A DNA stretch of 64,000 bases from Fulvivirgaceae bacterium JP3-4. Its GTDB lineage: Bacteria; Bacteroidota; Bacteroidia; Cytophagales; Cyclobacteriaceae. A program made the translations under genes and the position numbers. The notes under the pieces were generated by a model, which had not been told where the DNA came from, searched no databases, and was given only the letters and a program-made list of their open reading frames with translations. Where the stretch lies: positions 1,240,001 to 1,304,000 of the forward strand of contig JARKND010000005.1 of NCBI GenBank assembly GCA_029309925.1, written 5' to 3'. Positions 1 through 64,000 of the stretch are shown here, piece by piece (the stretch's first letter is position 1; every line of letters starts with the position of its first letter).

Positions 1-2
1 AC

Positions 3-1259
3 ATGGGCAACGTGGGTATGAACGTTAATCAGATTGAAAACAGGAAAGGATTGTATGAGGCCGATCTGGTCTGGGATACGCGATGCGATGTCTATGATTT
101 CCGCGAGAAAACAAATTTCCAGCTGAGGTTTCTGGTGCAGGATGAAGATGCGTGTGCTTACTCAGGCTCTGACACCGTTTCATTCAATCTAAGTGTGAAG
201 TTACCCGGCAATGCCGATCCTGTGATCTCCACGGATCTGCAGCCCGACCAGATTGTTAACGGTGTGTACATGCTCGAGCGAAAGCTTTTCGGCAAACTTG
301 ACTTCAATGTTACAGGTGCGGATTTTACCGATAACGACTTGCTTGTGCTCACGGGTCGCGGTGTAGGCTTCGATATGAATGCGGTGGCTGCTACGTTTCC
401 ATCAAAAACCGGAAATACTACCATCACTTCTCCATTCGACTGGAATCTGATTTGTGAAAAGATCAACCTGACGAGCAAAAGCGAATTTGATTTTCAGTTT
501 GTTGTTAAGGATGACGCAAACAAATGCAGGCTGTATAAAGCAGATACGCTAAACGTTAAATTGAAAGTGTTGCCACCCGACAATGAAAAACCTACACTTG
601 CGGTCGTGAACATGAATCCAGACCTCGACTTTGAAAATAATTTCCAGGAAGTAGTACTCGGCCAGCAGATATCGCTTGCACTGACGGCCACAGACCCTAA
701 CCTCGCTCCGATGGATCTTGTCCGCATCGATCTGATCGATGCGAAGGGAGACAATGAGCCGGAAGGTTATGTTTTTGCAAGTGCGACAGGCACGGGTAGT
801 GTGCAGACAACTTTCAGCTGGCTCCCGGATTGTTCAATCTTCCGAAATGGTGACTACGAAAATAACTACACGTTCAAATTCCGTGCGCTGGACAGCCGAT
901 GCAACACTTCGAAAGCGGATACCCTGACCGTTGACTTCCGCATCAGCGATATTGTGAACGACCTTGATGCATTCATTCCGCCAAACTTCATCAGTGCCAA
1001 CGGTGATGGATACAATGAGTACTTTGCTATGCTGCGTGAAAACACCGAGACCGGAGAGCTTGAGAACATTCTTCCGTTTGATAATTGTGAAGGCCGTTTC
1101 GTGAGCATCTCGATCTATAATCGCTGGGGCAATGAAGTGTTCAGCAGCAACAACCGGGATTTCCAATGGCGCCCCGTGAATCAGGCGGCAGGAGTATACT
1201 TCTATACACTAGTCTTTTCGAACAGGGAGTATAAAGGAAGTATAACCGTGAGGGATTGA
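3..1259 (+). CDS. Secreted surface protein with gliding-motility/T9SS type B C-terminal domain (5' partial)
   Basis: The C-terminal 90 residues match the gliding-motility-associated C-terminal domain (CHU_C type): a segment with IPPNFISANGDGYNEYF, then SISIYNRWGNEVF, AAGVYFYTLVF and a final YKGSITVRD. In Bacteroidota this domain directs export and surface anchoring by the type IX secretion system. The upstream 320 residues form repeated beta-sandwich-like units with recurring DPNL/ADTL-type strand ends, as in large adhesins. The reading frame is open to the window edge, so the true start and most of the protein probably lie outside. The family call is secure; the ligand is unknown. Confidence 0.85.
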   Translation: MGNVGMNVNQIENRKGLYEADLVWDTRCDVYDFREKTNFQLRFLVQDEDACAYSGSDTVSFNLSVKLPGNADPVISTDLQPDQIVNGVYMLERKLFGKLDFNVTGADFTDNDLLVLTGRGVGFDMNAVAATFPSKTGNTTITSPFDWNLICEKINLTSKSEFDFQFVVKDDANKCRLYKADTLNVKLKVLPPDNEKPTLAVVNMNPDLDFENNFQEVVLGQQISLALTATDPNLAPMDLVRIDLIDAKGDNEPEGYVFASATGTGSVQTTFSWLPDCSIFRNGDYENNYTFKFRALDSRCNTSKADTLTVDFRISDIVNDLDAFIPPNFISANGDGYNEYFAMLRENTETGELENILPFDNCEGRFVSISIYNRWGNEVFSSNNRDFQWRPVNQAAGVYFYTLVFSNREYKGSITVRD

Positions 1260-1261
1260 AG

Positions 1262-1300
1262 ATTTAAAATTTAAAATTTAAGATTTAAGATTTAAGATTT
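1262..1300. repeat. Low-complexity ATTTAAR tract
   Basis: Five consecutive copies of an ATTTAAA/ATTTAAG unit directly follow the stop codon of the surface protein. A second loose repeat of TTGAAC/CTTTGAAC words, with a period of about nine bases, lies at roughly 1350-1393. These are simple intergenic repeats between two convergent genes. I see no stem-loop with a T tract here. Confidence 0.6.
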
Positions 1301-1395
1301 TCGCTCATATCACGCTTCACTCAACCTGGGTGCCGACCGGGGATACCGAACCGTGAACTTTCAACCTTGAACATTTGAACCTTAAACTTTGAACG

Positions 1396-2142
1396 CTATA
1401 GCCTGATTGGCACCACGGTATTTTTCTTTACATACGCAACATCTCCGGCCCAGCGGATTTTCAGCCAGACATCTTTTTGTCCGATTACTTCAACGCGGTG
1501 TCCGTCTTTGATAATTTCGACAACGTTGGCCCCGGCTGAAGGTCCGGACATCAGGTATGTTGAAGCGTTGGTGATGATTCCGGTCTGAATCCGTTCACCA
1601 TAGTAGAGATGAATAAAGAGTGTCGCGCCAAAAAAAGCAACCAGGATAAAAGAGACAACAGGTTTTCGTCTGAGGCGGAAGCGTGTATAGAAAGTCAGCG
1701 CAAAAGCGAGGATGAGCAGTGCCAGCACCGCGAAGCTGATATAGTTGTAGCTGTCGTAATAGTTGGTGAGCAGCTTGTCGGTTTCGGAGGCCTCGTAGCC
1801 TTCAAGGTTATATTTTGCTGCCAGTTCGTTCATTTTGTCGAGGGCGGAGTCATCGTGGGTAGCGATGAAGTAGAGGTTGAGGTAGTACATTGCTTCACCG
1901 ATCTGCAGCAGGCCTTCTTTGATGAAAGCCATTTTGAGCAGCATGGCGGGTGTAAACTGATTTTGTTTCAGCATTTCCTCGTAGTGCTGAAACGACTGCG
2001 TGTAGCGTTTTGCCTGAAAAAGTGAATCGGCAGTACGAAGTCTGTGAGAAGAAGTTTGGGCAAATCCTTGCAAACTCACAAAAAATATCAGGATGCCGGT
2101 TGTGGCAAGAAATTTTAAATACCCCCTTTGCATATATTTCAT
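1396..2142 (-). CDS. TPR-like membrane protein with C-terminal SH3 domain
   Basis: An N-terminal hydrophobic signal or anchor (about residues 10-28, ending GFAQ) is followed by a tetratricopeptide-like helical region with RTADSLFQAKRYTQSFQHYEEML. Two transmembrane helices follow (about 135-155 and 163-180). The C-terminal 60 residues look like a bacterial SH3 fold, with STYLMSGPSAGANVVEIIKDG and WLKIRWAGDVAYVKKN. This arrangement resembles BatE-type proteins of Bacteroidota, but no other bat genes are visible, so that is only a possibility. An alternative start lies three codons downstream. Host gene, convergent with the surface protein gene. Confidence 0.7.
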   Translation of the reverse strand: MKYMQRGYLKFLATTGILIFFVSLQGFAQTSSHRLRTADSLFQAKRYTQSFQHYEEMLKQNQFTPAMLLKMAFIKEGLLQIGEAMYYLNLYFIATHDDSALDKMNELAAKYNLEGYEASETDKLLTNYYDSYNYISFAVLALLILAFALTFYTRFRLRRKPVVSFILVAFFGATLFIHLYYGERIQTGIITNASTYLMSGPSAGANVVEIIKDGHRVEVIGQKDVWLKIRWAGDVAYVKKNTVVPIRL

Positions 2143-2362
2143 ATCCTGTTACCTTTGTGGCCTTCAATTACGGAAAAGCCCCTAAAATGGGCAAATAATT
2201 GAGGATCGAGTTCTTAAATAGTAGGCAGTAGGCAAAATGCAATAGGCAAAAGGCTTAAAACCAGTTTAAGAAATGTGATCAACAAGACTCAGAAAGATGT
2301 TCTGAAGAATAACCTGGTCAATTTGAGATTTGGTTATTGGTAATTGAAATTTATTAAAGTTG

Positions 2363-2435
2363 GATCTCGTAGCTCAGTTGGTAGAGCATTACACTTTTAA
2401 TGTAAGGGTCCTGGGTTCGAATCCCAGCGGGATCA
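2363..2435 (+). tRNA. tRNA-Lys (anticodon UUU)
   Basis: A full cloverleaf folds by eye: acceptor stem GATCTCG with CGGGATC (one G-U pair), D arm GCTC...GAGC, anticodon stem TTACA/TGTAA around loop CTTTTAA (anticodon TTT), and T arm CTGGG-TTCGAAT-CCCAG. The discriminator is A and CCA is not encoded. The 3' end of this gene is the attachment site of the prophage that follows, and integration leaves the tRNA intact. Confidence 0.97.
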
Positions 2436-2440
2436 CAAAA
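2424..2440. repeat. Left attachment site core (attL)
   Basis: CCAGCGGGATCACAAAA covers the 3' side of the T stem, the acceptor stem and four following A residues of tRNA-Lys. An identical 17-mer lies at 44573-44589 next to the integrase gene. Confidence 0.93.
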
Positions 2441-2476
2441 AAGGCTTCTAGGACTATCCTAGAGGCCTTTTTCTTT
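2441..2476 (+). terminator. Rho-independent terminator after tRNA-Lys
   Basis: GGCTTCTAGGA and TCCTAGAGGCC form an 11-bp stem (one G-U pair) around a three-base loop, followed by TTTTTCTTTTT. It lies just inside the phage side of attL, so after integration the phage supplies the terminator of the host tRNA. Confidence 0.85.
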
Positions 2477-2520
2477 TTCCATATCACCGGTTATATCACG
2501 GTCGCTCCCGATTTAAAAGT

Positions 2521-2533
2521 TAGGACTTCTTAG
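2521..2533. promoter_or_regulatory. Putative integrase arm-binding site at attL
   Basis: TAGGACTTCTTAG matches, at 12 of 13 positions, the reverse complement of the CTAAGAAG(C/T)ACTA core of two direct repeats beside attR. It lies about 85 bp inside attL and overlaps the stop codon of the first phage gene. Arm-type sites in this arrangement are typical of tyrosine-recombinase phages; binding here is inferred. Confidence 0.5.
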
Positions 2534-2904
2534 ATTCTTTTAAGTTTCAGAAACACCTCGTGCTGCGCTTCATAAATCGGTAGAGTCTCGTCAGTCATCG
2601 TGTATTGTAATTCAGTCATCGCTTGGTTGGCAGTTACTTGTGCTAGCGATGTCAACATATTAACATACTTCACGAAGCTGTCGATTTGTCGATTTAGCTG
2701 AGTCTGCAAATTGTTTAACCTATATTCAGCGTCAAGTGTGTCAGCCTCGTCATCGACCGTGACTACAAACTCCTGAGTGTACTCATTATCATTGAAATAG
2801 AAATGATAAACTTTTCTACCGCTTCTGTCCTTTATCTGTTTTGCGATTTGCGCTACAACTGAGGTGTTGTTCAAAAGCTTCGTAATTTTGCTTTTCTTAG
2901 TCAT
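2530..2904 (-). CDS. Unknown small phage protein (124 aa)
   Basis: I do not recognise a family. The protein has a basic, helical N-terminus, a central beta-rich part (KVYHFYFNDNEYTQEFVVTVDDE) and a long helical region likely to form a coiled coil (LDAEYRLNNLQTQLNRQIDSF is its core). It is the last gene of a tightly packed leftward cluster; its start overlaps the stop of the gene before it by four bases (ATGA), which implies translational coupling. By position it belongs to the early or lysogeny-side genes next to attL. No function is assigned. Confidence 0.6.
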   Translation of the reverse strand: MTKKSKITKLLNNTSVVAQIAKQIKDRSGRKVYHFYFNDNEYTQEFVVTVDDEADTLDAEYRLNNLQTQLNRQIDSFVKYVNMLTSLAQVTANQAMTELQYTMTDETLPIYEAQHEVFLKLKRI

Positions 2905-3200
2905 GATTGCCTCCTTTTCTTTTCGACTTTTAAATCTCCACTGTTAATAAGATGCTGAGCAACCAAGTCAAGGATGTGTACTTTTGTTAAGTCCACCTTG
3001 CCGTCATAAATGGAACGCATAGTATTATAAGCGATACTTGACAAACGGGATAGAGCATATTCCATTTGTACTTTTTTAGATTCGTCAGTTGATAGAGACC
3101 AAATCCATTCAAAGTCCGCTTCCAAACGAGTTTTTGCATGATCATAAAAGAGGTTGGCCACTTCATCAGTTGAGCTTGCTCTGTCAAAAAGTTTACTCAT
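2901..3200 (-). CDS. Unknown small phage protein (99 aa)
   Basis: Acidic, mostly helical protein with no recognised motif. It overlaps the next gene by four bases (ATGA) and the preceding gene by four, so the cluster is clearly one transcript. The C-terminus is basic (KVEKKRRQS), which could contact nucleic acid. No membrane segment or signal peptide is visible. Confidence 0.6.
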   Translation of the reverse strand: MSKLFDRASSTDEVANLFYDHAKTRLEADFEWIWSLSTDESKKVQMEYALSRLSSIAYNTMRSIYDGKVDLTKVHILDLVAQHLINSGDLKVEKKRRQS

Positions 3201-3691
3201 GACTGTTCGCCCTCCCTTGCGCTATCCTTTTTAAGTTTGATGCTGTGTAATATTGAACTAAAAAATCCACCCATCAACGCTATTCGATTAAAGAGGTCTT
3301 CATTCTCACAACCACCTTCGATAAGACTTGCTGCGACATCTAATAGAAGCTCTTCGTCAGCATAAGTATGTAGTTGCACAAATTCCCCGTCAGTTGTGAT
3401 ACCCCAAACCATACCTCCATCTGACCTAACAGCCTTTGTAATTGCTTGCAGCATATTTTCGCCAGCTTCCTCTTTCATTGCATCATGAAGCTCATTTACA
3501 GCGATTTTATTGCCTTCGTCATCAACGAGATCGAAAAAGTAGCCTTCAATGTTTCCAGCATTATCGAATTTTGTTTCGGACATTTTTAATCGCACTGCAT
3601 TTTCAAATTCGAATGAAATTTTTTGATCTTCTGAAATAAGTTTGCCATTAACTCCATGTCTTTCTTGGAATCTTCTCATTCTCCTATTCAT
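3197..3691 (-). CDS. Unknown small phage protein (164 aa)
   Basis: Starts with a short arginine-rich stretch (MNRRMRRFQERHGVNG), then alternates strands and helices (FDNAGNIEGYFFDLVDDEGNKI). The middle has DGGMVWGITTDGEFVQLHTYADEE, which reads like a small beta domain, and the C-terminus is basic and helical. I recognise no family. It overlaps both neighbours by four to eight bases, consistent with a coupled operon. Confidence 0.6.
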   Translation of the reverse strand: MNRRMRRFQERHGVNGKLISEDQKISFEFENAVRLKMSETKFDNAGNIEGYFFDLVDDEGNKIAVNELHDAMKEEAGENMLQAITKAVRSDGGMVWGITTDGEFVQLHTYADEELLLDVAASLIEGGCENEDLFNRIALMGGFFSSILHSIKLKKDSAREGEQS

Positions 3692-3926
3692 AGGACACCG
3701 CCTTTCTCTTTTGCTGAATTAAACTGAAGAGTTCTTCAACAGTGTACAAGTCAATCAACTTCTGCACAACTGCTGATGCGGTGGGTGGAAAATCTTCGTT
3801 GTAAAGCTTTGTGACCTTATAAAGCTTATCTACAACTTTTGGATTTGAGATCGTTACGATCTGTCGTTTTGTGGTGGAGTGGGATGCATCGACTATCTCA
3901 GCATTGCCCGTTGTGTTTGAATTCAT
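3684..3926 (-). CDS. Ribbon-helix-helix-like small protein (80 aa)
   Basis: A predicted strand (RQIVTISNP) followed by two helices (KVVDKLYKVTKLYN and ASAVVQKLIDLYTVEELF) fits a ribbon-helix-helix DNA-binding fold. It is the first gene of the four-gene leftward cluster, a usual position for a regulator. The same strand-helix-helix outline recurs in three other small proteins of this prophage. No catalytic motif is present. The DNA-binding role is inferred from pattern only. Confidence 0.6.
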   Translation of the reverse strand: MNSNTTGNAEIVDASHSTTKRQIVTISNPKVVDKLYKVTKLYNEDFPPTASAVVQKLIDLYTVEELFSLIQQKRKAVSYE

Positions 3927-3988
3927 GATTCAAAGTTGGAGCAATAACGAAGAATAGAACAGAGCAAAACTGCGCAAAACTGCGCAAG

Positions 3989-4426
3989 CTATCTGAGCTT
4001 GTTTACTTCTTTGTACAACTTGATGAAATTCCTTAGATGGTATTCGTAAACTCTACCGTCTTTGCGAATATGCTTATCAGTTATCAAAGCGTTATGTTTC
4101 TCTTTGAATCCTTCTATATGTCTTCTGGATTTCTTAAGCTGCTGCATCAACTCCTCGATCGGTACCCAACTATTCTCTTCGTCATACTCTTTTCGGAAAT
4201 TAGCAGCAACATCTGTCAACTTGTATGAGAATCTTTTAAAAGTATTAAAGCCGATTAGATTATATTTTTTCCTGGTACCATCTTCAACGCCTGACAAACC
4301 ATACTTCGCACTATCAATTAGAAAATCTACAATGTCCTGCGTTTGCAGGTCATCAAATTCAAAACCTTCGATTAGAGAGATAATAGCGAGGCGGTGCTTG
4401 TTTGAGAGGTTTGATTTCTCAGGCAT
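3989..4426 (-). CDS. Unknown phage protein with possible winged-helix part (145 aa)
   Basis: Helical, charged protein with no recognised family. The C-terminal half (WVPIEELMQQLKKSRRHIEGFKEKH, then YEYHLRNFIKLYKEVNKL) reads like a helix-turn-helix followed by a further helix, so DNA binding is possible. It stands 63 bases upstream of the four-gene cluster and 12 bases downstream of another small gene, and probably shares their transcript. Confidence 0.55.
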   Translation of the reverse strand: MPEKSNLSNKHRLAIISLIEGFEFDDLQTQDIVDFLIDSAKYGLSGVEDGTRKKYNLIGFNTFKRFSYKLTDVAANFRKEYDEENSWVPIEELMQQLKKSRRHIEGFKEKHNALITDKHIRKDGRVYEYHLRNFIKLYKEVNKLR

Positions 4427-4438
4427 GAGTAATAGGGT

Positions 4439-4759
4439 TTAATTCCCTAATTTAGAAAAATGTTCGTGATATGCTTTTTCGTCCGCAATAATAAGATAAA
4501 GTGATGGCGAATTTGGATGTTGCAAATCTGCTAAAGCAAGTTGATAGATTTTTCCTAATTGCTTTGGAAGAATTACTCCGTTGTATTTTTCGTACCATTC
4601 AATACGCGATAAGATTGCTCTGCGAAACTGTTCATTAGTCGGCAATTTTTCCCAATGATAAATTCTTCGCCATGCGTTAAATAAATCATCCCAATCTTCA
4701 TAGCATTGGTAAAATCCTTTTGCCAGAACATCATACATCGAATAAGTTGGTGTTTTCAT
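4439..4759 (-). CDS. Unknown small phage protein (106 aa)
   Basis: Rich in aromatic residues (YSMYDVLAKGFYQCYEDWDD, WRRIYHWEK), which suggests a compact helical fold. No known motif, signal or membrane segment is seen. It is the promoter-proximal gene of the leftward early cluster, divergent from the small membrane-protein gene that starts 52 bases away, so the short gap between them should hold back-to-back promoters. Confidence 0.55.
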   Translation of the reverse strand: MKTPTYSMYDVLAKGFYQCYEDWDDLFNAWRRIYHWEKLPTNEQFRRAILSRIEWYEKYNGVILPKQLGKIYQLALADLQHPNSPSLYLIIADEKAYHEHFSKLGN

Positions 4760-4810
4760 ATGTGTTATCTATTTGTCCATAAATCTTTAAGTCGGACAGA
4801 TATATAAAGA

Positions 4811-5041
4811 ATGAAAGCACGTATCAAAACTATTAAAGCCAGCATTCTTGGGATAGTCCTAATTGGCGTTGCATTGTATCTTATCATAACTTCAAATGAC
4901 TACAACGTTTCAGTTGTCACAGGCTTACTGATTTCAGGCGTCATGTTGTTCTTTGTGCCTGACAAATTCATTAACCTGTTAGAAAAAGCTGTGATCGGCA
5001 GAGTGATAAATGTTGGAAAGAAAGACGAGAATGAGGTATAA
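4811..5041 (+). CDS. Small two-helix membrane protein (76 aa)
   Basis: Two hydrophobic segments are clear: about residues 11-26 (ASILGIVLIGVALYLII) and 36-52 (VVTGLLISGVMLFFVP). A positively charged N-terminus suggests the ends face the cytoplasm. It is a single rightward gene among leftward ones, with its own terminator behind it, which is typical of lysogenic accessory genes. A role in exclusion or membrane modification is possible but not shown. Confidence 0.6.
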   Translation: MKARIKTIKASILGIVLIGVALYLIITSNDYNVSVVTGLLISGVMLFFVPDKFINLLEKAVIGRVINVGKKDENEV

Positions 5042-5075
5042 AAAAAGAGTCCTGCATTTCTGCAAGACTCTTAAC
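5041..5075 (+). terminator. Hairpin terminator ahead of the left pentamer array
   Basis: AAGAGTC and GACTCTT, extended inward by TGCA/TGCA across one mismatch, close a TTTC loop; A residues precede and TTAACTTT follows. It overlaps the stop codon of the small membrane-protein gene and immediately precedes the NNACC array. A similar hairpin sits at the same relative place beside the right array. Confidence 0.75.
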
Positions 5076-5086
5076 TTTATGGATAA

Positions 5087-5264
5087 ATCCTCACCTTACT
5101 TACACCTCACCATCCACACCTAACCTTAGCGAACCGAAGCTTACCATACCTGCCATACCGAACCGTACCTCCAACAGAACCAAGCTCACCTAACCACACC
5201 TTACCTGCCGTACCATATCTCAACGCAGCCCAACTAGCCAAGCCACATCGTACCTTACCTGCCA
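5087..5264 (+). repeat. Degenerate pentanucleotide array (NNACC)n, left copy
   Basis: About 175 bases show a five-base periodicity in which most units read NNACC or a one-base variant (TAACC, TTACC, ATACC, GAACC, GTACC, ACACC). The strand has almost no G outside isolated units. A few insertions shift the phase. It occupies the whole gap between two convergent genes. The units are not identical, there are no spacers, and no reading frame is supported, so it is neither CRISPR nor coding. An inverted counterpart lies at 11306-11440. Confidence 0.85.
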
Positions 5265-5268
5265 AAAA

Positions 5269-5754
5269 TTAAAGTGATGCAATTATAGGCGTCACTTGAT
5301 TGACAATATCTTGTAGCTTTTCGTAAGCAACATATTTTTTCTGCCAATAAACCAATTCACGCTTCGCTTTCTCCTTTACAAATTGAAAGTCTTCAGGATT
5401 AGCAATAATTTCATGATACGATTTGTAGGACTGCTTCTTATCCTGCGAATTCTTGCAAATTTCAAAAACAGGAACGTGTACAACTTCATTACCACTTCGA
5501 ATAATGGTGACTTCTAAATTGTTTATGACTGATCGAGCTTGTTGCAGTCGATAATTATGTGCGGCTTTAGTATCGTCCCATTGAAATACTGGATGAAACA
5601 CCGAACTTGGTGGTTTAGCCTCCTGCACTAATACTTCAGCGGTCAAAACACCATACACTGACTTGATTCTTTGCAACTCTTTATTAGCATGCTCTGGATC
5701 GATACCTTTTGCAAGCGCGCGTATGCGCCAATTATATTCTACTTGTTCTTCCAT
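5269..5754 (-). CDS. Conserved phage protein of unknown function (161 aa)
   Basis: Contains VYGVLTAEVLVQEAKPPSSVFH followed by a HPVFQWDDTKAAHNYRLQQAR segment. From memory, this pattern (a leading helical part, then HP-x-F-x-WDD and YR-x-x-QAR) recurs in a family of phage proteins of unknown function, usually beside a gene like the one upstream here. The C-terminal half is a long charged helix. It follows the upstream gene by three bases, so the two are almost certainly co-transcribed. Role unknown, probably in DNA metabolism by position. Confidence 0.65.
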   Translation of the reverse strand: MEEQVEYNWRIRALAKGIDPEHANKELQRIKSVYGVLTAEVLVQEAKPPSSVFHPVFQWDDTKAAHNYRLQQARSVINNLEVTIIRSGNEVVHVPVFEICKNSQDKKQSYKSYHEIIANPEDFQFVKEKAKRELVYWQKKYVAYEKLQDIVNQVTPIIASL

Positions 5755-5757
5755 AAA

Positions 5758-6345
5758 TTATACAGCCAAATCGTATCGTCCATACTGCATTTTTGTTCTT
5801 TCAGGTCTGCCTTCACCAATACCACAACCATATCCACCTGCACGAATCATTTGTAAAAGTCTATCTTGTGAAATAACACCTGCGTTATACTCAATCACAA
5901 GATTTGCAGACCATTCAACGTACTCTGGTCTATAACGAACATCAGCAACGCCCATTCCGATTTTAACCATGTCAGTTCTCTTCCGACTTTCACCGTAAAT
6001 TCTGACAAGCTGTGTTTCTGGACAATCCGCGACAATGAAGATACTTGTCTGCGCATCTTTCATTACTTCACCTATTAATTTTCCACCACGAATAATCGAA
6101 GCTTTAAATCCACTGGCAGGAAAACCTTCCCAAGTATTTGTTGCATCGTAATGTTTCGCTAATTCGACCTCTTCTTCAGGATTTCGAATGTCATGCTTTT
6201 TATTCTTAGCAACGCCTTGTTGTTTGTCCTCAATTGCCTTTCTCATTTTCTCAGAAAATTTGTGGACGATAAGTGGAGAAATTCCCTTGATAGGAATACT
6301 GACTTTAACGATGTCGAAGTCTTTTAATTCTGATTTTTTACCCAT
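5758..6345 (-). CDS. Conserved phage protein with RAMP-like glycine-rich loop (195 aa)
   Basis: Begins with a strand and SPLIVHKFSEK, continues with GFPASGFKASIIRGGK, and ends with a glycine-rich segment GGYGCGIGEGRPERTK followed by a short terminal strand. These features occur in a phage family of unknown function that I recall as a partner of the downstream gene. The order strand, PASGFK-like loop and late G-rich loop resembles RAMP (Cas5/Cas7-like) folds, but that is a structural guess. No catalytic residues stand out. Confidence 0.6.
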   Translation of the reverse strand: MGKKSELKDFDIVKVSIPIKGISPLIVHKFSEKMRKAIEDKQQGVAKNKKHDIRNPEEEVELAKHYDATNTWEGFPASGFKASIIRGGKLIGEVMKDAQTSIFIVADCPETQLVRIYGESRKRTDMVKIGMGVADVRYRPEYVEWSANLVIEYNAGVISQDRLLQMIRAGGYGCGIGEGRPERTKMQYGRYDLAV

Positions 6346-6475
6346 AAAATTTGTTTTAAAGTTGGGTAAAATTAGAACCGAGAAGTGAGCGGTTACATAA
6401 GAGAAATGCCATCTTGAAAATATTTGTACAAGAGTATATTTTCTGCAAGCATTACAAAATGTGTATCTTTATAAT

Positions 6476-7072
6476 ATGGAAAGCCTCGCTAAACTTCTCT
6501 TCGATTTTGACAAATTGCCAGCACGACTAGTAATGATTGTTTTTTTTCTAAGTGCAATTTTACTTTTCGTGCCTCCCGACTTCTTGCAAAAAATACAACT
6601 TGCAAAATTCAATGAATCATTCGGTCATTGGGTTGGAATATCATTCATATCATCAATGGCATTTTTGATTGTATCAATCATTACAAGTGTGAATGCATAT
6701 TTCAAGACAAATAGTTGGCGAAAAGAGTACAAAGAAAATATTCGTCAAAGCATAATCAATTTAGACCCATTGGAACGCTCTATATTAAGAGAGTTCTTTT
6801 TGCAAGGTGGTTGGACTATCAATATGCCAATGGATCATCCTTCAGTTGTAGGTTTACAAGACAAACACATCATCCGAATTCCACAATCTCAAACAGGATC
6901 GTACTTTATTAATGGTACTGATATGCCATTTACTTTAACAGATGAAGCGAAGAAAGTTTTGATGCCAAACTTGACGTTAATTGGCATGAAAGCTAAGATT
7001 GACCCAAACGACCAAGAAGAAAAGCAACGATTGCTTGGTATGCGGCCACCGTGGATCAGAAATAGATTTTGA
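6476..7072 (+). CDS. SieB-like superinfection exclusion membrane protein
   Basis: Two hydrophobic helices occupy about residues 15-35 (LVMIVFFLSAILLFVPP) and 55-75 (WVGISFISSMAFLIVSIIT), followed by a soluble domain of about 110 residues with LDPLERSILREFF. This layout and wording match the superinfection exclusion protein B family of phage lysogens, which blocks growth of related phages from the membrane. An upstream in-frame GTG would add five residues; the ATG was preferred. It is a lone rightward gene among leftward ones, as expected for a lysogenically expressed accessory gene. Confidence 0.6.
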   Translation: MESLAKLLFDFDKLPARLVMIVFFLSAILLFVPPDFLQKIQLAKFNESFGHWVGISFISSMAFLIVSIITSVNAYFKTNSWRKEYKENIRQSIINLDPLERSILREFFLQGGWTINMPMDHPSVVGLQDKHIIRIPQSQTGSYFINGTDMPFTLTDEAKKVLMPNLTLIGMKAKIDPNDQEEKQRLLGMRPPWIRNRF

Positions 7073-7075
7073 ATC

Positions 7076-7435
7076 TTACGGACGAAATTTCTTAAGGTGC
7101 ACATCGTCCGAATTTTTCTGTTTGAGAAAATACTTACGAATAGTCTTTCCGACCGAGCTATCTATCGAGTATATTTTAAGGAACAATTCTCTTGCAATAG
7201 TTAGATTGCTGGAAATATCCTCCGACAACAATGATGAGTCTTTTGCTTTCTCGACATAAGTATGATAGAGCAAAATCTGTTTTGCTAAATATGGATCAAC
7301 TTTATCAAAGTCTAATTCCAATCCAGCTACATTTTTGAGAATATCTTTGTCGTGCTTCGTAAAGTGATATTCTTTAGCTAGTTGTTTCACTCTTTCTATT
7401 TCATCCAAGTAGTCTAATTCGTCAATAAAATTCAT
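7076..7435 (-). CDS. Unknown small helical phage protein (119 aa)
   Basis: Entirely helical and charged (DELDYLDEIERVKQLAKEYHF, KDILKNVAGLELDFDKVDP), with no recognised motif and no membrane segment. Its 3' end lies three bases from the end of the exclusion-like gene, so the two genes are convergent with no room for a terminator between them. Its start borders the structured non-coding region at 7440-7769. Confidence 0.5.
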   Translation of the reverse strand: MNFIDELDYLDEIERVKQLAKEYHFTKHDKDILKNVAGLELDFDKVDPYLAKQILLYHTYVEKAKDSSLLSEDISSNLTIARELFLKIYSIDSSVGKTIRKYFLKQKNSDDVHLKKFRP

Positions 7436-7439
7436 AATG

Positions 7440-7769
7440 TATATAATCGAAAAGAGATTAAAAGTTTGATCGGGTTTTCAAATCGTCACCCAGAAATGGG
7501 CCGTGGAAAAATGTTTACCGGTTCACCCCAAGCCAATTAAACCGGGTGATCTGGAGTGCTTCTTACTTTTTGTGATACTCTATACACAGATTGCTGAAAT
7601 CATTCATCTGGAGTGATCTGGGTGAATCAGAAAAATTGATTACCGGGAAAATTATGGGTATGAACCCGGTAGCATTGAAATCCTATCCCCATAAATACCA
7701 CCGTTTTGAGATTTTAGGTTTGAATCCTTGTAGGATCACACAATTGTTTAACCAGACTATCAGAATCAA
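7440..7769. other. Structured non-coding stretch with tRNA 3'-end-like segment
   Basis: No gene is supported in these 330 bases. Seen directly: an inverted repeat TACCGGG/CCCGGTA (7641-7647 and 7665-7671), two direct copies of ATCTGGAGTG (7549 and 7606), several CACCC/GGGTG pairs, and at 7717-7740 a segment matching the 3' end of the tRNA-Lys gene at 19 of 24 positions (GGTTTGAATCC then TAGGATCACA). A six-base complement ATCCTA lies 45 bases before it. It may hold a small RNA or an old attachment-site scar. Confidence 0.5.
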
Positions 7770-8204
7770 TCATTTTGACTCATCCATAACACGAGGCATA
7801 GCATCTACCCTTGGAGGCAGCACTACTTCGACAGGACTAATGTATTGCGAGGGTGCAGGATGTATTGTCTTAGGAGTAGATTCAATCTGTGCAGGTTGTG
7901 ATGGCAGTGTGAATGAAATACTGACTGGTCCTTTATTGGTACCATCTACACGTGTAGTCTTAGGCATTACAAATTCACTCCATTGATTTAATTGTGTAAG
8001 ATATGCTTTAGGATCAGTAGCTGCTAACTTCATCAATGATACTATTACCATCTTCATTCCATATTCATCAAGCCATGTCTTAAACACTTCACGATTTACT
8101 TTGTCATATGGTAGACCTAGATCAGTCCATTGTTTTTCAACTGTTGTTAGCAACTCATCCATAGAAACGGAAGGTGCAACTTTTGCCATTTTGGTATTCT
8201 TCAC
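7770..8204 (-). CDS. Unknown phage protein (144 aa), possibly small-terminase-like
   Basis: Helical N-terminal two thirds (SVSMDELLTTVEKQW, FKTWLDEYGMKMVIVSLMKLA) and a proline-rich tail (SISFTLPSQPAQIESTPKTI). The stretch DPKAYLTQLNQWSEFVMPKTTRVDG resembles the end of several small phage DNA-binding or small-terminase-like proteins, but it is 30 kb from the large terminase gene, so the similarity may not reflect function. It is downstream of the helicase gene across a 394-base gap that contains a terminator. Confidence 0.5.
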   Translation of the reverse strand: MKNTKMAKVAPSVSMDELLTTVEKQWTDLGLPYDKVNREVFKTWLDEYGMKMVIVSLMKLAATDPKAYLTQLNQWSEFVMPKTTRVDGTNKGPVSISFTLPSQPAQIESTPKTIHPAPSQYISPVEVVLPPRVDAMPRVMDESK

Positions 8205-8598
8205 TTGTCAGTAATACATTTAGAGCTATCTATTCACTAACAAATATTTACTTCTACAGCATACATGAGGCTGAGTTTTTGGGGATTTTAAATCAATGAC
8301 GCGAAGGCGTTCAAGTTCACCGGTATGTCCTACCCACCTTATCACATATTCCTATGAAAAAAGTGACTTGGATTCTGTATAGCCTAAACGTCATTATAGT
8401 TATTTTTTATTTTTTTTTTAGATATTAAAAAATAAAAGAGTTTAATGAGTACAATGTGTATTTCACAAATCCGAAGCCTTTTTCAACTCATTAAAACTCA
8501 TTAACACATTTTTTTAACATAGAAGATGTAAAAAAAGGCTAACTATTATGTTAACCTTTTAATACAACTTATTCACACATTTCAATTTACAACTCTTC
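8205..8598. promoter_or_regulatory. Gap with AT-rich tract and ACTCATTAA iterations
   Basis: No gene is supported. The decamer AACTCATTAA occurs twice in tandem (8485-8504), and an inverted copy TTAATGAGT lies at 8442-8450. Beside it is a tract of almost pure A/T (about 8396-8438). This iterated arrangement next to the replication helicase gene fits an operator or a replication origin; neither is demonstrated. The right end contains the helicase terminator. Confidence 0.45.
8531..8561 (-). terminator. Terminator of the helicase gene
   Basis: On the minus strand AAAAGGTTAAC pairs with GTTAGCCTTTT (one mismatch) around a six-base loop, followed by a run of T residues. It lies about 40 bases beyond the helicase stop codon. 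Confidence 0.7.
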
Positions 8599-10974
8599 CT
8601 ACAAGTCATTGCCTTGCAAGAGTCGGGCTTCCAGCGTCTCCGCATCTCTTATGGTAATCGTCATCTCAGGTGGCAATTCTCTTGTGTCAACGTTATGCAC
8701 ATATGCTTCCGAGTAAACGCCACCTTCTGTTAAGGCTTTTACCATCGGTACGACTCTTACTTTATAACCTCGTCTAGGCAATTGGCCGGGAGGTTTTGTA
8801 AAATAACGATCAGCGAAATGCTTGTGTAATAGCTTGCCAAAGAACTGTACCGATTTGCCGGGCACGAATTGCGACATTTTTGTAACCTCCATATAAACCT
8901 CAGTTGCACTTAGTTCGGTGTTGTCATCCGGCACAACGTGTCTTAAGATTAGTTCTTCTTCCATTGAAGGTGTTTCGAACCTTACTTGGTATTTGTCAAG
9001 TTCGCGTTTTTCAACATCAGACAAATAATGTCTTTCGCCATTTTTAAACATGTAAAGAGATTGCGCAAAGAATTGCTTCAAATCGATTTCGAAATTTTGA
9101 TCAATCTTATTTGCCACAGGCAGAACCCAAAACCTTCTGTTACCTGTTGGGTCTTTTAGAAAGTTCTGATTGTTGATTGTGCCGATCATGCTTGCATATC
9201 TTTTAAAAGAAGTATTGTTGATTTTGTAAATCTGTCGTAGCGAAAAGTTATCAGCACTCATCATGGCTTTTAAAGCATCTAAGTTGTCTTTCTTATTTGT
9301 AAGTGTTTCTAGTTCGTCATTTAAGATTACAAACTTGGATGTCATTTCTAACAAATGGTCTTTGTTACCTGCATCGATATTCTTTACAGTGAAGTAGTCG
9401 TTCATATTCAAACCACATTCTTTAAAGACACTAAAAAGTCTTTTCACAAATCTGGTTTTACCAAGTCCACCTAAGCCTTGCAGAATGATCATGTTTTCGT
9501 TGTAAGAATCAGTCAGCAGACCAGCCCAAAAGCCAACGAACCATAGTCTAAAGAAGAGTTGTGCCCATTTGATGTCCTCTTCATTTGATAAGTTTAATGC
9601 ATTGACAACTAAATCAAATCGATCCACTTTATCCCATTCTGGCAGACTGTTCTTAAATTCAGCCACAGGATCGAATTTGTAATTCATCAATGAATACACT
9701 TTCAACTTTTCATACACTTCGTTTTTTTGTTTTGCTGGTAATTGCAATACGGAAAACGTGATAGGTAATAGATGAAGATCATCTTGAAAGCGACACCATT
9801 CTTGTTTTGCAAAATCATGAATCTCTAAATTGCAATACATCATGTTGTATCGAGTCCATATTTTATTCTCAGCCAACTTTGTGAAGAAATACCTTAACTC
9901 ATTTGCGAACATGAAATCATCAGAGAATTCATTGCGTTTCATTTTGAAACCAATCTCACTCGCAATGTAAAATATCGAGTTAATTGACGGTGACTTTTTA
10001 ACGTTATACTTCTTTTGATGAAATTTCTTGTCGAAATCGTTTTGATTGAAGCTTGCATCCATTTTTGAAAAGATCAAAGCATACTTGTAAGCGAGATTAG
10101 CAGGCAGATCTTTTTTCAAAGCGAAGATGACTGTTAGCCAATTTGCATACGTTGATGTTATTGATTTCTTTTTAGTAGTTAACCAATTGACCAATTGGTC
10201 AAGCTTGGCAACGATGTCTTCAGTTTTAATAGTTAGCTCTTTAACATTGCTGGTCCATTTAACCAACAAATCTTCGACTATTGCTTGATCTACGTTTTTC
10301 TTCCTTATTTCAGCAACAATGTCAGTGTCAAACTTTAAAATTTCAATTTCATTGTTAATATAGAGATTGGCATCATAGCAGACGAAACAGCAACGCGCTA
10401 AATCATGTATTTTGGAATCAATCTCTTTCGAGTTCAAGAAGCCAAACGATGTATAGTGTTGTGCTATTTTGAAGAAAGCTTCAGTATGGAAGGCTTGAGT
10501 TTCTTCAACGCTTTCAAACTCTGACGGTCCATTTACAAGATGGAATATCTTAAGACCTTCATTTGATGGTGATGTAAAGGCAAATACAACTGATTTGTTA
10601 AATGCATCGTCTTTCTTTTTTAAATAGTTTAACAATTCATCTTTCTGAGCAACGGTAATATGGTCAAAGTCCATATGTACGATGTAGCTGTAGTAAATCA
10701 AATTAGCTGTCTCTCTATTTTCATTGAACAAGCCTGCCGGTGTGAATGCTCCAAACTTCTGCACTTTCTCATTTGTATAAGTGGCTTTATCAGCGTCTTT
10801 CGTTAAATCCAATTGATTAACAAATGCGCGAAATCGCATTGTCTCAGTTTTCAGGCTGTTATCCTGCATGAACGTTAACATCTCAGCTAAAGTCATTTCA
10901 TCCATCTGTGAAGTAGCCAAGATGTTTTTAAAGTAGTGAAAATATATTTTGTCTTTGATCTGATCGATAGTCAT
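8599..10974 (-). CDS. VirE-type phage replication helicase/primase-like protein
   Basis: The N-terminal third resembles the BT4734-like domain found in front of VirE domains in Bacteroidota (LIYYSYIVHMDFDHI near residue 100). The C-terminal half holds a virulence-associated-E ATPase: Walker A GLGGLGKTRF near residue 500 and a Walker B-like KFVILNDELE near 546, with SMIGTINNQNFLKDPTGNRRFW after it, typical of VirE and D5-like helicases. By analogy it unwinds or primes phage DNA. It is the only recognisable replication protein here, so host polymerase and clamp are presumably used. Its start overlaps the stop of a small upstream gene (TAATG). Confidence 0.85.
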   Translation of the reverse strand: MTIDQIKDKIYFHYFKNILATSQMDEMTLAEMLTFMQDNSLKTETMRFRAFVNQLDLTKDADKATYTNEKVQKFGAFTPAGLFNENRETANLIYYSYIVHMDFDHITVAQKDELLNYLKKKDDAFNKSVVFAFTSPSNEGLKIFHLVNGPSEFESVEETQAFHTEAFFKIAQHYTSFGFLNSKEIDSKIHDLARCCFVCYDANLYINNEIEILKFDTDIVAEIRKKNVDQAIVEDLLVKWTSNVKELTIKTEDIVAKLDQLVNWLTTKKKSITSTYANWLTVIFALKKDLPANLAYKYALIFSKMDASFNQNDFDKKFHQKKYNVKKSPSINSIFYIASEIGFKMKRNEFSDDFMFANELRYFFTKLAENKIWTRYNMMYCNLEIHDFAKQEWCRFQDDLHLLPITFSVLQLPAKQKNEVYEKLKVYSLMNYKFDPVAEFKNSLPEWDKVDRFDLVVNALNLSNEEDIKWAQLFFRLWFVGFWAGLLTDSYNENMIILQGLGGLGKTRFVKRLFSVFKECGLNMNDYFTVKNIDAGNKDHLLEMTSKFVILNDELETLTNKKDNLDALKAMMSADNFSLRQIYKINNTSFKRYASMIGTINNQNFLKDPTGNRRFWVLPVANKIDQNFEIDLKQFFAQSLYMFKNGERHYLSDVEKRELDKYQVRFETPSMEEELILRHVVPDDNTELSATEVYMEVTKMSQFVPGKSVQFFGKLLHKHFADRYFTKPPGQLPRRGYKVRVVPMVKALTEGGVYSEAYVHNVDTRELPPEMTITIRDAETLEARLLQGNDL

Positions 10975-11153
10975 TACTTCGTTGCATTTTGTTTTTGTCT
11001 GACATTATTCAGATAGTCAAAGAATTGTGTGTATGATAACTTTGATACACCCAATGCGATTGCGATTTCAGCCTTCCATTTTTCCATTACTGCAAATGTT
11101 TCGGCATGAATGGCAATGTGTTTGAATTCATTTTTCTTCATTTTTTCTCTCAT
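10974..11153 (-). CDS. Small helical DNA-binding-like protein (55-59 aa)
   Basis: An open frame of 59 codons (or 55 from a second in-frame ATG) ends in a TAA that shares a base with the ATG of the helicase gene, a coupling signal. The protein begins MREKMKKNEFKHIAIHAE, continues with VMEKWKAEIAIALGVSKL and ends QKQNATK. The strand-helix-helix outline resembles the other ribbon-helix-helix-like proteins of the prophage. Its coupling to the helicase makes it a good candidate real gene despite its size; a loader or repressor role is speculative. Confidence 0.65.
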   Translation of the reverse strand: MREKMKKNEFKHIAIHAETFAVMEKWKAEIAIALGVSKLSYTQFFDYLNNVRQKQNATK

Positions 11154-11244
11154 TTTTTCTTCTTATAACTCTGAGCTTCCAATTGTTTTCAAAAATTTTA
11201 AAAAACTTGAAAGTTTTCCTTTAAGGTGGCTGTCAAGTTATGTT

Positions 11245-11256
11245 AAGGCATGCCTT
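11245..11256. promoter_or_regulatory. AAGGCATGCCTT palindrome, possible operator
   Basis: A perfect 12-base palindrome lies about 90 bases upstream of the small gene that precedes the helicase, in the non-coding region shared with the rightward operon. A regulator binding site is plausible; nothing else supports it. Confidence 0.35.
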
Positions 11257-11305
11257 TTCGAAATAATTTTACACTCTAATAATTCTATTGTAGTTAAGAA
11301 AAAAG

Positions 11306-11440
11306 GGTACGGTGGGTTGCGGTATGGCTAGGTTGGGTGTGTTGGGTTGTGGTAAGGCAGGTGTGTTGAGCTGAGGTTTGGTTTGGTGCGCTGAGGTATG
11401 GTTAGGTAAGGTATGGTAAGGTCGGGTTGGGTGTGTTTTG
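11306..11440 (-). repeat. Degenerate pentanucleotide array (NNACC)n, right copy (inverted)
   Basis: On the plus strand about 135 bases read as five-base units of the form GGTNN (GGTAC, GGTAT, GGTTA, GGTAA, GGTCG, GGTTG, GGTGT) with some GCTGA and GTTGA variants. Read on the minus strand it is the same NNACC pattern as the left array and likewise follows a strong hairpin. The G-rich strand has a GG pair nearly every five bases. It lies in the divergent region between the helicase operon and the rightward operon. A minus-strand open frame across it simply reflects the repeat. Confidence 0.85.
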
Positions 11441-11446
11441 TTACGC

Positions 11447-11485
11447 AAAAAAATGCTTTCATACCAATGAGGGCATTTTTTTTTT
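11447..11485 (-). terminator. Strong bidirectional hairpin beside the right pentamer array
   Basis: AATGCTTTCAT and ATGAGGGCATT pair over 11 bases (two G-U pairs) around ACCA, with an A run on one side and nine or more T residues on the other, so it can terminate in either direction. On the minus strand it directly precedes the NNACC array, mirroring the left array. Confidence 0.75.
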
Positions 11486-11565
11486 GGAGTTCGTAAAACA
11501 ATTCGCTGCTTAATAGATAGAACAAATACCGATCACAAATCGAACAAAAATAATTCATTCAAAAA

Positions 11566-12132
11566 ATGAACACATTAAATTCAGAACAGCTTGATGAGAT
11601 ATTTCAATCGACATCAACAGAAAATCATCCCACACCAATTTATCTTGAAGGCAGTGGAAAAACAGAAAACGGAAGAGTTATTGTTTCAATTAAACTAACT
11701 GACACGTTAAAGCAACACATCAAAAACGGTCAGATTTCCATTTCCGTTATCAAACGTAAAGCACCATCTAAATTTGGATCGACACACTTTTGTGTAGTTA
11801 ATCAACAAGAGTGGCCTCAACAACATGCATTCAATAGAAACTTCTTGGCGTTAGCACAAGGGGATTCAAAAGCATTGTCGTTCACATTAGATGTTTCACA
11901 GCTTAAAACCTTAAGCTATCAGGTTCCAAACAAGGGCACCTACATTAAAATCGAAATCGTAGACAATGGATTGCAATGCGGCATTTTCCGTTACTTCAAA
12001 GAAGTACCTAGAGAAGTTACTATTTTCAAAAACATTGATAAAATGGTAAGTGCAAAAACTGCAAAACCAATTGAAGAAGCAAAATCAAATCCTGCAAATA
12101 AAGAAATCGATGATTTCTTCAAGGATATGTAA
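11566..12132 (+). CDS. Unknown phage protein with acidic SSB-like C-terminus (188 aa)
   Basis: The central part alternates strands (RVIVSIKLTD, GQISISVIKRK, GTYIKIEIVDNGLQCGIFRYF) as in an OB-like or beta-barrel domain. The C-terminus is a flexible lysine/alanine/proline linker ending IDDFFKDM. A short acidic tip with aromatic residues is characteristic of single-strand DNA-binding proteins, so a phage SSB-like role is possible, but no SSB signature was recognised. First gene of the rightward operon, followed by a strong stem-loop. Confidence 0.6.
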   Translation: MNTLNSEQLDEIFQSTSTENHPTPIYLEGSGKTENGRVIVSIKLTDTLKQHIKNGQISISVIKRKAPSKFGSTHFCVVNQQEWPQQHAFNRNFLALAQGDSKALSFTLDVSQLKTLSYQVPNKGTYIKIEIVDNGLQCGIFRYFKEVPREVTIFKNIDKMVSAKTAKPIEEAKSNPANKEIDDFFKDM

Positions 12133-12146
12133 GATTGTAAGATATA

Positions 12147-12215
12147 AACCGGTGCAAGCGTGCTAACAGAAATTTACGCGAGCCATTGTAAGATCACACG
12201 CTCACCGGTTTTTTA
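12147..12215 (+). terminator. Long-stem terminator or small structured RNA
   Basis: AACCGGTG pairs with CACCGGTT and, after a two-base bulge, AGCGTG pairs with CACGCT. This leaves a 34-base loop and ends in TTTTTT. The long loop is unusual for a plain terminator and contains GTAAGAT, also present just before the stem. It separates the first gene of the rightward operon from the rest, so later genes may depend on read-through or an internal promoter. Confidence 0.7.
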
Positions 12216-12250
12216 TAATTAATTGTTACAAACGTTTAATCAACAAAGCA

Positions 12251-12439
12251 ATGAGCATACACCAAATACATCAACAAACATTGAAAGAGAGTCAGTACCG
12301 AAAGGCGATGATAAAGGAGTTGAAACAGCAGATCAAGGAGTTGGAAGAAAAGAACTCGGTACAGCCAGGAATTCAAAACAAAATAGAAAAACTAAAAGAT
12401 GATCTTTTCTATTGGGAAAACCCGTGGATGGATCGATGA
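12251..12439 (+). CDS. Small coiled-coil phage protein (62 aa)
   Basis: Almost wholly helical with heptad-like leucine and isoleucine spacing (AMIKELKQQIKELEEKN, QNKIEKLKDDLFYWENP). The stop codon is four bases before the next gene, so the two are coupled. No known family. It may be a dimerising partner of the DNA-binding-like proteins downstream. Confidence 0.5.
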   Translation: MSIHQIHQQTLKESQYRKAMIKELKQQIKELEEKNSVQPGIQNKIEKLKDDLFYWENPWMDR

Positions 12440-12442
12440 CAA

Positions 12443-12907
12443 ATGAAAAGAGTTAAGACAGATGGTAAAACACGAAACATTGCATTGTCGTTCTCTGATA
12501 TGCAGTCATTAATGCAAGTCATGGAATGGCGTGAATATGAATTTTCACACATGAAGAGTGAAGCACTTCGCGAATGTGTTACTATCGCAACTAACTATTA
12601 TAAATCACTTAAAGAAAACAATCAACCGTTACATACACCTTTCATTGGTATTAGCTTCAAACAAGATCAAAGAATGAAAGACGAATTGGAATGGTTAAAG
12701 GACAACTTAAACTTCTCAACAGATCAAACGGCTATTCGAACATCTTTAAGAATAACGTTTGAACTGTTGAAGAAGGTTTATGGTAATCCATCTGAATTTC
12801 CTCAAATACCACAAAAACTAGTGGATCAAGCGTATAAGCGTTTGAAGAGCAACCAACCAAACCAAAACAATATTAAGAACAACAATGAGAAAAATGAAAC
12901 CGAGTAA
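12443..12907 (+). CDS. Ribbon-helix-helix-like phage protein (154 aa)
   Basis: The N-terminal part fits a strand (TRNIALSFSDMQSLMQVME) followed by helices, and a second similar unit may begin at GISFKQDQRMKDELEWLKDN, giving two repeats of about 60 residues. The tail is asparagine-rich and low complexity. DNA binding is suspected from the pattern and from its similarity in outline to the next gene product. It overlaps the next gene. Confidence 0.5.
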   Translation: MKRVKTDGKTRNIALSFSDMQSLMQVMEWREYEFSHMKSEALRECVTIATNYYKSLKENNQPLHTPFIGISFKQDQRMKDELEWLKDNLNFSTDQTAIRTSLRITFELLKKVYGNPSEFPQIPQKLVDQAYKRLKSNQPNQNNIKNNNEKNETE

Positions 12908-13109
12908 GACAGGCAGAAAGGCTGTCCATATCTCAAATAACAGTTACAATAAGCTTTATGAAATCTCGAAAGACATAAAGTATGAATTTAATCTTAACAC
13001 TAACGTTAGCGCTTTGCTTGACCTATGTGTTGAAGTTGCTAAATCAGAAACAGTCGTTGATGGTTATGCTAAGTCGATGATTGAAAAATTCCAAAAGCGT
13101 AAGAAATGA
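12894..13109 (+). CDS. Ribbon-helix-helix-like small protein (about 71 aa)
   Basis: A basic start (MKPSKTGRK) leads to a strand (AVHISNN) and two helices (YNKLYEISKDIKYEF and VSALLDLCVEVAKSE), as in Arc/MetJ-type DNA-binding proteins. An upstream in-frame ATG would add three residues; either start overlaps the preceding gene. Its stop overlaps the start of the next gene. Likely a phage regulator; target unknown. Confidence 0.55.
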   Translation: MKPSKTGRKAVHISNNSYNKLYEISKDIKYEFNLNTNVSALLDLCVEVAKSETVVDGYAKSMIEKFQKRKK

Positions 13110-13423
13110 ATCGATTCGAAAAAGAATTAATGGACATGCCCGCGGACGACATAGAAATTGCTAAACTCATTATCAAAGAGAAATATTTTGTTATTGGGTA
13201 TGCTTTATATGGTGTTGAATGCCTTCCATGTCCTGATTGCATCTACGTTGCTAATTTTAGAAAGAGAAAATGCGTTTACATTGAAAGACATGTTAACGAG
13301 GATTTCTTCAAACAATTACAAAAACTCATAATCAAAAAAGACAGAGCATATAAGCTTCGATTTTTTAATCCTATTTTTTGTATTCAATATTTCTATGCAG
13401 TCATAAAATGGCGGTTGAAATAG
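13106..13423 (+). CDS. Unknown phage protein (105 aa)
   Basis: Contains a paired-cysteine segment (YGVECLPCPDCIYVANF) and several basic patches (FRKRKCVYIERH, KKDRAYKLRFF). The CxxC spacing could bind metal, but only one pair is visible. Last gene of the rightward operon, overlapping the preceding stop by four bases. No known family. Confidence 0.5.
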   Translation: MNRFEKELMDMPADDIEIAKLIIKEKYFVIGYALYGVECLPCPDCIYVANFRKRKCVYIERHVNEDFFKQLQKLIIKKDRAYKLRFFNPIFCIQYFYAVIKWRLK

Positions 13424-13508
13424 AACAAAGATAAAACTCGATATATAATATATCTATTGAGGACGGAATAAGATAGTTGGGATAGAATGGCCAGCAATGG
13501 CGTCCCTT

Positions 13509-13560
13509 ACCACTCCCCCTCCTAAGCGTAATGGCGAGGAGTTTAGGGAGTGGTTTTTTT
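13509..13560. terminator. Terminator between convergent phage operons
   Basis: ACCACTCCC pairs with GGGAGTGGT, with an inner CTCCT/AGGAG pair, followed by seven T residues on the plus strand. It ends the rightward operon right where the leftward structural operon stops. Confidence 0.85.
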
Positions 13561-13789
13561 ATGCGTTAAACAAATCACGAAAGTCCTTTCTCGGTATTGC
13601 TTCAGGGAAATGGGACATTAGATTGTCTAAGTTCTCAGCCACGTATTCTGAATAGCTGATATTCTTATCCACAAAGCTGCCAAGGTAGTCTACATAACGG
13701 ATTAATCTCTCTTGCGTCTTTTGCAGTTCTCGTATCTCGTATTTCTGTGCTTCTATCTTTTGTAAAAGCTTTAGCATTTCGTCCGACAT
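13559..13789 (-). CDS. Small coiled-coil protein at the end of the tail operon (76 aa)
   Basis: The N-terminal half is a coiled coil (MLKLLQKIEAQKYEIRELQK), the rest helical with aromatic residues (DYLGSFVDKNISYSEYVAENL). It follows the fibre gene by one base, so it is co-translated. Proteins of this size after a fibre gene often act as fibre assembly chaperones; that is inference from position. Confidence 0.5.
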   Translation of the reverse strand: MSDEMLKLLQKIEAQKYEIRELQKTQERLIRYVDYLGSFVDKNISYSEYVAENLDNLMSHFPEAIPRKDFRDLFNA

Positions 13790-13790
13790 T

Positions 13791-15473
13791 TTACAAGTAA
13801 GCCCAAATTGTTATTGTTGCAGTTGCACCACTACCAACATAGTGACCCATTGCGAATGTTCCGGTACCAGTTGGTGGACATGGTACAAACCATGAGAATG
13901 TCGCATTATTGCTTGTTGAAATTGATGATCCCGTACCTGTGTGATAGTGACTACCTAATTGTTGCAAAATGTTATTAATACCAGCCAAACCTGAGTGTCT
14001 GTAAACTAGATGACCGATGTTTGGATAAGTCGATGACATACTAACGTGACACCAGAATCCAACTTTCATTCCCGGTAAATTTGAAGCGTCAACACTTGTA
14101 TCTGATGTTACAGTCAACGTGTAAGCCGAACCTCTTACCTGCACTAAACTAGATGATGCTAATTTTGCTGCCGTCACAATACCGTCTGAAATGTTTGCAG
14201 CATTTGATGCGTTTGTTGCATTGGTCGCGTTAGTTGCATTGGTTGCAAAAGATGCACTGCTTGCAGTAGTTGCAGAGTTGGCAGATGTAGCATTACCTGA
14301 TAAGTTACCAACGAAAGTTGGAGCCGTTACAGTGCTGTTAAAGCTTGCCTGACCGTTAGAATAAATTCTAGCACCTTCGTTGTACGAAGCTGAATGCGCA
14401 CCAAAGCTAAAGTAATCTTGTACACCTGGGTCATCAGACACGCTGAAACGCATTTCAGCAAAGTTTGAGTTTTCAATATGTTGAATATAACCCGGATCGT
14501 TTGTTTGTGCAGCAAAGGTGATTATAGAAGAGTTCCCATTCTTAGACATGTTAACTGTGTGAGCAATAACACTTGATGTTGCTACTAAAGTTTGTGCTTG
14601 TGCTGTGCCATTGACATCTAACAATGTAGATGGTGCCGTTGTGCCGATACCCACACGACCTGTGCCGCGTTGTACTGTTAATCTGTAAGCAGTATCGTAA
14701 ATAAAAAAATTATCATTTGATGAACCGTTACCAGCTTGATTGACTCCGACTTGCCAGTTACCAACACCATTATAAAAAGTAATATCCTGTTCAGATGTGG
14801 AGCCATCACCAATACGTACATTACCACGCACGTCTAACGCCATACCTGATTGAATTGATGCCGTACCAATACCAATTGCATTTGCGTGTGCGTTGTTAGT
14901 CACATTAATTCTGGCAAATGTATTTGATAGGTTAGTAAAGTTAGACGAGCCTGTCACTGTCAACGCACCTGAAACAGTATTGCTACCTGAATGTGTGTTA
15001 TTTCCAGTAAAGGTTTTATTACCGTTAACCGTCTGTGTACCTGTTAATCTTACAAATTGGTTGTCATTAGTATCAAACCATGTACGACCACCTGATGCAG
15101 TCATTGTGATGTACTGTCCAGAAGAAGGTAATGTTGTACTACCTGTTGCTTTGATAAGTATTTCAGTTGGCTTTGAACCACCATTTAAATATGGTTTGCT
15201 GTCGCCTAAAACAGGTGTTGCTTGGTAGATGTAATACGGAAAGCTAATACCTGATACAGCATCGAATTCCATGATTTCATTATCAATGAATACCAATCCA
15301 CTTGAAATCGTGTAAGATGATGGACCAGTTCCACCAACATTACAACCTTCGATGATGTGCGCACCGCGATTTTTGAAAAGTCCTTTTGCAGCTTTGTCAA
15401 ATTCAGTTTGCAATAACAACAAATCGTTGTTAACAATTGGACGGCCACCATTTTCTGCGTATAATAAATTCAT
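13791..15473 (-). CDS. Tail fibre protein (560 aa)
   Basis: Starts with a segment (NGGRPIVNNDLLLLQTEF) like the baseplate-binding end of fibre proteins. Long runs of serine, threonine, asparagine and glycine follow (KTFTGNNTHSGSNTVSGALTV), then fibre-shaft wording (VRIGDGSTSEQDITFYNG, GRVGIGTTAPSTLLDVNG) typical of Bacteroidota shaft repeats. An alanine-asparagine-threonine repeat (TNATNATNATNASNAA) near residue 420 looks like a slippage-prone linker, and a globular tip ends the protein. Likely host-receptor binding. AATAAATAGAC precedes the start, as with several structural genes here. Confidence 0.75.
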   Translation of the reverse strand: MNLLYAENGGRPIVNNDLLLLQTEFDKAAKGLFKNRGAHIIEGCNVGGTGPSSYTISSGLVFIDNEIMEFDAVSGISFPYYIYQATPVLGDSKPYLNGGSKPTEILIKATGSTTLPSSGQYITMTASGGRTWFDTNDNQFVRLTGTQTVNGNKTFTGNNTHSGSNTVSGALTVTGSSNFTNLSNTFARINVTNNAHANAIGIGTASIQSGMALDVRGNVRIGDGSTSEQDITFYNGVGNWQVGVNQAGNGSSNDNFFIYDTAYRLTVQRGTGRVGIGTTAPSTLLDVNGTAQAQTLVATSSVIAHTVNMSKNGNSSIITFAAQTNDPGYIQHIENSNFAEMRFSVSDDPGVQDYFSFGAHSASYNEGARIYSNGQASFNSTVTAPTFVGNLSGNATSANSATTASSASFATNATNATNATNASNAANISDGIVTAAKLASSSLVQVRGSAYTLTVTSDTSVDASNLPGMKVGFWCHVSMSSTYPNIGHLVYRHSGLAGINNILQQLGSHYHTGTGSSISTSNNATFSWFVPCPPTGTGTFAMGHYVGSGATATITIWAYL

Positions 15474-15515
15474 GTATTCGTTTTTCTATTTTGGTCTATT
15501 TATTAAGATTTTTTA

Positions 15516-16085
15516 TTAAACATCACCATACACCACATCATATCTGCGTGATGCATTTCTATATTTGTCTACAAAGCCTCGAATCTGTGCTTCAAGATTT
15601 TCAAAGCCTAACGGACACACAACTTCAAAATCAATTTCAACTTCACCTGACGTACCGTTTGTTCCATCACCACCGCCAATGATTTGACCTGGCTCTTCAC
15701 CTTCATTGAACAAATAAAGCTGTTCTATCAAGTAGCCTGATGTGCCTGCCGTTCCATTCGAAACTTCACCTTCATAGTATAAGTAATAAGGGTCTTGACC
15801 TTCTTCATAGTACCATAAAACCTGTTTGAATGCGATGTTGTGTCGAATGTAGATACGTCTCAACACAGGATCAAAGACGTCATTCAACACTCGTTCTAAT
15901 TGAATTGTCTGGCCATTGTAATCTAGTTCTCTTAAACGATCATCACGAAAATCATTTACAGCTTCAATTGTTACGCCTAACGTTTTGAGAAGAGTTTCTA
16001 ACCAAGCCAAACGTTTTGGCTTTCTTAAGTAAGCGCGGATGTGTCGATAGACGTATTTCTTTATGTCAAGATTGTATTTTCCCAT
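15516..16085 (-). CDS. Tail protein I-like baseplate protein (189 aa)
   Basis: Follows the baseplate J-like gene, the conserved P2/Mu order J then I. The N-terminus (YRHIRAYLRKPKRLAWLETLLK) and the size suit gpI-like proteins, which link baseplate to fibre. The middle has a glycine/threonine-rich stretch with NGTAGTSGYLIEQLYLFNEGEEPG, read as an inserted loop. The call rests mainly on gene order. Confidence 0.55.
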   Translation of the reverse strand: MGKYNLDIKKYVYRHIRAYLRKPKRLAWLETLLKTLGVTIEAVNDFRDDRLRELDYNGQTIQLERVLNDVFDPVLRRIYIRHNIAFKQVLWYYEEGQDPYYLYYEGEVSNGTAGTSGYLIEQLYLFNEGEEPGQIIGGGDGTNGTSGEVEIDFEVVCPLGFENLEAQIRGFVDKYRNASRRYDVVYGDV

Positions 16086-16100
16086 TTGTTGTTATTATCA

Positions 16101-16904
16101 TTATTGCGCCACTTGAGGGACGTATGTTATTGTATCTTCAAAAGGAAAGTCTTCACTCTCTTTGACATATCCAGCCTGCGTTGCGTATTCTCGCGTGAAA
16201 GGAAATTCATTCAGTCCGACAATTGCTCTTATGTCTGTTATTTCAACGTCAATCAAACCAACTACATCTTGTAATTCATCGATGATACGATTGACAAGAA
16301 TTTTACCGTTGAATGTTACTCGATTTTGGATGAAGTTTTCCAACGCAGCTTGTACTCGTTCTTGCATCTGTGCAGTTGAGTAAATACCATCATGGTAAAC
16401 TGTTGCAGTGATCTTAAGTTGATCTGGATTTAGTGAGATTGGAGAGACCGTTGTACCAGCGAATTTGATTTTCTCCATGTAATTAGTGAACTGGTTTAAT
16501 TCACCACCTGATAAAGCTTGTTCTTCACCTGTTGCACCTTTCGCAACTTTGATTGTTAGACTACCATCTTCTTCTTCAACAACTGCTGCACGTGTGATGA
16601 TCTGTTTTGAGGTATCAATTGTTGCATACTTACCATCATCTTGCAATGCATCACCTAATTGGAATTTTAAACATTCACCTTGATACCACGGTGCTGTGCC
16701 TACAATCTGTGTTGCAAGTTTGGCTTCAATTTCTGCTTGAGCGTCATCAATAAATGTTTCGACAATACGATGTGATTCAGCAGTGACGTCAATCCAAAGA
16801 CCAGCTTCAGAAACGGCAGAATTTAGATCGATTGAGTCTAATTCAGGGCGAAGGTTCTTTTCTGCAATAATTGCATCACGAATTTGTTGAAAGGTTCTAG
16901 CCAT
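16101..16904 (-). CDS. Baseplate J-like protein (267 aa)
   Basis: Typical start MARTFQQIRDAIIAEKNL and central region AVSEAGLWIDVTAESHRIVETFIDDAQ, followed by a C-terminal segment with ILVNRIIDELQDVVGLIDVEI, all usual in P2 gpJ/Mu gp47 family proteins that build the baseplate wedge. It is shorter than many J proteins. A candidate late promoter lies 22-30 bases upstream of the ATG. Confidence 0.75.
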   Translation of the reverse strand: MARTFQQIRDAIIAEKNLRPELDSIDLNSAVSEAGLWIDVTAESHRIVETFIDDAQAEIEAKLATQIVGTAPWYQGECLKFQLGDALQDDGKYATIDTSKQIITRAAVVEEEDGSLTIKVAKGATGEEQALSGGELNQFTNYMEKIKFAGTTVSPISLNPDQLKITATVYHDGIYSTAQMQERVQAALENFIQNRVTFNGKILVNRIIDELQDVVGLIDVEITDIRAIVGLNEFPFTREYATQAGYVKESEDFPFEDTITYVPQVAQ

Positions 16905-16925
16905 CTAAACTATAATAGTTTAAGG

Positions 16926-16934
16926 CTATATATT
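16926..16934 (-). promoter_or_regulatory. Candidate late promoter motif AATATATAG
   Basis: On the minus strand TCAATATATAGCCTTAAAC lies 22-30 bases before the baseplate J start. The same core, at nearly the same distance, precedes two other structural genes of this operon. It resembles the A/T-rich -10 element used by T4 gp55-type sigma factors, one of which this phage seems to encode. Confidence 0.5.
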
Positions 16935-16972
16935 GAATGAAGGACTATAGAAATTCAGTTCATATATAACCT

Positions 16973-17227
16973 ATGCAAGCGACACTCCGCCACACTCTTT
17001 TGAGTATTAACAATTCCCCAATTCAAGATGCATACTTAGTCGAAATTGATTTAGCGGACGCAAATTCCCTCGGAGAAGAAGTCTTTAATAATCTCATGCT
17101 AGTCTATCGACCGATACAAATGTTTATTGATTCTGGACCGTCATTAACTGATAGGTCAGTAGTGATCTTAGAATTTTACAACGAAAACGATGCAACACAA
17201 ATGTTGCAAGCCTTGTCAAACTATTAA
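16973..17227 (+). CDS. Small unknown protein opposite the tail operon (84 aa)
   Basis: A well-composed 84-residue frame (SINNSPIQDAYLVEIDLADA, SLTDRSVVILEFYNENDATQ) lies on the opposite strand between the baseplate J gene and a fibre gene, overlapping the fibre gene end by four bases. The pattern of short strands and helices looks like a real small globular protein rather than noise. No family is recognised. A lone reverse gene in a structural operon is often a lysogenic accessory gene. Confidence 0.5.
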   Translation: MQATLRHTLLSINNSPIQDAYLVEIDLADANSLGEEVFNNLMLVYRPIQMFIDSGPSLTDRSVVILEFYNENDATQMLQALSNY

Positions 17228-19251
17228 ACGTTTCGACTCAATGCTGTCTGATATGCTTGCACAATTGTGTACATCGTACTTGCCTGAGTTCCAGTTAAGC
17301 TTGTGCCAATTGTTGCGAATTGTAATCTTCGCGTTGAATAGCCCGTTCTGCTTGTTTGATTCAACACCATCAAGCCATAGTTTCTATTTGGTGTATTAAC
17401 TGATGCACTCGTACCGTTGATGATTGCGGTTCCATTTTTATAAGTCGTAACAACGTTCGATGCTGTTCTGCTTACCATGAAATAGCCTCTTGAGTCAGTC
17501 GAAGCAATTGTGTTGGCTGATGCATTGTTAACCTGCGAATAACTAATGTTGTTTGTCCAACGTGCAATGATTGCGTTTTCATACGTACCATCGTTAGCAC
17601 CAATATCATAACCACCTGCTACGTTTGTTCCACCATAAATCGAAATAGAGTGATCATTTAAAGTTGCACTTGTGCGTGGATTGTAGAAGGTATCGATCCA
17701 CCCTGTAGTACCGTTTCCTGTAACACCTGATGCGTCATGTGTGACTGTTCCGTTGAATACCAATCTAAATGCTCCATCAGTGTCTAAAGGATTTTTCAAA
17801 TTGTATTTGTGAGTTGTTGCTGTGCCACCGACAAATGGGTAAATCGCTTGGAATTTTGTCCATAAGCTGTTTGTCTTTAAGCTTTTTACAAGTGTATCAA
17901 TAGCAGTCTTTTGAGTGTCATTCGTGATACCTGTTGCCGTAATAAATGCTTGAACATCTGTATCATTTGTGAAGAATGGTATGTTAACAGCAGTCGTTGA
18001 TATTACGCCTGCGCTATCTTTTATTTTTGCTGTATATGACCCTCCAGCACTAATTGCAAAAACAGGACTACTTTGATATGTAGGATATAATGAGTCTAGC
18101 GCGTATTGGTAAGGTGGTGTACCATGCTGACCAAATATCATTACTTTTTCTCTGTTGTACCTTACTTCCTTAATCGAAACCTTTCGAGGTAAGTAATGCA
18201 CTTTTCCACCGAACATTGTATTATCAGATAGCGCAAACTTTTTTCCTGATGGCGCGTTGATTTGACGAAAGTTTGCACCATTTGTGGATATGTGAATTGT
18301 TGTGTCGTTTGTATAAACAATAAGCAATTTTCCGTTGCTTGAAGAAATCGATCTTGAATTCGAAATACTTGCTGATACACCGAAAATTATTCCACTATCT
18401 GACCGATATAAATTTCCATTACCATCATGAATGAAATATCGCCCGTTAACTTTTTCAATTGTTAAATAACGTGGTGGTGGACCGCTTACCAATACCTGTG
18501 ACCATGTACTACCACCATTTGAAGTTCTGATAACCTTTGTAGTGGCAGCAGCTTCGTCTATTAGACATAAGTAGCCAATATTCTCATCAAACATTTTGAA
18601 GTCAGTATACGAGGAGATGCCCAAAGGAGGGTTGGAAGGTAATGTGTAGGATGTATTGATGAATCCAACAAAAGTATTTCCTGCCCAGTTGTTTGTTGTT
18701 TTATACACTCGCATCTCATTTGATAAAACAGTCGCGAGAATCATATAACCAACATTATTATCGACCATTGAAATTAAACACATTTGGTAACCAGTTCCTG
18801 CTAACATTGTTACAGTTGACCATGTATCACCGTAGTCGGAAGAATATGCGACCTTCATCGTGCCCCCACCGACATGCATCGCCATATAAATTCTGTCATC
18901 AGTTGAGCAGTAGTGCGGAACCCATGCACCACTACCTTCGTATGAAAATGCACTTTCAATTGATCTACTTGTATAGCTTGTACCCTCGTTTCCAACACCA
19001 GCTTCAATGGAATTTGTTAGTGTTAAAGGGTTTGAAAATCCACCACCACGAGAAATCCAATATCGTGTACCATTTCTCATAGTTTTACTCGGTACTGTAC
19101 CACCAGCGAGTGTCCATGTTTTTCCATAATCTTTCGTGACGTAGGCACCCGACTCAACATTTGTAGTGGCGTCAACTAGATTCGCAACGATGTTGTACGC
19201 CATGTTTAACCCATTTGTATCATTGCTCCATGTAATCGGTTGTGTTATCAT
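17224..19251 (-). CDS. Receptor-binding tail protein with sialidase-like repeats and SprB-like domain
   Basis: Starts at MITQPITWSNDTNG, two bases after the previous stop; an upstream in-frame start would run into the neighbouring gene. The first 300 residues contain BNR/Asp-box-like repeats (VAYSSDYGDTWSTV, RTSNGGSTWSQVL), the mark of sialidase-type beta-propellers. Around residue 380-425 TPPYQYALDSLYPTYQSSPVF and GGSYTAKIKDSAGV resemble an SprB repeat. The C-terminal third looks like a lectin-like jelly roll. Likely binds host surface glycans; enzymatic activity is not evident. Confidence 0.7.
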   Translation of the reverse strand: MITQPITWSNDTNGLNMAYNIVANLVDATTNVESGAYVTKDYGKTWTLAGGTVPSKTMRNGTRYWISRGGGFSNPLTLTNSIEAGVGNEGTSYTSRSIESAFSYEGSGAWVPHYCSTDDRIYMAMHVGGGTMKVAYSSDYGDTWSTVTMLAGTGYQMCLISMVDNNVGYMILATVLSNEMRVYKTTNNWAGNTFVGFINTSYTLPSNPPLGISSYTDFKMFDENIGYLCLIDEAAATTKVIRTSNGGSTWSQVLVSGPPPRYLTIEKVNGRYFIHDGNGNLYRSDSGIIFGVSASISNSRSISSSNGKLLIVYTNDTTIHISTNGANFRQINAPSGKKFALSDNTMFGGKVHYLPRKVSIKEVRYNREKVMIFGQHGTPPYQYALDSLYPTYQSSPVFAISAGGSYTAKIKDSAGVISTTAVNIPFFTNDTDVQAFITATGITNDTQKTAIDTLVKSLKTNSLWTKFQAIYPFVGGTATTHKYNLKNPLDTDGAFRLVFNGTVTHDASGVTGNGTTGWIDTFYNPRTSATLNDHSISIYGGTNVAGGYDIGANDGTYENAIIARWTNNISYSQVNNASANTIASTDSRGYFMVSRTASNVVTTYKNGTAIINGTSASVNTPNRNYGLMVLNQTSRTGYSTRRLQFATIGTSLTGTQASTMYTIVQAYQTALSRNV

Positions 19252-19253
19252 TA

Positions 19254-21476
19254 TTAAATGAAATTGTATTGAGCGACACCATACATGTATGTCCCATCGC
19301 TTATAAAAGTTATAATATCTATGGCATTGGCTGTTTCCGTCAAGATCGGTGCATAACCACCCGGCCACTTGTAAGCGGTACCGAATGATAAAGCGCGAGT
19401 TCCTGTTGCATCTTGTTTCACCGTTAAATAGTAGCTACCACCAGACTTCATGTTTGTTGGATTTGCCAATGTTCTACTTGCGCCTAACGTAACAGTTGCA
19501 TTCGGATCGGTGTTTAAGTTCCATGAAATAGTTGATGCATCTGTTAATGTGCCTTGTTCAGCATACGCTTGACCCTTAATGATAACGTTACCATCAAATG
19601 TTGCATCACCAACAAATCCCGAAGTACCCGATACGACTAACGCACTTGAACCGATGGTAAATGTATATGAACCAGCCAAAGTTGTATTCTGGGTCAAAGC
19701 GCCACCTAATCGAACCGTACCACTTGTATTTGTCAAACCATTGCTAAATGTTGGAGCAGTTGGTATTCGAGCATCGACAGCAGAATTGAAATCCGAAATT
19801 GTAGATGCCGTTTGCGTCCCCGTGTGATTTGATCTGTTTAAATAATAGCTTGGCAATTGACTGTTTAGCTGATAGCTATTAACTGATGATGCTGCATTTA
19901 AAGCATAACCACTCGTGCCCGCGTAACCAGAGTTTACTGAATAATTCGGAACAATTGAAGACTTTTCGATATAGAACACTTTGCCTGTGCCTTCATCAAT
20001 TGCTAGTAAATTGTTCTTTGTATTATCTAAAGGTGGTGATGTTAAAAAGATTACATCTTCAGAGTCTAAGGTTACCGTCTCTGAGCTTGTCAAAAATACA
20101 CCGTTAGAGTTCACAACGATGTTTGATGTGTTCTCAGTAGCAGCTAATGAGATGTCCAACGCAGTTACATTTATTTCATTGTTAGCTTCAATAATTATTT
20201 GACCGTTTGAATTGTTACTGATAACAATATCTTGACTTTTGGCTGTATACCCTGCAACTGCGTTATATGCCGTTCTAATGTTGATGTCATGATTTTCACC
20301 TGCTGCAGTTCTTATGTTGATCGCGACAGGATCGGCATCATCACCTGATGCTTCTAATACAACTGCTCTGCTGTATGCCATAACTTCAACGTCTGATGAA
20401 GAGTTACTACCAACGCTGATTTTACCTTTCGAGTTTTGCATTCTGAAGCCATTCGAATCCAGCGTCATGCTATTCGATGCAGCATCATTGAATTGGAATG
20501 TTCCACCTGAGTTGATTTCGATATTCGAATCAGACATATCAATGTATGACACGTAATCACCGACACCTAAGTGTAAATAGCCTGCTGATGTGATAATGAT
20601 GTCGCCTAAAAAATCTGTCTCATTATACCCACCAATTTCCAAAGATTTTGTTCCGCTTTCGCCACTGATTAAGGTTGTTGAATCAACCAATGGACCGCCT
20701 AACGAAACTGTTGTACTTGATTTAGTTAAACCGTTTTGATACGTGTTACCACCGCTTGCAATAGTGTCAACGTATTGTTTGTCAACAATAGACCGATCAG
20801 TGAAGTTGGCTGAGTAATCTGCGGCATATTCTATACCAGTTGCAGTTGTTCTCAAGTCACTAAAAACGGCACCTGTATTCTTTAACTCTAATTGTGTTCT
20901 GATTGTGTTGTCACCGTCTTTTGCGGCTATAAAAATACCACCGCTGTTTGTCATGTTAATCGCACTTCTTTGATCAACACCGTTTGTATACCATGACAAC
21001 AATGAGTTACTCAACGATAAACCTGCTGTGTAGTCATTACCAACATTGACATCGATGCTTTGAGCACCAATCACTAATTCGTTCAAAAACTCTTCAATAT
21101 CATAACCACCTAGATAAAGCGACATGTTTCCATTATCACCTGAAATCGTTACATCATCTTTTAAAGTACCGCCTAACCCTGCCGTTCCGTTGGCATAGTT
21201 TAATCCGTTATCAAAGTAGATTGTTGCAGAACCGCCTGAGCTACCAGTTGTCATCAACACTAAGTCTTCGTCATTGATACCATCCTTGAACCAATACTTT
21301 GCATTGCCACCCACACCGGCATTGATGAGTACTTCTAAACCAAGATGTCTTTTGCCAGCAGTTTGAATTAGTGCCTCACTCAAATCTGTGTATGCAATGT
21401 TTGTGTTGTTCAACAATCTATTGTCAACAGGTTTCGGTGCATTGATTTGTAAGTTATCGTTAAGTGCAATTGCCAT
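19254..21476 (-). CDS. Long tail fibre protein (740 aa)
   Basis: Composed of shaft-like repeats with GLTKSSTTVSLGGPLVDSTT and VRLGGALTQNTTLAGSY, plus many short glycine-rich beta turns. The motif N-G-L-T-x-(S/T)-x-x-T-V-x-L-G-G occurs three times or more (about residues 85, 250 and 610), a typical fibre repeat of Bacteroidota phages. The C-terminal part (WNLNTDPNATVTLGASRTLA) is a common fibre tip. Overlaps the start of the upstream gene by one base. Structural, extracellular. Confidence 0.75.
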   Translation of the reverse strand: MAIALNDNLQINAPKPVDNRLLNNTNIAYTDLSEALIQTAGKRHLGLEVLINAGVGGNAKYWFKDGINDEDLVLMTTGSSGGSATIYFDNGLNYANGTAGLGGTLKDDVTISGDNGNMSLYLGGYDIEEFLNELVIGAQSIDVNVGNDYTAGLSLSNSLLSWYTNGVDQRSAINMTNSGGIFIAAKDGDNTIRTQLELKNTGAVFSDLRTTATGIEYAADYSANFTDRSIVDKQYVDTIASGGNTYQNGLTKSSTTVSLGGPLVDSTTLISGESGTKSLEIGGYNETDFLGDIIITSAGYLHLGVGDYVSYIDMSDSNIEINSGGTFQFNDAASNSMTLDSNGFRMQNSKGKISVGSNSSSDVEVMAYSRAVVLEASGDDADPVAINIRTAAGENHDINIRTAYNAVAGYTAKSQDIVISNNSNGQIIIEANNEINVTALDISLAATENTSNIVVNSNGVFLTSSETVTLDSEDVIFLTSPPLDNTKNNLLAIDEGTGKVFYIEKSSIVPNYSVNSGYAGTSGYALNAASSVNSYQLNSQLPSYYLNRSNHTGTQTASTISDFNSAVDARIPTAPTFSNGLTNTSGTVRLGGALTQNTTLAGSYTFTIGSSALVVSGTSGFVGDATFDGNVIIKGQAYAEQGTLTDASTISWNLNTDPNATVTLGASRTLANPTNMKSGGSYYLTVKQDATGTRALSFGTAYKWPGGYAPILTETANAIDIITFISDGTYMYGVAQYNFI

Positions 21477-22693
21477 TAGGAATTTCTGAATTCGATTGTC
21501 GTTACCGCTGATGGGTAATTAGCTACATATATTTTGTAATTGACGTCACTCCATAATGAAGAAGGAGAGTCGACTTCTACAAGTTGTAATGAGCCTATAA
21601 AGTTGCTTGATCCACCAATGCTACCGTTGTTCAATGCATTGACATACCAAACTGTTTTAGATGTTGATGTATTTGGAATCGCAAACCAGATTGTTTCGCT
21701 ACTTGATGAATTGTAAGTGATAGTGATCGTGCCAGTTGATGATGCAACCACTTTAGTACCTGAATCAATCAAAGCTTGATTTGCGATAATTGCAGAACTT
21801 GACTTACCATAGAAATATGGATAGATCGATGAAACAGTAAAGTTTGAACTGTTAAATGAACCACTTTGAGTGTTATTTGCTTCCGCTCTCCATGCTTGTG
21901 ACATTGGCGATGTATTAGCAATCGTACCAATCGCAACACTTTCTGAACCGTCATTAGCCAGTGAAGTAGCAATTAAAGTATTTGCTGTGACGTCACGAAT
22001 TGCAACACTGTTCGCAAGTACGTTAGATGAATTCGATGTTGACCATGTAAATGTCTTTGAGCCAGACAAAGCTGCTCCAACTTCAATGGTAGTTGATTGA
22101 CCTGAAATGCTAAACGCAGTAAATGCAGGTGCTTGAAAAGGTGTTAAGATTAGTTCTAATATCTCTTCAAAGGTTTTGCCTGTCAAAGTCGTACCACTTG
22201 ATAATCCACCAACTGTCACTGTAGCTGTGCTGTTACCTGCATAAGGAGCAACTCCCAAAGTGATTTCATCGCTGTCAGATGTGATGCTTAGGTTATCACC
22301 AGCTAATAATGATTTGAATTGTAGTTCAGAAGAAACAATACCTGATAAAACGCCACTTCCCAAACCAATATTCGATGCATCTAAAACTGGTGGTTGTCGA
22401 TAAACACCATCACCTGCTAAAAATGTATCACTACCTTGATCTAATTTAATTGTGTCGATCTGATCAATCTGTGCTTGAGTTACAAACTTGTGATCAGTTA
22501 AACTATCATCTAAATCATCAGGATCAAGAACAACATCACCTGTTAGAGTATTTACAGTAGTGACAGGACCGCTTAGCGCAGCCAATACATTTGCACGAAC
22601 ACGTCTGTTTGTTGCACCATCGTCAATCAGTACGAAGTCGTTGGTGTCTGGATTTGATTCAATTGTAAATTGAGATATGCGTTTATCCGCCAT
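21476..22693 (-). CDS. Tail fibre or baseplate-linked protein (405 aa)
   Basis: The N-terminal 100 residues (RISQFTIESNPDTNDFVLIDDG, VNTLTGDVVLDPDDLDD) are a pattern that precedes fibre shafts and probably attaches to the baseplate. The remaining part is beta-rich, with an Ig-like stretch (AFSISGQSTTIEVGAALSG) and serine-rich loops. It follows the LysM baseplate protein and precedes the long fibre. Role in fibre attachment or receptor binding inferred from position. Confidence 0.65.
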   Translation of the reverse strand: MADKRISQFTIESNPDTNDFVLIDDGATNRRVRANVLAALSGPVTTVNTLTGDVVLDPDDLDDSLTDHKFVTQAQIDQIDTIKLDQGSDTFLAGDGVYRQPPVLDASNIGLGSGVLSGIVSSELQFKSLLAGDNLSITSDSDEITLGVAPYAGNSTATVTVGGLSSGTTLTGKTFEEILELILTPFQAPAFTAFSISGQSTTIEVGAALSGSKTFTWSTSNSSNVLANSVAIRDVTANTLIATSLANDGSESVAIGTIANTSPMSQAWRAEANNTQSGSFNSSNFTVSSIYPYFYGKSSSAIIANQALIDSGTKVVASSTGTITITYNSSSSETIWFAIPNTSTSKTVWYVNALNNGSIGGSSNFIGSLQLVEVDSPSSLWSDVNYKIYVANYPSAVTTIEFRNS

Positions 22694-22710
22694 GTCTTAT
22701 TTATTATTTT

Positions 22711-23550
22711 TTACGCAATCAAAATGCGCTCGCCATTTTCGTCAATCACATATGATGCTGTTTCATCTATTAGATAGCTGTAGTCAACATTGCTTGAAAT
22801 TGTAATAGTCACACTTGCCGTTGTGCTTTCAGCATCGGTCACAGTTACACTATAAGTACCAGTTGTTAGACCTGTTAAGTTTTGCAATGTTGAGCCGTTC
22901 GACCACAAGAATGTATAGCCAGGTACGCCACCTTGCACATCAATGAAAATGAAACCGTCATCACCGTTGATTTCATTGCCAACAGCTAGTACAATAATTC
23001 GAAGCACACCTGTTAATCTTGCAATGTTGTCAGCGTTGTTGATCACTTTGTTGTCAATAGCAAGTTGAACAAGCTCTGGTCGTAATTTGACAATTTGTCC
23101 ACTTGTTAAAGCATCATCATAAGTCAGAGCATTATCAGTTAAAAAGACTTCAGTGAATTCTAAACTGCCGTAGTTCTGTACAACGATGTCGTAAATAGAT
23201 TGTCCGTTTTGAACCTTCCATTGTGATAAGACTGTGCGTGGATCTTCTTTTGGAATTGGTGGTTGTACTGCACCAAAGCTTTCACCGTTGGAAGTTGAAT
23301 CTACTTTTATGAAGTCCGAATTATTGATTTCAGCTTTTGCTTTTTCAAAGAAATCAGTGACAGTTGTATTGAAGATATTGCCTGACTGATTTAATCGAAT
23401 TTTGATAATTTGATTGGCTAAAAGATCACTGTCGTAAGTCAATGCATTATCTGCAAGTAAGATGTCAACAGCGTTGATGCTGCCGTAGTATCTGACTGCT
23501 AAATCATAAATGGTTTGCCCTTCACTGACTTTTATTTCGCGATACTTCAT
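22711..23550 (-). CDS. LysM baseplate protein with SprB repeat (279 aa)
   Basis: Two LysM-type units (about residues 5-52 and 108-157: EGQTIYDLAVRYYGS and NGQSIYDIVVQNYGS), each followed by AL-TYD-x-x-L-x-x-(G/N)QI(I/V)K(L/I)R. Residues 200-255 read GGVPGYTFLWSNGSTLQNL then TGTYSVTVTDAESTTASV, an almost canonical SprB repeat as found in gliding adhesins. In phages, LysM proteins sit in the baseplate and may touch peptidoglycan. Its start overlaps the gp25-like stop by one base. Confidence 0.75.
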   Translation of the reverse strand: MKYREIKVSEGQTIYDLAVRYYGSINAVDILLADNALTYDSDLLANQIIKIRLNQSGNIFNTTVTDFFEKAKAEINNSDFIKVDSTSNGESFGAVQPPIPKEDPRTVLSQWKVQNGQSIYDIVVQNYGSLEFTEVFLTDNALTYDDALTSGQIVKLRPELVQLAIDNKVINNADNIARLTGVLRIIVLAVGNEINGDDGFIFIDVQGGVPGYTFLWSNGSTLQNLTGLTTGTYSVTVTDAESTTASVTITISSNVDYSYLIDETASYVIDENGERILIA

Positions 23551-23885
23551 TATGGTCGGTAAGCTTCAATATTTAATATCAGGTTGTCAGATAAGACAAG
23601 CTGTGTCTGTAAGTCTTCTTGATTCAAATTGAATTGAATGTCTTCATATCCATCTAATCGAAGTTGTTGTTGAATTGTGGTTTCTAATTGTGCGTAGGAC
23701 AAATCGCCATTTTGAAAGCGTTTGATACCTACACCAACCAACGGATGAAATAACCATTCACCACGGTTGCTGTCGATGATTTGTTCGATGTATTGATTGT
23801 CTGCAAGACCGATTACAAAATCACCGTCTTGAACAAGTAAATCACCATCTGAATCATAAAGGAAGTCTGCTAAGAAAGTTGCCAT
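23550..23885 (-). CDS. Baseplate wedge protein, gp25/Mu gp46-like (111 aa)
   Basis: Length and wording fit the gp25/gpW-like family: VQDGDFVIGLADNQYIEQII, then RGEWLFHPLVGVGIKRF and a C-terminal strand-rich part. It forms part of the baseplate wedge of contractile tails. A candidate late promoter lies 21-29 bases upstream. The gene immediately upstream encodes the gp55-like sigma factor. Confidence 0.75.
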   Translation of the reverse strand: MATFLADFLYDSDGDLLVQDGDFVIGLADNQYIEQIIDSNRGEWLFHPLVGVGIKRFQNGDLSYAQLETTIQQQLRLDGYEDIQFNLNQEDLQTQLVLSDNLILNIEAYRP

Positions 23886-23905
23886 TCAATACGATTACTT
23901 TACAG

Positions 23906-23914
23906 CTATATATT
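23906..23914 (-). promoter_or_regulatory. Candidate late promoter motif AATATATAG
   Basis: On the minus strand TTTAATATATAGCTGTAAAG lies 21-29 bases before the gp25-like start, between it and the sigma-like gene. It is one of three copies with equal core and near-equal spacing. Confidence 0.5.
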
Positions 23915-23938
23915 AAATGGCTTGTCAAACTTAACGCG

Positions 23939-24337
23939 TCAAATGTTGGTTAGACCATCGCCATCGTTTGAAGATTCAATACTGATGAATTTGACTAGTC
24001 CGTCTGGATCACCTTTGCATTTGTAAAGTTCATTCCAACCATACGCCAATCCACGTTTAATAACTTCAGTGAAATAGGCAAATGCATTTGTGGAACGTTC
24101 AGGATTGAAATTATGCCAGCCTTTAAATGCCATCAATAAGGCAGTATGTAGGCAATCTTGTTTGTCGTCTGGATTTGAGTAGCGAAATCGCAAAATGACT
24201 TTGTTACCTAAAAGAATTATCATTTGTTCGGCTTTGTACGTCAGCTTCTTTTGTTGCTTTGAAATGATTATCTCTTTAAGAAACTCTTTGTTGGATAGGT
24301 AGTTTTTTGGTTTGTCTTTCTTCTTGATATTGCCCAT
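23939..24337 (-). CDS. T4 gp55-like late sigma factor (132 aa)
   Basis: From memory of T4 gp55, the alignment is striking: YLSNKEFLKEII matches its YVNNKELLQAII, a central RFRYSNPDDKQD aligns with RFNFSGYTQSWKQE, and AFKGWHNFNPERSTNAFAYF aligns with IKGLHNFDETKYKNPHAYI. gp55 is a minimal sigma subunit that directs host RNA polymerase to late promoters with an A/T-rich -10 box and no -35 element. The gene lies within the baseplate operon, an unusual place. It is shorter than T4 gp55 (185 aa). No partner clamp loader or co-activator was found. Confidence 0.7.
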   Translation of the reverse strand: MGNIKKKDKPKNYLSNKEFLKEIIISKQQKKLTYKAEQMIILLGNKVILRFRYSNPDDKQDCLHTALLMAFKGWHNFNPERSTNAFAYFTEVIKRGLAYGWNELYKCKGDPDGLVKFISIESSNDGDGLTNI

Positions 24338-24366
24338 GTATTTATATCATGGCAATACAGAAAGGT

Positions 24367-24615
24367 TTAGCTCAAACCATTATTAATCACCGCAGGTGTA
24401 GATTGTGTTTGTGTTGTGGCTGATCCTGCCGTAATGATCGTTCCACTCGGAATCGTTATGGTTGCACTTTGAATGGCGTTGATAATAACGTCAGCAAGCT
24501 TATCTGCAAACTGATTTTTCAAAGTTGTCGGGTTTGTTGTTTCATCGAACGACTGATTTAATACAGTTAAGATGTCATTCTTTATTGTGGCTTTAACTAA
24601 ACTCATTGTAAGCAT
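24367..24615 (-). CDS. Small baseplate-operon protein (82 aa)
   Basis: N-terminal helical part (VKATIKNDILTVLNQSF), a central NPTTLKNQFADKLADVIINAI segment, and a threonine/alanine-rich tail. The same architecture is common next to spike proteins in Bacteroidota phages, but I cannot name a family. Overlaps the spike gene by 13 bases; another ATG three codons into the frame would shorten the overlap. Confidence 0.5.
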   Translation of the reverse strand: MLTMSLVKATIKNDILTVLNQSFDETTNPTTLKNQFADKLADVIINAIQSATITIPSGTIITAGSATTQTQSTPAVINNGLS

Positions 24616-25166
24616 GAAAGTATTTTGTCAAAGGCTTGATTCAGCGCATTGATGTTAACAGGTACACTTGATGGACCGTTAGGAGTATTAACAGTTAATT
24701 GACCAATAGCCGTTTTTAAATCTGTAATCGCATCTTTGAAAGATTGATCTGCTACTTTTAAGAACAAGCCATCTGATGTCAACTTCAATTCTGAATCGTT
24801 TTCATCTGCCTGTTCATCTTCTTTCAAATTGATTTCATATTCAGTATTGACATTATTGACTATTGAGGGTGCATTGGCTATGATCTGGGTCAACTTACCT
24901 GTTAAGGCAACAAAACTATCATTACGGTCCATATCAACGATTAGGACATAGCTGCCGACATCAGGTATGCATACAATAGATTCCATTTCACCACGTACTG
25001 CGACAAATGGCACATCTGAATAAAATCTTGCTGTTTTTTGACCTGTTGCCTTTATTGTAAAGTTTGTAATATCCACCTCTTGCACTTCAGCCAATTCAGC
25101 ACCTAGTGGTACAACTGTGTTGCGAACAATCTTTTGAAAATTCTGTTTAGCTGCTTCTAAGCTCAT
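24603..25166 (-). CDS. Baseplate spike, gpV/Mu gp45-like (187 aa)
   Basis: After a short helical start comes an OB-like region (ARFYSDVPFVAVRGEMESIV, CIPDVGSYVLIVDMDRNDSF), as in gpV/gp45 spike proteins. A linker with SELKLTSDGLFLKVADQSF and a helical C-terminus follow. The spike tips the tail tube and pierces the outer membrane. Its start overlaps the hub gene stop by four bases. Assigned from motif and gene order. Confidence 0.65.
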   Translation of the reverse strand: MSLEAAKQNFQKIVRNTVVPLGAELAEVQEVDITNFTIKATGQKTARFYSDVPFVAVRGEMESIVCIPDVGSYVLIVDMDRNDSFVALTGKLTQIIANAPSIVNNVNTEYEINLKEDEQADENDSELKLTSDGLFLKVADQSFKDAITDLKTAIGQLTVNTPNGPSSVPVNINALNQAFDKILSCLQ

Positions 25167-26491
25167 TCTTCAACCCTCCTTGAAAGTGTAATCTTTTGTC
25201 TGTATTGAGCAGTTGTTGCATCGAATTCGCGATCAACTGCTCTTACTAGATATTTAGCATCGGCTTCACCACCTCTTTCAGGCGCATCAGGATCGTATAA
25301 CTGCACTAGATCACCTTTGTAAACAACAGGTGCACCAAACGTGACGAATGATCCACTGTAACCAGTATACTTCCACTTCGCTAATTCTTCATCAGCAAGC
25401 TTCTGCAATTGCTCTTGAGCATCTTTTTGTTTAGTGTCGAAATTGTAGACAAAGAATTTGCGTGAAATACCATCAACATCACCGAAGTAGTCGACTGATC
25501 CATTTTTCAATGGCTCTTGTTTATTTTCTTTTACATTAACAATTTCAAGTCGATACTTAACATCAGTTGCGTTTTGAAAAACTAAGTTGTCACCGTTAAT
25601 AATGTTTTGACGAAATGCAAATACTCTCGTTTGCTGAAACTCAGGCCATGATTCAGGACCAATGTAAAGTGTGCCGTTTCTAAAGTATGCGTAGATACCT
25701 GCATATTCTTTTAAATCGTCAAAGATTTCAACAAGTGATTTAGCTCCTTCAGTCTTATAGCCAGGTAATTTGATAGTGGAACGCTTAACACTGTTTGATG
25801 TGAATTGACTGCTGATCACTGGTAAGTAGGTTGAGAACAAGTAAACTTTCAGTATTTGATCTAAGTCTGTTGTCTTAGTGTCATATGCAGTGACTTGACC
25901 TAATGTTGCGTTGTATGTTAATGCTGATATGACATTAACTTTACCTTGTGAGTTTGCCGACTCAATTCTCGAGACAGACGCGATTGGCTTTGCAGGAATT
26001 ACTTCACCTTTGATCTTTCTACCTTCTAAAAAGTCGTCAGGAAAAAGTCTGTTATTGCCTTTTAATGCAAACATTTCATTTTCACACTCAATTACGATTT
26101 TCGGTTTCGTCTGAATGTCTGATATGTAACCTGTAAACGTTGCTTTATAGTCAGCTCTTGAATTTGTCTCTTGAGCTTTTGCAGGATTCACAGTATTGAT
26201 TTGCGGCACTTCGTACCATGTTTCGATTTTGATATAGTCACCTCGACCAAAGACTAAAGCAGGTGACACACGTAATGCTTCACCTGTTAATGATGCATAG
26301 TTAAACTTGATACTTTGCGGTAAGGTGACAGTAGCGAAATCTGTAAAGCTATCAGTACTCTCGTTGGTTTCAATTTCTTCAACTTCTTCGAATTGAAAAG
26401 ATGTACCACCTGAAATGATTACACCATTACCAACATTTCTGTTGGCTGACGTAACAACTTGAACCCTACATTTTAGTTTTAAGAATGCCAT
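25163..26491 (-). CDS. Baseplate hub protein, gpD/gp27-like (442 aa)
   Basis: Beta-rich protein with FVTFGAPVVYKGDLVQLYDP and RADYKATFTGYISDIQTKP, the wording of the phage late control D/hub family that caps the tail tube. The C-terminus has AKYLVRAVDREFDATTAQYRQ, usual for these proteins. It lies between the DUF6046-like gene and the spike gene as expected. Its start overlaps the previous stop by one base. Confidence 0.7.
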   Translation of the reverse strand: MAFLKLKCRVQVVTSANRNVGNGVIISGGTSFQFEEVEEIETNESTDSFTDFATVTLPQSIKFNYASLTGEALRVSPALVFGRGDYIKIETWYEVPQINTVNPAKAQETNSRADYKATFTGYISDIQTKPKIVIECENEMFALKGNNRLFPDDFLEGRKIKGEVIPAKPIASVSRIESANSQGKVNVISALTYNATLGQVTAYDTKTTDLDQILKVYLFSTYLPVISSQFTSNSVKRSTIKLPGYKTEGAKSLVEIFDDLKEYAGIYAYFRNGTLYIGPESWPEFQQTRVFAFRQNIINGDNLVFQNATDVKYRLEIVNVKENKQEPLKNGSVDYFGDVDGISRKFFVYNFDTKQKDAQEQLQKLADEELAKWKYTGYSGSFVTFGAPVVYKGDLVQLYDPDAPERGGEADAKYLVRAVDREFDATTAQYRQKITLSRRVEE

Positions 26492-27171
26492 TAAGGAGTG
26501 AATGGTTCGATTTTAGCGTCAATCGTATCATTTTGACTTACTGATATTGCAGTAAATGATACTTTTTGTTGATTGACGTAACCTGCTCTTTGCGGAAAGC
26601 TGTAACCTTCAATAAACCAACGATCTGTAGCCCACATGTTGCTTTGTCTACCTGATACAGTAACAGGTTCGTTCGAGTTAAGAATCTTAATCAACTTACG
26701 AACTGCTCTTTCTGGGTAAACTCTTGCCCAGCTACTTGCTAGGTTTGCTTCAACTTGTATTTGATAGCTACCGTTGGACAAGAATTCAACAACAGTATCA
26801 TTTCGACCGCTAATTGTAGTCTTTGATGCGTTTTTATTCAAAGAAACCGTCAAAAGCACTTCTTGCAATCTGATACTGTCAGGATCACCGTCTAGGAAAT
26901 TTTCTTCCGAAATGTTATTAATGGTACGATTGATTTGAGTTTGCAACTGATTACCAAAAGTAACGTTGTTTCTTCCATCACGAGTCAAGCTAACTGGTTT
27001 CGCTGCATCGACTTCACCAATGTCTGGTTTTAGTGATAAGATTAAGTCAGAATACACCCATGTCCCAAAGCGTGATAGACTTGCTTTGCCAACTAATGCA
27101 TCATCTGGAACAATTGGTATGTTTAATCCTAAATTGCCAACTTGATTTTGTAAAATGCTACCGAAACCCAT
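26491..27171 (-). CDS. Tail protein, DUF6046-like (226 aa)
   Basis: Contains SKTTISGRNDTVVEFLSNGS, VYPERAVRKLIKILNSNEP and WATDRWFIEGYSFPQRAGY. This arrangement recalls DUF6046 proteins located between tape measure and hub in Bacteroidota phages. The fold is probably like the tail-tube/hub adapter with LysM-type partner in other myoviruses. The family name is from memory and should be treated as tentative. Confidence 0.55.
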   Translation of the reverse strand: MGFGSILQNQVGNLGLNIPIVPDDALVGKASLSRFGTWVYSDLILSLKPDIGEVDAAKPVSLTRDGRNNVTFGNQLQTQINRTINNISEENFLDGDPDSIRLQEVLLTVSLNKNASKTTISGRNDTVVEFLSNGSYQIQVEANLASSWARVYPERAVRKLIKILNSNEPVTVSGRQSNMWATDRWFIEGYSFPQRAGYVNQQKVSFTAISVSQNDTIDAKIEPFTP

Positions 27172-27188
27172 TTCATAAATTCTATTTT

Positions 27189-29102
27189 TTAACCACGTAC
27201 TGCACGTGTAGTCATATTTGCCATATCTGCTAACAACTTTGCAAATTCATCTTTCAAATTTTGCATGCTATCTGCTGTTCCTTTAACATCATACCTGACA
27301 TCCACTTGAGGCTTAAATTCAATAGTGATGCTTTGTGGGGCATGACCAACTCTTGAAGCTGTTTCACTCAAGCCTGATGATGCACTGCCGTCAGGTGCCG
27401 CGGCCTTTGGCATTACTGGTGATGTTGGCTTATTACCTTCGTCAAGTTTCTTTGTCAGCTTTGCAAATGCTTCTTTCTGCTCTTTCTCTCTCTTCTCTCT
27501 TAATAACTGTTCTTTTGATTTCTTAAACACTTCATCTGCACCTGTACCTTCAAATAGTTCACCAGTAAATGCTGATGCAACCAATCTATGTGGTATGGTT
27601 ACAGTTTTCAATAGACCTTGACCAGCTAACTTAGCTGCTTTACCATAATCACCGTTTTTAAATGCATCTATCGCTTCGAAGAATGGTTGAAATGTTTCTT
27701 GAAAGAACTTTGCGATGTTTGATAAGACTTTAGGAACGAATGTTCCAAGATTTTGAAAGGCATATTTAGCTGCATCCCAAAACGCTAATATTGATTCTTT
27801 GAAACCATCGATATTATTCCATGCATACATGAATGCACCGACTAAAGCACCAATTGCTACTACAATCAACCCAATAGGGTTAGCTGCCATTACTGCGTTA
27901 AGTGCAAAAAATGCAGTTCGAACTGCTTGAATAATTGCAATCACACCTTTAACAAGCGCAAACGCTTTTAAGAACGCATAAACACCAGCAGTGATGTATG
28001 CTAGACCGATGACTATTTCACTATTGCGCGATACGAATTCAGCTAGTGATCTAAATGCATTAGCAGCAAACTGAACAACAGGTACTAAATATGATTGAAT
28101 AATATTAGCTAGATTTTGCGCAACAGTTGCACCATTCAAACCTTCAGCCGACCAAAAACCAAATGCAATTCCCATTTGATTAATACCTTCACCAATCGGT
28201 TTGAAAGCGTTCCAAAGCGCACTAAATGCTTGTTTAATCGGATCAAGATTGCCTAAGAACTCATTTGAGAATTGCACAAGTTTACCCAATACTGGTGCAA
28301 TCACTTTATCGCCGATCTGAGTACCTATGACTTCAAAGTTGTCAACTAAAGTACTGATACGACCACCTAGTGATTGTGATTGTTTCTCCATTAAATTGAA
28401 GAACATACCACCTTCACTGGACATGGTTTGAAAGGCTTTCTCCACATCTTTAAATCCAACCTTGCCTTTCGAAACCAAGCCAGAAATTTCTGCTTCTGTT
28501 TTGTTTAAATTCTTTGCTAACTCCGCAACGATAGGAACACCTGCTTGACGCAACTGCATCAAATCACCACCCATTAGTTTACCAACTGATCTGATTTGAC
28601 CGTAGATAACTGCTAACTCTTTGAAGTCTTTACCAGTACCAGATGAAACATCACCTAACGCTTTCAACGTTGGTTGTAGCTTATCTGCTGTAACTCCAAA
28701 ACCTAATAATGCTTTTGATACATCGATAACTTGACGACTGCTGAATGGAGTAACTGAAGCGAATTGTTTCAATCCAGCTAATGATTCCTTTGCTGCTTCT
28801 GCACTACCTAAGAAAGTTGTGAAAGCAATTGTATTTTGTTCAGCTTCAATTGATAAGTCAGCCATTGATTTAATAGTCTGACCTATCGCAATACCTGCGA
28901 AGACACGTGTTGCTAAACCCTTTAATGAACTCAGACCGCTTGACAGTCCGTCAACTGATTGTTTATTTTGCTTAACCTTCCGGTTAAATTCATCCGACTC
29001 TTTATCTAAGGTGTCGTATGCCTTTTTACCTGCTTGTTCAGCTTTCTTAATTGAAGAAGTAAAGAGGTCTTTTAACCGAAATTCGAATTCAACACGTTCC
29101 AA
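27189..29102 (-). CDS. Tape measure protein (637 aa)
   Basis: Long helical start (FRLKDLFTSSIKKAEQAGKKAYD), then the canonical tape-measure domain with VFAGIAIGQTIKSMADLS, QNTIAFTTFLGSAEAAKESL and YGQIRSVGKLMGGDLMQLRQ. Hydrophobic segments (about 370-445) include VAIGALVGAFMYAWNNIDGF. It sets tail length and is ejected with DNA. It is short for a contractile phage, implying a short tail. Preceded by the two chaperone genes, as usual. Confidence 0.9.
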   Translation of the reverse strand: MERVEFEFRLKDLFTSSIKKAEQAGKKAYDTLDKESDEFNRKVKQNKQSVDGLSSGLSSLKGLATRVFAGIAIGQTIKSMADLSIEAEQNTIAFTTFLGSAEAAKESLAGLKQFASVTPFSSRQVIDVSKALLGFGVTADKLQPTLKALGDVSSGTGKDFKELAVIYGQIRSVGKLMGGDLMQLRQAGVPIVAELAKNLNKTEAEISGLVSKGKVGFKDVEKAFQTMSSEGGMFFNLMEKQSQSLGGRISTLVDNFEVIGTQIGDKVIAPVLGKLVQFSNEFLGNLDPIKQAFSALWNAFKPIGEGINQMGIAFGFWSAEGLNGATVAQNLANIIQSYLVPVVQFAANAFRSLAEFVSRNSEIVIGLAYITAGVYAFLKAFALVKGVIAIIQAVRTAFFALNAVMAANPIGLIVVAIGALVGAFMYAWNNIDGFKESILAFWDAAKYAFQNLGTFVPKVLSNIAKFFQETFQPFFEAIDAFKNGDYGKAAKLAGQGLLKTVTIPHRLVASAFTGELFEGTGADEVFKKSKEQLLREKREKEQKEAFAKLTKKLDEGNKPTSPVMPKAAAPDGSASSGLSETASRVGHAPQSITIEFKPQVDVRYDVKGTADSMQNLKDEFAKLLADMANMTTRAVRG

Positions 29103-29126
29103 TCATCGTTGCAATCCTTTTTTGTC

Positions 29127-29300
29127 CTATTGGCCTTTTGGCTTGTTAGGATATTTTACTTTAATTAACCACTTCACTTCGTTAACCCGAGCTGCGAAGG
29201 TGGCATCATCGTAGTCGGTTGGATCAACATGCAAAAAGTGGCGAATCAAAGTCGCCCACTGTCTGATGCCTTCCGATTTCCTAACCGTTAACGAAGCCAT
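29127..29300 (-). CDS. Second tail assembly chaperone ORF (57 aa), -1 frame
   Basis: A 57-codon frame starting MASLTVRKSEGIRQWATLI overlaps the end of the first chaperone gene by 13 bases in the -1 frame and ends just before the tape measure. This is the position of the lambda gpT/P2 E' ORF that is normally made as a -1 frameshift fusion. GTAAAAACATGG, with five A residues, lies at the join and could allow slippage; the ORF also has its own ATG. It is below the usual ORF length cut-off. Confidence 0.65.
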   Translation of the reverse strand: MASLTVRKSEGIRQWATLIRHFLHVDPTDYDDATFAARVNEVKWLIKVKYPNKPKGQ

Positions 29301-29857
29301 GTTTTTACTATGCTGTTCTCACGTCTCCTCATTATTTTGGATAGGGCACCAACTGCGGAAATCAATAAATCATTGTCTTCAAGTATTTTTTGATCGCCTT
29401 CAACCCAAGTTGCTTTATACAATTCACGTGTAGCAATGATTGGATTTGATTCTATATATTGATTGTAAGAAGAAAGATGGTCGATATTCGGTCTGCGAAT
29501 CTTGAACTTTGGATTTGTTAAACTCTCTTTCTCAACTTCGATAGTGATTTCGTACTCCATGATCAATCGCTGAGTATTCCACTCTTCTTTAATCAACACA
29601 GGATAACCATTGATGATGTCGTTTAATTGACTTGAAATTTCGCCTAATAAAATAGCATCTTCGAAAATCCATTCATCGCCTTCAACGAAGACTGTTCTTA
29701 ATAATGCGATAGCTGATTTTAAAGAGTCTTCACCTTTTGCTTGATTTGACCAAATGATTGATAGTTCTTCTAATGTTGGCTTTCGAAACGTTGCATTGAT
29801 TTCAGGGAAGCCATCACCTGCAGGAATGTTAATCTTAACTGTTGTACTAGTAGACAT
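29288..29857 (-). CDS. Tail assembly chaperone (189 aa)
   Basis: Located between tail tube and tape measure. Wording such as GFPEINATFRKPTLEELSII, KAEGD-like acidic turns and a helical C-terminus (NDLLISAVGALSKIMRRREN) fits the chaperone family that binds the tape measure. It overlaps a small -1 frame ORF. An internal AATATATAG core lies at 29452-29460 on this strand. AATAAATAAAG precedes the start. Confidence 0.7.
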   Translation of the reverse strand: MSTSTTVKINIPAGDGFPEINATFRKPTLEELSIIWSNQAKGEDSLKSAIALLRTVFVEGDEWIFEDAILLGEISSQLNDIINGYPVLIKEEWNTQRLIMEYEITIEVEKESLTNPKFKIRRPNIDHLSSYNQYIESNPIIATRELYKATWVEGDQKILEDNDLLISAVGALSKIMRRRENSIVKTWLR

Positions 29858-29891
29858 GTTTTGTTAATTGTTTTCTTTATTTATTAAAAGA

Positions 29892-29921
29892 AAAGGGACT
29901 GATCTTGCGACCAATCCCTTT
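29892..29921 (-). terminator. Hairpin after the tail tube gene
   Basis: On the minus strand AAAGGGA-T-TGGTC pairs with GATCA-G-TCCCTTT around a GCAA tetraloop, followed by TTTTCTTTTAA. It would terminate or attenuate transcription after the abundant tube gene and lower expression of the chaperone genes. Confidence 0.75.
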
Positions 29922-29948
29922 AATAATAAAAACAACAAACAAAGAATA

Positions 29949-30377
29949 TTAACGTTGCCCTCTAACGATTTGAGGACTCATAATGTCAAGCTCCACTTCA
30001 AACTCTTTATCGTTTTGATTAATCTCCATTGGAGTATTACGAATTTTGCAAAACTTGATAATGTCAGTAACGATCCTATTTGAATTTGGGTGTTGAAAAG
30101 TAACGATCAAATCTTCTAAAGGACGATCTTGCAATCTACCATTAGGAGATGAATCAATTAGCTCACGTACCTCATCAGCAGTAATGGTCAATGTAACTTC
30201 AGGCGTGATGTTACCAAAGCCATATGATACAGCTTCGTTACCAATACCAAAATTCATTTCCATTTCTTGTGGATCGTCATAACTGATACTCTTAAAACCT
30301 GCAAAAGGTTTATTCATGCCAGCAAATTTAACTTGCACTTGACTTGCATCGTATGCGCGACCATTTACATATGCCAT
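29949..30377 (-). CDS. Tail tube protein (142 aa)
   Basis: Short beta-rich protein directly after the sheath gene: FKSISYDDPQEMEMNFGIGN and VTLTITADEVRELIDSSPNG, with DKEFEVELDIMSPQIVRGQR at the end, a pattern usual for tube subunits of contractile tails. It polymerises inside the sheath. It is followed by a hairpin that should set expression level. Function assigned by order, size and composition. Confidence 0.75.
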   Translation of the reverse strand: MAYVNGRAYDASQVQVKFAGMNKPFAGFKSISYDDPQEMEMNFGIGNEAVSYGFGNITPEVTLTITADEVRELIDSSPNGRLQDRPLEDLIVTFQHPNSNRIVTDIIKFCKIRNTPMEINQNDKEFEVELDIMSPQIVRGQR

Positions 30378-30415
30378 ATTTAAATGAAATTCATTTTTTA
30401 TAGTTCAATTGAACT

Positions 30416-31561
30416 TTATAATCCACTTGTGAAGCCAATGTTTACAGTGATAAATTCAGCTGCACCAATTGGTAACAAGTTTATTTCAACATTTAAGTTG
30501 TCGGTGCCTTGAACATCTTGATTACGATTGATGAACACTGAGAAATCAGATAATTCACCTGCCGAAGTCATGTTTGCTAATGGAACACCTGCAATACTTT
30601 CGAAAGACTTCGCAGTGCTTTCAGAAATACTACCATCAGAATTGAAAACAACTTCACTTGACAATTTGCCAGTTAAAGCTGTGTTGACTCCACGAATCGC
30701 TTTGTCGATTGTACGATTTAAACGAATGCGGTTTAAGTCACCATCACCTTGTGCAGTGTAATCGATGTTGATAAACGTTCCACTGTAACCTGGGTGTTTA
30801 ACTAACTGCAAGTATTGCTTGTTAGAAATTGCTTCGATTTGACCATAAGTCAATGAAGTGTATAATGAGCCATCACCAGTTGCGATAACGTCTAATTCAT
30901 TACCAGCTAAGTTGGTTACGTACTCAACACCAGCGATTGAACGATGAACAGGTTGACTTGAAATTGCTCCAAGTACTGCACCTAATGCACCAATTGTTTT
31001 GCTAGTAGTGCCGAATAACGTTGCACCAGTTCCTTGACCTGATTGGTCAGTGATAACTGATACACCATAATTTTGACCAGTAGATAAATCCGGTACAGTC
31101 ACATTGACAATGTTCGCAGTCAATAGCATTGAAGCCGGCATTTTTAAAGCATCAAGATTGTCTTTAATGCCTTGTAATAAGTTTACTAAACCTTGTGATA
31201 AATCATCGGTTAGATACACACCAAACTGACGGATTTGTCCACCAGCGATTGATTGCATGCTAATCAACTCTTCGAAAGTGTAAGCATTCGTTCCAGCATG
31301 GAAGTAGATACCTACATATAGTTGACTGTTACCTGCAACTCTGAAATATTCTGAGATATGATAGTGAAGAACTGGTAAACTTGAAGTTGTGATACCTAAA
31401 GTTTCAGCTTGCTTTACACTACCAATTAATTTTACATCATCGTTTCCAAATTCAGACGGCTTGCTGCCAAAGGATAGCAAACCAGAAATGTGATCTTGAC
31501 CCTGACGAATTCGTCCTAAGTTATTAGTACTTTTATTGATATTAACTTTTGATAAAGCCAT
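30416..31561 (-). CDS. Contractile tail sheath protein (381 aa)
   Basis: The N-terminus (NINKSTNNLGRIRQGQDHIS) and the alternating alpha/beta core resemble DUF2586-type sheath proteins of Bacteroidota phages. The C-terminal strand region (NLNVEINLLPIGAAEFITVN) matches the extended arms that link sheath subunits. It is followed by the tube gene, the standard pair. CCTATGAGA precedes the start, as it does before the capsid start. Confidence 0.8.
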   Translation of the reverse strand: MALSKVNINKSTNNLGRIRQGQDHISGLLSFGSKPSEFGNDDVKLIGSVKQAETLGITTSSLPVLHYHISEYFRVAGNSQLYVGIYFHAGTNAYTFEELISMQSIAGGQIRQFGVYLTDDLSQGLVNLLQGIKDNLDALKMPASMLLTANIVNVTVPDLSTGQNYGVSVITDQSGQGTGATLFGTTSKTIGALGAVLGAISSQPVHRSIAGVEYVTNLAGNELDVIATGDGSLYTSLTYGQIEAISNKQYLQLVKHPGYSGTFINIDYTAQGDGDLNRIRLNRTIDKAIRGVNTALTGKLSSEVVFNSDGSISESTAKSFESIAGVPLANMTSAGELSDFSVFINRNQDVQGTDNLNVEINLLPIGAAEFITVNIGFTSGL

Positions 31562-31585
31562 CTCATAGGGTTATATTTTTTATAA

Positions 31586-31610
31586 ATGGGTGATAGAATC
31601 TACCACCCAT
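31586..31610 (-). terminator. Hairpin after the capsid gene
   Basis: An 11-bp stem (one G-U pair) formed by ATGGGTGGTAG and CTATCACCCAT closes a three-base loop. It lies 11 bases beyond the TAA that would end the capsid frame if the amber codon were read through. The following bases (TTATAAAAAATA) are A/T-rich but not a pure T run, so attenuation rather than full termination is likely. Confidence 0.6.
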
Positions 31611-31620
31611 CTTTATTGTG

Positions 31621-31722
31621 TTATAGCGAAGCAACAGATAAAATAACGTGCTCTGGATGTTTAATCTCAGTGCATCTCTTCATGTTTGCCTTAGCAAAGA
31701 ATAGATCACTTACGTTACTAAT
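31621..31722 (-). other. In-frame extension beyond the capsid amber codon
   Basis: After the capsid TAG the same frame stays open for 33 codons to a TAA. The predicted residues include VSDLFFAKANMKRCTEIKHP and end HVILSVASL. A strand-lysine-helix-strand outline of this type ends many related capsid proteins. The extension looks like genuine coding sequence; whether it is translated is unknown. Confidence 0.55.
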
Positions 31723-32610
31723 CTAGTCTACTTGAACGCCCGATCCATCACCTTTGTCATCTTGACCAATCCATAGATTAGAAGAAGTATTTGTAGCACC
31801 GTAGGTTCCTAAAATAGTATTAGCAGCCAACTGTGATTGTACAATGATTGGTTTTCCGTCAAAAGACTTGACACCTGCTTGCGTATAGTCTACACCTTTA
31901 GTTGTTTGTGCCTTTTGTTGATCTGCATAAACTTCATAAGACAATGCGTCCATGATCCATGCGAAGTCAGGATTGCTGTATGCGATTCTTAATTCCGCAT
32001 CACCTTTGATACCAGTCTTCATATTTTTCAATTTTGTTGCTACATCTGTCCAACCTGAAGACTCAACAATCAATCTCGCTTTTGAATAGCGGTTAAGTGC
32101 AGCACCGTTTGTTCCTGAGCCACCACCATCGGAACCACCAGATTTTAATTTGGTGATAAATCCATCATAAAAGTCTCCATTTGCTTTTGAGCCGTTGAAG
32201 TCTTTGTCAGCATGGTAATTTTGTTGTGATGATGCAATTTCAACTAACATTGTTGATTGCACTTCAGGAGGTAGAGTGGAGAAGTTTAAAGTTCCAGTTG
32301 GTTGGAACGGTCTCCAGTATTTTTCTAAACTCTTAGGGTTAAACTTCACAAGCAATTGATAAATCTCAAGCTGCATCGTTACATCAGAGTATTTTAACTC
32401 GCTTAAGAATGAACTTGGATCTTCATTGTATGCTTGGAAAGCGTAAGTTGATTCACTTACAGGAATTGTAAATCTGTCTGTGAAACCAGATTGTACATAA
32501 ATTTTGCCAGCGTTAAACGCTTCGTGTTTCTCATATAATTTTGCGTTGATTTGTCCAAGTACTTCGCCGCCATATAATTGATTAACACCAGTAGGAACTG
32601 TAATTGCCAT
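31723..32610 (-). CDS. Major capsid protein (295 aa to an amber codon)
   Basis: Follows the protease/scaffold and precedes the sheath. Wording of an HK97-fold capsid: YVQSGFTDRFTIPVSESTYA near the start, helical DALSYEVYADQQKAQ, and GKPIIVQSQLAANTI near the end. It stops at TAG within GVQVD, but the frame continues as protein-like sequence to a TAA 34 codons on, so the real C-terminus may be longer (about 329 residues if the amber were read). A glycine-serine loop near residue 160 may be surface exposed. Confidence 0.8.
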   Translation of the reverse strand: MAITVPTGVNQLYGGEVLGQINAKLYEKHEAFNAGKIYVQSGFTDRFTIPVSESTYAFQAYNEDPSSFLSELKYSDVTMQLEIYQLLVKFNPKSLEKYWRPFQPTGTLNFSTLPPEVQSTMLVEIASSQQNYHADKDFNGSKANGDFYDGFITKLKSGGSDGGGSGTNGAALNRYSKARLIVESSGWTDVATKLKNMKTGIKGDAELRIAYSNPDFAWIMDALSYEVYADQQKAQTTKGVDYTQAGVKSFDGKPIIVQSQLAANTILGTYGATNTSSNLWIGQDDKGDGSGVQVD

Positions 32611-32623
32611 TTCTCATAGGAAA

Positions 32624-33691
32624 TTATTTTTTATCACCAACCTTCTTCATTAGAATCTCTGTTGGTGTAAGTTGAATTTGTGGTGTGTTTTTCGAGTCTT
32701 CACCTTCGACTACTGAACTGATAACTTGATGTAACTTTACAGTTACCTTTAAGTCATCTAAGAGTTGTTTCGTACCATCAAAATCCGCTACTGCGAATTG
32801 GTACCACTTGTCTCTTGTTGATGCGCTAATCTTACCGCTCTTTACTGCTTCGTTGATTAAATTATTTGCACGTTTCTCAGTTTCTGCTTTCGCATTCGCT
32901 TCAAACTGTTCAATCACTTTAGCCGATGCTTCGATCTTGGCGTTCAGTTCAGCAACTAACAGGTCATGCTTCTCAACTTTCGCAGTCAAAGCTTGATTAG
33001 CTTCTTTCAAACTTGTGATGCTGTTAACAACTAATTCATCGTTAGCCTTCGCATCCAAATTCAAAGCAGCTTTTACTTGTTCAAGCATATTGACATTTGT
33101 GTTATTTTTTGGAACATAGAGTTGAGCGACTAGCTCGTACTTGTTCTTTTCTTGTTTATTTATCGCAGTCAACTGATGTACTTTTTCCACCAATTCAGCA
33201 ATAGGTTCACTTGAGATTACCTCATCCGCTAATCCCATGTCTTTAGCTTCATTGGCTAGTAGCCAAGTATCTTGCTTTAATAAATCCTTGATTTGTTTGG
33301 CAGATTTGCCGGAACGTTTAGAGTATAAGTCAACTAATACTTGATCAAAAGTGTCTTTTAATTGTTGTTGACTTTCAGATTGAACAAACATTCCAACCGC
33401 GTGAATCATCATCATTGCGTAGCTGTTCATCACAACTTTATTACACGCAATCGCTATGAAGCTCGCAGCGGAAGCTGCTAATACTTCAACATGTGCTGTG
33501 ATTGTAATTCCGCGATCTTGAAGAGCTTTAATCTCATTGTAAATTGATAGTGCTTGAAAAGCATTACCTCCTACAGAATCAATCTTAATTGTGATCTGAT
33601 CGCTTATTTCTGCGGCACTGTTTAATTGATTTATGAACTGTGGGGCTTGTATGTCGGCTCCAATAGTTCCGTGAAGTTTAAGTGTTTGCAT
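32624..33691 (-). CDS. ClpP-like prohead protease fused to scaffold (355 aa)
   Basis: The first 175 residues are a ClpP/S49-type protease: ITIKIDSVGGNAFQALSIYN, candidate nucleophile Ser near 74 in LAASAASFIA, and His near 95 in MMMIHAVG. From about 200 a long coiled coil (ALTAKVEKHDLLVAELNAKI) forms the scaffold, as in Mu gpI. It matures the prohead and is then lost. GAATAAATAGACTCACA precedes the ATG. Confidence 0.85.
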   Translation of the reverse strand: MQTLKLHGTIGADIQAPQFINQLNSAAEISDQITIKIDSVGGNAFQALSIYNEIKALQDRGITITAHVEVLAASAASFIAIACNKVVMNSYAMMMIHAVGMFVQSESQQQLKDTFDQVLVDLYSKRSGKSAKQIKDLLKQDTWLLANEAKDMGLADEVISSEPIAELVEKVHQLTAINKQEKNKYELVAQLYVPKNNTNVNMLEQVKAALNLDAKANDELVVNSITSLKEANQALTAKVEKHDLLVAELNAKIEASAKVIEQFEANAKAETEKRANNLINEAVKSGKISASTRDKWYQFAVADFDGTKQLLDDLKVTVKLHQVISSVVEGEDSKNTPQIQLTPTEILMKKVGDKK

Positions 33692-33735
33692 TGTGAGTCT
33701 ATTTATTCAAGCTCACTCTGCGTCATTCGGCCACT

Positions 33736-34305
33736 TTACACGCTTTTTACTATTCTAGAATCAACTTTGTAGATTGCAGTGATATTTGCGTTTGTACCTG
33801 CTGTTGGTAAGCCTCTGTAGATATTAGCAGTTTCATCAACAGCTAAGTATCGGTACGTTTGCAACCAGACAAAAACATTATCATGATCAATATCAGGTTG
33901 ACCTAGTTCTCTTGTTAACGTTGCGTATCTGTCATCTGATGACTTTAGAAGGTGCAAAGCCTGATGCACACGTGCGCCAATATCTAATGGTAATTCCCAA
34001 TTGGTATCAAGATCATATCTATTTAATGCGATATGAATAATCAAACGACCTTGAATAATTTGCGTACCTAGTCCTTGGGTGTTAATACCGTCAATTACCG
34101 GTTCGATAAATGCAGCAGGAAAATCAAACACAGGAGCAATATTCTTTGAAATCTGATCTGTGCTATAGTCATTCTGACGACCTAAACGATTGATTTGATT
34201 ATTATAAAGGTTAACATGTCGGAAGACTTTTGTAGTGTCCTCGTAGCGTAAATCATTTAATTTTTGAATGACATCTTTAATAAGTTGTCGTAATCCGTCT
34301 TCCAT
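33736..34305 (-). CDS. Mu gp37-like (DUF1834-type) head-tail protein (189 aa)
   Basis: Helical start (EDGLRQLIKDVIQKLNDLRY) followed by FDFPAAFIEPVIDGINTQGL and a central RLIIHIALNRYDLDTNWELP, as in DUF1834/Mu gp37 proteins that act at the head-tail junction. It follows the gpG-like gene by one base, the order seen in Mu-like head modules. Assigned from pattern and order. Confidence 0.6.
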   Translation of the reverse strand: MEDGLRQLIKDVIQKLNDLRYEDTTKVFRHVNLYNNQINRLGRQNDYSTDQISKNIAPVFDFPAAFIEPVIDGINTQGLGTQIIQGRLIIHIALNRYDLDTNWELPLDIGARVHQALHLLKSSDDRYATLTRELGQPDIDHDNVFVWLQTYRYLAVDETANIYRGLPTAGTNANITAIYKVDSRIVKSV

Positions 34306-34306
34306 T

Positions 34307-34708
34307 TCATATGAAAATCTTTTTAGCTAGTGATAAGACACCAGTTCGTATGTTTCTATTTAGCCGTTCCGAAGGTGCTAAAAATGTTCGTTTCGGGTTA
34401 TTACCTAAACCATCATTGTGAAATACTGCATACTCCCGATCAGTTGAAACCTTTACTGTATTTGAATTGATGATTGTCGATCTGATTGATCCTCTTAACG
34501 CACCAGTTCGAACTAATGGTGTGCCTCCAGGTCGATAACCATTTTGTAACGGCCTCCATCTTTTCAAAGTGTCATCAGTAAATCCACCTTGTTTGAAACT
34601 ATCACGATAATGACGTTCAGATAAACCTGCAATTAGTTGCAATGATTGTTTCTGTAACTGATCGAACTTTGATGATAACCTTGCAAATGCTTCACTAAAA
34701 CCTGCCAT
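34307..34708 (-). CDS. Mu gpG-like virion morphogenesis protein (133 aa)
   Basis: Shows the family hallmarks FARLSSKFDQLQKQSLQLIA, then a WRPLQNGYRPGG-type loop, PLVRTGALRGSIRS and DREYAVFHNDG, with FLAPSERLNRNIR at the C-terminus. gpG-like proteins complete tails or connect heads and tails in Mu and P2-like phages. GAATAAATAACCC precedes the start. High-confidence family call by motif. Confidence 0.8.
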   Translation of the reverse strand: MAGFSEAFARLSSKFDQLQKQSLQLIAGLSERHYRDSFKQGGFTDDTLKRWRPLQNGYRPGGTPLVRTGALRGSIRSTIINSNTVKVSTDREYAVFHNDGLGNNPKRTFLAPSERLNRNIRTGVLSLAKKIFI

Positions 34709-34715
34709 GGGTTAT

Positions 34716-34913
34716 TTATTCCTCCAAATACCTCAAACAGAAGAGGCTCGAATTTTCCTTTCGACTTGTTTTGTCATTCTGTTGTAATACGTCATCAGAA
34801 AGAAATACCAAAGGTTGACGGCCTGTCTGCTGTAAATCCTTTTGCAATTTTGCTAAGGCAAGTCTTTTGCGTTCCAACTTGTCTAATTCGAGAAGTTCAT
34901 GTTCGAAATTCAT
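34716..34913 (-). CDS. Small helical protein in the head operon (65 aa)
   Basis: Starts within the end of the minor head gene (four-base overlap) and is one coiled helix (HELLELDKLERKRLALAKLQK) followed by a serine-rich end. No family recognised. Likely translated with its neighbours; function unknown. Confidence 0.45.
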   Translation of the reverse strand: MNFEHELLELDKLERKRLALAKLQKDLQQTGRQPLVFLSDDVLQQNDKTSRKENSSLFCLRYLEE

Positions 34914-36106
34914 TTTACTAATACTCCTTTCCTGAATGAATCAACATTTTTTACGAATTCTGCTTTGGTGATTTGTTCTGATAGATCGTTAGACAAATCG
35001 ACCTGCACTCGAACAGCTTTATCATTCCAGAATTTTAGATACTGACGCTGATATACTTTTCCATTCTTCGTTAACCATACTTCATCTGGATTACTGATAA
35101 CATTTTCTGCAATCGTTGGGTCTTCAAACTTGAAATGTTTTCGCTCCCATAAGATTGGACGTCTACGAAAGTCGGTAAGACGAATTGTATCGTTTTGACT
35201 TAAGTTGTTCATGCCGATGCGATCATTGAACCATTGATTATTATTTACATAATCAGGTTTATACACATATAGATTATTGCGCATTGATTTATAATCAGTC
35301 AAACCATAGTCTTTGTGAGATAGCCCCGATTCTTTAAAGTTCTTAATATGAAATTGAGCATTTGAAAAGACCTCATTCACCTTTGCTTTGTTCTTATCAA
35401 AACCATATTTCTGCATGATGTCATAAGTGGTTTGTTTACCGACTTTAGTTGACTTCAATTGCTTGACAATGTCGGATTGTTTGACAATGTCTTTTTCCTC
35501 AATTTCAGAATCTAGCATTTGACGCCAGCGACATCTACAGTTATATCCTAAAGGTGGATTTAGTAAGTCATGTTGTGATGATCCTACTTTGACAATCATC
35601 CCGTCTAACTTGGCATGTTCGTCACGGACTCTACCATCACCTACTGTATCGAATTGTAAATATGGAAATACATTCTTCGATTGCTGATGTCTAAAATAAT
35701 CTGAATTAGCTTGTGCTGTTGTAAAGGCTGTATCATACTCTGCTTTCAACCATGCATTGTTATATGTGATGTTTAGTTGATTAGCTGCTTTTGAAAATGA
35801 ATCAAATGTCTTGTGTGATTGCAGTAGTCGATTTAATTCGATGACTTGTTTAGCCGTCTTAGCTGCTGCAAACCTTGCTATGTTAGCTTCTTGTAAACTG
35901 ATGCGTAAATGATCAGGTGCATTTAGATCAGTAGTAACACTACCAAAGCCAGAGCTAAAGGCACGCTGCAAAATATTGCGACTAATGCTATAAAGATTGC
36001 TGTCAAAACGAACTTTATCACGCGACCAAATCCTTGCGAATAACGCTTCGTAAGAAGGTAAAAATTGATCAAAGAAGTTGGGAGCCTTAGCATTGATTTC
36101 ATTCAT
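34910..36106 (-). CDS. MuF-type minor head protein with C-terminal BECR nuclease-like domain (398 aa)
   Basis: Residues 90-195 carry the Mu gpF signature RDEHAKLDGMIVKVGSSQHD then PPLGYNCRCRWRQM, a phage head morphogenesis protein placed at the portal. Residues about 285-398 look like a phage-encoded BECR (barnase/EndoU/colicin/RelE) domain: FKFEDPTIAENVISNPDEVW, then VYQRQYLKFWNDKAVRVQVD and a final helix. Such domains sit at the ends of MuF proteins and may enter the host with DNA. Nuclease activity is inferred only. Confidence 0.75.
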   Translation of the reverse strand: MNEINAKAPNFFDQFLPSYEALFARIWSRDKVRFDSNLYSISRNILQRAFSSGFGSVTTDLNAPDHLRISLQEANIARFAAAKTAKQVIELNRLLQSHKTFDSFSKAANQLNITYNNAWLKAEYDTAFTTAQANSDYFRHQQSKNVFPYLQFDTVGDGRVRDEHAKLDGMIVKVGSSQHDLLNPPLGYNCRCRWRQMLDSEIEEKDIVKQSDIVKQLKSTKVGKQTTYDIMQKYGFDKNKAKVNEVFSNAQFHIKNFKESGLSHKDYGLTDYKSMRNNLYVYKPDYVNNNQWFNDRIGMNNLSQNDTIRLTDFRRRPILWERKHFKFEDPTIAENVISNPDEVWLTKNGKVYQRQYLKFWNDKAVRVQVDLSNDLSEQITKAEFVKNVDSFRKGVLVK

Positions 36107-36111
36107 TAATC

Positions 36112-36309
36112 TTATTTGTCTTTTGTCTTTCTTGTTTTAAACCAAGAATAAACTTGAAGCCCCCAGTAAGCAATTTTTATTATAACAAGTACCCAAGTAC
36201 ACAACAGTACCGCTACCTCTATTTGATCCGCAAACACTGATAGGTCTTTTAGGATTACTGCCATAAAGCCACCTATTATGGTTAGGATTGTTCCGATTTC
36301 TTCTTTCAT
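36112..36309 (-). CDS. Small two-helix membrane protein, holin candidate (65 aa)
   Basis: Two hydrophobic helices (IGTILTIIGGFMAVIL and VAVLLCTWVLVIIKIAYWGL) and a strongly basic end (FKTRKTKDK) fit class II holins. It overlaps the portal gene stop by one base and precedes the minor head gene, an odd place for lysis genes but seen in some Mu-like modules. No endolysin gene was recognised beside it. Confidence 0.45.
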   Translation of the reverse strand: MKEEIGTILTIIGGFMAVILKDLSVFADQIEVAVLLCTWVLVIIKIAYWGLQVYSWFKTRKTKDK

Positions 36310-37499
36310 TACTGTGCTTCTCTATTTTCGTTTATGTCACCTTCATTTGCTAAATCAGTCAAGTCAGGTGATGGCATTTGTAATTTTGGTTCAACTTCTA
36401 CATTCAAGAACTCTTCAATTACTTCTGGTGAAATGTCATAGTTCTTCAAAAGCATATCGAACAATTGGATTCTCTCTTTTAAAGGAGCTTGGCGACTGTC
36501 ATTCCATTTAAAGCGTAATCCTTGTAAAGGGTAATTGTATAATTCAATCAACTTTGGAATCAAGCAATCGTTGATATGGTCGGCTACCCATTGTTGATCT
36601 TGCTCTGCAATCTCTTGAGCAGTGTCTTTGTGAACATCAGCTTGTGAGTAGGAGCTACCTTGATCAGATGTCATTGTCTGACCAACAAACAACTTTGATA
36701 ATTCCGAGTTGATTCGAGCAATTAGCTCATTATAGATTTTATGAGTGTCAGACTGTGATTGTTCTTTTAAGTCTAGACTTTCTTCAGGTGAGATGATCGC
36801 AATACGTTCACGACCGGCTGACTGTAAATCGGCTTTTAATCTTGCAACTGCATTTGCATCATTGACATCTGCCTTTGCAACCATGAAATTTGTTGAAAAG
36901 ATTTCAGCGTGTTCTGTCCATGCTGGTAAAGCAAATCGCTTTTGGATGATCAAAGGACCTGCCATTTCTAGCATACCTAAATCACCGGTGTCAATCAAAA
37001 TTGCATTTGGAATGTTAGCAAGGTCGATCCCAACGTTATTATCGGTTGGTGTACTGCGAACTGCATTGTACTCAGGCACAACATTGCGTCTTTGTATATT
37101 GAATACCTTATCAACCAATCCATCACCATCTGTGTCATCTAATTCAATCAGAGAGTAGCCGAAAAATATTGCATCAAGTGTATGTTTAATGAAATCATTG
37201 AACCATTTCTTTTCTAATAGCTTCTTTGCTTCTGTGTTTGAAACACCTTCGTCATTAACCAGTGACCATTTTTCACCCAACACTTTTGCCTTTCGATTGT
37301 TGACAATAGCATATAAGTGTGCATCTTTTAAGATTTCTTCATAGTGATCAATTAAGTAATGTTTTAAAGGCCACTTGTTGATGTAATAACGATCTGCTCT
37401 AGCTTCTTTACGAGCCATTTGCCACTTGACAAGTGATTGAGGGTAGATGTTATGTAACCATTTTAAATCCTTATTTAATGAACTATCATTGTAAGTCAT
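36309..37499 (-). CDS. Portal protein, DUF935 (Mu gp29-like)
   Basis: Clear DUF935 wording: AHLYAIVNNRKAKVLGEKW, then IFFGYSLIELDDTDGDGLVD and ELSKLFVGQTMTSDQGSSYS, followed by ADVHKDTAQEIAEQDQQWVA. The portal forms the DNA entry ring of the head. It sits between DUF1320-like and MuF genes, the Mu order. The C-terminus is proline and acid rich. Confidence 0.9.
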   Translation of the reverse strand: MTYNDSSLNKDLKWLHNIYPQSLVKWQMARKEARADRYYINKWPLKHYLIDHYEEILKDAHLYAIVNNRKAKVLGEKWSLVNDEGVSNTEAKKLLEKKWFNDFIKHTLDAIFFGYSLIELDDTDGDGLVDKVFNIQRRNVVPEYNAVRSTPTDNNVGIDLANIPNAILIDTGDLGMLEMAGPLIIQKRFALPAWTEHAEIFSTNFMVAKADVNDANAVARLKADLQSAGRERIAIISPEESLDLKEQSQSDTHKIYNELIARINSELSKLFVGQTMTSDQGSSYSQADVHKDTAQEIAEQDQQWVADHINDCLIPKLIELYNYPLQGLRFKWNDSRQAPLKERIQLFDMLLKNYDISPEVIEEFLNVEVEPKLQMPSPDLTDLANEGDINENREAQ

Positions 37500-37521
37500 T
37501 TAGTTGAACAATATTTTTTGC

Positions 37522-38061
37522 TTACCAATACCATGCGCGTCTTTCTTGACCCATGATCTTTGGATGTGATAGAGGTTCTTCGACCTCTGGTAATGTTGTC
37601 GACATTTTCCCGTCACGAATTCCCATTAGCCAATTAATTGCCATATCGTGTGCGATCAATCTGTGTTGTGGTATTTGTCTTGGTGAAATGCGTTTATGAA
37701 TATGAAATAGGATAATGTCAATTGTGACTTGCAGAATCTTTTGATCGCGAATGTCATTTAATTCCCAATCACTATTTGCGGAAGGGTCAGCACCATTGGC
37801 AGATATGTCTGATAGTGCTACATAGATTGCATCTTCAAACCAAACAGCATAATCTGCTTCATAGGCAGTTTGACTACTCCATTCTGGTAATGGAAGAAAG
37901 ATTTTTGAAACATCATAAACTGATCGAAGGTATGATTGCACTTCGATTATTGCAGCTTGTTCAGCTTGTGCTAATACTTCATCTAACTCATTTGGGATAA
38001 TTTGAGCCAGGTCATCGGCTTTTATCGCAGTTTCATAATCTCTTCTTTTAATAAATGACAT
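37522..38061 (-). CDS. Mu gp36-like (DUF1320) connector with inserted CBM-like segment (179 aa)
   Basis: The ends match DUF1320: SFIKRRDYETAIKADDLAQI, AAIIEVQSYLRSVYDVSKIF, later LQVTIDIILFHIHKRISPRQ and AINWLMGIRDGKM. Residues 60-103 are extra: WSSQTAYEADYAVWFEDAIY then ANGADPSANSDWE, which reads like a chitin/carbohydrate-binding module of type 5/12. A small surface module in a head-tail connector is unusual. A candidate late promoter lies 23-31 bases upstream. Confidence 0.7.
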   Translation of the reverse strand: MSFIKRRDYETAIKADDLAQIIPNELDEVLAQAEQAAIIEVQSYLRSVYDVSKIFLPLPEWSSQTAYEADYAVWFEDAIYVALSDISANGADPSANSDWELNDIRDQKILQVTIDIILFHIHKRISPRQIPQHRLIAHDMAINWLMGIRDGKMSTTLPEVEEPLSHPKIMGQERRAWYW

Positions 38062-38083
38062 CTTATCTCGATACTTTCTTAGC

Positions 38084-38092
38084 CTATATATT
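38084..38092 (-). promoter_or_regulatory. Candidate late promoter motif AATATATAG
   Basis: On the minus strand GCCAATATATAGGCTAAG lies 23-31 bases before the connector gene, in the gap after the large terminase gene. Same core and near-equal spacing as at two other gene starts. Confidence 0.5.
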
Positions 38093-38120
38093 GGCCAGAT
38101 GACTCAAGATTAGTTCGGAT

Positions 38121-39554
38121 TTAGTATCGAAGCCTCGATTGTGATCTTGCTGTTGTAATAATGTAAGGCATTGCATTACCACCACGTCTCGCAAATGCAG
38201 TCCAATCCATTCTGAAACATTCTGTTAAGAAATAATCTAATGCATCTGAGAAGTGACCATGCTTTTCATAAGAGCCTTTTCTATTTCCTACCATATCACT
38301 TTGACCTTGTTGATGAGTCGGTATGTTACCACGTACCATTTCTTTTAATTTCAGTCCATTGTGATCTTCTTGCAGTTCAAGCATATCACGAATCAAACCT
38401 TTACATTTTGGACTGATTAAAATTGATATTCCGTTATACTCAGACGAGAGAATTAAATTAATCCACTGTCCTCGTAACATAACACGAGGTGCAGAGGCTG
38501 GAATCTTCATTCGAGGATTGAATTTTTTTAATTCCTTTTCAATACGGCCAAAATTGGATTCCGAGTCTAAAGACACATAAGAACGTGCTTTAGCAGATGG
38601 ATCACCGTATACAAACAAGCCTGCATCATGCAATGAATATTCAGGATGTGACTTAAATAGATTACAAATACCTACAACTGTGTTGTGAGGATGTGCTCCT
38701 GTAATTTCATCAATGATCCGAACCTCTTTGCCAACGACTTGAGCAACAATCATTGTCATGTGCGGTAGAACGTTAAAGTCAATTGAGATATGTAAAGGCA
38801 GATTGGGATTGTAGTAGCATCGTCCGAACGAATCAACATGCGAACCGTATCTAAACATCTTATAAAACTCTGCACCTGTTTGTATGCTACCCCATTCACC
38901 AAGCACGTTTACCTTATACATCGATTCATCAAGGTGACGTAAGTTCAGTAAACTTTGTACGGTGTTAGGATTTAGATATGGATTATCTAAATATGTTGTT
39001 CGTTTGATGTATGTTCTATAATGATCTGGATTGTTGTCAAAGAATCGTGATTTCAACCAATGTTCTTGTGAAACTGGGTTAAATGACATTATTACTTGTT
39101 CGTAATTGACTAGACCTTGAGCAGGTCTGAAACCTGACATGACTTCTTCAAATGCTAATTGATTCTTGATTTCGGAAATTTCTTCAAACCAGATAGCGGT
39201 TACACCTGACAAACCCTTCAATCGTTGAGGGTCATCCATCCCTAAGAACAATATTTCAGAATTAAAGTCTGGAAACTTAATCGCTAACGGTGATTTGCGT
39301 ATATCAGCAAATGATTCAACGTTAAATTGTCGAAGCACTTCTTGACACTCTTTATAAGTTGTGTTTGTGTGGTCAGTTATCTTATCACGTATAATAACAA
39401 TGATGTGATTACGCTCAGATAGAATTCTGTAGATCAGCTTTTGACATATTGCGCGACTTTTTCCTGATCCTCGACCTCCGTAAAGAATACTGAAGTAAGA
39501 CTTATCGTAGAAAAATTCATGATAGACAGGCAGTACAAGGTTATTTAAATTCAT
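38121..39554 (-). CDS. terL: Terminase large subunit (477 aa)
   Basis: Walker A GGRGSGKS near residue 26-33, Walker B-like AIWFEEIS near 120, and a C-terminal RNase H-like nuclease with HISIDFNVLPHMT and FVYGDPSAKARSY. It packages DNA into the prohead. PBSX-type layout. Promoter-proximal gene of the structural operon and divergent from the methyltransferase gene. No small-terminase gene is adjacent, which is uncommon. Confidence 0.92.
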   Translation of the reverse strand: MNLNNLVLPVYHEFFYDKSYFSILYGGRGSGKSRAICQKLIYRILSERNHIIVIIRDKITDHTNTTYKECQEVLRQFNVESFADIRKSPLAIKFPDFNSEILFLGMDDPQRLKGLSGVTAIWFEEISEIKNQLAFEEVMSGFRPAQGLVNYEQVIMSFNPVSQEHWLKSRFFDNNPDHYRTYIKRTTYLDNPYLNPNTVQSLLNLRHLDESMYKVNVLGEWGSIQTGAEFYKMFRYGSHVDSFGRCYYNPNLPLHISIDFNVLPHMTMIVAQVVGKEVRIIDEITGAHPHNTVVGICNLFKSHPEYSLHDAGLFVYGDPSAKARSYVSLDSESNFGRIEKELKKFNPRMKIPASAPRVMLRGQWINLILSSEYNGISILISPKCKGLIRDMLELQEDHNGLKLKEMVRGNIPTHQQGQSDMVGNRKGSYEKHGHFSDALDYFLTECFRMDWTAFARRGGNAMPYIITTARSQSRLRY

Positions 39555-39642
39555 GTACTATCTATTCATTCCTAATTGGGCTAAATCCTTGTTTACCAGC
39601 CCAAAAACGCATATTTTTAGCGGGACGAAAACCCACTTTTTA

Positions 39643-41400
39643 ATGAACAAACTTTTTTACGGAGACAATCTCGATGTACTACGTAGGTACATTAAAGACG
39701 AGACTGTCGACCTGTGTTACATTGATCCTCCATTCAACAGTAAAAGGAACTACAACCAGATTTACAATAACATTGGTGCTGAGGACTTAGCGCAAGCACA
39801 AGCTTTCATTGACACTTGGACTTGGGATGAAGCGGCTGAGAAAGGCTTAGACGAGATTCAGTCAAATGAAGGTGGAAGATTCGGTAATCAGACTATCCAA
39901 TTAATAAATGGCTTAGAACAAGTGTTGGGTAAAGGTTCTTTGCTATCATACTTGGTGAGCATCACTTTAAGGGTTGTTGAAATTTATAGAGTTCTAAAAC
40001 CGACCGGCAGTTTCTACTTACACTGCGATCCAACGGCAAGTCACTACCTAAAGATTGTAGTCGATAGTATTTTCTGTTCTCAAAAAGGAATTTTCCAAAA
40101 TGAGATTATTTGGAGAAGAACAGGTTCGCATAATGCAATGCGAAGCTATGGACCAATCCACGATGTGATTCTCTTTTACACAAAAACTAATAAACACGTT
40201 TTCAATATTGTGAAACGTCCTTACATGGTGGGTCATGTCAGTTCGCGTTACAAGATGGAAGGTGAAAAAATGAAATTCACTACGGGTGGAAATATCCTCA
40301 CAGGTTCAGGAAAAACGGATGGTGATTCAGGTAAGAAATGGAAAGGCTTCGATCCATCTGTCAAAAATAGACATTGGGCGATTCCTGGCTTTTTAACTGA
40401 GCAAATGCCTGAAGAGTTTAAAGAGCTTGGTACGTTAGAAAAATTAGACGCACTATACGAGGTTGGCCTTATTGAGATTACTCCGGGAAACGAATGGCCT
40501 GTACCAGTAAAATATCTTGATGAAGATGATGGTCAAGCAATTCAAGATATATGGGCTTATCAACCATACACTGAGAAGACTGTCTACGGTACACAAGATG
40601 GAATTGACAACGATGTAAAGTGGTTAGGTCCGACAGACCCAGAACGTTTAGGTTATCCAACTCAAAAACCAGAAGGCTTATTAGAAAGAATTATTCGAGC
40701 AAGTACATCTGATGATGAAGAGACAGTCGTACTTGATGCATATTGCGGTTGTGGAACTACTATCGCAGTAGCTGAAAAGCTGAAAAAGAAATGGATTGGT
40801 ATTGATGTTACATATCAAAGCATTTCACTTATCCTTAAACGCCTTGAAGATTCATATGGACCAAAGGTGTTAGATAATGTCGAACTAAGTGGAGTACCAA
40901 AAGATATTAAGTCAGCAATTGCATTAGCTGAAAAGAAAGAAGATAAGACAAGAAAAGAATTCGAGAAGTGGGCTGTTCTCACCTATACGAACAACCGAGC
41001 AGTTATAAATGAGAAGAAAGGTGGTGATGGTGGTATTGATGGAACTGGGTACATCGTAGATCAAAACGATATTGGAAAACCGGAAACGAAAACGGTTTTA
41101 TTCAGCGTGAAGTCAAACAAAACACTTAGCCCTGCTGTCGTTAGAGAATTGAATGGAACTCTTGAGCGTGAGAAAGCTGTAGCCGGAGTTTTGATTACGC
41201 TTTATCCAATGGAAAATTTGCAGAAGGAAGCGAAAAAATACGGCATCTATAAGAACAAACTTTTCAATCAAGATTATCCGAAGATTATTGTGATAAGTGT
41301 TGAGGAGATTCTAAAAGGTGAACGTATCACTTTACCAAGCAAGCAGATTGTAAAAAAGGCTAAGGCAAAAGCTGGATTACAAAAAGGATTGGAACTTTGA
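39643..41400 (+). CDS. DNA methyltransferase fused to PD-(D/E)xK endonuclease domain (585 aa)
   Basis: N-terminal beta-class methyltransferase: catalytic motif IV CYIDPPFNS near residue 28 and SAM-binding motif I LDAYCGCGTT near 364, then WIGIDV. The last 140 residues carry GGDGGIDG near 461 and FSVKSNK near 488, the D and (E/Q)xK-type positions of Mrr-like nucleases, here with VK. This gives one-chain modification and restriction. The ATG used here is 30 codons after an upstream in-frame start that would overlap the divergent terminase start. Probably protects or defends the lysogen. Confidence 0.85.
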   Translation: MNKLFYGDNLDVLRRYIKDETVDLCYIDPPFNSKRNYNQIYNNIGAEDLAQAQAFIDTWTWDEAAEKGLDEIQSNEGGRFGNQTIQLINGLEQVLGKGSLLSYLVSITLRVVEIYRVLKPTGSFYLHCDPTASHYLKIVVDSIFCSQKGIFQNEIIWRRTGSHNAMRSYGPIHDVILFYTKTNKHVFNIVKRPYMVGHVSSRYKMEGEKMKFTTGGNILTGSGKTDGDSGKKWKGFDPSVKNRHWAIPGFLTEQMPEEFKELGTLEKLDALYEVGLIEITPGNEWPVPVKYLDEDDGQAIQDIWAYQPYTEKTVYGTQDGIDNDVKWLGPTDPERLGYPTQKPEGLLERIIRASTSDDEETVVLDAYCGCGTTIAVAEKLKKKWIGIDVTYQSISLILKRLEDSYGPKVLDNVELSGVPKDIKSAIALAEKKEDKTRKEFEKWAVLTYTNNRAVINEKKGGDGGIDGTGYIVDQNDIGKPETKTVLFSVKSNKTLSPAVVRELNGTLEREKAVAGVLITLYPMENLQKEAKKYGIYKNKLFNQDYPKIIVISVEEILKGERITLPSKQIVKKAKAKAGLQKGLEL

Positions 41401-41424
41401 TTTGAAACTTAAACAAAACGTTTT

Positions 41425-41613
41425 ATGGCTGACAACAAAGACAAAAAGAAAATCGATGGTAAACGCATCGGTTCCGAACGTTATGAAATCGATTATTGGA
41501 CTAAAAAACTGAAAGTTAATTCGCAGGAATTAGGTGGAGCAAAAAGAGCAACAGGAAGTGAAAGCGTTTCGAAGATTACAAAGTATCTTGATGATAAGAA
41601 GAAAGGAAAATAA
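41425..41613 (+). CDS. DUF3606-like small basic protein (62 aa)
   Basis: Very lysine-rich; ERYEIDYWTKKLKVNSQELG followed by a small helix-turn resembles DUF3606 proteins (YEVxYWTKxLGVSxxxL). It lies 24 bases after the methyltransferase gene and before a terminator, so both share a transcript. Function of DUF3606 is unknown. Confidence 0.65.
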   Translation: MADNKDKKKIDGKRIGSERYEIDYWTKKLKVNSQELGGAKRATGSESVSKITKYLDDKKKGK

Positions 41614-41641
41614 AAAAGGCTAGATTAATTTCTAGCCTTTT
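41612..41641 (+). terminator. Terminator after the DUF3606-like gene
   Basis: AAAAAGGCTAGA and TCTAGCCTTTT form an 11-bp stem around a short A/T loop, with T residues following on both strands. It separates two convergent transcripts. Confidence 0.8.
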
Positions 41642-41647
41642 CATTTT

Positions 41648-41974
41648 TTACCGCTTATATGCGGGAATCCATTCTACAACCTTGTCAATGCTGTCTATCA
41701 AGTGATCTATGTAAATGTTTTTTATTACATGGACAATCTCAAGACTATGCGTCACAAAGTAAATGTCGAATAGATCGAGAACATTTACTGTCAATATGAT
41801 TGGTCCTTGGTAGTGACGTCCGTTGACTTCAAAACGTAAGGCTTCATTTGCAATATTCGTCCAACCATGCGCACCCCATGAGCAAACTTTTTCAAGTCGT
41901 GCGGTCTGGTTGACAAATTCCTGCATCGAATCAAATTGACGAACCGTTAGATTTTTCAAATCGAATTTTTCCAT
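41648..41974 (-). CDS. Unknown phage protein (108 aa)
   Basis: Starts MEKFDLKNLTVRQFDSMQEF; the longer frame upstream is low-complexity and overlaps the next gene. The protein mixes helices and strands (GRHYQGPIILTVNVLDLFDI, YFVTHSLEIVHVIKN). No family is recognised. Separated from the upstream gene by a hairpin, so its expression may depend on read-through. Confidence 0.5.
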   Translation of the reverse strand: MEKFDLKNLTVRQFDSMQEFVNQTARLEKVCSWGAHGWTNIANEALRFEVNGRHYQGPIILTVNVLDLFDIYFVTHSLEIVHVIKNIYIDHLIDSIDKVVEWIPAYKR

Positions 41975-41983
41975 AAGCGTAGG

Positions 41984-42014
41984 AATAAAAAAGGTCGACC
42001 ATTTCTGATCGACC
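41984..42014 (-). terminator. Minus-strand terminator between two small genes
   Basis: On the minus strand GGTCGATCA...TGGTCGACC closes a short loop and is followed by six T residues. It follows the lysine-rich gene and precedes the downstream small gene by ten bases. Confidence 0.7.
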
Positions 42015-42038
42015 CGATGGGCTCCAACACGAATCAAT

Positions 42039-42299
42039 CTACACTTTCTTTTCTTTTTCCTTTTCCTTCTTGTTGGCTTTTGGAAGCTCCAACTTAACAC
42101 GCTTGAGTTGTTTAAATGCCTCAATGTTCGCATCACTCAATGTGGTCTCACCAAATAACTCGAACAAGATTGTTTCATCGACATTCTTTACAACACCTTT
42201 AGCATTGTTCGCCATTGGCACAAGTTGCCCTTGTTCATTTTGCACTACAAACTTGATGTTCTCACTTTTCAATTTCAAAAGTACATTAAGATTTTTCAT
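42039..42299 (-). CDS. Small lysine-rich phage protein (86 aa)
   Basis: N-terminal strand region (LNVLLKLKSENIKFVVQNEQ), then a helical part and a strongly basic tail ending in repeated lysine-glutamate (KKEKEKEKKV). The start overlaps (ATGA) the stop of a 5'-broken reading frame. No family is recognised. It may bind nucleic acid through the tail. Confidence 0.5.
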   Translation of the reverse strand: MKNLNVLLKLKSENIKFVVQNEQGQLVPMANNAKGVVKNVDETILFELFGETTLSDANIEAFKQLKRVKLELPKANKKEKEKEKKV

Positions 42300-42394
42300 T
42301 TGTTTAAATTGTTCAATACGTCAAAGAAGTTTGAATGGATTTTCCATTCATCAGGACTTTCATTTTCAAAGATTTTTTGTTTAACTGGAACCTT
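42296..42394 (-). pseudogene. C-terminal remnant of a broken phage gene
   Basis: A 32-codon protein-like frame (KQKIFENESPDEWKIHSNFF, ending LNNLNK) stops in a TGA that overlaps the ATG of the next gene, the coupling seen in intact operons of this phage. There is no start codon; a TGA precedes it. The upstream 300 bases show no frame of comparable quality, so the 5' part seems deleted. Confidence 0.4.
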
Positions 42395-42628
42395 TCAAAA
42401 GACAGTGCCTTACAAAAATTCCTACCAGTTTTCTGATTAACCCAGGGTTCCTTCAGCTAATGACGGTAAAATCGAGAGCCTCTTTGAATCCGCTGAATCT
42501 CAGTTGATTAGCTAATCGTTGAGTAATTATAACAACATGGCCATTCCCAAGACATAATTTTGTGAAAATATTTTGCGTATAGGCATTACGTTGCTTTTGG
42601 GGTGAATGGGCTGATGATCGTAAAATAA

Positions 42629-42661
42629 AAAAGCCTCTGATTGTTAGACCAGAGGCTTTAA
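42629..42661 (-). terminator. Terminator after the excisionase-like gene
   Basis: AAAGCCTCTG pairs with CAGAGGCTTT around a ten-base loop and, on the minus strand, runs into TTTTATTTTA. It closes the integrase-regulator transcript. The 230 bases left of it (about 42395-42628) hold no gene I can support. Confidence 0.8.
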
Positions 42662-42699
42662 AAATGTAAGAAATTAACTCCGTATCGAATGATACAATA

Positions 42700-43131
42700 T
42701 TATATATGAGGTTTTAAAGTTGACCTGTACCTCTCTATTTCACCCATAGTGATTCTTACATCACGCATTGAGTAATGTTTGACTGTAAGCTTCTTGTCTT
42801 TGACAAGTCCTTTCAATTTTGTTACTGAAATGCCTAACTCGATAGCAGCATCTTTATACTTCAGTTCTTTTGCAAGTTCTTTTTTGCGTTGCTCAGCTTC
42901 AAAGTTAACATCTGATCTTGCCTTGATTGCCTGTTGACACGATGCATGAAGTCGGAAGAACGTTTCACCAATGAACTTTATGTCGTCATCACTTCTGTCT
43001 TTCAACAAATTCAAAAAGATTTCTTCAAGGGCTTCGTCACTTGCATGTTTGTCACGTCTCTTGATCATTTTAATAGTTTCATCAAGATCAGAGACAACTA
43101 ATGGTATTGCTTTGCTCGGAGGGTATGACAT
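42700..43131 (-). CDS. Helix-turn-helix regulator/excisionase-like protein (143 aa)
   Basis: The first 85 residues are helical with EALEEIFLNLLKDRSDDDIK. The C-terminal 45 residues (YKDAAIELGISVTKLKGLVK then MGEIERYRS) resemble a MerR/excisionase winged helix with the usual arginine pattern. It lies three bases after the integrase gene on the same strand, so it is co-expressed. It may direct excision or repress the lysis-side promoters; no separate CI-type repressor was found. Confidence 0.6.
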   Translation of the reverse strand: MSYPPSKAIPLVVSDLDETIKMIKRRDKHASDEALEEIFLNLLKDRSDDDIKFIGETFFRLHASCQQAIKARSDVNFEAEQRKKELAKELKYKDAAIELGISVTKLKGLVKDKKLTVKHYSMRDVRITMGEIERYRSTLKPHI

Positions 43132-43134
43132 GGG

Positions 43135-44304
43135 TTATGGAATTAGATTCATTTTTTCAGAAGTGTTGCGTCTACTGTGTTTGCCGTAATAGAAGATCAT
43201 ATCTGACTTTGACCAACCTGTCCAAAGCAGAATATCATCTAAAGGAATATTAAACTGTAACCATCGTGATGCAGCAGTATGTCGACCAACGTGGGATTTT
43301 AGCTTCGTATAAAACGGAACCATTTCGAAGTCAGTTAAGCTTACTCGCCAACGAATTTCTTCTGTCCAGCCTAATGTCTTTCCTAGCTCCTTAATTGATC
43401 GATTGAAGACGGGACCCGCCATCTTTGGCGCGTTCATTATGATAGGTAAAAGTTTATTATGAATTGGTATTTCGAATACTTCGTTGGTCTTTTGTGTCAC
43501 ACGTTTTAACATTCCGTTCTGAATGTCTTCGTTTCGCATGAGCAAGAAGTCGGAGTACCGCATGCCTGTGTAAATAAGAATCAGAAAGATTTTTCTGACT
43601 CGATCATGATGACCTTTTAAGTCTGCGTCCCATAATTGCTGAATTCGGTCTTCACTGATTACGATGAAATCTGATTTATAAGTTTTAGGCCGAATTTGGT
43701 CCCAATTAATGTCGGGCAGTGGATATCCTTTTCGTCTAGCCCAAACATGGAATCTTTTGTAGTTCTTAAATCTCAATGCGGCAGTGTTCGCACTGACTTT
43801 TTGGGATGGTGTTTCTTTGCTCTCATAAAAGTATTCGAGAATTACGGCAACATCTTGTTCGTCAAGCCTAGAAACTGGCTCAGTATAGTCTAGCAATATT
43901 TTTCCCAATGTCTCGTAACGCCATTTCAATCCACGATTGAGTTTCAATTGGCTTGACATAAAGCGTTTGAAAATGTCTGGCATCTTGGCGTTTTTGAAAT
44001 CAATTTCATCTTCGACTTTACGTTGATCGGTGGGTTTTCCGCTCAAAATGTCTTTGACGCGTAAAAGACACAACATGCCGTTTTGTTGCAAGTCCTTCAT
44101 GATCGCTGTGTCAAGCTCGCGCTTCTTTTCTAAGATCAATTCATTGAGTTTGCTGGCATATTCAACTGCACTTTTTTTGACGAACCCTTTGCTGTCAACT
44201 GCCGATGCTGGCACTTTTACCTTAGTGTTGTGGTAAATGCGTTTGCCTTGATGGGCAATGTGAGCGTACACTGCACCTTGATGATAAATTAGATTTGACT
44301 CCAT
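43135..44304 (-). CDS. Tyrosine-recombinase integrase of the prophage (389 aa)
   Basis: Catalytic residues by eye: Arg near 246 in YTGMRYSDF, His-x-x-Arg near 336 in HVGRHTAASRW, and Tyr near 370 in FYYGKHSRR. The usual LLGH motif is LLWTGW here, with Trp for the second His. An N-terminal arm domain (IYHQGAVYAHIAHQGKRI) and a SAM-like core domain precede. The ATG chosen is MESNLIYHQG; a GTG 21 codons earlier is open too. Directs insertion into tRNA-Lys. It reads away from attR. Confidence 0.92.
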   Translation of the reverse strand: MESNLIYHQGAVYAHIAHQGKRIYHNTKVKVPASAVDSKGFVKKSAVEYASKLNELILEKKRELDTAIMKDLQQNGMLCLLRVKDILSGKPTDQRKVEDEIDFKNAKMPDIFKRFMSSQLKLNRGLKWRYETLGKILLDYTEPVSRLDEQDVAVILEYFYESKETPSQKVSANTAALRFKNYKRFHVWARRKGYPLPDINWDQIRPKTYKSDFIVISEDRIQQLWDADLKGHHDRVRKIFLILIYTGMRYSDFLLMRNEDIQNGMLKRVTQKTNEVFEIPIHNKLLPIIMNAPKMAGPVFNRSIKELGKTLGWTEEIRWRVSLTDFEMVPFYTKLKSHVGRHTAASRWLQFNIPLDDILLWTGWSKSDMIFYYGKHSRRNTSEKMNLIP

Positions 44305-44503
44305 AAGCTGATTGTATTGCTTTACAAAATTACTTTTAGTGCCTTCGGACTTATAGCGCAAAATCACGCATAATTGCGAAAGGCATTTCTTATACTTATA
44401 GAGCTAAAATATTTCGGGTTGTATTCCCGTGACAATTATTTAATAGTTATATCATGGATCATATCATATTAAGTAGGTTTTCATAAGTTTTAAAAACCTA
44501 CCA

Positions 44504-44521
44504 TGTACTAAGAAGCACTAC
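44504..44521 (+). repeat. Integrase arm-type direct repeat 1 (attR side)
   Basis: TGTACTAAGAAGCACTAC, repeated 41 bases later with one change. Both lie between the integrase gene and the attR core. Confidence 0.6.
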
Positions 44522-44544
44522 CAGGATGGCCAGAATTGATTTTG

Positions 44545-44562
44545 TGTACTAAGAAGTACTAC
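44545..44562 (+). repeat. Integrase arm-type direct repeat 2 (attR side)
   Basis: TGTACTAAGAAGTACTAC ends 10 bases before the attR core. A partial inverted copy occurs at attL (2521-2533). A hairpin formed by GTAGGTTTT/AAAACCTAC lies just upstream of repeat 1 (about 44473-44502). Confidence 0.6.
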
Positions 44563-44572
44563 GGTTCTAAAA

Positions 44573-44589
44573 CCAGCGGGATCACAAAA
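44573..44589. repeat. Right attachment site core (attR)
   Basis: Second copy of CCAGCGGGATCACAAAA. Only this part of the tRNA is duplicated; no complete tRNA precedes it. The next mobile element's integrase starts 249 bases to the right. Confidence 0.93.
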
Positions 44590-44607
44590 GGCGTTTCAAA
44601 CGCAAAC

Positions 44608-44645
44608 AAAGTCGCTCAAAATCTATGATTGGGCGACTTTTTTAT
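44608..44645 (+). terminator. Terminator immediately right of attR
   Basis: AAAGTCGC pairs with GCGACTTT around a 17-base loop, followed by TTTTATTT. Before phage insertion it, or its counterpart, may have served the tRNA-Lys gene. Confidence 0.75.
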
Positions 44646-44683
44646 TTCCTCCCAATACAAAAAGTAACAAACACAATCAACCT

Positions 44684-44745
44684 GTAGGTGACCTATTCGG
44701 TTACCTACTTGCGTTCTTTAAATTGGTAACCGAAGGACTCGCAAG
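44684..44745. promoter_or_regulatory. Nested inverted repeats upstream of the second integrase
   Basis: Three overlapping dyads: GTAGGTGAC/GTTACCTAC (44684-44708), a perfect ten-base TTCGGTTACC/GGTAACCGAA (44696-44734), and CTTGCG/CGCAAG (44708-44745). They could fold alternatively, or act as integrase or regulator sites about 90 bases before the integrase ATG. Confidence 0.5.
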
Positions 44746-44837
44746 GCATTGACAATGAATGCCTAGCGAGAGAAATCAAATTGATCCATTTGCCGTCAAG
44801 AAATATGGGCTCGGTTAACTTAAAAAATGAGAAGGCA

Positions 44838-46109
44838 ATGAATTTAAATCAGACATTTTCAATTCTGTTTTGGCTTAACAAAGCAAAAGCAAACAGTAAA
44901 GGTCTCGTTCCGATCTGGGCGAGAATTACGATCGATGGAAAGCGGGCTGAGTGCTCGATCAAGAAACAGATCCATCCAAACCTATGGGACGCTGACGGAA
45001 ACAGAGCGAAGGGCAAGTCAGATGACGTGAAATCTATCAACAACTATTTGGTAATGGTTCAGGCAGAGTTGACAAAGCACTACAATATCCTTTTGTCTAC
45101 AAAAGACTTTGTCACCGCAGAAGATGTCAAGAACAGTTACAAAGGAATTAAAGAGGAGAAGAAGACATTCCTTGAATTATTTACCCTTTACAATCAAAAG
45201 CTTTCCGAGCGAAAGGAGATTGAAGATCTGTCCGATGGCCGTTTTAAGCGATTCAAAGTTCTGTACGGCAAGTGCGCAGACTTTATCAAGTACAAATTCA
45301 AGAAATCCGATGTCCCACTCGATGAAGTCAAACTCAGTTTTATTGTTGAGTTTGAACATTACCTGCGTGTTGTGAAACTGATTGGTTATAACACAACGAT
45401 GAAGTATATGAAAGATCTAAAACAGGTAATGAAGTATGGCGTTATGATAGAATACGTACCGGCTAGCCCGTTTGAAAACTTCAAGTGTTCATACAAAAAA
45501 GTAAAGCGGGACTTTTTAGATCAGCAAGAGCTTGACACGCTCTACAGGAAAGAGTTGAAAATCCAAAGACTCGAAGAAGTTCGGGACTGCTATCTATTCA
45601 GCTGTTATACTGGATATGCGTATTCAGATGCCGAAGCTTTGACCCCGGATGACATTACCATCGGTATGGATGGTGAGAAATGGATCATTCGTGATCGGAT
45701 TAAAACAGACACAACAGAAAACGTTCCATTGCTTCCCATAGCGCTTGAGATCATTGCCAAGTATGAGGATCACCCATATTGCAAGACGCATAACAAACTA
45801 TTGCCCATGAACAGCAATCAACGATACAATGCTTACTTAAAGGAAATAGCGGATGTGTGCGGCATCAAGAAAAAATTAACCACGCATACAGCGCGGCATA
45901 CGTTTGCCACTACAGTGCTCTTGATGAATGACGTTCCGATGGAGACTGCCATGGAGCTTCTTGGTCATACGGACATTCGAACTACTCAGATTTATGGAAA
46001 GATTGTTCAAAAGAAAATCAGCAATGATATGTCCAAGTTGAAAAGCAAGTTGCATCCGATGAAAACAGGAAAGCAAAAGATCGGAAGCTACAACGCAAAC
46101 GAAACTTAA
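44838..46109 (+). CDS. Bacteroidota-type tyrosine integrase of a second element (423 aa)
   Basis: Arm-type DNA-binding domain (FWLNKAKANSKGLVPIWARI), SAM-like domain (FKRFKVLYGKCADFIKYKF) and catalytic domain. HTARHTFATTVLL near 349, LLGHTDIRTTQIYGKI near 374-386 provide His-x-x-Arg, Gly-His and the nucleophilic Tyr. The first catalytic Arg position reads YTGYAYSD near 257 with Ala, a substitution known from CTnDOT-like integrases. A start 19 codons upstream is possible. Confidence 0.9.
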   Translation: MNLNQTFSILFWLNKAKANSKGLVPIWARITIDGKRAECSIKKQIHPNLWDADGNRAKGKSDDVKSINNYLVMVQAELTKHYNILLSTKDFVTAEDVKNSYKGIKEEKKTFLELFTLYNQKLSERKEIEDLSDGRFKRFKVLYGKCADFIKYKFKKSDVPLDEVKLSFIVEFEHYLRVVKLIGYNTTMKYMKDLKQVMKYGVMIEYVPASPFENFKCSYKKVKRDFLDQQELDTLYRKELKIQRLEEVRDCYLFSCYTGYAYSDAEALTPDDITIGMDGEKWIIRDRIKTDTTENVPLLPIALEIIAKYEDHPYCKTHNKLLPMNSNQRYNAYLKEIADVCGIKKKLTTHTARHTFATTVLLMNDVPMETAMELLGHTDIRTTQIYGKIVQKKISNDMSKLKSKLHPMKTGKQKIGSYNANET

Positions 46110-46610
46110 CGAGGGGTTCTGACCTCTCGGAACTCCGTTTTATTCGCCTCTTCCAAATTCGATAATTCCGTTTCAAAATGCAAATTAACAGAATTTTGTT
46201 GTCGATTGATGAGACATTCAACGTTAATAGTAACTGATTGACAATATATCCACACAAACCTTTGCCAGGACCAAAAGATCTTCCGTTGTCAAAATTTTAA
46301 TACGGGGATCAACATGGCTATCCAATCAAGTAGTTTATCACTATCGAACGCAACTCGCCATCGCTCTTAATTTCGTAATGCTTTCTAAAAAACTTTAACT
46401 AGCTGCAATTTTGACGACAAGGCTAGTCAAGAAACAATCAGTTATTCTACCAACATTTTTAATTGACGCTTAGCTTAAAAAAGAGATTAAACGTAATAAA
46501 ATTATGAAATTTGTGATTGATTATGAGTGAATTAGAGGGGGTACTGTTACCCTTGTAACTGGTCTCAAAACCCATTTAACATTTGATTCGGGTCTTAATA
46601 TTTAAAAGTT
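46110..46610. other. Non-coding gap between second integrase and its HTH gene
   Basis: About 500 bases without a supported gene. GAGGGGTTCTGACCTCTC just after the integrase stop can form a small hairpin. The last 100 bases before the HTH gene include GGGGGTACTGTTACCCTTGTAAC, with a GGTA(C)/GTTACC dyad. Reading frames on both strands look random. Confidence 0.4.
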
Positions 46611-46910
46611 ATGACCGCAAACATTGTCACTGTTGAAGATCTTCAAAATTTCAAGAAGGAATTGATTGAAGAAATCAAAAGATTATTATCTGAGCGTTCA
46701 GCAAATGCACCTGTTCGTAAATGGTTGAAATCGCATGAAGTAAGACGTCTATTGACTATTTCACCTGGCACACTTCAACATTTGCGAGTAAATGGAACGT
46801 TGCCATTTACAAAGATCGGTGGAGTTATCTTCTATGATCACGATGATGTTCAAAAAATGCTTGAAGGTCATAAGAGTCCACTTCAAGTGGTTACAAAGAA
46901 AGCCGCGTAG
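46611..46910 (+). CDS. Excisionase-family helix-turn-helix protein (99 aa)
   Basis: The N-terminal helix (LQNFKKELIEEIKRLLSERS) leads to VRKWLKSHEVRRLLTISPGT, LQHLRVNGTLPFTKIGGVIF and DHDDVQKML, a MerR-like winged helix common next to integrases of Bacteroidota mobile elements. It probably acts as excision or regulatory factor for the second element. Confidence 0.8.
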   Translation: MTANIVTVEDLQNFKKELIEEIKRLLSERSANAPVRKWLKSHEVRRLLTISPGTLQHLRVNGTLPFTKIGGVIFYDHDDVQKMLEGHKSPLQVVTKKAA

Positions 46911-47120
46911 GTTAGTATCAAAAAACAGGACATGAAGAATTAAAGCTTGCACTTTTACTTACCATGGGTATTATCTCTTGATAGCTATAAAACTTTTTCA
47001 AGAAATTTGATAACTTGTTGCTTTGCTGACAAAATCTCCATCAAATTTTTTCGAAAACTTTGCGGCACAGGCGTCACCCAGCCAACTGCATGACAAAATG
47101 TAATTTAAGTGTATCCGGGA

Positions 47121-47207
47121 ATGGAACTCAAAGATGAGAAAATTGAAAATCCAACAGGATGCATGAATCCGTTTAAGTGTGAGTCAAGTTGCGATTCAGT
47201 AAATTAA
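47121..47207 (+). CDS. Cysteine-containing micro-ORF (28 aa)
   Basis: ATG to TAA, encoding a peptide of 28 residues that starts MELKDEKIENPTGCMNPFKC and has three cysteines. Composition looks coding, but there is no clear ribosome signal or homologue known to me. The rest of the gap (46911-47293) holds nothing else I can support. Low confidence. Confidence 0.25.
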   Translation: MELKDEKIENPTGCMNPFKCESSCDSVN

Positions 47208-47293
47208 TTTCAACATTACATTAAACTCTCCGGTAAAAAACGGATTGTAGAAGTGTATTTTTTGCAATGAACTTTCAATAAAATAACAATCAC

Positions 47294-47497
47294 ATGACAA
47301 ACATCGCTAAAGGACTCATTGCCGGAACAATTTTCGGATTAGTATCAATAATACCGATGTTCTTCATGAAATTTGAGGATAAGGCCAGCGCAATAATAGC
47401 TTCTTTCTTGCCTGACGCGATTGTCACCAAGCAATATGGACCAATTTTGGGGCTCGGACTGATTGGGGGAATTGTTTGCGGCTTGATTTCGAAATGA
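47294..47497 (+). CDS. Small membrane protein (67 aa)
   Basis: Two glycine-rich hydrophobic segments (IAKGLIAGTIFGLVSIIPMF and GPILGLGLIGGIVCGLISK) with a short charged loop between. No family is recognised beyond a small membrane protein. Isolated rightward gene with its own short A/T-rich leader. Confidence 0.55.
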   Translation: MTNIAKGLIAGTIFGLVSIIPMFFMKFEDKASAIIASFLPDAIVTKQYGPILGLGLIGGIVCGLISK

Positions 47498-47626
47498 TTC
47501 GAGGGATCAGAGCATATCACCCTAGTTCCCTAATAAACTGTTGAGGTTGCAAAATTAGATTGTTATCCAGTTGGAATTGTACAAGAAGCACGACAACTCC
47601 CCAGTCAACGGAGCTCGGAAATGAGG

Positions 47627-48037
47627 TTAGTTTTTTGGATTGCGGGAAAGAATTCCAACCCTTTCGCCACGAAAAACGCGGATTAGAATCTGACGGAGCT
47701 CATTAAAACTGCCGGGTTTAATAATAAAATCAAATGCACCAAGGCGGGAATACAACTTGATCTCAGCTTCGTTAGTTGTGGTGGAGTACATTATGATTGG
47801 AATGCCCTCAATGCCTTGTGTCCGCTTCGCTTCAAGTAAGAATTGTTTACCATCCATTACAGGCATATTTACATCAACGAAAATGAGATCCGGCATGACA
47901 ATCATCGTGCGCAACGAATTCATACCTGCTTCTCCGTCATTTGCAAAATAGCATAGGATTTTTGGATCAATTGAGAAAACGGCTTCTTGAAACACTTCGC
48001 GATCATCTTGATCATCGTCTATGTACAGAACAGTCAT
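47627..48037 (-). CDS. Single-domain response regulator (136 aa)
   Basis: CheY-like receiver: LYIDDDQDDREVFQEA acidic pocket near residues 5-9, phospho-acceptor Asp in DLIFVDVNMPVMDG near 56, Thr in MYSTTTNEAEI and Lys in FIIKPGSF. No output domain. The start overlaps the stop of a small upstream gene (ATGA). No histidine kinase is adjacent. Confidence 0.88.
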   Translation of the reverse strand: MTVLYIDDDQDDREVFQEAVFSIDPKILCYFANDGEAGMNSLRTMIVMPDLIFVDVNMPVMDGKQFLLEAKRTQGIEGIPIIMYSTTTNEAEIKLYSRLGAFDFIIKPGSFNELRQILIRVFRGERVGILSRNPKN

Positions 48038-48237
48038 TGATTTTTGCGTGATAATAAGTTTAGTTGGGTTTGACCGGCACTTAGTTTTTCGCTTCCGTAA
48101 AGTACTATTATATTAACAAGATATGCCACGGTTTCAGATTCAAATACCTGGTCAATATCAACAGATCTATGTATGAGTCGTTTTTCGATGTCAGGCTTTA
48201 TAAAATAATAATCGTTTGGATCCCAGGTGCAAGTCAT
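48034..48237 (-). CDS. Small protein coupled to the response regulator (67 aa)
   Basis: Begins MTCTWDPNDYYFIKPDIEKR; helical, no known motif. Its stop overlaps the regulator start, so translation is coupled. It may be a remnant of a longer protein, but the good composition suggests a real small gene. The gap upstream to about 48403 holds nothing I can support. Confidence 0.45.
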   Translation of the reverse strand: MTCTWDPNDYYFIKPDIEKRLIHRSVDIDQVFESETVAYLVNIIVLYGSEKLSAGQTQLNLLSRKNQ

Positions 48238-48403
48238 CCTTGAGAGACGCTTCGCGGTTTAGTTTTTTTAGAGGGCACCCCGGCGTTGATTAGCATTGAT
48301 TCAAACCTTTTCGAATACCGTTGTCTCAATTTTGATTTCATCAACTTCATTTTTTCACTGTTGCGAATGAAATGGTCGTCCACAATTTAATGCACCATGG
48401 AAA

Positions 48404-48541
48404 CTAACTGAACCATGCCACAATAAATCGTGAACTGACCATTGCAACCGCGCTGATTCCAACCGTGATCGCCAAACGATACTTACGAGCAAATCTTTTT
48501 ACCGAAACGATTGTCGAGATTAGGTTCAGATTGCCGTTCAT
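48404..48541 (-). CDS. Small single-helix membrane protein (45 aa)
   Basis: Starts MNGNLNLISTIVSVKRFARK, then one hydrophobic helix (LAITVGISAVAMVSSRFIVA). The ATG lies four bases after the stop of the STAS-like gene, so it probably belongs to the same transcript. A longer frame upstream overlaps that gene and is rejected. Confidence 0.45.
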   Translation of the reverse strand: MNGNLNLISTIVSVKRFARKYRLAITVGISAVAMVSSRFIVAWFS

Positions 48542-48545
48542 AAAA

Positions 48546-48938
48546 CTAGACTTTAAACTCCCTGAGCCATTCCAACGCATCAGCTTTTTGGTGAAATACA
48601 CGCATTTGCACCGTTGTTTGATTAACACGATATCCCATAGATTCAATGGCCACTGCGTTAAAATAACTTACAGGCCTGACTACAGCGATAGCTCTGAAGC
48701 CAGCCTCTATGGCACGAGGCAAAAAACTGTAAACGGTATAATTTTGATCCTGCAGTGAAATAAGAGTCATGTCCTTTATATTAGCCAGTACTTTAAAAGC
48801 ATTATGCTTTTTAATCAAATTGTACATTAGCTCAACGCCCTCAATAAACTGCGCACTGGTAGCATAGCCAGTCCAGTCCATTACAACCCACTGATTTTCG
48901 GCATCCCAATAGATATTATAAGGCTTTGTTAAGTCCAT
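48546..48938 (-). CDS. STAS/SpoIIAA-like protein (130 aa)
   Basis: The pattern YNIYWDAENQWVVMDWTGYA, then FIEGVELMYNLIKKHNAFKV and a later FHQKADALEWLREF, resembles SpoIIAA-like STAS proteins common in Bacteroidota. No conserved phospho-acceptor serine is obvious. Presumably a small cytosolic signalling or stress protein. Family assignment is by eye. Confidence 0.55.
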   Translation of the reverse strand: MDLTKPYNIYWDAENQWVVMDWTGYATSAQFIEGVELMYNLIKKHNAFKVLANIKDMTLISLQDQNYTVYSFLPRAIEAGFRAIAVVRPVSYFNAVAIESMGYRVNQTTVQMRVFHQKADALEWLREFKV

Positions 48939-49098
48939 AGTTTTCGAGTTTTGCGATTTGTTATTTTACATTGGTCCGTTTTGTTATTTAAAGAATCTTC
49001 TTTCTAAACATAAAATGCAATACCCCGAATGAAGCTCATGCATAAACTCAGCACGAGTTCGCTTTACCCGTTATGTCCGATCAAGATCATGGTAGTAG

Positions 49099-49428
49099 CT
49101 AGTTACGGCAATAATCAGCTTTAACGGTATCGGTTTTTCCCACCTCTCCTAAATTGAACATGTGCCCAAATCCGAAAGACACGCAAAACTTATTGTACGC
49201 CTGTATGAATCCTGTTGCCCCCATTACTGCCGGAATAAAAACAAACAGTCGCATCCAATGCGGGGCTTTAGACCAGAGTAAAAGTGTAACAGCCATTGCG
49301 GTAAGTAGCAGCCCTACCCACCCAGTTGCTTTTCGCCTTTGGATTTCCTCCCTTCCTATATTACAGACTCCGGGATTATATTTTTCACGAGAAGGCTTGT
49401 TCCCATTGTTTTCATTAAACGATGACAT
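49099..49428 (-). CDS. Small two-helix membrane protein (109 aa)
   Basis: Starts MSSFNENNGNKPSREKYNPG; a longer frame upstream is unlikely. Two hydrophobic helices (GWVGLLLTAMAVTLLLW and LFVFIPAVMGATGFIQAY). Cysteines at both ends (GVCNIGREE, KFCVSFGFGH, DYC) could bind metal or a thiol. Resembles YgaP/DUF2892-type membrane parts only loosely. Confidence 0.5.
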   Translation of the reverse strand: MSSFNENNGNKPSREKYNPGVCNIGREEIQRRKATGWVGLLLTAMAVTLLLWSKAPHWMRLFVFIPAVMGATGFIQAYNKFCVSFGFGHMFNLGEVGKTDTVKADYCRN

Positions 49429-49588
49429 TAAAACGAAGGCCTGATATAGTGAAATTGGTCTTGTTCTCATTTCGATTTTCGTTAGATGTATATAAAGGTT
49501 CTTGAAAAGGATGGCCTTTCCACCTTTTGTTGACCACTCCGAGATTTTCTATTTTCAGCTACAATTGATGTTGTCCGAACTTAAAAAC

Positions 49589-52500
49589 CTAAACATTGAA
49601 CTCGCTATATTTCGCACTTCTCTCTTTATTAATGAACCCGGTCTTAACCATGAGCCTGTCTACCAATTGATAAACTACGGGTACAACAACCAGTGTTAAA
49701 AACATTGAACTCGTCAAGCCGCCAATAATAGACCAAGCTAAGCCATTTTTCCAATCCGCTCCTGGTCCACTTGCCAACGCCACTGGCATCATCCCTACCA
49801 CCATTGCCACTGTCGTCATGAGGATAGGTCGAAGACGCTCCTTAGTTGCTTCCAACAACGCATCTTCTGTAGTCATTCCCCTTTCTTTCAGGTGATTTGT
49901 AAAATCAACCACAAGTATCGCGTTCTTAGCAACTAAGCCGATCAGCATAATAATTCCCAGGAGAGTAAACAAACTCAAAGTTTGCGCAGAAAGGGCCAAC
50001 GCAACTAAGGCCCCAATGATCGCCAGCGGTATGGAAAACAATACAACAAAAGGATAAACGAAATTGTTATAGAGCGCCACCATGATGAGATACACTAATA
50101 AAATAGAGGTAACAAAGGCGAATCCCAATTGTCCAAAAGATTCCTCCTGTCTCTGCTGATTTCCACCAAAGGTCACACTTACCCCAGCAGGTAAAGTCAT
50201 TCGATCAATAATTCCTTTTATTTCTTCTGCAACGGAGCCTGAAGGACGTCCAAGTAATTGAGAATTAATATTAACGGAAGTTATCCGGTTAAACCGTTCA
50301 AGCTTTGATGGTCCAAAACTTTCTTTCACTTCAGCGAACTGGTCAAGCCTTACTTGCTTTCCGTATTTGCTTAGAAAGGTCAACGCACGAACATCTTCAA
50401 TGCTTTTCCGGTTAAACTCGTCAAATAGGATGTTGATATCGTACTCGTACTCGCCTTGTCTGAACTTCGCATCTGTATTGCCATTAAAAGCATATTGCAT
50501 AGTCGCACCCACCGTTTGGAGATCCAAGCCCAACTCCGCCATCTTTTGTCTATCTGTAGTAACCACAACTTCGGGGCTTCCTGACTCTACCGTAAGCTTA
50601 ACTTCTTGAGTTCCCTCCACCTTCTTAACCTGCTGCATGAGTTTGTTGGCCGTGAGCATTACCGTGTCAAAAGTCGGCCCTGTAACGATAAGTTGAATGG
50701 GCGCTTGCTCTGCAGTACCCAGTATTGATATGGGTGTCGATTTTACTTTTACCCCCGGAAATTTATCAATGATCTCATTCTTTAAAAGAACGCCATAGAT
50801 ATCGGAACTTTTATCACGTTCATCTTCTGAGACAAGTTTAACCGTAATTTCTGATTTGTATGGTGTTCCTGTAGCTGACCCAAAGAACCCGCCTTCATTG
50901 GTTTGCCCGACGGTAGTGATGGTTGATACAACCTCTTTCTTAGATGAGACAAACTCCTCAATTTTTCGCGACTGAATATTATTCTGTTCAACTGAAGTTC
51001 TTTTTGGATATTCAAGAACAAGGACGAATTCACCACGGTCTCCCTGGGCTATAAATTCTGATCCTATAAAGCCAGCGACAATTAAGCTAATAGATCCAAA
51101 AAACAGCAGGGCGGCAATGCTAAGCGTGACAAATCTATGTCTCAATGACCATCTCAGTATATTCTGAACCCAATGAATAAATCCGTCCAATGCTTCCTCG
51201 AATCGCAAAATAAACCTTCCAAAGAATGTTTTATTGGTTAAGCGCTCCAATTTTCCAAATCTTGAATATAGAAACGGAACCATCGTGAATGATACAAGCA
51301 ATGACAATAATGTCGAGATAACTATCACGATGGAAAACTGGCGCATAATATTTGAAATTATACCGGTTGTCAGGGCGATAGGCAAGAATACGACAACAAT
51401 TACCATTGTAATCGAGGTAACGGTGAAGCCGATCTCCTTTACCCCATCATATGCAGCTTGAACCTTACTTTTACCCATTTCCATATGGCGATAAATATTT
51501 TCGATCACCACAATGGCATCATCTACTAATATGCCGACCACCAATGAAAGACCAAGTAGTGACATGAGGTTCAGCGTAAATCCGAACAGCGACATACCGA
51601 TAAAAGTAGCTACCAGAGAAAGCGGTATCGCTATCATGACGATGATTGAATTACGGTAAGAATGTAGGAATAGCAACATAATGACTGCAACAAGAATGAC
51701 AGCAAGAAGAAGATCGTGTATTACAGCATCCGCTGCCTCCAGGGTATATTCAGTGGAGTCTCTGGCAATTGTAAACTTTAGATCAACATTAGAATATAAA
51801 TTTTCAAGGTCCGCTAACTCCTTGTGCACCAATTCGCTCACCGCTACAGCGTTGGCGTCAGTTTGTTTTTGAATGCTGAGCCCGATTGAGTTCAATAAGT
51901 TTATACGGTTGATGACTCTGGCCTCCTTTTTGGTATCCTGAACTTCCGCAACATCACGTAAATACACCGGCCCTCCCTGGGGTGTTGAAGCAACGACAAG
52001 ATTTTTTATTTCTTCCAACCGTTGATATTTGCCAGACAATCTTACCAGTATTTGTTCTTCCTCGGACTTTATTTTCCCCGTAGGAAAATCCACGTTGGAA
52101 GATTTGATCAGTTGAACGAGTTGGGGAAGGGAAAGTCCATACGCCTCAAGTTTGTTTCTGCTCACGTTTATGCGAATCTCGCGTTCCTCACCGCCTATTA
52201 TGTTCGTCTGCGCAACACCTGGAATTTTTGCAAGATTTGGTTGAAGACGTTGTGTGACCAAATCATATAAATCAGTTGCGTTCATTTTAGCCGAAATACC
52301 AAGATTGATAATAGGCAGATCATCGAAAGAGAATTTTCCCAATGAAGGTGTCTTTACATCTTCAGGAAGAGTGGATAGAATAGCGTTGACTTTGCGCTGA
52401 GCATCTTGCAACGCCAAATCAACATTTGCCTCAGTCCGGAGTTCAATTACAATGACGGATAAGCCCTCATAGGAACTGGCAGTTATTTTATCCACATTCT

Positions 52501-52723
52501 CCATTGATGATACGGCATTCTCAATCTCCTTTGTAACCGAGTTCTCCACTTCATTTGGTGAAGCTCCGGGATAGATTGCAGATATTGTAATGATCGGGGC
52601 GCTGAATTTGGGCATCAATTCATAGCCCAGTTTTTGGTAGCTGTTTAGGCCTAGAAATGTTAGTGTGATAAAAAGAACTAATATAAGTGACGGTCTTTTT
52701 ATGGAAACTTCGGTTATTTTCAT
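49589..52723 (-). CDS. RND efflux pump inner-membrane permease (1044 aa)
   Basis: AcrB/MexF-type layout of 12 membrane helices and two large periplasmic loops. TM4 carries the proton-relay pair in GILVDDAIVVIENIYRHME; the N-terminal TM1 segment is SLILVLFITLTFLGLNSYQ. Length is normal for hydrophobe/amphiphile efflux pumps. Co-directional with adaptor, outer-membrane and TetR genes, so it forms a complete tripartite system. Substrate unknown; TetR control implies induction by small molecules. Confidence 0.93.
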   Translation of the reverse strand: MKITEVSIKRPSLILVLFITLTFLGLNSYQKLGYELMPKFSAPIITISAIYPGASPNEVENSVTKEIENAVSSMENVDKITASSYEGLSVIVIELRTEANVDLALQDAQRKVNAILSTLPEDVKTPSLGKFSFDDLPIINLGISAKMNATDLYDLVTQRLQPNLAKIPGVAQTNIIGGEEREIRINVSRNKLEAYGLSLPQLVQLIKSSNVDFPTGKIKSEEEQILVRLSGKYQRLEEIKNLVVASTPQGGPVYLRDVAEVQDTKKEARVINRINLLNSIGLSIQKQTDANAVAVSELVHKELADLENLYSNVDLKFTIARDSTEYTLEAADAVIHDLLLAVILVAVIMLLFLHSYRNSIIVMIAIPLSLVATFIGMSLFGFTLNLMSLLGLSLVVGILVDDAIVVIENIYRHMEMGKSKVQAAYDGVKEIGFTVTSITMVIVVVFLPIALTTGIISNIMRQFSIVIVISTLLSLLVSFTMVPFLYSRFGKLERLTNKTFFGRFILRFEEALDGFIHWVQNILRWSLRHRFVTLSIAALLFFGSISLIVAGFIGSEFIAQGDRGEFVLVLEYPKRTSVEQNNIQSRKIEEFVSSKKEVVSTITTVGQTNEGGFFGSATGTPYKSEITVKLVSEDERDKSSDIYGVLLKNEIIDKFPGVKVKSTPISILGTAEQAPIQLIVTGPTFDTVMLTANKLMQQVKKVEGTQEVKLTVESGSPEVVVTTDRQKMAELGLDLQTVGATMQYAFNGNTDAKFRQGEYEYDINILFDEFNRKSIEDVRALTFLSKYGKQVRLDQFAEVKESFGPSKLERFNRITSVNINSQLLGRPSGSVAEEIKGIIDRMTLPAGVSVTFGGNQQRQEESFGQLGFAFVTSILLVYLIMVALYNNFVYPFVVLFSIPLAIIGALVALALSAQTLSLFTLLGIIMLIGLVAKNAILVVDFTNHLKERGMTTEDALLEATKERLRPILMTTVAMVVGMMPVALASGPGADWKNGLAWSIIGGLTSSMFLTLVVVPVVYQLVDRLMVKTGFINKERSAKYSEFNV

Positions 52724-52758
52724 ATCAGGATTGGGCTAAGGACATAAATTAATTCTCA

Positions 52759-53814
52759 CTAAAGGATTGTTACTTTGGCACCTTCACTTAAGTTGATTTG
52801 ACCACTGGTAACTACCTTCTCACCTTCGTTTATGCCATTAAGGACTTCGACATTATTCGAGAAAAGCCTCCCGATAGTAATTGGCCGTAACACAACGGAG
52901 TCTCCTGAAACGACATACACCTGAGCATTTTCAATGCTCCCCAGGAGTGCAGCCCGCGGAATCACAAGAGAAGCCCCAGCCGCTGGCAATTCAAATGTGG
53001 CGCGTCCAAACATCCCGCCTCGAAGTGGTTTATCCTTGACATTTGTGATTTGAAGTTCCACCGGAAAGTTCAGATTCACGTCAGCTGTCGCGCCAACGAA
53101 GTTTACACGTGCCTCGTAATCAACACCCGGATAAACATCTGCTGAGACCTTTATTCGGTTGGCTTGGCTTACTCTCAACACTTGATCCTCTGTTACGTTC
53201 ACGACCATTTTCATCTTTGTCAGGTCAACAATCTCAAAAGCTTCTTTTCCGGATGCTATGTACTGGCCATTTTCAATGAATCGTTTATTTATATATCCGG
53301 CAAACGGTGCGGTGAGGTGAGTATCTTTCAAACGTTCCCTCGCATTTATTAACCTTGATTCCGCATTGGTATAGGCCAGGTTGATCTCATCTAATTGCGC
53401 CTGCGTAACTCCCCCTGTCTTTACCAGGTTCTCGTACCGCTGCTTATCTGTTTCCAATTTCTTAAGGTTAGCCGTTGCCGACTTGACATCAGCTTCAAGG
53501 GTCTCATATTCCATACTTGCCAGCAATTGTCCCTGCCGAACAAATTGTCCTTCGTCAGCAGAAATGCTCACTATCTTACCTGCTGATTCGGTCGAAATGA
53601 CAACCTGCTTCGATGGCGAAAAACTGCCAGTGGCTGTGAAACTGCCACCTAGCGCTTCCCGCTTTGTTACCGCTACCTGTACTGGAACAGTGGCGTTAAC
53701 AACCTTTGCAAGTTCTGTTTTTTCCTTCATCCTCTCTTTATTGTTCGTGAGGACATAGGCACCAATCGATACAAGTGCAACGATGACTATTAAAGCGATT
53801 ATGGTTTTTTTCAT
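52759..53814 (-). CDS. RND periplasmic adaptor protein (351 aa)
   Basis: N-terminal membrane anchor (IIALIVIVALVSIGAYVL), then lipoyl-like halves (GKIVSISADEGQFVRQGQLL and LTAPFAGYINKRFIENGQYI), a helical hairpin between them, and beta-barrel and membrane-proximal parts. Bridges the permease and the TolC-like channel. 35-base gap to the permease gene. Confidence 0.93.
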   Translation of the reverse strand: MKKTIIALIVIVALVSIGAYVLTNNKERMKEKTELAKVVNATVPVQVAVTKREALGGSFTATGSFSPSKQVVISTESAGKIVSISADEGQFVRQGQLLASMEYETLEADVKSATANLKKLETDKQRYENLVKTGGVTQAQLDEINLAYTNAESRLINARERLKDTHLTAPFAGYINKRFIENGQYIASGKEAFEIVDLTKMKMVVNVTEDQVLRVSQANRIKVSADVYPGVDYEARVNFVGATADVNLNFPVELQITNVKDKPLRGGMFGRATFELPAAGASLVIPRAALLGSIENAQVYVVSGDSVVLRPITIGRLFSNNVEVLNGINEGEKVVTSGQINLSEGAKVTIL

Positions 53815-53843
53815 ATTTAAGATTCCTAGTAAATGAATTGGAT

Positions 53844-55220
53844 TTAGTTTAATAAAGATTTGATATTGCCGTTTGCCTTGAGCAACTCTATTTCCGATTG
53901 TTTTACCTTTAACAATGCCTCGATTAGCTGACTTTGCGCCTGGATTCTCGCAGTTTCTGCTTGCAATAAGTCGGTCAGAGGACCGATCCCTTCATTATAA
54001 TTCTGCTCTGTTACATCGTAAATGCTGTTGGCTAGCTGGACATTTTGCCTTTGCGCCTGGAAATTTTTGTAATTAACTTCAAGTGCCCTGACAGCATTCT
54101 CGCTCGCGATTGAAGATTGTTTCTTGACGAAAGTCAGATCTTTTTCCGTTTTCATTTGTCGGATACGGGATTGCTGCATTTGCGCAGCCTTTCGAAAGCC
54201 ATCGAAGACGGGTATGCTCAAGCGCAAGCCAATTGATGCCACGTCAAACCAGATTGGATTTGCATCACTTGACAGGAAAAACGAATTAGACTGTCCCTGG
54301 TAAGTGTAATTGGCGAATGCAGACAAGTTTGGGTAGTAGCCTGCTGAAAAATTCTTGCGCTCAAGTTGATACAAGGAGAGTTGCGTAGCCAGTTGCTTAT
54401 ACTCAACCTTGTCTTCCCACACGAATTCTGTGGGTATTGACCCGAGTGTATAATTTGAGAACGCTGAGTCTAAATCAGCGGCCAATTCGAAATCAATATC
54501 AAAGCCAAAATCCTTTTCAATGCCAATTATTAATTTTAACTGGTTTAGTAACGTAGTATAGCTGTCCTGAATGGTGGCCAATTGAGTCTGGATGTTGGTG
54601 AGTGTTACCTGTAACCTGTCAACATCAAGCTTCCGCGCTAAGCCATTATCAAAACGATCCTTTGTGATCGAAAGGCTCTTTTGTAATTCTTCCTGATTGG
54701 TCTCCAAAACAGTTTGCTGCGTCTTAAGCGTGGCCACGCGGTAAAATAGAGATGCAACCTGGTAGATTGTTTCTTCTTCAACACGTTCACGGTTAAGCTT
54801 GTAAAAATCTTCACTTACTTTTGCAGCCCTGATACCGGTGAATAGGCTTTGATTGAATATCTGTTGATTTGCCTGCACATTAATTGACGTTCCATATTGA
54901 AGCCCACCGCGCAGCACAATGTAATCATCCGGGCTGGCATTAGGATCACCCAAGGCTGCCGGAAAAACGAACGCTTGCCGCAGCACATTGTCCACCAGTT
55001 CACCGGTTGCATTAATCTGAGGAAGAGCGGTAGCTTTCACTTCCTTTGTTTTTTGCCTTCCTTCATCCTGATCCAGTTGGGCTTTGAGAATGGAAACATT
55101 CTCGGTCATAGCCTGTTGAATGCACTGCTTGAGTGAATAGCGTTGAACCTCTTGCGCAAAGAGTAATGCCGGGAAGAAATTAAGAATTATGAATGCTGCC
55201 TTTAGATTCTTGATACTCAT
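53844..55220 (-). CDS. TolC-family outer-membrane channel (458 aa)
   Basis: Starts MSIKNLKAAFIILNFFPALL with a signal peptide ending LFAQ; an upstream extension is not coding. Two TolC repeats of long helices with LKQCIQQAMTENVSILKAQL and ALEVNYKNFQAQRQNVQLAN. It forms the trimeric exit duct of the efflux system. 23 bases after the TetR gene. Confidence 0.9.
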   Translation of the reverse strand: MSIKNLKAAFIILNFFPALLFAQEVQRYSLKQCIQQAMTENVSILKAQLDQDEGRQKTKEVKATALPQINATGELVDNVLRQAFVFPAALGDPNASPDDYIVLRGGLQYGTSINVQANQQIFNQSLFTGIRAAKVSEDFYKLNRERVEEETIYQVASLFYRVATLKTQQTVLETNQEELQKSLSITKDRFDNGLARKLDVDRLQVTLTNIQTQLATIQDSYTTLLNQLKLIIGIEKDFGFDIDFELAADLDSAFSNYTLGSIPTEFVWEDKVEYKQLATQLSLYQLERKNFSAGYYPNLSAFANYTYQGQSNSFFLSSDANPIWFDVASIGLRLSIPVFDGFRKAAQMQQSRIRQMKTEKDLTFVKKQSSIASENAVRALEVNYKNFQAQRQNVQLANSIYDVTEQNYNEGIGPLTDLLQAETARIQAQSQLIEALLKVKQSEIELLKANGNIKSLLN

Positions 55221-55243
55221 TAACTTTATTATTGCATTATGGT

Positions 55244-55873
55244 TTATTCGTGACTTTGAACAGTATTTAATTTCAGATTCTTGCTGATACGTCTTCCTTT
55301 TTCGGTAGCGATTCCGCTGACAAGGCAATCAATCAAATTGATTGCTACTGTGTGCTCAGAATATTTTGCGCGCGGGAAAAGCTTCTCGTTGCCAGAAAGC
55401 TGAACCAGCTGAAGAAAAAGGGTAATGTAAAAATTCGCATCGAGTGTCGGGTTTAAGTAGTGTTTCCTGATCCCGTCACTTACAATGTCTTTAACCCTCC
55501 CCGCCAAAAAATCGTCTCTGAAGTCTTGCAGGATCTGCCATGCATTCTCATGATACTTTTGTAAATCATAAATCAATGTTGGGCTGGTTTCTCTTATCAT
55601 GGAGGTAATACAGACGAAAAGTTTTATCAACCGTTCGATCGGGTTAGCAGGTCTGTCAGTAACACCCACAACTAATGCTTCCATTTTTTTTCGAAAGGCG
55701 GCTATGATCAGGTATATGATTTCATTCTTGTCTGCAAATGATTCATAAATGGTTTTCTTTGACATATTCAGATGATGGGCTATATCATCCATGGAAATGC
55801 TTCTGATGCCATATTTTCTAAAAAGATTCTCGGCACAGCTAAGTATTTTATCCTTGTTTTCGGAATTGTACAT
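55244..55873 (-). CDS. TetR-family regulator of the efflux operon (209 aa)
   Basis: TetR DNA-binding domain: FRKYGIRSISMDDIAHHLNM then SKKTIYESFADKNEII. The remaining 150 residues are the ligand-binding helical part. It is the first gene of the TetR-TolC-adaptor-permease transcript, so it probably represses its own operon and responds to an inducer. Confidence 0.9.
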   Translation of the reverse strand: MYNSENKDKILSCAENLFRKYGIRSISMDDIAHHLNMSKKTIYESFADKNEIIYLIIAAFRKKMEALVVGVTDRPANPIERLIKLFVCITSMIRETSPTLIYDLQKYHENAWQILQDFRDDFLAGRVKDIVSDGIRKHYLNPTLDANFYITLFLQLVQLSGNEKLFPRAKYSEHTVAINLIDCLVSGIATEKGRRISKNLKLNTVQSHE

Positions 55874-55907
55874 GAGTTACTTGGGCAGGAGCAACGTTTT
55901 CACAACT

Positions 55908-56552
55908 TTAAATTATTTTGTCCGAAGGTAAATCATTCTTGGTGTTAGGAGACATTGTTCCGTAAATGTAGTCCCACAAAGGAGAGGATACGCCAAAGAC
56001 AGAATGACTGTCCTTATAATGGTGAATGCTATGGTTTATCCAAAGTGCTTTAAGAAAGTTTCGGGGTGGTGGAAATGCATGAACGCTATAGTGGATGCCG
56101 AGATAGACGGAATAACCGACCAAAAAACCGGATAAAAATGCAAAAGTATAATCACCAAGCACTAACCTTAAAACGATTAGTAGCATCGTGGCTATGCTAA
56201 TACTTAATATCGGAGGCATGGCCAGCCTGTCTTTATCTCTGGGATACTCATGATGTACACCATGAATTGTGTATTGAATCCTTGATCTCAGCCTGGAGTA
56301 TGTAGCCATGTGAAAAACGTACCGGTGTGCAATGTATTCTACCCATGTAAATACAAACCATCCTGAAAAGAAAAGAAGAGTAGCGATACCCCACGTGAGT
56401 TCAGTGTTTGTCAGACTCCAGTAAAATAGAGCTACCGCATATAAAACAAGCATTGATGTTGGCACAGCAATATGCGTTCGTGTCAATCGCTCAAGAATAG
56501 GGCTGTCAAATAATTTCTTTGTTCCTACATTCTTTGGCTTTACTCCCATCAT
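55908..56552 (-). CDS. Fatty-acid hydroxylase/sterol desaturase family membrane protein (214 aa)
   Basis: Di-iron histidine boxes are visible: HRYVFH near residue 85, HGVHHE near 110, HYSVH near 165 and HSIHH near 183, with four hydrophobic helices. This matches fatty-acid 2-hydroxylase-like enzymes that use oxygen to hydroxylate lipids at the membrane. It lies 17 bases after the stress-protein gene on the same strand, so it may be co-transcribed. Confidence 0.85.
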   Translation of the reverse strand: MMGVKPKNVGTKKLFDSPILERLTRTHIAVPTSMLVLYAVALFYWSLTNTELTWGIATLLFFSGWFVFTWVEYIAHRYVFHMATYSRLRSRIQYTIHGVHHEYPRDKDRLAMPPILSISIATMLLIVLRLVLGDYTFAFLSGFLVGYSVYLGIHYSVHAFPPPRNFLKALWINHSIHHYKDSHSVFGVSSPLWDYIYGTMSPNTKNDLPSDKII

Positions 56553-56569
56553 TGTTTACATTTTTTCTT

Positions 56570-57013
56570 TTAGTGACTTTCTCTCCTATAAGGTATAACG
56601 ACAACCGGCACTGTAGAGTGCCTTATCAAATACTCTGCATTACTTCCCACAACCAAGCGGGATAGTCCCGTCCTACCGTGTGTTCCGATCACCAGGTAAG
56701 ACATATTCAGAATCGCTGCCTGCTCTATTATCTCCTTTTTGGGATCTCCAATTCTGACCAAGATCTCTTTGTCAACGTCCAAATGTTTTTGCGTTCCATT
56801 TGTAAGAAAATCGATGGCATACTGCTGCACTTCTTCCCAGTTCCAAACCGTAGGTTGCCCAGGGGCGTAACTGGAATATTGTGATGCATTATCCACAACA
56901 TGGATAATACAAACAGCTGCATAGAGTTGTCGTGCAAGCTTCATTCCTTGCTCAATGATGAGCAAAGAACTCTCACTCAAATCACTGGCAATCATGATTT
57001 TTACATTGTGCAC
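56570..57013 (-). CDS. Universal stress protein, UspA family (147 aa)
   Basis: Single Usp domain with start MHNVKIMIASDLSESSLLII and ATP-binding motif GTHGRTGLSRLVVGSNAEYL near the end, followed by VPVVVI. The complete glycine pattern suggests ATP binding. Divergent from a TetR gene with a palindrome between. Confidence 0.9.
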   Translation of the reverse strand: MHNVKIMIASDLSESSLLIIEQGMKLARQLYAAVCIIHVVDNASQYSSYAPGQPTVWNWEEVQQYAIDFLTNGTQKHLDVDKEILVRIGDPKKEIIEQAAILNMSYLVIGTHGRTGLSRLVVGSNAEYLIRHSTVPVVVIPYRRESH

Positions 57014-57065
57014 GAAACTTTCATCTAATTTCTTGACCGTGTAAAGTTATTAGAATAATTTTACA

Positions 57066-57083
57066 TTTAACAAAAATGTTAAA
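57066..57083. promoter_or_regulatory. TTTAACA-N4-TGTTAAA dyad, possible TetR operator
   Basis: A perfect 7+7 inverted repeat lies between divergent genes for the stress protein and a TetR regulator, about 30 bases before the TetR start. Such placement fits autorepression and control of the stress gene. Confidence 0.5.
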
Positions 57084-57113
57084 ATATTCAGTTAAATTCA
57101 AAAAACATTTGAA

Positions 57114-57731
57114 ATGAACGGAGAGACCAGCATTTCCACCGAAGAGTCGATTTTGGTGGCGGCAAGAAAGGTGTTTGAGTCGAAAGGGTTTGATGGGGCC
57201 AGGATGCAGGAGATATCGGATCTCGCTGGGATTAACCGGGCATTGCTTCATTATTATTTCAGAAGCAAGGAGAAAATGTTTGAGCGGATTTTTGACGAAG
57301 CGCTCGAGCGTCTCATGCCTTTGCTTTCCACGTGGGACCACGACCCGGAAGAAAGTTGGGAAAGCAAACTGAAGAGATTCATCAGCACTTTCATCACTTT
57401 CTTGAAAGCGAATTCGATGCTATTCCTGCTGCGCGAAATCATTCGTAAGCCTGACTTACTGGCGTCAAGAACGAAAAAGTATAGAAAGGGAGTCAACAAA
57501 TTCGTGCACTACTTTGAAAGATTGAAAGCGGAACAGCTGATTCGGCCCGATGTCGATTCCAGGTATATCTACATTATTATTCATTCACTTTGCTCGTTCC
57601 CACTGATGAATGCAATCGTTTTTTCATATAGCCTGCGAATCTCTGGGAAAGATTATGAGGAGCTAATGAAAGGATACCCGGAACTAATCAGCGATTTGAT
57701 GATCCAATTGCTGAAGTATCAAAAAAACTGA
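57114..57731 (+). CDS. TetR-family transcriptional regulator (205 aa)
   Basis: Helix-turn-helix FDGARMQEISDLAGINRALL then HYYFRSKEKMFERIFDEALE near residues 25-60, with a helical ligand domain after it. Divergent from the stress protein gene and followed eight bases later by a luciferase-like-domain gene. Confidence 0.9.
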   Translation: MNGETSISTEESILVAARKVFESKGFDGARMQEISDLAGINRALLHYYFRSKEKMFERIFDEALERLMPLLSTWDHDPEESWESKLKRFISTFITFLKANSMLFLLREIIRKPDLLASRTKKYRKGVNKFVHYFERLKAEQLIRPDVDSRYIYIIIHSLCSFPLMNAIVFSYSLRISGKDYEELMKGYPELISDLMIQLLKYQKN

Positions 57732-57738
57732 ACGAAGG

Positions 57739-58236
57739 ATGAATGAATTGAATCTTTCCAATCGTGAGGACAGTGCCCCATTAACCACCTCAACGAGCCC
57801 TCACAAGCAACTGTCTCAAAACGGAGCCTATCACATTCATCACCAACTTATGCTTTGGACAAATACCATCAGGCTTATAGAGATAAAGCCATCAATAATA
57901 TCGAAGTCCGGAGCGACAGGGCTATTTCTTTCCGAAAATGTAAAAACCGTAAATCCACATGCTGTAATCCATCGGGAATTTGGTCATATCCATCCCTACC
58001 CTGATGGCAGCTTACATTTGTTTCTCCCGATGACGGACGCGAAGGAAATAGTTTTAAAGGGATGGGGAGAATACCATCCGTTGGCTTTCCGCAAAGAGGT
58101 ACCATCGAACTTTATTATGCTCTACAGCCCCCGTTCGGAAGGTGAACTGTCGTTGGTCAAAGAGATTGTTTTACGATCGTATTCATTTGCAGCCGCATCC
58201 ATAAATGGCAAGGAAAATACTGATGTCAATATTTGA
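57739..58236 (+). CDS. DUF5519 (luciferase-like domain) protein (165 aa)
   Basis: The central HREFGHIHPYPDGSLHLFLP then AKEIVLKGWGEYHPLA matches the DUF5519 family, often mis-called luciferase. Members are small cytosolic proteins of unknown function found next to regulators. Co-directional with the TetR gene and overlapping the HD gene. Confidence 0.7.
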   Translation: MNELNLSNREDSAPLTTSTSPHKQLSQNGAYHIHHQLMLWTNTIRLIEIKPSIISKSGATGLFLSENVKTVNPHAVIHREFGHIHPYPDGSLHLFLPMTDAKEIVLKGWGEYHPLAFRKEVPSNFIMLYSPRSEGELSLVKEIVLRSYSFAAASINGKENTDVNI

Positions 58237-58837
58237 ATTCGATAATAACCCGATCGTCTTTGAAGCCAGGTTTTACGTCACTGGCCTATTGAACAAATAC
58301 CTTCCTGCAATCTGCAAGTTCCATAATATTCATCATACCCTCAATGTTGTTCAATTTTGTTATGAGCTTGGCGATCATTACTGTTTGCCAAAAACGGATA
58401 TGGAAAAGCTTCTCATGGCAGCCTGGTTTCACGATACTGGATATTGTTTGAGCATTGACGATCATGAAAATGAAAGTGTAACTGTGGCATCGACATTCCT
58501 TGAATCGCACAACGTTACTGACGACTATACTTTCTCAGTCAATAATTTGATTCTCGCTACAAAAAGATTAGCGGAACCATCAACACTTGCCGAACAAATC
58601 ATATGCGATGCTGATACTCAGCATCTTGGGGCAGAAGATTATTTCAAATGGTCTGCGCTCCTCAAAGAAGAGTTTGAACTCAAAAATTGCCAGGAACTTT
58701 CTGATAAAGAATGGAAACACATGAATATTTGTTTTTTTAATTCTCATCGCTATTTCACGGAATATGCGCAAAGATGGTGGGGAGAACAAAAGTTAGAGAA
58801 TCTCAAACAACTCAAAGGGCAAGATGATAATAGATAA
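58205..58837 (+). CDS. HD-domain phosphohydrolase-like protein (210 aa)
   Basis: Metal ligands of the HD fold: HNIHHTLNVVQF near residue 40, HDTGYCLSIDDHENESV near 77 and CDADTQHLG near 138. Length fits single-domain HD phosphohydrolases or phosphodiesterases. Overlaps the end of the DUF5519 gene by 32 bases; a downstream ATG (MSIFEF) would shorten this. Substrate unknown. Confidence 0.8.
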   Translation: MARKILMSIFEFDNNPIVFEARFYVTGLLNKYLPAICKFHNIHHTLNVVQFCYELGDHYCLPKTDMEKLLMAAWFHDTGYCLSIDDHENESVTVASTFLESHNVTDDYTFSVNNLILATKRLAEPSTLAEQIICDADTQHLGAEDYFKWSALLKEEFELKNCQELSDKEWKHMNICFFNSHRYFTEYAQRWWGEQKLENLKQLKGQDDNR

Positions 58838-59091
58838 AAAGTGCTCAGAATAAACTTGTGGCCGCTTAGCTTTCTTCTGTTAAATCGTATTTATAATGTT
58901 TTTAAAGACACCGAACATAACAGCCATTCAACAGACGTGCAAGATGCGGGACTCTGAACATGTCGGTCAATTTCAATCGGCAATAGTCATCTTCGGCTTT
59001 TCTGTGTATTTGATTCTTTAGTCATCTATTGTTCAACATAGTCAGTGATATCTCAGGCTATCAACCGTTTAAATTGCTTATTCGGCCAAAA

Positions 59092-59107
59092 AGAGCCAAT
59101 TGGCTCT
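59092..59107. promoter_or_regulatory. 16-bp perfect palindrome upstream of XRE gene
   Basis: AGAGCCAATTGGCTCT lies 40 bases before the XRE regulator ATG; a second, looser GAGC-N6-GCTC dyad follows at about 59127-59140. Likely autoregulatory operator. The remainder of the gap (58838-59091) shows no gene. Confidence 0.6.
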
Positions 59108-59146
59108 AACATCAAAACCCTCCTTTGAGCAGATTCGCTCTAGAAA

Positions 59147-59395
59147 ATGGGTCACAACCGAGATTTAGGATATGTCAAGGCTTTTGGCAAGCATCTGAAA
59201 AAACTGAGACTGGCGAAGAGCCTGTCACAGGAGGAGTTGTCCTATAAATGTGTGATCCCGACAAGTCAGATCGGAAGATTTGAAAGAGGCGAACGGAGTC
59301 CTACGCTGAATACGATTAGGATTTTGGCGGAAGGGTTGGGCGAGGAGCCATCGAAGCTCCTGGAATTTAAGTACAAGGTGAAAAGAGATCTGTAA
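59147..59395 (+). CDS. XRE-type helix-turn-helix regulator (82 aa)
   Basis: A Cro/C1-type domain: FGKHLKKLRLAKSLSQEELS, then IPTSQIGRFERGERSPTLNT and IRILAEGL. Single domain, as for control proteins and small repressors. The perfect palindrome just upstream suggests self-repression. Confidence 0.88.
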   Translation: MGHNRDLGYVKAFGKHLKKLRLAKSLSQEELSYKCVIPTSQIGRFERGERSPTLNTIRILAEGLGEEPSKLLEFKYKVKRDL

Positions 59396-59422
59396 TCGGG
59401 GATTGTATTTTGGTTTGTGGGT

Positions 59423-59992
59423 ATGAGAAAAGCAGGCATTTCTGATAAGTCCATCATCCTGGATATTCTCACCAGGTCTTTTGATGATAACAAAAGCGTC
59501 AACTATGTAGTTAAGCAAGATCAAAACAGAGTTGATCGGATAACCAAACTCATGGATTATTCTTTCAACGTGTGTAATGAATTCGGTGAAGTATGGATAT
59601 CTGATGATCAGCAAGCATGTGCTCTCATTCTCTTCCCGGATAAGAAACGTTCATCATTTCGCACTCTGCTTTGGGATCTGAAGCTCGCGTTATCTGTTAT
59701 CGGACTCGACCGAGTCAGTGCAGTATTGAAACGCGAAGCAATGATAAAGTCAAACCATCCCAAAGAACCAATCGCATATTTGTGGTTTATCGGAGTGAAT
59801 CCTCAGCTTCATGGTAAAGGCATCGGCAGTGCTTTTATCCAGGAAGTGATTAAGGAATGCGAAAGGAAAAAAAGACCAATATATCTCGAGACTTCTATGG
59901 AGAAGAATCTCCCGTTTTATAAAAAATTCGGATTTGAGATTTTCCAGTCGCTACAATTGTCATATACACTCTATCAGCTACGCAGGGTTTGA
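59423..59992 (+). CDS. GNAT-family N-acetyltransferase (189 aa)
   Basis: GNAT fold with LWFIGVNPQLHGKGIGSAFI acetyl-CoA loop (Q/R-x-x-G-x-G/A), then YLETSMEKNLPFYKKFGFEI near the end. A GTG two codons upstream is possible. Substrate unknown. Confidence 0.8.
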   Translation: MRKAGISDKSIILDILTRSFDDNKSVNYVVKQDQNRVDRITKLMDYSFNVCNEFGEVWISDDQQACALILFPDKKRSSFRTLLWDLKLALSVIGLDRVSAVLKREAMIKSNHPKEPIAYLWFIGVNPQLHGKGIGSAFIQEVIKECERKKRPIYLETSMEKNLPFYKKFGFEIFQSLQLSYTLYQLRRV

Positions 59993-60043
59993 CTCTACTG
60001 AACGTCAGCTAAAAGCTGACCATTTAACTTAAACGTTTTGGTT

Positions 60044-62287
60044 ATGTATTTCATGCATACGCAGATGCACATGGTTACTTTTTTGATAACCGTGTTTGAA
60101 TTGGTGATGTTGGTATTTCAAGGCATCTATTTCCTTCAACGTCCCACTGAAAAGAGCAGGCTTCAATTTCTGTTGCTACTGGTTTGCCTCATCTCATACA
60201 ATTTATGTAGTGGGCTGTTTCCTGATCCGCAATGGACGATTCCTATTTCGATCCAAACCATTCTTGCCTATTTCGTAGGCTTCAGTATGTCGATGTACGT
60301 AGTATATTATTTCTACAAAGTATTCGACTTAAAGCATTTAAGGTTCTTTGCGACCTATGGCCTACTATTCTTTTTATTCCTGCCGTTCGTGTTTCTCTTC
60401 GTTGTTCCTTATCTACTTACAGGAGATTCAAGGTTAAGCGCAAAACTTACCGTCATTGTTCCATTCTGTTACGGCCTTGGATTTATTTACAGTTCCGCCC
60501 GAGCGTTAATCTTAAAATTTCGCACCGCCAGGCACGAAGGAAAATTGATCAATGAACCTCTTTATCAACACGCTATCGTTGCCTACATTTCAATGGTATG
60601 TTGGGCAGCGTTGCCCGTGATTGTGTTTTTTGGGGACTTCCAAGTGCTTGAGCACTCCGTCACTAACGCGGGCTTTCTGATGATGACAATTATCTACGTC
60701 AAATCTGCCATCAGGCAATCAAGAGAGGAGTACACAAAACTCATTGAGTCCGAGAATAATCTTCAAGAATTGAATAAGACCTTAAAACGAAAGGTGAAGC
60801 AGCGCACGGAAAAACTGGAACAGGTGATGGAAGCTAAAAAGACAACATTCATTAACCTGGCTCATGAAACAAAGACTCCGTTGACACTAATTAATAACTA
60901 TCTCTCTGAATACATCGACAAGCATGGCGAGAATGATGAAATCAAAGTAATCAAAAACAACGTGAAGCGATTGACTAACGATATCGTCAATTTCTTCGAT
61001 GTGGAGTCTTACGAGCGCGGGTTCAGCATGTACAACCACGACCGCGTCTCCAATTTCAGTTCCTTGCTAAGGGACAAAGTAGCATTGTTTAAATCTCTTG
61101 CTTTGAAAAAACAAATCAAGATCACCGCTCATATCGATCAAAACCTTCATGTAAAGGCCCACCCGGGAGCAGTGGATAGAATTGTAAACAATTTACTGGA
61201 AAATGCCATCAAATATTCCGATGAAGGATCAATGGTTAACGTGAAACTGGTTGCTCACAGCAATAATGTGGTTTTCGTAGTTAAAGATAATGGGCATGGT
61301 ATTCCTGAAGATCTGAAAGAAAAGGTTTTCGAGCCTTACTACAAGCTCTCCGTTCCAGGAAAAAATTCTGATGGAATGGGTATGGGTTTGTCGATTGTGA
61401 AAAAGATTGTTCATGATATCGAGGGGACTATCCAACTCAGTAGCGAATTGAGTAAGGGAACTGAAATTAGTGTATCGCTTCCGCTCGCTAATGATTCGAG
61501 CGGGAACGTCCAGGAAGGAATAACTTCTGATGATCTTGATTTTGCGTACAATCAAATCCTGCTTGAAGAAAGTATTGACAGTGATCGACCATTCATTCTG
61601 GTTGTTGAAGATAACGTGGAGATGTTAAGCTTTCTGCGGAGTAAACTTCGAGCCAGTTATAATGTTGCCGTTGCGCGAAATGGGAAGGAAGCGCTGGAAC
61701 GCCTGAACTCAATGTCGTCACTGGATCTGATCATTTCTGATGTTATGATGAACGATATGGACGGATTTGAATTCTGTAAGGCTGTGAACAATGTTGAACG
61801 CTATGCTCACATTCCTTTTATTTTCTTATCGGCCAAAGCGCGTTCGGAAGACCGACTGGCGGGGTTAAACCTTGGAGCGGTTGCTTACCTGGAGAAGCCA
61901 TTCAAAATCGAAGAGCTGCTCGCGAAGGTTCAATCAATTATCACGAACAGGAAGCGACAACGGGAAGCCGTGGTTTCGAAGGCATATCAAGCAGTATTCG
62001 TGGACAAGAACCAGCAGCCAAAAACAGTATCAACGAAACGTTGTGCATTTACAGAAAACTGCAAGAAGTATCATCTTACGTCAAGAGAAGTTGAGATTAT
62101 AAAGCTGCTTATTAAAGGCATTCCTTACAAAATAATTAGCGCTGAACTCGATATATCGGAGAAGACAGTGAGCAAACACGTTTCGAATATATTTTCAAAG
62201 GTTGGCGTGAATAACAAGGTTGAACTTATAAACAAGCTCGATGCTCAGCAACACGTAAGTGCCTCAGAGACAGAAGGACAAATGTGA
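60044..62287 (+). CDS. Membrane hybrid histidine kinase-receiver-LuxR protein (747 aa)
   Basis: Seven hydrophobic segments fill residues 1-225, then a coiled coil, HisKA with His near 272 in LAHETKTPLTLI, HATPase with DNGHGIPEDLKEKVF and GMGMGLSIVKKI, receiver domain with Asp near 565 in LIISDVMMNDMDG, and a C-terminal LuxR helix-turn-helix (LTSREVEIIKLLIKGIPYKI then SEKTVSKHVSNIFSK). One chain thus covers sensing to DNA binding. Next to an RteC-like gene. A TTG two codons upstream is possible. Confidence 0.9.
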   Translation: MYFMHTQMHMVTFLITVFELVMLVFQGIYFLQRPTEKSRLQFLLLLVCLISYNLCSGLFPDPQWTIPISIQTILAYFVGFSMSMYVVYYFYKVFDLKHLRFFATYGLLFFLFLPFVFLFVVPYLLTGDSRLSAKLTVIVPFCYGLGFIYSSARALILKFRTARHEGKLINEPLYQHAIVAYISMVCWAALPVIVFFGDFQVLEHSVTNAGFLMMTIIYVKSAIRQSREEYTKLIESENNLQELNKTLKRKVKQRTEKLEQVMEAKKTTFINLAHETKTPLTLINNYLSEYIDKHGENDEIKVIKNNVKRLTNDIVNFFDVESYERGFSMYNHDRVSNFSSLLRDKVALFKSLALKKQIKITAHIDQNLHVKAHPGAVDRIVNNLLENAIKYSDEGSMVNVKLVAHSNNVVFVVKDNGHGIPEDLKEKVFEPYYKLSVPGKNSDGMGMGLSIVKKIVHDIEGTIQLSSELSKGTEISVSLPLANDSSGNVQEGITSDDLDFAYNQILLEESIDSDRPFILVVEDNVEMLSFLRSKLRASYNVAVARNGKEALERLNSMSSLDLIISDVMMNDMDGFEFCKAVNNVERYAHIPFIFLSAKARSEDRLAGLNLGAVAYLEKPFKIEELLAKVQSIITNRKRQREAVVSKAYQAVFVDKNQQPKTVSTKRCAFTENCKKYHLTSREVEIIKLLIKGIPYKIISAELDISEKTVSKHVSNIFSKVGVNNKVELINKLDAQQHVSASETEGQM

Positions 62288-62409
62288 GTACGTCAAAAGG
62301 CGTACGATAAAAACCCCAGGCCATTTACAGCAAAAAGAGTATTGCTTTACTGCCCATTTCAGTCAAACATTTGCTTCATAGCTAGTGAAGGAATGGAAAG
62401 GAGGCAATT

Positions 62410-63549
62410 GTGGCGTATGAATTGGAAAATATTGAAGTCCAAATATCTAAGAATATCAGTGTAGCGGCTTCTGACAATATAGAGTTTGATGTGCCTATGT
62501 TTCTCGAGGAGCTTGATTCCGAATGCTTCAAGGTGAAGCGGGCGTTCAGACATCAGGTTGTGTCTTTCGAGAACGAGCGACTTATCAAACGCTATTTTCA
62601 TTTTCACCAGGAGTCACTGATCGCATTGATCAATACCCTTCATGCAGAGCAGCAATTAAACACAGCATTTCTTCATTCAATTCTTGAAAGGCTTGCCGGT
62701 CTATTACAATATCTCGAAGAGCATTTTCCCGAGTATTTCAACCAGGATATGAAGATGCCAACCCTTCACCAATCAAAGGTAAAAACCGAACTAAATGGAT
62801 TCTGTAAACTGATGTCAGCTAAGTTTAAGGCAACCAACATCGATCCTACGCTGGTAAACCTACTTATAGGGTGCGTCAATTCTCAGAGTGAAGGTGCTCA
62901 TCTTACATTCAGACAATTCTACTATTTCAAGTTACTACGAATCAACATAGAGAGCATCGACTCTTCGGAACAGTCAGTGTTAGAGACTATCGATGTTATT
63001 AAGGTACTGCTTCATTGTAACTTCAACTCCGAACACTTTTACTCTTATCTGATTAAGTATATCAACTGCATTATTGCCAGGCAAACAACTCTACACGATC
63101 AAGTCGACCAACTCACCTATTTTTTGAAATTTTCCTATCAGGAATCATCTAATCAAGCTATAGCATTTCGGGCGGATTCAGCTCCAATCAACATGCAAAT
63201 TTCAGAATGGTTATCGCAGGAGTTGATGTACCTTAAAACCAAACAGCAATTGTTGCCGACAATCAGCGCGGAAGAAATCGTGCCAAGTGAGTTTAAACTC
63301 AATTTCGACATTTCGGTCTCTCATCTTGCTTTCCTATTCAGAGCGTTTATCGAGGCAGGTGTCATTCAGAATAAAAATACTTCCGAGCTTATCAGGTTTC
63401 TTAGTAAATACGTAAAGACAAAGAAACAGGAAAGTATTTCATTTGAGAGTTTTAGAATAAAATACTACAGCGTTGAAAGTGGTACGAAAGATGCGGTGAA
63501 GAAGACACTGCAGAGTGTTTTAAATTTTATTTCAAACTTTAACCATTGA
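62410..63549 (+). CDS. RteC-like regulator (379 aa)
   Basis: The C-terminal half (KLNFDISVSHLAFLFRAFIE, then SELIRFLSKYVKTKKQESIS and SFRIKYYSVE) matches the RteC family, and the N-terminal half (FLEELDSECFKVKRAFR, HFHQESLIALINTLHAEQQ) is helical as in RteC. RteC activates excision genes of CTnDOT after RteA/RteB signalling. The gene follows a hybrid kinase/regulator. Starts at a GTG. Likely controls transfer of an integrative element. Confidence 0.8.
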   Translation: MAYELENIEVQISKNISVAASDNIEFDVPMFLEELDSECFKVKRAFRHQVVSFENERLIKRYFHFHQESLIALINTLHAEQQLNTAFLHSILERLAGLLQYLEEHFPEYFNQDMKMPTLHQSKVKTELNGFCKLMSAKFKATNIDPTLVNLLIGCVNSQSEGAHLTFRQFYYFKLLRINIESIDSSEQSVLETIDVIKVLLHCNFNSEHFYSYLIKYINCIIARQTTLHDQVDQLTYFLKFSYQESSNQAIAFRADSAPINMQISEWLSQELMYLKTKQQLLPTISAEEIVPSEFKLNFDISVSHLAFLFRAFIEAGVIQNKNTSELIRFLSKYVKTKKQESISFESFRIKYYSVESGTKDAVKKTLQSVLNFISNFNH

Positions 63550-63552
63550 GAT

Positions 63553-63984
63553 ATGTGCAGACTGACAATTGGATTTTTTGGAATTATAGGCTGGGCTATC
63601 ATTTCATGCTCCCCAGCTGAAAGTAATACAAGCGATGGAGTAAGCGGTGTTTATGTGCGTGAATACTCGACAGAGGTTCTTCATCAAACGAGTGGTAATA
63701 AAGTTGGAATGACAACCTTCCGTGACACCATCAGGATAGCAAAAGCCGGGGAAGATTATCATATCGAAAATGTAAAGTGGAAAATGAATGATTACGACCA
63801 GGACGGATGGCAGGACATGAAGCACGGTGAGAATAGACCACTGCCTGAGTTTGATGCAGCATACGATGAAGCCTCGAAGTCATTGAATCCAAAATCGGCC
63901 GGAGTTGTACCGACACTATACATTAATCAGGGTCAGCTCTCAGTTGGAAAGAATTCAACCATTGCATATACAAAGATCAACTAA
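63553..63984 (+). CDS. Small lipoprotein (143 aa)
   Basis: A lipobox-type signal (GIIGWAIISCS) predicts cleavage before Cys near residue 19 and outer membrane attachment. The mature part begins GVSGVYVREYSTEVLHQTSG and ends with a short beta region (LYINQGQLSVGKNSTIAYTK). Small lipoproteins of this outline occur beside transfer genes of Bacteroidota conjugative transposons, which is why I note it. Three bases after the RteC-like gene, so co-transcribed. Confidence 0.6.
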   Translation: MCRLTIGFFGIIGWAIISCSPAESNTSDGVSGVYVREYSTEVLHQTSGNKVGMTTFRDTIRIAKAGEDYHIENVKWKMNDYDQDGWQDMKHGENRPLPEFDAAYDEASKSLNPKSAGVVPTLYINQGQLSVGKNSTIAYTKIN

Positions 63985-64000
63985 GCTGCTTTACCGAAAT

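Follow-up and report, generated by a model that had tools for sequence, protein, structure and literature searches.

Introduction

The closest described system to the locus studied here is VIPR (Viral Interference Programmable Repeat), reported on bioRxiv in 2026 (PMC13142463), the only paper on VIPR among the matches listed in our literature search. It pairs an ancestral RAMP protein with vrRNAs made up of 9-16 YNNGG repeats and a structured tail; the GGY/NN repeats adjoining the small RAMP protein are the guide RNAs, which follow a one-nucleotide-skip DNA code and bring about transcriptional repression, with targets in rival phages (PMC13142463). Such skip-1 targeting of DNA has been reported for the SUSP1 VIPR (PMC13142463).

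Here we analyze a 64,000-nucleotide stretch of DNA (the window), in which an initial annotation had noticed two inverted arrays of five-letter repeats. Our data suggest that these repeats are very probably guide-RNA genes of VIPR, a CRISPR-like system carried by phages, here residing in a prophage. A puzzling repeat would thus find its explanation in a very recently described guide-RNA system, in this case within a prophage from another host, probably one of the Bacteroidota. One of the arrays is detached from the vipr gene, which raises the question of whether vrRNAs can work in trans.

Results

Two GGYNN arrays with a constant scaffold and variable letters

The inverted second array of 5-nt units, with its own hairpin, proved to be real. 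Array 2 (11306-11434, plus strand) comprises 26 units, 20 of them with an exact GGT or GGC, and has a chain score, which rewards GGY at each fifth base, of 42.5. Array 1 (5102-5259 on the minus strand, or to 5263 with its leading GGCA) has 32 units, 21 with an exact GGY, and scores 33.1. By comparison, shuffling the window 100 times with dinucleotides preserved gave a maximum score of 9.3, and 20 Markov windows gave one of 7.5. No further array in the window passed either of two scans, and an exact-pattern search of the 5.8-Mb genome for (GGTNN)4GGT found array 2 only, at four overlapping places.

The NN letters and the tails are unlike between the two arrays. Column entropy (H) was 1.7-2.0 bits at the NN positions and 0-1.4 bits at GGY, a difference to which the chain scoring itself contributes by favoring GGY. 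The initial annotation had argued that a form shared without sequence identity implies a function, and we agree, since the arrays combine variable NN letters with a largely constant GGY scaffold, a pattern that guides would show.

Table 1. Features of the prophage region, in coordinates of the window
Feature	Position	Strand	Remarks
attL-like 17-bp direct repeat, tRNA-Lys 3' end	2424-2440		
Intrinsic-terminator-like hairpin with T run, 3' of array 1	5045-5072	-	folding; consensus terminator scan
Array 1	5102-5263	-	GGCA (5263-5260), 10 units, GGCA (5209-5206), 10 units + 1 nt, GGCA (5154-5151), third segment
Candidate vap: 161-aa phrog_15946 protein	5269-5754	-	5 nt lie between its stop codon and array 1
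vipr: 195-aa Vipr-family protein, phrog_4652	5758-6345	-	
SieB superinfection-exclusion gene	6461-7072	+	adjoins vipr, opposite strand
VapE-like primase-helicase	8599-10974		
59-aa ORF	10974-11153		
Array 2, first segment (putative guide)	11306-11355	+	10 GGYNN units
GGCA, 4-nt register-shift unit	11356-11359	+	splits array 2 segments
Array 2, second segment (putative guide or guides)	11360-11434	+	15 GGYNN units
Terminator-like hairpin with T run, 3' of array 2	11447-11482	+	folding and sequence; absent from consensus terminator scan
Integrase-like ORF	43135-44367		assigned by eye
attR-like copy of the 17-bp repeat	44573-44589		integrase-like ORF alongside

The two arrays lie in what is likely a prophage of about 42 kb inserted at a tRNA-Lys gene, with the copies of a 17-bp repeat as its ends (Table 1); tRNA-Lys alone reached the gathering score in an Rfam scan. 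The genes between the arrays are as initially described, namely the vipr/candidate vap pair, SieB, and the helicase gene with its small partner.

On the GGY strand, a hairpin with a T run is found 3' of each array, so that both RNAs would read repeats first, then hairpin. The order given in the initial annotation, hairpin then NNACC units, thus holds for the C-rich strand and is reversed in the RNA. The folded stretches including the hairpins had z-scores of -4.6 (array 1) and -3.5 (array 2). A consensus terminator scan gave 4 matches in 7 kb, against 4.2 expected, and only the array 1 hairpin was among them. A sigma-70-type scan showed no promoter above background near array 2 (20 sites in 7 kb vs. 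23.4 expected).

The gene pair beside array 1 encodes a Vipr-family protein and a candidate accessory protein

The 195-aa protein is, by its sequence, a member of the Vipr family. A profile built from 30 sequences of the family matched PDB chain 36pp_D, named 'SUSP1 Vipr protein', with an E-value of 4.8e-39, and the window protein by itself did so with an E-value of 1e-4. The underlying alignment (A1) left out three partial sequences (L049, L034 and L098) of 32 Vipr hits; G175, R180 and G189 are invariant in it. All 30 aligned members matched phrog_4652, a family without a named function, while the Pfam RAMPs family was matched by one of the 30 (E = 0.0019). Pfam and NCBIfam gave no name to either gene of the pair. 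A search of genome contigs, which reaches close relatives only, returned no match to the protein, and among 295 genomes of the family it was present in its own genome only.

Homologs of the neighboring phrog_15946 protein occur together with vipr in 12 other loci (L069, L041, L042, L036, L005, L126-L129, L216, L217 and L139), and all 12 aligned homologs (L217 left out) matched phrog_15946. This candidate vap had no PDB sequence match at E<=1.

GGY arrays accompany vipr in other phages

We scanned viral contigs for exact (GGTNN)5GGT, without using any gene in the choice, and took at least 120 loci. Degenerate arrays, defined by a score of at least 16 and at least six different NN, were present in 46 of the 120 listed viral loci, many of them beginning directly after a stop codon. 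A homolog of the window-type 195-aa protein was encoded in 32 of these 46 loci compared to none of the other 74, among the matches listed; the remaining 14 array loci had no Vipr in the stretch examined. GGY arrays were seen in 40 of 41 loci with a vipr HMM match, but since 33 of the 41 (32 viral loci plus the window) had been preselected for arrays, this set informs on orientation and is no independent test of co-occurrence. Loci picked by the protein alone had arrays in seven cases out of seven: L216, L217 and five named-phage loci (Gordonia ODay and UmaThurman, Mycobacterium Quico, cyanophage Cy-LDV1 and Felixounavirus LMP34; 5 examined of 148 matching records, including 2 of 5 Gordonia and 1 of 27 Mycobacterium records). 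In the actinobacteriophages L126-L128, the Vipr homologs are annotated as hypothetical proteins and the GGYNN arrays have 32-63 units.

The sole vipr-hit locus without a GGY array, L139, carries other 5-nt repeats. In this viral contig, positions 1100-1930 hold hairpin-separated 5-nt arrays with a non-GGY consensus that is roughly ANANN by eye.

The initial annotation had proposed that the arrays are inverted boundaries of a replication block, origin or fork-control elements, or G-rich strand structures, and inverted arrays do lie on both sides of the primase-helicase gene. The arrays, however, travel with vipr. L216 and L217, whose Vipr proteins are 64% and 61% identical to that of the window, each have one array, immediately following the same pair of genes, and no further array was found within their 17.3 and 9.3 kb of sequence, respectively; their arrays are identical, so the two apparently represent one virus. 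Relatives with only one array had been named as half of the case against these roles, and one array is what both showed. The inverted pair is consequently no conserved frame around the replication block in these relatives, and nothing we found points to the arrays as the limits of a replication unit, with the vipr/candidate vap pair and other prophage genes lying between them. G-quadruplexes were rejected for the predicted minimum structures of both arrays, and a G3+ motif is absent. We therefore regard boundary, origin, fork-control or G-rich structural roles as extremely improbable.

A detached array that would act in trans

Across the 41 vipr loci, 62 of 65 arrays are on the same strand as vipr. 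The three exceptions are array 2 of the window, one array in L023 (28 nt from the vipr frame) and one in L114 (overlapping the vipr frame). Array 2 stands 4.8 kb from vipr on the opposite strand, compared to 28 nt at most, or overlap, for the other two. As the genome has a single vipr copy, any use of array 2 would require action in trans.

We consider it highly likely that array 2 is a second, detached vrRNA array of the prophage VIPR, served in trans by the single Vipr; we infer its transcription, its loading by the window Vipr and its use. In the scheme that we propose, Vipr would bind RNA from both arrays, in cis from array 1, downstream of the candidate vap, and in trans from array 2, which would form a separate transcription unit. 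On the DNA, successive NN pairs would recognize N1N2-x-N3N4-x and so on, and genes of rival phages or prophages would probably be repressed. The Vipr-vrRNA complex, the skip-1 code and repression are carried over in this scheme from other VIPR members (PMC13142463).

Alternatively, array 2 may no longer work, as a decaying remnant left by a rearrangement or by another VIPR locus, with array 1 alone active. Its detachment and opposite strand would fit this idea, as would the lack of a leading GGCA and the fact that no counterpart was seen in the close relatives L216 and L217. The inexact GGY units (6 of 26 in array 2; 11 of 32 in array 1) also make decay possible, but the share of exact units is higher in array 2 (20/26) than in array 1 (21/32). 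In addition, array 2 has kept its own 3' hairpin with a T run, and its phase is held across 26 units except for one GGCA shift. A relic is thus unlikely in our view, and a working detached array remains our preferred reading.

GGCA punctuates the arrays of a VIPR subgroup

In the arrays of the subgroup to which the window belongs, GGCA shifts the 5-nt register by one base. The segments between GGCA in the window have 10, 10 and about 10 units in array 1, and 10 and 15 in array 2. GGCA accounts for 50 of the 66 four-base steps in 38 Vipr loci; another nine are GGCG, all in L086, whose array (5361-5821) has GGCG punctuation in place of GGCA. GGCA-type sites number 59 in 10 of the 11 subgroup loci, including three GCCA variants admitted by the pattern, and the eleventh locus, L069, shows 4-nt steps. 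Spacings between GGCA correspond to 9-12 units plus GGCA in 24 of 45 cases (modes at 49, 54 and 59 nt) and range from 9 to 93 nt in the remaining 21, in a subgroup that was chosen after GGCA had been noticed and that matches the set of loci whose Vipr is closest to that of the window by tblastn. GGCA directly precedes 8 of the 15 subgroup arrays. Outside the subgroup, a GGCA step occurs once in L100 and a GGCAGGY site once in L073. Longer recurring steps of 8-9 nt separate segments in L024 (4600-5060) and L031 (2217-3406).

GGCA is possibly a delimiter between guides; alternatively, the GGCA steps may reflect overlapping vrRNAs in a staggered array. Tentatively, and with some doubt, we suggest that a VIPR subgroup that includes Gordonia, Mycobacterium and cyanobacterium phages might use compact, tail-less strings of guides split by GGCA, with further banks like array 2 located elsewhere in the prophage and acting in trans, and that one such bank might target a rival VIPR (L139) through its accessory gene. 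If true, the layout would be simpler than the repeat-spacer layout of CRISPR, and GGCA punctuation would provide a testable rule for where guides end and start.

Searches for targets of the window guides

No established target of the window guides emerged from our searches. The skip-1 cores of 8 units, six in all for the window guides, matched 36, 2, 7, 34, 1 and 24 viral stretches, and matching past the cores looked chance-like, as judged without a formal test. Matches reached 20/20 in L163, over units 3-12 of the second segment of array 2, and 20/20 in L170, for an array 1 guide read through GGCA, 16 bases being preselected in each case.

A further match, of 19/20, was found in L139 for the 10 units that directly follow GGCA in array 2. 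It falls at the 3' end of the phrog_15946 gene, with the skip base on the wobble position, about 1 kb from the Vipr homolog (E = 1.2e-26), and among 104 target-pattern loci L139 alone has a hit to vipr or of the phrog_15946 type. The chance of such a coincidence is up to about 6%, by a hand estimate from the 104-locus rate. Because 16 of the 20 bases were preselected, this rival VIPR locus is only a weak lead as a target of array 2.

In its own genome, one guide had 4 matches vs. 6 for a control pattern, and another, at 3 mismatches, had 1 vs. 0. A search of 290 family genomes with one guide gave a single 2-mismatch match, in an incomplete genome, and genome contigs held no exact match to one guide. 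In all-against-all comparisons, skip 1 gave 15 matches at a score of at least 17 vs. 0 in shuffled sequences, a circular result in that the six hits listed for skip 1 are loci that had been fetched by this rule. Skip 3 gave 12 vs. 1 shuffled, mostly self-matches, and skips 0 and 2 gave none, each vs. 1 shuffled.

That the target scans established no target could also be explained if, in this subgroup, the arrays do not target DNA and bind Vipr only as an RNA sponge or to regulate the Vipr mRNA. The position of array 1 directly 3' of vipr and the candidate vap is compatible with this possibility. Autoregulation or a sponge, however, would need neither variable NN letters nor a detached array, and the SUSP1 VIPR is reported to target DNA by skip-1 (PMC13142463). 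We thus judge it improbable, and favor guides that read DNA.

Discussion

We found no papers in literature searches on pentanucleotide repeats or on Cas7-like phage filaments. The window resembles VIPR in its Vipr-family protein, the neighboring candidate accessory gene and the provirus location, and in having adjacent arrays in which GGY alternates with variable NN (PMC13142463). It differs in that one array stands apart, 4.8 kb away on the other strand, and in that its arrays are cut by a 4-nt GGCA, whereas the SUSP1 VIPR has separate tailed vrRNAs of about 100 nt (PMC13142463).

The RAMPs of Class 1 CRISPR systems (Cas7 and others) share with Vipr a conserved C-terminal glycine-rich stretch, recognized by eye, but the window repeats are 5 nt long and lack contiguous spacers. 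Neither a Cas nor a TRAP family was detected by Pfam among 10 neighboring proteins. The sites of TRAP, the trp RNA-binding attenuation protein, consist of triplets at a 5-nt period in RNA, as in the window arrays; these triplets are GAG/UAG, vs. GGY in the window, and TRAP is a ring protein of another fold. The window system belongs to the already described VIPR kind, to which its detached array 2 would add a guide bank functioning in trans.
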